Positions 1-12,603 of a stretch of DNA of 12,603 nucleotides are shown here, piece after piece. The stretch spans positions 1 to 12,603 of the forward strand of contig DAHVAE010000017.1 in NCBI GenBank assembly GCA_027314795.1, in the 5' to 3' direction. Below the pieces are notes generated by a model, which was given only the letters and a program-made list of their open reading frames with translations, was not told the DNA's origin and did not search any database. Position 1 is the stretch's first letter, and every line of letters starts with the position of its first letter. The stretch is from Candidatus Saccharimonadota bacterium (GTDB taxonomy: Bacteria; Patescibacteriota; Saccharimonadia; Saccharimonadales; UBA4665). The position numbers and the translations under genes are program-made.

Positions 1-1016
1 GAGTAATAGCTGATAGATTTAATAAACGTAAAGTTCTATATATTACTCAATCAATGTTTGCGTTACTAGCGCTATTGCTAGGTATACTAGCCTTGTTCCA
101 TATCATACAGTTATGGGAAATATTCGCTATCTCTGTGCTTATTGGCTTAGTGCAAATAGTGGATAATCCGACTCGTCAATCCTTTGTCATGGAAATGACC
201 GGACCAGATCAACTTAGAAATGCCGTAACACTTAACTCAACAATGGTTAATTTAGCTAGAGTTATAGGTCCATCATTTGGCGGTATTTTAATTGCCACTG
301 TTGGTGTCGGTATGTGCTTTGTAGTAAACTCATTAACTTTTGGCGCGGTTTTAATAGCCCTGTTTTTGATGCATGTTCATGAGCTTCATACTGTTCCTCC
401 TCGTAAACGAGAGAAGGGACAACTTAAAGCCGGTTTTAAGTATATATTAAGTGAGCCAAATCTTAAGATTACACTTCTAATGATGTTTATTATTGGTACT
501 TTTGCCTATGAATTCCCGGTTGTTTTTCCGTTATTTGCTACCCATGTTCTGCATGGTAACGCCGGCACCTACTCATCTATGATGATAGCTACTGGTATAG
601 GAGCAGTCTTAGGCGGGCTATATACTGCTAGCCATTCACCAAGAACCGGCAACCCGTTAATATTAATAGCTTTAATGTTTGGCTTAAGTATCTTAGTCAC
701 ATCGTTTATGCCATCACGTATTCTGGTGTTATTCTTTTTAGTTGTAGTCGGCGCGTTATCTGTATTGTTTATAGCACTAGGAAACTCCACTCTTCAGCTA
801 ACAAGTACTTCTGAAATGCGAGGCAGAGTAATGGCTTTATGGACCGTTGCTTTTCTTGGAACCACACCAATTGGTGGACCAATAGTTGGCTACATTAGTG
901 ACCATACTAATCCAAGGATTGGGCTTGCAGTCGGTGGTTTGTCGGCAATTGCCGCCGGTTTAATTGCTAAATCAATGTACAAATCATCCTCATCTGTAGC
1001 TACAGAGCATGCATAA
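1..1016 (+). CDS. MFS exporter, MFS_3/EntS-like (5' end outside window)
   Basis: This is the C-terminal part of a major facilitator superfamily transporter that would sit in the cytoplasmic membrane and export a small molecule by proton antiport (family knowledge; substrate unknown). The frame is open from base 3, and the residues before the first ATG (base 54) read VIADRFNKRKVLY. That fits the MFS motif A loop between helices 2 and 3, so the gene starts upstream of the window. Several hydrophobic helices follow. The segment NAVTLNSTMVNLARVIGPSF, about 60 residues after the ATG, is typical of the MFS_3 group, which has R and GP in this loop. A second basic loop (EMRGRVMALW) marks the equivalent position in the C-terminal half. 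The stop directly abuts the stop of the convergent VOC pseudogene, with no room for a terminator between them. The family is secure; the transported compound is not predictable. Confidence 0.9.
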   Translation, partial: VIADRFNKRKVLYITQSMFALLALLLGILALFHIIQLWEIFAISVLIGLVQIVDNPTRQSFVMEMTGPDQLRNAVTLNSTMVNLARVIGPSFGGILIATVGVGMCFVVNSLTFGAVLIALFLMHVHELHTVPPRKREKGQLKAGFKYILSEPNLKITLLMMFIIGTFAYEFPVVFPLFATHVLHGNAGTYSSMMIATGIGAVLGGLYTASHSPRTGNPLILIALMFGLSILVTSFMPSRILVLFFLVVVGALSVLFIALGNSTLQLTSTSEMRGRVMALWTVAFLGTTPIGGPIVGYISDHTNPRIGLAVGGLSAIAAGLIAKSMYKSSSSVATEHA

Positions 1017-1398
1017 TTATTTCTGATTCTGGATAACTGACAATATGTTCTCTGATGGATCCTTAAACCAGGCAATATCCGGGCCTTGATTAACACTAAG
1101 ACCTCTAAGCATTTCTTTACTATCTTGTCTACCAGGTAAGTTATGGTAGTAAATAAAGCCAACCTCCTGGTGATTGATCTTTTCAACTAGCATACATATA
1201 TCTTGGTCAATAAAATTCAATACAGTAAATGACACAGGTTGATGATTTCTCTTTGGGTAAATAAATAACGTCCCAACTCCCGGCAAACTAAGTTGATGGC
1301 CCATTGCTTGATTCTTTTAGTTTTAAGCCAAGTTTTTCTATATAAAACTGTTTTGCCTGATCTAAATCATTAACAACTATACGGCCCAATACCGACAA
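1017..1398 (-). pseudogene. Glyoxalase/VOC-family protein, frameshifted
   Basis: Two adjacent minus-strand frames together make one vicinal-oxygen-chelate domain. The N-terminal piece reads LGRIVVNDLDQAKQFYIEKL and continues GLKLKESS, the usual first beta-alpha unit with the FYxxxLG signature. The C-terminal piece starts at MGHQLSLPG near base 1304, runs through FTVLNFIDQD and ends AWFKDPSENILSV, the usual final strand. The frames are offset by one base around 1305-1317, near an A-rich stretch, and a stop follows the N-terminal frame shortly after. No ATG precedes the N-terminal piece. The start given is a TTG; the open frame extends further up to about 1476. VOC proteins of this kind bind metal and often act in resistance or isomerisation, but no role can be assigned. 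It is either a pseudogene or a live gene with a sequencing indel. Confidence 0.75.
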
Positions 1399-1457
1399 TG
1401 CTTTTAGCGTCTGTACCTCAAATTTTAAGTCGATGTTTATATTGTGATAATCTACAG

Positions 1458-1622
1458 CTATTGTTTCTGATGAGATTTATTACTAATGACTTCAATGGCA
1501 TGACTGGCAATTTCTAAACTACAAGCATTGTTCTTCATACAAAACACCTCGCAGCGTTTCGCTAGTTCTTGGCTTTTATAATGCAGGCCACAAACTTGGC
1601 ATCGGTAAAACCTTTGTCTCAC
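1458..1622 (-). CDS. 54-residue cysteine-rich (zinc-ribbon-like) small protein
   Basis: This short frame begins with GTG and encodes 54 residues starting MRQRFYRCQVCGLHYKSQ and continuing ELAKRCEVFCMKNNACSLEI. Five cysteines lie in a CxxC...C...C...C arrangement (C8, C11, C24, C28, C34), suggesting a small metal-binding fold. I recall similar short proteins (YxCxxCGLxYKxxxxAxxCExxC) in archaea and candidate-phyla bacteria, but no function is established. An in-frame TAA lies five codons upstream of the GTG, so the GTG is the only plausible start. A TAAAAT box ends six bases before it, so the transcript may be leaderless. It lies just upstream of the VOC pseudogene on the same strand and overlaps that open frame slightly, so the two may once have been co-transcribed. 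A divergent gene starts at 1697. Confidence 0.65.
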   Translation of the reverse strand: MRQRFYRCQVCGLHYKSQELAKRCEVFCMKNNACSLEIASHAIEVISNKSHQKQ

Positions 1623-1680
1623 AATATAATTTTACATGATTGAATTGCATATTATGATGTATCAAATTAATACATAAAAA

Positions 1681-1689
1681 TGTTAACAT
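1681..1689 (+). promoter_or_regulatory. Possible extended -10 promoter for the GH26-like gene
   Basis: TGTTAACAT contains the extended -10 TG followed by TAACAT (4 of 6 consensus). It ends seven bases before the ATG at 1697, the same geometry as the clearer promoters in this window. No good -35 box is visible at the right distance. This is a weak call that leans on the shared spacing to the start codon. Confidence 0.3.
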
Positions 1690-1696
1690 TGTCACG

Positions 1697-2743
1697 ATGC
1701 AGCATAAGCATAATAATGATCGTGGCTTTAGTGCCATTGAAGGCTTGCTTACGCTGTTAATTGTAGGTGTGCTTAGCTTAATTGCTTGGTATGTCTACCA
1801 TAATTTACAAAGTGATAATACACAACCGCTGGCCTCAAATTCTTCAACGAGTTCTAGTAGCTCTCTAGCTCCACCAGCTATTCCTTTCTCTGGAGCTTAT
1901 CTAGGCGCATATGTAGATCCTGGGACATCTTCTGGCCGAAAAGGAACGATTCCTGAGACAACCCTCCTGCCGACATTTAACCAGTCTTTAGGTAGACAAC
2001 TAAATCTAGTTATGCTATACACGGCCTGGAAAGACCCAGCTCCAATAGCTAATATTGATACCATTTCTTCTAATGGTGGTATCCCAATGATCAGCTGGGG
2101 ATGCCAAGACTCTGATATAAATGTTGCTAACGGTCAGGATGACTCACTTATTAAAGCCTATGCTCAAGCCTTAAAATCTTATGCTAAACCAGTGTTTTTG
2201 AGATGGTTTTGGGAGATGAATTATCTATCATCTCAAGGTGGTCGAGCTACCCAGACTAGAGCCATTACATGCATTAGTACATCCGGCCCATCTGGGTATG
2301 TCGCAGCTTGGCAGCATATATATAACCTGTTTCGCCAAGTCGGTGCAACTAATGTTGCTTTTGTCTGGTGCCCGGGGCTTAATGGTAAAGGCGACCCTGC
2401 CAGCTATTACCCAGGAGATAATTATGTTAACTGGATAGCTATCGATGGTTATGATAGACAGCATCAAGGATCAACAGCTTTTTCTAGCTTATTCACCTCT
2501 TTTTATAACGAGTGGTCAAATCATCATAAGCCGTTAATGATTGGCGAAACTGGAGCAATGACTGTCGACCAGGCTTTGTATCTTGCAGGTATGCAGTCTA
2601 GCTTACCAACTAAGTTCCCGGATATAAAAGCAATCGACTACTTTGATGCTGTAGGCCCGGCTGGCAACTGGACTCTACAGGGCAGTGGACTATCCCAATT
2701 TAGCCAAATGATTAAGAGTTCCTATTTCACTGTCAATCAATAA
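1697..2743 (+). CDS. GH26-like glycoside hydrolase with prepilin-type N-terminus
   Basis: The 348-residue protein opens with DRGFSAIEGLLTLLIVGVLS. This is a type IV prepilin-like signal: cleavage expected between G10 and F11, glutamate at mature position 5, then a hydrophobic helix to about residue 37. A Ser/Thr-rich linker (41-58) leads to a catalytic domain (65-340) resembling glycoside hydrolase family 26, which includes beta-mannanases. The candidate acid/base glutamate is E173 in FLRWFWEMN, and the candidate nucleophile is E284 in MIGETG. FVWCPG and WIAIDGYD are further landmarks of this fold. The enzyme would act outside the membrane on a beta-mannan or related glycan, held there by the helix or assembled with pilins. 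Tail-to-tail with the GNAT gene (24 bases apart). Substrate is inferred from the family only. Confidence 0.8.
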   Translation: MQHKHNNDRGFSAIEGLLTLLIVGVLSLIAWYVYHNLQSDNTQPLASNSSTSSSSSLAPPAIPFSGAYLGAYVDPGTSSGRKGTIPETTLLPTFNQSLGRQLNLVMLYTAWKDPAPIANIDTISSNGGIPMISWGCQDSDINVANGQDDSLIKAYAQALKSYAKPVFLRWFWEMNYLSSQGGRATQTRAITCISTSGPSGYVAAWQHIYNLFRQVGATNVAFVWCPGLNGKGDPASYYPGDNYVNWIAIDGYDRQHQGSTAFSSLFTSFYNEWSNHHKPLMIGETGAMTVDQALYLAGMQSSLPTKFPDIKAIDYFDAVGPAGNWTLQGSGLSQFSQMIKSSYFTVNQ

Positions 2744-2767
2744 AGTATTACACCAAGAGGTTATGTC

Positions 2768-3193
2768 CTAAAGAAGCTTACCAAGTTCCAGAGGGTTTTT
2801 GGAATCAATAGGCTGGTAACCAACCTTGACATAAAAACCTACTGCAGTGGGCAGGGCTGTTAATCTAATTAAATTTGCTCCCATTTCTCTAGATTCTTGT
2901 TCAAGGAAACTCATTAATTGCCTGCCAACACCGCCGCTTCTTAATCTTTGTGTTACGGCAATATTATTTGCAGATACAATACCGTCATTTAAGAAACGAG
3001 TTTCTAAAGAGCCGACTGCTAATAACTGACTGTAAACCTCACAGCCGTAATGGAGGACATGATTCATGGACAATGCAGCTATAAGTTCTGCAGCGGTTCT
3101 TTCTGAATAATCACCATATACTTCTTGAAATACTAAAGTTGCTGCTTCTGTCGATCGATAATCGTCAGGCAGATTCAATTCTCTAAAAAACAT
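2768..3193 (-). CDS. GNAT-family N-acetyltransferase
   Basis: A single-domain 141-residue GNAT protein. The segment NNIAVTQRLRSGGVGRQLMS (76-95) is motif A, with the pyrophosphate-binding R-x-x-G-x-G loop at R85-G90 that holds acetyl-CoA. VGFYVKVGYQPI (118-129) is the usual C-terminal motif B. It would transfer an acetyl group to an amine of an unknown acceptor in the cytoplasm. Length is normal for the family and the frame is intact. It is convergent with the GH26-like gene and separated from the TIM-barrel gene by about 60 bases holding its probable promoter, so it appears to be transcribed alone. Family confident; substrate unknown. Confidence 0.85.
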   Translation of the reverse strand: MFFRELNLPDDYRSTEAATLVFQEVYGDYSERTAAELIAALSMNHVLHYGCEVYSQLLAVGSLETRFLNDGIVSANNIAVTQRLRSGGVGRQLMSFLEQESREMGANLIRLTALPTAVGFYVKVGYQPIDSKNPLELGKLL

Positions 3194-3199
3194 ATTCTT

Positions 3200-3229
3200 A
3201 GTCTATTTGTGTCCCTAGATTATTTCCAA
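3200..3229 (-). promoter_or_regulatory. Probable promoter of the GNAT gene
   Basis: On the minus strand TTGGAA (-35), an 18-base spacer and TAGACT (-10) precede the ATG by only six bases, which would place the transcription start at or next to the start codon. Both boxes match only 4 of 6 consensus bases, so the call rests partly on the same leaderless layout seen at other genes here. Confidence 0.4.
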
Positions 3230-3255
3230 ATAGCATATATTAACAATAAATAATG

Positions 3256-4038
3256 CTAATAGTCAAGGCTCGAGTGTATAAGCATCACTGACCGCTCAAT
3301 ACAGTCAAAATCGTAGCCCCATGCTGTTATCCCTCTCGGGGCACTTATCTCAAGCGTAATTAAGCCTTTGTAATGTTTTTCCTGTAATCTACGCAAGAAC
3401 CCTACTGAGTCCAGTTCGCCCTTATCCAACGGTTGGTGTCGTTCGTCACCTAAAAAACTGCTCAAGTGGATGTTCTTAATAGCTTTGAATACGCCATCAA
3501 ACCACGGCTCATCATGAGGCCGTGCAACATGTATGTGGTCAGTGTCGAGAGTTAGACCTAAGCCATGTTGGCGAGTGGCGCTGTAAACGTCTGTTATTGC
3601 TGCCGCACCTTTAAGGGGGGCGATCAGGTTCAATAGCTTATTTCTGTTTTCTTGTGGCATATTTTCAATCAAGACGTGTATGCCAGTATGCTCCTGTAAA
3701 TGGAACAATCTGGTAAGGTATTTGTCCGTCTCTATATCTGATAAGGAGCGGCCAGGTAATGGGTGACAGGTAACATAATGTACACCAAGTCTTTGAGCAA
3801 CCGTAAAAAACCCCTCATCAAAATAGAGACCCGTCATTGCCCATAAGGGCTGATGTACAGAGATAATCGGTAGATTGTACCTCTTGGACAGACGCAAATA
3901 GTACTCAGGTGTCCAGCGGGACTTTACACCAATATACAACTCAATACCGTCAACACCGGTATGCCGCAAGCCTTTAAACAAATAGTCCGGGCGGCGGAGT
4001 AAAGGTGAGAAGTCACCAATAGAGACATTGACTTTCAT
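3256..4038 (-). CDS. Sugar phosphate isomerase/epimerase-like TIM barrel
   Basis: This 260-residue protein is a xylose-isomerase-like TIM barrel (AP endonuclease 2 superfamily). Likely metal ligands sit at the ends of successive strands: H62 in SVHQP, H92 in VTCHP, E125 in LIENMP, D165/D167/H168 in LTLDTDHIH, H191 in NIHLSS and E230 in ITLEIS. Members isomerise or epimerise sugars or polyols, or act as endonuclease IV. The sequence looks nearer the sugar-active members, but the substrate cannot be read from sequence. It is the last gene of a three-gene minus-strand operon. Its ATG overlaps the stop of the ConA-like gene by four bases (ATGA), so its translation is probably coupled. The neighbouring ConA-like gene suggests carbohydrate metabolism (inference). 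Confidence 0.8.
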   Translation of the reverse strand: MKVNVSIGDFSPLLRRPDYLFKGLRHTGVDGIELYIGVKSRWTPEYYLRLSKRYNLPIISVHQPLWAMTGLYFDEGFFTVAQRLGVHYVTCHPLPGRSLSDIETDKYLTRLFHLQEHTGIHVLIENMPQENRNKLLNLIAPLKGAAAITDVYSATRQHGLGLTLDTDHIHVARPHDEPWFDGVFKAIKNIHLSSFLGDERHQPLDKGELDSVGFLRRLQEKHYKGLITLEISAPRGITAWGYDFDCIERSVMLIHSSLDY

Positions 4039-4841
4039 AGGGGCTCAATGCTTATCTTATCTATCTCTAGCCACTGTTTGTCGCAGGCCGTTTTCCCAAA
4101 CTTCAACTCGCCTCGCGGTGTCACAACCGCATACTCGTTATCAAGCCAGGCCACAAAGCCAAGCGGTCGAGTAGGGGCCGTGTCGGTTTTGTATAATAAT
4201 TTATCATCTACCCAAAAAGCAGACTCCCGCTGCCGCCATTCTAGCTTGTAGGTATGCCAGTCTTTAATATTATTAGTGATAATCTTTTCGTGAGCCCCGA
4301 CAAACCGACGTATGGCATGACCTGATGGTTGCTTATTGGTTAGTCGAGCATAGCCGGCAGCAAGAGCAGCGGGCATTGAGTTTATTGCCATGCCTACAGC
4401 TGTTGTGTTAATAATCTGTGCTTTCCAGCCCCAACCAGGTAAGCCAGGAACAAGTGCCATATTAGAAGGAGGTGCGGAATAAAAAAACCAGACCGCCTGA
4501 GGCTTGGTGAACCAATGGCCTTGCATAGTAAAAGGTTTGTTCCAAAACCCGAAACCAGCCGTACCCAGCAAAACCTTTTTTGCTGTGTTGGTATCTGCTA
4601 CGTCGACTGTGTTATGCGAGAATCGTGCTCGTACTGTCATACGAAGCGGCGGCCGCCACAGATATTCTTTACGGCTAAGCATAGTGTAATCGTCAATCTG
4701 GGCATCACTATAACTATCTCGGCCTGCCTTGTCATAGGCCAGTCTAAGCACAGAGTTTCTGATCTGCAAGTATGCCCCGCCAGTAAGTACCTGTGTCCAG
4801 TGCTGGTCGAGCGATCCGTTAAAGTCGTCAATTATAACCAT
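4035..4841 (-). CDS. ConA-like lectin/glucanase-fold protein
   Basis: A 268-residue protein starting VIIDDFNGSLDQHW and ending with strands WHTYKLEWRQRESAFWVDDK and WLEIDKISIEPL. This is the look of a concanavalin A-like beta-sandwich (LamG/GH16-like), where the W-H-x-Y-x-x-x-W signature precedes a short strand bearing V-D. GTAGFGFWNKPF (93-104) and AVWFFYSAPPSN (116-127) resemble an uncharacterised GH16-like subgroup I recall from Chloroflexi and other bacteria. I do not see the ExDxE catalytic motif of active GH16 enzymes, so binding rather than hydrolysis is possible. No signal peptide is visible, so it is probably cytoplasmic. It is the middle gene of an operon, 12 bases after the methyltransferase gene and overlapping the TIM-barrel gene by four bases. 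Fold moderately sure, function open. Confidence 0.55.
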   Translation of the reverse strand: MVIIDDFNGSLDQHWTQVLTGGAYLQIRNSVLRLAYDKAGRDSYSDAQIDDYTMLSRKEYLWRPPLRMTVRARFSHNTVDVADTNTAKKVLLGTAGFGFWNKPFTMQGHWFTKPQAVWFFYSAPPSNMALVPGLPGWGWKAQIINTTAVGMAINSMPAALAAGYARLTNKQPSGHAIRRFVGAHEKIITNNIKDWHTYKLEWRQRESAFWVDDKLLYKTDTAPTRPLGFVAWLDNEYAVVTPRGELKFGKTACDKQWLEIDKISIEPL

Positions 4842-4853
4842 GTCTAAAGTATA

Positions 4854-5600
4854 TTATTGTTGTACCTCGGCCACTACAAAGTTTGGCTTGTAGTAAAATG
4901 GCACGTCTCTAAAGTCTAAGTTCTGATCTACAGCTTGCGTATAAGAGACACTAGCTTGGTCAACTATCTTATAGCCCGCATTCATTATAGCCCGCATAAT
5001 ACCTTTATGGGTGGTGGGTTGATGTATGCCTTTGTCAGAATTACGTTTCCATGGTACTGTATCAACAGCAAAGACAGGTAATACTAGCATCCCGCCAGAT
5101 CCAACCACCCGGTGCGCTTCGCTGAGCCATCGGTCAAAATCCTTTACATAACGGTTGGCGCGAAGTGAAACAACGGCACCAAACTCGTCATCTTCAAACG
5201 GGAACTCATTATTCATGTCTGCCTCAATAGGTGAGACTTTCTCACTTAATCCAAGTTCTTCTGCCTTTTGCTTGAGGCGGTCTAGCTGTGAAGCAAATAA
5301 GTCCATAGCGCTTACTGTGTAATTTCGTCCTGCCAACTCAAGCGACAAAATACCCGTACCGGCTCCAACGTCCAACAATTTTGTCTTATGCCCATATGGT
5401 ACATGTTGCTCAATGACATCTGTAACACCTCGAGCCAAATTATCTCGACGGTATAGGCGGCTGTGCGCGCCTTTGTCGTACAGTTCAGGATCATGATAGG
5501 TATCAAACTCATGATCGCCACGACCAATAAAATAGTCTAGGATAATAGCTACGCGAGCCTTCGGTTTAGTTACTTTAGGTTGAGGGTATCTCTCACTCAT
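4854..5600 (-). CDS. Class I SAM-dependent methyltransferase
   Basis: This 248-residue protein has a Rossmann-type methyltransferase domain. Motif I is LLDVGAGTG (75-83), the SAM-binding glycine loop. The acidic end of strand 2 is D100 in SAMDLF, motif II is D128 in PIEADM, and GGMLVLPVF near 170 is the post-catalytic strand. It resembles the Methyltransf_11/25 group, with extra N-terminal and C-terminal segments that would choose the substrate. The acceptor is unknown. It leads the minus-strand operon with the ConA-like and TIM-barrel genes. The ATG lies ten bases from a -10 box, so the mRNA probably has almost no leader. Family confident. Confidence 0.85.
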   Translation of the reverse strand: MSERYPQPKVTKPKARVAIILDYFIGRGDHEFDTYHDPELYDKGAHSRLYRRDNLARGVTDVIEQHVPYGHKTKLLDVGAGTGILSLELAGRNYTVSAMDLFASQLDRLKQKAEELGLSEKVSPIEADMNNEFPFEDDEFGAVVSLRANRYVKDFDRWLSEAHRVVGSGGMLVLPVFAVDTVPWKRNSDKGIHQPTTHKGIMRAIMNAGYKIVDQASVSYTQAVDQNLDFRDVPFYYKPNFVVAEVQQ

Positions 5601-5610
5601 AATAGGTCAA

Positions 5611-5639
5611 AGTATCATTATTAATAGCGCTATAGTCAA
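5611..5639 (-). promoter_or_regulatory. Promoter of the methyltransferase operon
   Basis: Minus-strand TTGACT (5634-5639) and GATACT (5611-5616) are separated by 17 bases, a good sigma70-type pair. The -10 ends ten bases before the ATG at 5600, so the transcript would start within a few bases of the start codon, and no Shine-Dalgarno sequence is present. Confidence 0.6.
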
Positions 5640-5766
5640 TAGTAGTATTGTAATTCGGTAACTTTACAAATTCTTTAACGTATGATTAATTTAGTTACGA
5701 AATATGTTAGGGATGTAAATAAATCCTTGTTAGTTTTTAAGCTCAATTGCAATTTTAGGTTTTCTA

Positions 5767-6648
5767 ATGACAACGGGTGAACTAGTCGAACCAAAAAGCT
5801 CATTTGCTGACATTACCCCCGTGTCATTTCCTTATGCGGTAGCAAGTCTCGGACGGGCAGCATACACTTTATTTGTGACACCAGAGCACGAAAAATTACA
5901 CGCAGAATTGGAATACATGTGTCTAGGCGGCCCGTACCAGCCCATGCAGCCATCAATTAGTGAGTTAACGCAACGTATAGCTAAAGGCGTACTACCAAAA
6001 TACGACATAGACCGGCCGCCAACAACTGATAGTGGCAGACTTTTTCTCTTGGGCGGTATACTCATACAATTCTGTGACTATATTCCAAAAATGCGCGGTA
6101 CTATCAATTTGCAATACAGCCAGATAAAAGAACTTCACCAGGAAGTCGTAACCCATGCAGCAAATACGCAACCGCTTGATTTTGCCGAACAGCTAGACCT
6201 TGCGCTTGAGCAGGGTGGAGGCAACCTTACCGAATCGATGTGGCGTTTATTCATATGTTCTCGTCTTTACGCTCGTTGGCTAGATAGCAAAATCATGAAT
6301 GGCACTCCAGAGATGTTAAAAGAAGATAAACTAGCTGATATGCTGGCTTGGCGAGGTGCAATTGCGGCCTGCAAAGAGCCTAGTCCTTCACTGGCACAAG
6401 ACCCAAACGGAGACAACTATTATGCTTGGACTCATGGATTGGCAAAGGTAGCATATACGCTAGTACCAAAAGCTGAGACGACCGCCACACGTGCCACTGT
6501 CCGAACGTTTGAACAGGGCACCCATCTTATGCACAAGTTAGTCCATTCGTTTAATAAACAGGGTATAGTTAGCAATCACGACGTGGCGGCTGAATACGGT
6601 AATGCCATTGGTCAGACGATTGTCGCTACAGTGAAGCAGGCAGCCTAG
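5767..6648 (+). CDS. Hypothetical protein, 293 residues
   Basis: I do not recognise this protein. It is mostly soluble and apparently alpha-helical, without a signal peptide, clear membrane helix or catalytic motif. A proline-rich stretch (about 60-85, with YQPMQPSISEL and DIDRPPTTD) separates the N-terminal helices from the rest. A C-terminal region with DNYYAWTHGLAKVAYTLVP suggests a repeat of the earlier FPYAVASLGRAAYTLFV, so the protein may contain two related helical units; this similarity is by eye. The ATG at 5767 is preceded by AT-rich DNA without a Shine-Dalgarno sequence. It is divergent from the methyltransferase operon, stands alone, and marks the left border of the accessory region. 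Intact frame of good length, so likely a real gene. Confidence 0.75.
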   Translation: MTTGELVEPKSSFADITPVSFPYAVASLGRAAYTLFVTPEHEKLHAELEYMCLGGPYQPMQPSISELTQRIAKGVLPKYDIDRPPTTDSGRLFLLGGILIQFCDYIPKMRGTINLQYSQIKELHQEVVTHAANTQPLDFAEQLDLALEQGGGNLTESMWRLFICSRLYARWLDSKIMNGTPEMLKEDKLADMLAWRGAIAACKEPSPSLAQDPNGDNYYAWTHGLAKVAYTLVPKAETTATRATVRTFEQGTHLMHKLVHSFNKQGIVSNHDVAAEYGNAIGQTIVATVKQAA

Positions 6649-6754
6649 TTAGTAGACGGCTGGATCGGTTAGAAGTTCCTTGGCTTAAAAGCAGTCGACA
6701 TTAAGTCGTTAACTTACACCCTAGAGACTAATATACAAGGCTGTTAACAACTAA

Positions 6755-6793
6755 TAGAGGGCCGCAGTGTTAGCTCTATCAACTAATGTAGCG
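6755..6793 (+). repeat. Decayed copy of the WRAIV cassette-boundary repeat
   Basis: By eye this segment matches the copy at 9518 at 24 of 39 positions without gaps, including AGGGCC and CAACTAA. Its first codon is TAG where good copies have TGG. In the same frame it reads RAAVLALSTNV, against WRAIVYAVATKI in the good copy. It lies between the 293-residue gene and the first toxin-antitoxin pair, that is, at a module boundary. The rest of 6649-6838 shows no gene. A decayed member of the repeat family is the best explanation; chance is possible. Confidence 0.5.
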
Positions 6794-6803
6794 AATAATA
6801 CTA

Positions 6804-6832
6804 TTGCGTGGAGCACGTAAGTTTGCTATACT
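6804..6832 (+). promoter_or_regulatory. Promoter of the RHH-PIN toxin-antitoxin pair, leaderless
   Basis: TTGCGT (6804-6809), a 17-base spacer and the extended -10 TGC-TATACT (6824-6832). Only six bases separate TATACT from the ATG at 6839, so transcription should begin at about the A of the start codon. The hexamer TAAGTT occurs at 6818-6823 and again at 6833-6838, flanking the -10, with an inverted ACTTA between them. These are candidate operator half-sites for the RHH antitoxin. Confidence 0.65.
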
Positions 6833-6838
6833 TAAGTT

Positions 6839-7072
6839 ATGACGCGAAATCTTACAATCCAATTGGACGAAAACACCATAAAAAAAGCACGTATAGTAGC
6901 GACTAGGCGCTCTATATCACTTAGCAGACTAGTGAGTGACGAGATTAGCAAAGCTGCAGAGGCTGAAGATTATTGGTTGACAGCTAAAAGAACAGCCCTG
7001 AGTCAGCTAAATAACCCCTTTCATTTAGGAGGAAATAAGTTACCTACTAGAGAGAGTTTATACGATAGATGA
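6839..7072 (+). CDS. Ribbon-helix-helix antitoxin (VapB-like)
   Basis: This 77-residue protein begins with the RHH pattern: a strand (RNLTIQLDENTI), then two helices (KKARIVATRRS and SLSRLVSDEISKAA). The hydrophobic LTIQL strand would insert in the DNA major groove as a dimer. The C-terminal tail after residue 45 should wrap around the partner toxin (family knowledge). Its stop overlaps the start of the PIN toxin by four bases (ATGA), typical of an antitoxin-first TA operon. It probably represses its own promoter, which carries repeated TAAGTT hexamers. RHH fold confident. Confidence 0.82.
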   Translation: MTRNLTIQLDENTIKKARIVATRRSISLSRLVSDEISKAAEAEDYWLTAKRTALSQLNNPFHLGGNKLPTRESLYDR

Positions 7073-7485
7073 ATCTTATCTTCATAGACACTAATGTGTT
7101 AGTCTATGCATTTGACGCCGATGCTGGGTCTAAGTTTGATAAGGCGCAGGCTATACTAAAAGATTGTTGGGGTAACCAATCTGGTTCTTTAAGTACGCAA
7201 GTACTTCAGGAATTTTACGTAACCGTAACCAAAAAGTTAACTCATAAAGTAGATAAGCAATCTGCTCGAAATATAGTCCAGGTTTATAAAGCTTGGTCGG
7301 TACATCAAATAACACCAGAGGATATACTTGATGCATCTGAATTTGAAGAACAAAATAAATTGTCGTTTTGGGACTCTCTTATAGTGATTGCCGCCCAAAA
7401 AAAAGGTGCCGATACTTTATATAGTGAAGATATGCAAGATGGCCAAAAGTTTGGAAGCTTAACCGTAGTTAACCCTTTCAAATAA
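7069..7485 (+). CDS. PIN-domain toxin ribonuclease (VapC-like)
   Basis: This 138-residue PIN domain retains the acidic residues that bind Mg2+ for RNA cleavage: D7 in FIDTNVLVY, E48 in QVLQEFYV, D102 in SFWDSLIVIAA and the E120-D121 pair in YSEDMQDG. VapC toxins cut initiator tRNA or other stable RNAs; the target here is unknown. Translation is coupled to the RHH antitoxin by a 4-base overlap. The intact acidic set suggests an active enzyme. Confidence 0.88.
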   Translation: MNLIFIDTNVLVYAFDADAGSKFDKAQAILKDCWGNQSGSLSTQVLQEFYVTVTKKLTHKVDKQSARNIVQVYKAWSVHQITPEDILDASEFEEQNKLSFWDSLIVIAAQKKGADTLYSEDMQDGQKFGSLTVVNPFK

Positions 7486-7575
7486 ACATTAGTATATTGG
7501 AGGACGTGTCAGGTAATGATGTGTGCCCCCACTTATTACACGATAATCAGCCACATATTGCTTCGTTAAATCGGC

Positions 7576-7603
7576 TGTAGAGCTTGGATATTGTCGCTCT
7601 ACA
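7576..7603 (+). repeat. Inverted repeat, 8-bp perfect stem
   Basis: TGTAGAGC (7576-7583) and GCTCTACA (7596-7603) form a perfect 8-bp stem with a 12-base loop, 18 bases upstream of the -35 box of the next TA operon. There is no following T tract, so an intrinsic terminator is unlikely. It could be an additional operator or a boundary structure. The surrounding gap (7486-7621) holds no gene. Confidence 0.5.
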
Positions 7604-7621
7604 AAGGCATAGCATAGTCTA

Positions 7622-7662
7622 TTGACTGAAGTTGACTTTCAATGTATACTGAATTTCAGTAT
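7622..7662 (+). promoter_or_regulatory. Promoter and palindromic operator of the AbrB-PIN pair
   Basis: TTGACT (7622-7627), exactly 17 bases, then TATACT (7645-7650). The ATG at 7661 follows ten bases after the -10, so the leader is about three bases or absent. A perfect inverted repeat, ATACTGAA-T-TTCAGTAT (7646-7662), covers most of the -10, the start site and the first two bases of the ATG. Bound repressor would block both polymerase and the start region. The AbrB-like antitoxin encoded here is the obvious candidate ligand (inference). Confidence 0.8.
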
Positions 7663-7930
7663 GAATAACACTACTAAATACATAAAGTCGTTCAGTAATG
7701 GGCAAGTTACTATACCTAAAGATATCAGGGATGTCCTTCGAATGGGAAATAATTTTTGGCTTAAAATATCTGTTGCCGAGGGCAGGATAATTGCTGAACC
7801 AATAGAAAATAACCAGGATAAAAAATCCTACAAACAATCTCTCCTTGACATAAAGGCTCCCCTAGATTTAAAGGAGCAAGTTAAAGCTAATAGAACTCAG
7901 GTGGAAAGACAGATAACAAATAGGATATGA
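7661..7930 (+). CDS. AbrB/MazE-like swapped-hairpin antitoxin
   Basis: This 89-residue protein carries an N-terminal AbrB/SpoVT domain: KSFSNGQVTIPKDIRDVLRM, the usual G-Q-V-T-I-P-K-x-I-R signature, followed by the strands FWLKISVAEGRIIAEP. The charged tail should neutralise the toxin. An upstream in-frame TTG at 7622 would add 13 residues, but it is also the first base of the -35 box. The ATG at 7661 lies immediately downstream of promoter and operator, so I chose it; the mRNA would be leaderless. The stop overlaps the downstream PIN gene by four bases. AbrB antitoxins are a known alternative partner for PIN toxins. Confidence 0.85.
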   Translation: MNNTTKYIKSFSNGQVTIPKDIRDVLRMGNNFWLKISVAEGRIIAEPIENNQDKKSYKQSLLDIKAPLDLKEQVKANRTQVERQITNRI

Positions 7931-8304
7931 GAAAGATAGTTGTTGATACTTCAATAATCATTGATTTTCTACGTCGAAAAGATAAAGTAAATTCTCTGCT
8001 ATATCATTTAGCAGAAGAAGATTTATCAGTATCAATCATTACGCACACTGAGCTTTATGCCGGTAAGAGTGTTTGGGAGCATAATGAACCCAAAGAGATA
8101 CTAGAGAAAGTATTATCTGGTATCTCCTTTATTCCCTTAGACAAAACAATATCTCAAAAAGCAGGATACATTAAGTCGTATACAAATATTTCTCTAATTG
8201 ATGCGGTCATAGCTGCTACAGCCCTCGTGCAGAATATGGAAGTCGCTACGCTTAATATTAAAGACTTTGAAAAAGTGAAAGCAATAAAAATCGTTAATGA
8301 CTAG
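7927..8304 (+). CDS. PIN-domain toxin ribonuclease (VapC-like), second copy
   Basis: A 125-residue PIN domain with the expected acidic set: D7 in VVDTSIIIDFL, E42 in THTELYAG, D92 in SLIDAVIAA and D113 in TLNIKDF. It is clearly a different lineage from the PIN protein at 7069: the TLNIKDF ending is shared by FitB/VapC-type toxins. It is coupled to the AbrB antitoxin by an ATGA overlap. Expected function is Mg2+-dependent cleavage of tRNA or another RNA, inhibiting growth until the antitoxin binds. Confidence 0.88.
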   Translation: MRKIVVDTSIIIDFLRRKDKVNSLLYHLAEEDLSVSIITHTELYAGKSVWEHNEPKEILEKVLSGISFIPLDKTISQKAGYIKSYTNISLIDAVIAATALVQNMEVATLNIKDFEKVKAIKIVND

Positions 8305-8379
8305 TCTTGCATAAAGATGTCGTAGTATTTAGGTAACTAAGAGTTATGTGCGCTGATTTGATATCAAGCATAGGGTTGC

Positions 8380-8418
8380 TGGAGTATCACCTTGAAGGAC
8401 ATCTCAACTAAAATTAAG
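8380..8418 (+). repeat. Decayed copy of the WRAIV cassette-boundary repeat
   Basis: Aligned without gaps, this segment matches the copy at 9518 at 25 of 39 positions, including TGGAG at the start and the 12-base run CAACTAAAATTA at the end. In the same frame it reads WSITLKDISTKIK, against WRAIVYAVATKIR. It sits between the AbrB-PIN pair and the YdeI fragment, again a module boundary. The remaining bases of the 8305-8422 gap show nothing else. Confidence 0.6.
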
Positions 8419-8422
8419 TTTG

Positions 8423-8551
8423 TTAATGAAGCTTTTGTCCCTTACTAGCAGCAGGATAGTCATAAGTGGCATCCCACCTGCCTTCTTGCTTAGCTGATTC
8501 AATTGCTGCTAGTCCTGCTTGTTGCATTTTACCAATTTTAATAACGTGCCA
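8423..8551 (-). pseudogene. YdeI/OmdA-family protein, internal fragment
   Basis: The minus-strand segment HVIKIGKMQQAGLAAIESAK followed by QEGRWDATYDYPAASK closely fits the conserved middle of the YdeI/OmpD-associated family (G-x-M-Q-P-A-G-L-x-x-I-E-x-A-K-x-D-G-R-W-D-x-A-Y-D). Family proteins have about 100 residues before this point and 50 or more after it; both are missing. On the upstream side the frame runs into the IS hairpin at 8555-8580, and on the downstream side it stops seven residues after the motif, close to a repeat copy. It is a remnant with no expected function. Confidence 0.65.
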
Positions 8552-8554
8552 GAA

Positions 8555-8580
8555 ATCCCCGGGCTTTTTAGCCCGGGGAT
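8555..8580. repeat. GC-rich hairpin, probable IS200/IS605 end
   Basis: ATCCCCGGGCT and AGCCCGGGGAT form a perfect 11-bp stem with a TTTT loop, followed by GAATGG. It is strikingly GC-rich for this DNA. It lies 64 bases upstream of the tnpA remnant on the same strand, where IS200/IS605 elements keep the subterminal hairpin that TnpA recognises. It could also be a stand-alone REP-like sequence or terminator, but the tnpA next to it favours the IS end. Confidence 0.65.
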
Positions 8581-8644
8581 GAATGGCTCCCTGGAGTAGA
8601 TACAAAGTCTTGTATATACGAAAGCAATCCAGCATGCTTGATGC

Positions 8645-8824
8645 ATGGTCAAGGAGTATAGTGTTGGAGCCCATACGACCCACAAGTTGCAGTATTATCT
8701 TGTTTGGGTTCCCAACGTACCGGAACGAGTATTACAAGGCCCATTGGCGGGGAGACTGTACTAGCTACTACGTCAATGTGCCGAGATGAACGAATGGCAC
8801 ATAGAAGAACTCAATGGTCTTTAA
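8645..8824 (+). pseudogene. tnpA: IS200/IS605 TnpA (Y1 transposase) remnant
   Basis: Starting at an ATG, the frame reads MVKEYSVGAHTTHKLQYYLV followed by WVPNVPERVLQGPLAGRLY, the N-terminus of the HUH Y1 transposase family (usual form: HTVxxLxYHLVWVPKYRxxVLxG). A TAG at 8762 interrupts it. The same frame then continues LLRQCAEMNEWHIEELN and ends shortly before the point where the catalytic PDHVHL (HUH) motif should begin. The remnant is thus about 58 of 130-150 residues, without the HUH motif or catalytic tyrosine, and cannot transpose. Its end overlaps the stop of the relE-like gene by a few bases, so the element was cut where that cassette begins. These elements transpose as single strands without target duplications. 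Confidence 0.8.
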
Positions 8825-9081
8825 CCGTATAGCTGACTATGTGTGCCAATAAGTGCAAAAATTATTAATTCTTCACCACGTTTAAGATACAATGCCCTTA
8901 TATCACCGCTAACATCCATGCTCCAATGCCCAGCAAATTTACCTTTAAGTGGATGAACTCTGAGTTTTGGATTAGTGGAGTCAACAACAAATAGTTTAAC
9001 TCGCTCATCAAATTGATTCTGAAACTTTGTAGGCAATTTCTTATATTGCTTCTTAAATTTCAACATGTATTGAATAGTCAT
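8821..9081 (-). CDS. RelE/YafQ-family mRNA interferase toxin
   Basis: This 86-residue protein shows the RelE-family pattern: YMLKFKKQYKKLP at the N-terminus, LRVHPLKGKFAGHWSMDV in the centre, then DIRALYL (R62) and IGTHSQLYG (H81, Y85) at the end. The basic and aromatic residues in these last motifs normally position mRNA in the ribosomal A site for cleavage. The C-terminal ending is standard, so the protein is full length. It follows the RelB/DinJ antitoxin gene by five bases on the minus strand. Likely an active growth inhibitor controlled by its partner. Confidence 0.88.
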   Translation of the reverse strand: MTIQYMLKFKKQYKKLPTKFQNQFDERVKLFVVDSTNPKLRVHPLKGKFAGHWSMDVSGDIRALYLKRGEELIIFALIGTHSQLYG

Positions 9082-9086
9082 GAAAC

Positions 9087-9359
9087 CTATCTTTTAAGGT
9101 CCGCGAGAAAGTCTTCTACGTTATCGAACTCTTTACTAACTTTGCCTGCTTTCAACCCTTCCTCAACCTCAGCTATGAGTTTTTCTAGCTTTGGAGTCAT
9201 AGGCTCAGGGGCATAAAGTTCAATTCTGCGTGTAGCTACAACCTGTCGAAGATAAGCATTAACTAAAGTACTGAGAGTTAATCCTACGCTTTTAGCAATA
9301 TCCTGGGCAGAGGTTTTAACATCCTGGTCTAATCTTACACTTATAACTGTTGTGCTCAT
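9087..9359 (-). CDS. RelB/DinJ-type antitoxin
   Basis: A 90-residue antitoxin with an N-terminal RHH domain (TTVISVRLDQDVKTSAQDIA, then SVGLTLSTLVNAYLRQVV), the RelB/DinJ arrangement, and an acidic helical tail (LEKLIAEVEEGLKAGKVSKE) that should wrap around RelE. It is the first gene of the relBE-type operon. Its promoter has near-perfect boxes and an inverted repeat in the spacer, so autorepression is likely. The ATG is seven bases from the -10, so the mRNA is predicted to be leaderless. Confidence 0.87.
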   Translation of the reverse strand: MSTTVISVRLDQDVKTSAQDIAKSVGLTLSTLVNAYLRQVVATRRIELYAPEPMTPKLEKLIAEVEEGLKAGKVSKEFDNVEDFLADLKR

Positions 9360-9366
9360 ACTACAA

Positions 9367-9396
9367 ATTATATACCTGGTAGGTATTCAATGTCAA
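9367..9396 (-). promoter_or_regulatory. Consensus promoter with operator for the relBE-like operon
   Basis: On the minus strand a perfect TTGACA (-35, 9391-9396), an 18-base spacer and a perfect TATAAT (-10, 9367-9372). The ATG follows seven bases later. The spacer contains ATACCT-ACC-AGGTAT (9372-9386), an inverted repeat with 6-bp arms that would bring a bound RHH dimer into direct competition with polymerase. Confidence 0.82.
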
Positions 9397-9447
9397 TAGT
9401 GTGACTTAGAAAGTTGAGTTCTTTAACAGATATAGAACAATCGTTTA

Positions 9448-9485
9448 ATGAACCTATCGTTAGGTATGCAACTAAAATTCTAAAA
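9448..9485 (+). repeat. Decayed, tandem copy of the WRAIV repeat
   Basis: This segment shares ATCGT and the 12 bases GCAACTAAAATT with the good copy 71-74 bases downstream, with one codon fewer between the two blocks. In frame it reads NEPIVRYATKILK, against WRAIVYAVATKIR. It contains GTTAGGT (9459-9465), which fits the integron GTTRRRY core box, but no partner box is visible. Confidence 0.5.
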
Positions 9486-9517
9486 TTGTTATCCTACAAA
9501 GTGTTGTGAATAATATT

Positions 9518-9556
9518 TGGAGGGCCATCGTGTATGCTGTTGCAACTAAAATTAGA
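9518..9556 (+). repeat. WRAIV cassette-boundary repeat, copy 1
   Basis: Begins with the invariant TGGAGGGCCATCGT. From TGG it translates as WRAIVYAVATKIR, then runs on to a TAG after 12 more residues. GGAGG lies six bases before a GTG in the same frame, so it could also be read as a ribosome-binding site and a 20-residue ORF. It sits between the relBE-like pair (its promoter points away) and the 3' end of the VOC-like pseudogene. Confidence 0.85.
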
Positions 9557-9562
9557 TGTAAG

Positions 9563-9845
9563 TTAAATAGTTCGACCCATGTAGTATCTTAGTTGATAGC
9601 CGTCAGGGTTTAATATATAAACGTCCATTGAGTAGCCAAATAAATCAATTGTCTCTTCAAAATATTGTTTTTGCTTCGGCTAAGAGAGCTGCCTGTTCTT
9701 CGCAAACTGCATCCACTGCATAATTTAGTGTTTTTCCACCTTCTGACCAACCGAATATTGCCCAAGTACCTAGAAAATTAGGTACACTTGGCCATTCATC
9801 ATAATGGTCAGGGCTTATCGTTGGATTTTCAAAACTAAATAAGGT
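9563..9845 (-). pseudogene. VOC-like protein remnant, frameshifted
   Basis: Two overlapping minus-strand frames join into one protein-like sequence. The first has PTISPDHYDEWPSVPNFLGT, then WAIFGWSEGGKTLNYAVDAV. The second has QYFEETIDLFGYSMDVYILN and PDGYQLRYYMGRTI. The NPDGYQLRYY ending resembles the last strand of glyoxalase/VOC proteins (DPDGYxLxL). The frame changes by one base near 9660-9675. An in-frame TAA precedes the first part and no start codon is visible, so the 5' end is also lost. Domain assignment is moderate; that it is a decayed gene is clearer. Confidence 0.55.
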
Positions 9846-9923
9846 TTAAGGAAATGTCGGCTTAAGCTCACGCTCTATCATGGTCGTAGGGTCATTTTAC
9901 GCCGACAACTATTTAAACAAAAG

Positions 9924-9936
9924 CATAACCGTTATG
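9924..9936. repeat. Perfect inverted repeat at the left edge of repeat copy 2
   Basis: CATAAC-C-GTTATG is a 13-base perfect palindrome whose last two bases are the first two of repeat copy 2. Copy 3 has a related flank (CATAAGCGGTATG) keeping four of six pairs. The conserved frame GCATAAnCGnTATGG suggests the recombining or repeated unit may extend about 12 bases left in these two copies. Confidence 0.5.
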
Positions 9937-9973
9937 GAGGGCCATCGTAGACGTTATCGCAACTCACATCACG
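9935..9973 (+). repeat. WRAIV cassette-boundary repeat, copy 2
   Basis: Has the invariant 14-base start and reads WRAIVDVIATHITT followed by TAA. It is the most diverged of the five good copies at the DNA level (GACGTTATC where others have GATGCTGTT), yet the hydrophobic pattern is kept. The codon at the GTG position is GTA. It lies just 3' of the PIN toxin gene. About 85 bases between it and the VOC-like remnant hold a GTCGGC...GCCGAC stem (9856-9906) with a long loop and no gene. Confidence 0.85.
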
Positions 9974-9982
9974 ACTTAATGA

Positions 9983-10387
9983 TTACTTTTGAGCATCAAG
10001 TGTGTGTAGGCCAACAATAGTAGACTTTAAGATATTGGAATCGCTAGTTACTAGTGTCATATGCTTGGCTACTGCTTGCGCGATAAGAGCAGCATCAAAA
10101 GGGTCCGTCCATGATAATTCAGGTAGTTTAATATAATGTTCTGCCACCCATGCATCAAAAGCAATTTGTTGAATATTAGCATCTTCTAATAAAGCATCAA
10201 CTTGTGAAAAATCTATAGAGAACTTAAGTTTGCCCATTCGGATTTTAATTGCACACTCCAGTAGTGAGACACTAGAAACGTATACTTGATTAGCATTACT
10301 ACTAATGTCGGTCAGTGCACGCCTGCCTAATTTATCAGTATTTGTAAGAGACCAAATAAATGCATTAGTGTCCAGCAGTAAAATCAT
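9983..10387 (-). CDS. PIN-domain toxin (VapC-like) of the Phd-PIN pair
   Basis: This 134-residue PIN domain has D6 in LLLDTNAFIW, E44 in SSVSLLECAI, D98 (with D95) in TDPFDAALIAQA and D116 in LVTSDSNI: the complete Mg2+-binding acidic set. The LLDTNAFIW start and DPFDAALIAQA block are typical of PIN toxins paired with Phd/YefM antitoxins. It lies three bases after the antitoxin gene. It is the third PIN toxin in the window and belongs to yet another subgroup. Its target RNA is unknown. Confidence 0.9.
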   Translation of the reverse strand: MILLLDTNAFIWSLTNTDKLGRRALTDISSNANQVYVSSVSLLECAIKIRMGKLKFSIDFSQVDALLEDANIQQIAFDAWVAEHYIKLPELSWTDPFDAALIAQAVAKHMTLVTSDSNILKSTIVGLHTLDAQK

Positions 10388-10390
10388 ATG

Positions 10391-10633
10391 TCACTTTTTG
10401 TTAGCAACGGTATTCCAAAGATCAGTCATTGGCTCATCAAAATCATCACTTATCCAGACTTTACCTTTTAACATGCCAAGTTTTCGGGATTTATTAGTGG
10501 CATTGGGTAAAGCTACGATCTTAGCAACAGCCCTGCCGTGCTTACCGAGTAATATTTCTTTACCACCTATAACCTGCTCTAGATATTTAGAGTAATTTGT
10601 CTTTAAGTCATGGACGTTAATAACTGTATTCAT
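10391..10633 (-). CDS. Phd/YefM-type antitoxin
   Basis: An 80-residue protein with the Phd/YefM N-terminal fold: VINVHDLKTNYSKYLEQVIG, then GKEILLGKHGRAVAKIVAL, where the G-R-A-V-A-K-I strand is diagnostic. The C-terminal residues (KGKVWISDDFDEPMTDLW) form the toxin-binding tail, and the P-M-x-D-L-W ending is common in Phd partners of PIN toxins. First gene of the operon. An operator-like palindrome lies in its promoter spacer, matching the conditional autorepression known for this family. The ATG is six bases from the -10. Confidence 0.9.
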   Translation of the reverse strand: MNTVINVHDLKTNYSKYLEQVIGGKEILLGKHGRAVAKIVALPNATNKSRKLGMLKGKVWISDDFDEPMTDLWNTVANKK

Positions 10634-10639
10634 AAAAAA

Positions 10640-10668
10640 ATAATAGCAAATAAGACTAAGTTAGTCAA
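10640..10668 (-). promoter_or_regulatory. Promoter with palindromic operator for the Phd-PIN pair
   Basis: On the minus strand TTGACT (10663-10668), 17 bases, then an extended -10 TGC-TATTAT (TATTAT at 10640-10645). The ATG follows after six T bases, predicting a leaderless transcript. The spacer contains GACTAA-G-TTAGTC (10654-10666), a perfect 13-base palindrome overlapping the -35. It is a likely binding site for the Phd dimer. Confidence 0.8.
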
Positions 10669-10712
10669 CTATAGAAATACGCCTCAGCAAAAGAGTTTAG
10701 GCATAAGCGGTA

Positions 10713-10770
10713 TGGAGGGCCATCGTGCATGCTGTTGCGTCCAAAATACAAGCAAGTAGAAATCTTCACA
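10713..10770 (+). repeat. WRAIV cassette-boundary repeat, copy 3 (long form)
   Basis: Starts with the invariant 14 bases and reads WRAIVHAVASKIQASRNLHI before a TAA at 10784-10786. Similarity to copy 4 continues for about 58 bases, beyond the 39-base core, through AATCTTCA. A GGAGG-6-GTG arrangement would also allow a 20-residue ORF. It separates the Phd-PIN cassette from the plus-strand 209-residue gene, whose start lies directly after it. Confidence 0.87.
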
Positions 10771-10791
10771 TAATCACTATTGGCTAAAGTT

Positions 10792-11421
10792 ATGGGTATA
10801 TCTACTGTTATTTATTATCCTTGCAATATAAATTTGGTAAGTGCAAAATATCTACATATAAAAGAAGGGGTCTTTGTGCCACGGAATAATTTATTTGAAA
10901 CATTAGGAACGATGGTGGATATGCAAAGACATTTTACCGGTCCAACATTAGTTGAACTGCGTGACGGAGACATCCCCAACCCTAGAGATCGAATCGAAAA
11001 GATTGCAGTAAACTGGGCAAATAATAACGGTATGTCTAGCATGGGAGGAAATTCCAATATATTCGTAAAGGAAAAAGGACGAATTAAGACGCTGAATATG
11101 AGTGGTGTAACAGCTCATTACTTACGCTCATCAGATCAAGATCACGGTAGTTTTGTAGTGGCAATGTACCCATTTGGAATTGAAGCTGTAACTGACAGAA
11201 GGCAACCTATTTTTCAAGACCCTAGTACCTCAAGAATGAGAGCAGTGGTCTTAGAATTACCGCTAGCTGATCGTGAGTTACACTGGCTGCAAAAGCCCGT
11301 AGAGCCATTATTTAACATTGACGAAGATGGCACTGTCCTTGCTAGATTCAGTGAGCAACCAACTCCAACTGAATTACAATTACTCCAAGATATACTTGAA
11401 CAATTTGAAGTAAATAGCTAG
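10792..11421 (+). CDS. Hypothetical protein, 209 residues
   Basis: I do not recognise this protein. It has no signal peptide or membrane helix. Notable segments are GISTVIYYPCNINLVSAKYL, a polar glycine-rich stretch (NNNGMSSMGGNSNIF, about 80-95) and an acidic C-terminal helix (PTPTELQLLQDILEQFEV). Composition and frame are those of a real folded protein. I chose the ATG at 10792; an in-frame TTG at 10780 would add four residues. A CATAAT box at 10769-10774, inside the extended repeat, could be the -10, giving a leader of about ten bases. It is the only complete non-TA gene of the array on the plus strand and fills one whole interval between repeat copies 3 and 4. Nothing suggests a TA partner. 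Confidence 0.75.
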   Translation: MGISTVIYYPCNINLVSAKYLHIKEGVFVPRNNLFETLGTMVDMQRHFTGPTLVELRDGDIPNPRDRIEKIAVNWANNNGMSSMGGNSNIFVKEKGRIKTLNMSGVTAHYLRSSDQDHGSFVVAMYPFGIEAVTDRRQPIFQDPSTSRMRAVVLELPLADRELHWLQKPVEPLFNIDEDGTVLARFSEQPTPTELQLLQDILEQFEVNS

Positions 11422-11451
11422 ATTACAATTACTAACAGATAAAATCACTGG

Positions 11452-11457
11452 TATAAT
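11452..11457 (+). promoter_or_regulatory. Possible extended -10 box abutting repeat copy 4
   Basis: TGG-TATAAT is a perfect extended -10 whose last base is the first of repeat copy 4. A transcript from here would begin inside the repeat. The -35 position (TTACTA) matches only weakly. No plus-strand gene follows before 12502, so if real it would make a short RNA carrying the repeat. Treat as speculative. Confidence 0.3.
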
Positions 11458-11514
11458 GGAGGGCCATCGTAGATGCTGTTGCGTCGAAAATTCAAGTAAG
11501 TAGCAATCTTCATG
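11457..11514 (+). repeat. WRAIV cassette-boundary repeat, copy 4 (long form)
   Basis: Invariant 14-base start, then WRAIVDAVASKIQVSSNLHV; TAA follows four residues later. It is closest to copy 3: differences such as GCA/GTA, CAC/CAT and ATA/GTA leave a conservative peptide. The codon at the possible GTG start is GTA, so the small-ORF reading fails in this copy. It lies 3' of the minus-strand 112-residue gene and 3' of the plus-strand 209-residue gene. The rest of 11422-11556 shows only a loose ATTAATG...CATTAAT inverted repeat. Confidence 0.87.
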
Positions 11515-11556
11515 TAGCCCTGTTTAATTAATGGAAATCACCAGCTAGATCACACA

Positions 11557-11895
11557 TTAATTATTGGGTATACCGGGGTATAGTCTGGCAAGTGATATAC
11601 GCATAACTTCTGCTGCATCATTAACAGATAATCCTTGTGCTACTAAACCTTCAATCCACACAGTACCAACACTCAAACCGGCCATAACAGCATAATATTG
11701 TTCAGGAGTGTCTAATGCTAACCCAAACTTCTCAACAATAGTGTTTCGCACAAAAGCTGATGCCTGGTCATAATATCCCGTAAATGTAGGCTCTGAATTC
11801 GAGTTTTCTACATAGTGACTCACAAAGCCCTCTAAGATACTTGATTGGCTGAGAGTTAATCTACTGGGTTCCTGTTCGCCTGATGCATGACCCAT
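11557..11895 (-). CDS. Hypothetical protein, 112 residues, paired with GGCT-like gene
   Basis: I do not recognise this protein. It appears soluble and helical, with a polar N-terminus and a hydrophobic C-terminal half (YYAVMAGLSVGTVWIEGLVA, then NDAAEVMRISLARLYPGIP). Its ATG is preceded by a clear Shine-Dalgarno sequence AAGGAG nine bases upstream, and it starts 21 bases after the stop of the gamma-glutamylcyclotransferase-like gene, so the two form an operon. This is the clearest SD of the window and belongs to an internal cistron, whereas first genes of operons lack one. A small partner of an amine- or glutamyl-active enzyme is conceivable, but only by position. Confidence 0.72.
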   Translation of the reverse strand: MGHASGEQEPSRLTLSQSSILEGFVSHYVENSNSEPTFTGYYDQASAFVRNTIVEKFGLALDTPEQYYAVMAGLSVGTVWIEGLVAQGLSVNDAAEVMRISLARLYPGIPNN

Positions 11896-11903
11896 ATTGC
11901 TAC

Positions 11904-11910
11904 TCTCCTT
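11904..11910 (-). promoter_or_regulatory. Ribosome binding site of the 112-residue gene
   Basis: Minus-strand AAGGAGA, with its AAGGAG core nine bases before the ATG at 11895. It fixes that start and shows that the host uses Shine-Dalgarno initiation for internal cistrons although operon-leading genes here appear leaderless. Confidence 0.75.
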
Positions 11911-11916
11911 AAGAAA

Positions 11917-12462
11917 TTAATTCGAGGTGTTAGTTCGTTCATCGAACTCATGTCTGGCTTTAGCAGCTACAGCTTCAAACTGTTCAACTGGATTTAACCA
12001 CGTCTCGTAGTCAGAACCGTCAACATCTTGGATTACAGCCTGATTATCGCCTAGCTGTTCTGTGATTATTGGAATATGTTGACCATCGGTTGTCACTGCA
12101 ACACCTTTAGTATCTTTATACCAGCCAAAATCAATCAGTTCCCAATCTCTTACTCGTTCACGGTCATCTGTGGTTAATTCCCAGATAGTGCCTGATACAT
12201 GCCCATCAATAGATGGTGTAATAACGTAACTTCTGAAACTATCATCCCAACTTTCTCTTAACAAAGTTTGTGGTGATATCGGAGCGGGTGCACCATCTAA
12301 TACAGCATCTGGTACTTGGTCGATGCTCTGAATAGCCAAGCTAAAGCCCTCTAAAATACCAGGTTTGCCAACCAGCTCAGACACGAGCTTACCTGTAATA
12401 GCTGCTATCATTCGTGGATGACGATTTGCTCCATAACCAAAATATTGAACTGTTTCGCTCAT
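11917..12462 (-). CDS. Gamma-glutamylcyclotransferase/AIG2-like protein
   Basis: A 181-residue protein starting MSETVQYFGYGANRHPRMIA. The YFGYGAN motif matches the Y-G-S-N substrate loop of the GGCT-like fold. DWELIDFGWYK (106-116) supplies the expected catalytic glutamate, E108. A strand VSGTIWEL (89-96) precedes it, equivalent to V-x-G-x-x-Y/W-x-L in the family. Members cyclise gamma-glutamyl groups to 5-oxoproline or act on gamma-glutamylamines; substrate unknown here. The frame extends upstream to the window edge, but a promoter with its -10 nine bases before this ATG, and the family's usual N-terminus, fix the start. First gene of a two-gene operon lying between repeat copies 4 and 5. 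Confidence 0.75.
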   Translation of the reverse strand: MSETVQYFGYGANRHPRMIAAITGKLVSELVGKPGILEGFSLAIQSIDQVPDAVLDGAPAPISPQTLLRESWDDSFRSYVITPSIDGHVSGTIWELTTDDRERVRDWELIDFGWYKDTKGVAVTTDGQHIPIITEQLGDNQAVIQDVDGSDYETWLNPVEQFEAVAAKARHEFDERTNTSN

Positions 12463-12471
12463 AGAATCTAA

Positions 12472-12499
12472 ACTATAACATAAGTAGTATAAATTGCAA
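12472..12499 (-). promoter_or_regulatory. Promoter of the GGCT-like operon
   Basis: Minus-strand TTGCAA (12494-12499), a 16-base spacer and TATAGT (12472-12477), nine bases before the ATG. The -35 ends two bases from repeat copy 5, so the cassette carries its promoter right up to its boundary. The very short leader matches the other operons. Confidence 0.55.
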
Positions 12500-12501
12500 C
12501 T

Positions 12502-12540
12502 TGGAGGGCCATCGTGGAAGCTGTAGCAACCGAAATTAGG
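12502..12540 (+). repeat. WRAIV cassette-boundary repeat, copy 5
   Basis: Invariant 14-base start, then WRAIVEAVATEIRAS; the frame stays open for 11 more residues to a TAA. GGAGG-6-GTG is intact, giving a possible 22-residue ORF. The minus-strand gene at the window edge terminates inside the right end of this copy (its TAA is read from ATTAG of the repeat). It marks the boundary to the next module. Confidence 0.87.
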
Positions 12541-12603
12541 GCTTCTTCGCCTTTTCTTGCAACCAATTTGGCGTATCAATAAACCGGATTTCTTCCCAGC
12601 CAT
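12536..12603 (-). CDS. C-terminus of an unidentified protein (5' part outside window)
   Basis: The minus-strand frame entering at the right edge reads GWEEIRFIDTPNWLQEKAKK-P and stops with TAA. The sequence looks like a genuine soluble protein tail, and the segment also has a promoter-free, uninterrupted frame, but 21 residues do not identify a family. Its stop codon lies within repeat copy 5, so the repeat follows immediately at its 3' end, as it does for other minus-strand genes of the array. The competing frame (ATG at 12603) runs through the repeat and an AT-rich promoter, which makes it unlikely. Confidence 0.55.
   Translation of the reverse strand, partial: GWEEIRFIDTPNWLQEKAKKP

Follow-up and report, generated by a model that had tools for sequence, protein, structure and literature searches.

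The DNA analysed here (the window, 12,603 nucleotides in total) carries toxin-antitoxin-like pairs and orphan proteins interspersed with copies of a short repeat (Table 1). Five exact copies of TGGAGGGCCATCGT were found, at positions 9518, 9935, 10713, 11457 and 12502 and all on the plus strand, in agreement with the preliminary description of this region with regard to number, orientation, position and spacing. No further site appeared in the window when up to three mismatches were allowed (shuffled control with three mismatches, 200 shuffles: mean 0.56, maximum 4). Three decayed copies had also been proposed; the one at 6755 is real, that at 8380 is plausible and that at 9448 is weak. Likewise, the claim that nearly every module junction carries a copy is fair from 9.5 kb onward and looser further to the left. 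When its sequence is read directly in frame, the 6755 copy matches the corresponding segments (arms, see below) of two homologous cassettes, at L180:2112 and L189:9978. The cassette that it opens has homologous stretches at L180:2149-2582 (75%) and at oriented L189:6067-6276 (76%). The region of the YafQ/RelB-like cassette has homologous stretches in L207, L209 and L179.

Table 1. Putative attachment sites and cargo genes in the window.
Position	Strand	Feature	Evidence
6755..6815	+	decayed attachment site, core TAGAGGGCC and arm, opens DUF6364/PIN cassette	reads *RAAVLALSTN...
6839..7485	+	cargo: DUF6364 antitoxin-like and PIN-domain toxin-like protein	Pfam PF19891, PF01850
7622..8304	+	cargo: MazE-like (below Pfam's cut-off) and PIN-domain protein	Pfam PF04014, PF01850
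8380..8419	+	probable decayed attachment site, reads WSITLKDISTKIK	nhmmer E 0.44 over arm; frame read directly
8821..9359	-	cargo: YafQ toxin-like and RelB antitoxin-like pair	Pfam PF15738, PF04221
9448..9490	+	possible attachment-site remnant, weak	nhmmer E 1.2 over 16 columns
9518..9560	+	attachment site, core and coding arm WRAIVYAVATKI	exact core; nhmmer 2.5e-13
9935..9977	+	attachment site, core and arm WRAIVDVIATHITT*	exact core; nhmmer 2e-12
9983..10633	-	cargo: PIN-domain toxin-like and Phd/YefM antitoxin-like	Pfam PF01850, PF02604
10713..10768	+	attachment site, core and arm WRAIVHAVASKIQASRNLHIITIG*	exact core; nhmmer 1.8e-11
10780..11421	+	cargo: orphan 213-aa protein	ORF; no Pfam match at E 0.01
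11457..11512	+	attachment site, core and arm WRAIVDAVASKIQVSSNLHVALFN*	exact core; nhmmer 8.3e-11
11557..12462	-	cargo: two orphan proteins	ORFs; no Pfam match at E 0.01
12502..12546	+	attachment site, core and arm WRAIVEAVATEIRASSPFLATNLAYQ*	exact core; nhmmer 2.7e-14

The genome to which the window belongs (G000; 681 kb, 87% complete) contained one additional exact copy, on contig C19 and 0.8 kb from a tRNA-Lys gene; the reversed control pattern was absent. With up to three mismatches, 26 matches were found versus 27 for the reversed control; degenerate copies are therefore not in excess elsewhere in this genome, and the element is not scattered genome-wide. Among 392 sampled genomes of the order, 40 had exact copies (66 in all; reversed control, 0). 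Four of these copies (L201-L204) were left out of the counts because the core there had no arm behind it, leaving 62 copies in 36 genomes. Exact-core matches listed from genome_contigs were judged, from the size of that collection, to be mostly chance.

We found that the repeat opens with a nine-base core, TGGAGGGCC, which corresponds to the tRNA-Lys 3' end in reverse complement. In 28 of 42 array loci a tRNA-Lys gene lay at the right end of the array with its 3' end toward it, and in the remaining 14 the contig ended before any tRNA-Lys. All 24 tRNA-Lys genes within the first fetched loci were on the strand opposite to the array, and 23 ended in the exact complement of the core (L198 had one change). 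Two more cores were seen past the tRNA-Lys in L207. On the other side of the core, a trailer-type motif occurred at 36 of 132 cassette junctions and 6 of 24 tRNA junctions, compared with 3.6% of random array positions, so most junctions have a different left arm. An Xer/dif reading of this left arm, which we took to resemble a dif half-site, was dropped, as the arm is better read as tRNA trailer plus terminator.

The approximately 36 bases that follow the core (the arm) are protein-coding in a single frame, with WRAIVDAIATKI followed by a variable tail. Across 103 arms, the codon-similarity z score was 12.0 in frame 0 versus 1.6-5.9 in the other five frames. No gene leading into the copies of the window was recognised. 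We rejected a small ORF begun from the GGAGG of the core: 24 of the 62 copies have GTA in the start position, and they share no alternative start codon. A host gene running into the copies was also rejected, the longest frames over a copy being judged unrelated by eye; these reached 162 aa in the fetched loci and 190 aa among the matches listed, which covered 67 of the 92 genomes matched at E 10. Longer proteins with an arm-like end were also searched for, and none was found.

The protein to which the arm belongs is a large serine recombinase. Where found, this recombinase adjoins tRNA-Lys and its last codons run antisense into the tRNA, which explains its absence from the open-frame survey. 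In the 120 best-listed homologues, 105 tails consisted of WRA plus a peptide resembling tRNA-Lys antisense, 9 stopped at WRA or WRAx, 4 had WRA plus another peptide and 2 ended differently. Three of the 120 (P0056, P0098 and P0115) carried WRA plus a cassette-arm peptide, with arm-profile scores of 33, 30 and 21 bits, respectively, and no other C-terminus in this set reached 5. Tails that enter either the tRNA antisense or an arm place the attachment site within the 3' end of the recombinase gene. Each cassette thus brings a C-terminus that can replace, in frame, that of the recombinase. Both identities, the core as the tRNA-Lys 3' end and the arm as coding for the recombinase C-terminus, had been missed in the preliminary description. 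Two other serine recombinases, in L200 and L317, also end in a Lys-type core, but read it in another frame.

In four genomes (G145, G119, G111 and G006), the recombinase lay beside tRNA-Lys and a core-plus-arm copy was present at the far end of the element; G247 had the same layout with the recombinase as a fragment. The G145 protein scored above the cut-off for PF00239 and just under those for PF13408 and PF07508, and many listed homologues had all three domains (resolvase, recombinase and zinc ribbon) in precomputed annotation. Among solved structures, only A118 integrase was found as a relative at E 0.001. The recombinase gene predicted at one end of the array is thus present in some related genomes, against tRNA-Lys, and missing from G000: at E 1e-10, neither G000 nor G180 showed a relative. 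Of the 36 array genomes, many of them incomplete, only G145, G119 and G111 had a complete Lys-type recombinase, and most arrays must therefore either be relics or depend on one supplied in trans. A phage or plasmid origin was rejected, since neither viral_contigs nor plasmids contained the exact repeat and viral_contigs had no recombinase relative; a composite query against phages gave only chance-level matches (E 0.6).

The cassettes themselves were small (114 units, median 794 bp), with about 21 units in one array (G008) and a single gene in 58 of the 105 gene-bearing units. Genes were co-oriented with the tRNA in 140 of 190 cases (p 5e-11), and the cargo was diverse (95 Pfam families among 108 proteins scanned). 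The repeats had been taken as module boundaries, and several homologous cassettes in other genomes do start in register at the core. For example, site 9935 opens a stretch that is 96% identical over 741 bp to G213, a genome of another genus. Among 56 array alignments of at least 200 bp, 9 starts and 12 ends fell within 12 bp of a core, compared with means of 1.9 and 2.4 and maxima of 7 and 9 in 500 shuffles. The other 47 starts and 44 ends lay away from it, many of these alignments starting past the arm, some 40-57 bp inside, or stopping 30-120 bp before the next core. Some cassettes are thus common to different genera and begin at the core. tRNA genes are general integration hot spots, and independent integrative elements might simply have accumulated here and decayed to remnants without any cassette mobilisation, consistent with the many degenerate cores and with a recombinase fragment inside one array (L192:9324-9488). 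However, the small size and mostly single-gene content of the units, the near-identity of cassettes between genera and the coding constraint still acting on the arms make such accretion improbable.

To the observed structure, conservation, coding arm, recombinase fusion and shared core-started cassettes we add the following reading: the window very probably contains a section of a gene-cassette array that is anchored at tRNA-Lys and driven by the large serine recombinase. The site-specific gene-capture array suggested earlier is supported, with the repeat as its attachment site, and it withstands both of the refuting conditions that were set for it. This site consists of the tRNA-Lys 3' end (TGGAGGGCC on the opposite strand) followed by an arm of about 36 bp in each cassette. 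Autonomous elements (about 5.6-11.5 kb, four genomes) have the recombinase at their tRNA end, its last codons passing through the core into the tRNA (giving a tail such as RRDSNPRHPA) or, alternatively, entering the arm of the following cassette (a tail such as IVDAVAARI...). Non-autonomous cassettes comprise core, arm and mostly one or two cargo genes, about a quarter of them with a right end like the trailer of the tRNA. We infer that the recombinase may catalyse insertion and excision via a circular cassette, that new cassettes would enter next to the tRNA, and that the enzyme probably acts in trans on the many arrays that do not have its gene.

A tyrosine recombinase, either the host Xer or a second family, could instead move the cassettes, the serine recombinase merely sharing the tRNA-Lys target. 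Proteins matching PF00589 at E 0.001 were present in 361 of 392 genomes, and the second family (E below 1e-130) in eight, seven of which had exact cores; in G145 its gene lies inside the same 11-kb element as the serine recombinase. In contrast, no PF00589 match was found in G022, an array-bearing genome that is 97% complete; ORFs from the 42 array loci gave no match at E 1 to a profile built from 30 Xer-type proteins; and the second family was also found near Pro, Glu, Ser and Arg tRNAs. Besides, the coding arm is explained only by the reading frame of the serine recombinase, and we regard a tyrosine enzyme as highly unlikely. G000 had no PF00589 match.

Serine recombinase-driven capture at tRNA-Lys, if true, would provide Saccharibacteria with a mobile gene reservoir and make these enzymes a new site-specific serine recombinase family whose natural target is tRNA-Lys. 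It would also be an example, open to experiment, of a protein that takes its C-terminus from the DNA last inserted behind its gene. As each inserted cassette would rewrite this C-terminus, cassette order could affect recombinase activity or the direction of recombination. An independently evolved integron with such feedback, accompanied by sister recombinases that may run parallel systems on tRNA-Pro, Glu, Ser, Arg, Gln and Trp, is a tentative extension that we consider possible and rather doubtful. No such array was found among papers listed in the open literature.

Several known systems share individual features with this array. Xer-driven dif modules on plasmids resemble it in their small toxin-antitoxin modules between short sites and a recombinase in trans, but they use XerCD and dif sites and are not known to be tRNA-anchored. 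SSV-type viral integrases of archaea likewise have attP inside the integrase gene and a tRNA target, but they are tyrosine recombinases whose gene is split by integration, and they are not known to form arrays. A118-type phage serine integrases are related proteins, but insert one element per site at an unrelated target and are not known to build a cassette array. Cassette chromosomes such as SCC (staphylococci, enterococci) are large elements inserted in tandem by Ccr large serine recombinases at the 3' end of rlmH, which is a conserved gene. The nearest curated models for the Lys-type recombinases were XisF, CcrB and CcrC, although three Lys-type proteins scored only 33-67 bits against Ccr models with cut-offs of 700-900 and so fall outside ccrA/B/C. 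The units described here are also about 0.8 kb, lie at tRNA-Lys and have the 3' end of the recombinase gene itself as the site.

In layout the array resembles integrons, whose single-gene-capturing cassette arrays are assembled by tyrosine recombinases that act on folded attC sites. Small cassettes with mostly one or two genes, a common orientation, a target-site anchor at one end and toxin-antitoxin pairs, as in the window, among diverse cargo would all fit an integron with IntI and attC-bearing cassettes. However, the absence of attC boxes and fold noted earlier was borne out: RYYYAAC was not found in the flanks of six window sites and GTTRRRY was near one only, and folding at five of five sites was no better than in shuffles (z -0.8 to +0.8). 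Two tyrosine recombinases from array genomes scored 28-34 bits against TIGR02249 (integron integrase; cut-off 265), and the enzyme found at the anchor belongs to the serine class. A true integron is refuted on the features tested (attC boxes, fold and recombinase), and its probability is close to nil. The array rather resembles an integron counterpart that evolved independently in Saccharibacteria, since a serine recombinase apparently stacks cassettes at tRNA-Lys with its own gene end as docking site. Integron-shaped arrays are here tied to a different enzyme class and a different type of site in a reduced bacterial lineage, with a duplex core derived from a tRNA gene in place of folded attC and with cassettes that carry a replaceable C-terminus for the recombinase.

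Five exact copies of the 14-base element reported in the preliminary description were recovered in the window, all on the + strand and at the spacings stated there. The window spans contig C10 in full, one of 101 contigs in the 681-kb, 87% complete genome (G000), the rest of which held one additional exact copy of this core, on contig C19 (reversed-pattern control, 0), and no excess of degenerate copies (26 matches at ≤3 mismatches versus 27 for the control). The count in related genomes that the description had called for gave 66 exact copies in 40 of 392 genomes sampled from the order, and none for the reversed control; contigs with several exact copies carried them on the same strand throughout. 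We fetched 44 stretches around exact copies, together with all of C19. Excluding L201–L204, in which the core was not followed by the arm (the ~36 bp of protein-coding sequence behind it), the other 62 copies were used to build a profile, which detected additional degenerate copies. The analysis used 137 core positions in 42 loci, with window position 6755 added by hand and a few positions being tRNA ends themselves. Left of several cores a few types of sequence recurred, e.g. GTTACTGTGGTTATATATTACCAAAT and CTAATTCTTATCTGTTAGCAACTTT. Between two PIN modules, window positions 7498-7512 (TGGAGGACGTGTCAG) may be another decayed core.

Several of the copies found by the profile continued directly into a tRNA. 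In the 42 loci, ARAGORN predicted 24 tRNA-Lys (CTT or TTT), all on the opposite strand from the cores and with the 3' end facing the array; this end was GGCCCTCCA, the complement of TGGAGGGCC, in 23 of 24, with one base different in L198. Extension of four further loci (L173, L183, L199 and L200) reached tRNA-Lys in every case, and by tally the remaining 14, window included, met a contig end before any tRNA. Among nine array stretches obtained later, tRNA-Lys was reached in L329, L331, L332 and L336, and L328, L330 and L333–L335 were cut by a contig end. Every array seen that is not cut by a contig end therefore ends at tRNA-Lys. Two additional cores past the tRNA in L207 were read as the next array. 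The tRNA-Lys of G000 lies on C19, 0.8 kb from the core of that contig, which suggests that C10 and C19 are neighbors. DNA past the tRNA could be aligned between genera among the matches listed. The longest array seen, on contig 15 of genome G008, had about 21 cores in ~16 kb before tRNA-Lys (E < 0.5; L199 has 9 and L326 has 13, with one core common to both). As a separate observation, gene pieces at two contig ends (window positions 12536-12603 and L172 positions 9501-9767) may belong to a single gene, in which case C10 and C19 would be adjacent.

Translated from the core, the arm reads WRAIVDAIATKI, followed by a variable tail. In the first part of 127 non-redundant arms, frame 0 had 3 stops in 1016 codons versus 144 and 73 in the other + frames. 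Amino-acid similarity over column shuffles, a test that preserves column composition but not relatedness (which affects all frames alike), gave z of 12.0 for frame 0 versus 1.6–5.9 for the other five frames in 103 stricter arms, and for their tail region 5.2 versus at most 1.5. No recognizable gene running into the core copies was found. The recombinase gene that had been predicted at one end of the array was found beside tRNA-Lys in genomes G145, G119 and G111. In G145 it encodes a 557-aa large serine recombinase, lies within the 11-kb interval from the last core to the tRNA, and has as its last codons WRA followed by RRDSNPRHPA, the tRNA in antisense. Of 7993 candidates scored in a search of 5.8 billion proteins, at least 997 were homologues at E 1e-20, and the tails of the best 120 were analyzed. 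W and R of the WRA motif were conserved in at least 118. By regular expression, WRA plus a peptide resembling antisense tRNA-Lys formed the C-terminus of 105 (P0111 is a loose fit only, and the last part is different in P0065 and P0107); 9 stopped at WRA or one residue later, 4 had WRA plus another peptide and 2 ended differently. Three of the four other peptides matched the arm profile (P0056, 33 bits; P0098, 30; P0115, 21), and none of the other C-termini of the best 120 did so at 5 bits. Thus, the arm is an in-frame C-terminus of the recombinase, and these three proteins suggest that the recombinase tail is replaced by inserted DNA.

Relatives of the recombinase were detected at E 1e-10 in 206 of the 392 genomes. 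Complete or nearly complete Lys-type proteins were present in six (G145, G352, G119, G017, G111 and G006) and fragments in G196 and G247, and all eight genes terminate in tRNA-Lys. A far-end copy of core and arm was seen in five (G145, G119, G111, G006 and G247), and the far side was lost to a contig end in G017, G196 and G352. In G119 and G111, the array cores lie on the side opposite to the tRNA-Lys. G008 had only a distant relative of the recombinase. Other relatives end in tRNA-Gln (G178), tRNA-Trp (G182), or Pro, Glu, Ser and Arg tRNA genes; for those in G014, L319 and L322 no tRNA was recognized at the gene end. Two dissimilar serine recombinases, in L200 and L317, terminate in Lys-type cores in another reading frame. 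Nine stretches at tRNA-Pro, Glu, Arg or Ser (L283, L284, L314–L316, L318, L320, L323 and L324) each encoded both a serine recombinase, its gene ending antisense in the tRNA, and, some distance away, a separate tyrosine recombinase. In L320, a sequence at position 8349 was directly repeated in tRNA-Ser at position 15024, over at least 12 bp (by eye, 19). A gene pair near a tyrosine recombinase, presumably cytosine-methylase-like and Vsr-like, was common to two array genomes (ORFs at L278 13132-14670 and L279 8751-10283). With PF00589 at E 0.001, no tyrosine recombinase, and so no Xer, was detected in array genomes G022 (97% complete), G159, G209, G229 and G259 (73–94%).

Core-to-core units (n = 114) had a median length of 794 bp; 105 contained genes (ORFs ≥75 aa), one in 58 units and two in 29, and 140 of 190 cargo genes were co-directional with the tRNA. 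Matches to 95 Pfam families (E 1e-4) and to 36 PADLOC families (E 1e-5) came from a scan of 108 of the 247 array-region proteins (ORFs ≥75 aa). Window cargo included PIN toxin-like genes, YafQ/RelB and Phd/YefM, and five scanned proteins had no Pfam match.

Scanned window proteins without a Pfam match
Position	Feature	Location
5767-6648	Protein without Pfam match	Just left of array
8426-8683	Protein without Pfam match	
10780-11421	Protein without Pfam match	
11557-11895	Protein without Pfam match	
11917-12462	Protein without Pfam match	

The window cassette at 9935 shared 96% identity over 741 bp with a cassette of another genus (G213), the alignment beginning exactly at the core. Alignments likewise began at the core for G227 and G261 of one genus (98%, as far as the contig end) and for G051 and G091 of different genera (92%, 269 bp). 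Among 56 alignments of at least 200 bp, 9 began and 12 ended no more than 12 bp from a core of one or both loci (null expectation 1.9 and 2.4 on average, 7 and 9 at most); the other 47 starts and 44 ends lay elsewhere. Many off-core starts were ~40–57 bp inward, past the arm, and many off-core ends were 30–120 bp short of the next core, where the recurring left-arm types sit.

In the mechanism we propose, autonomous elements would supply the recombinase, whose site would be common to the small cassettes. Recombination of a circle carrying core and arm with the tRNA-Lys end would place core and arm on the far side and restore an intact tRNA, matching the observed layout. Later insertions, if they enter at the tRNA, would push older cassettes outward and replace the recombinase tail. 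Arms of recombinase-free cassettes are still coding, which, we infer, would be explained if any cassette landing behind a recombinase has to leave it intact. Most arrays have no recombinase gene. Unless they are relics, they must rely on a visiting element for it; this is the main gap of the model.

The array is similar to an integron in function but failed the tests for attC boxes, fold and integrase, in agreement with the absence of attC noted in the preliminary description. Cassette chromosomes have a similar enzyme class but differ in target and scale; CcrB and CcrC were among the nearest curated models to the recombinase, far under the cut-off. On a stricter reading, the array could be a variant of cassette chromosomes. 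No description of such an array was found by a search, by listing, of openly accessible literature. We call the array a new kind because none of the known kinds that we could find combines its enzyme class, its site and the exchange of C-termini.
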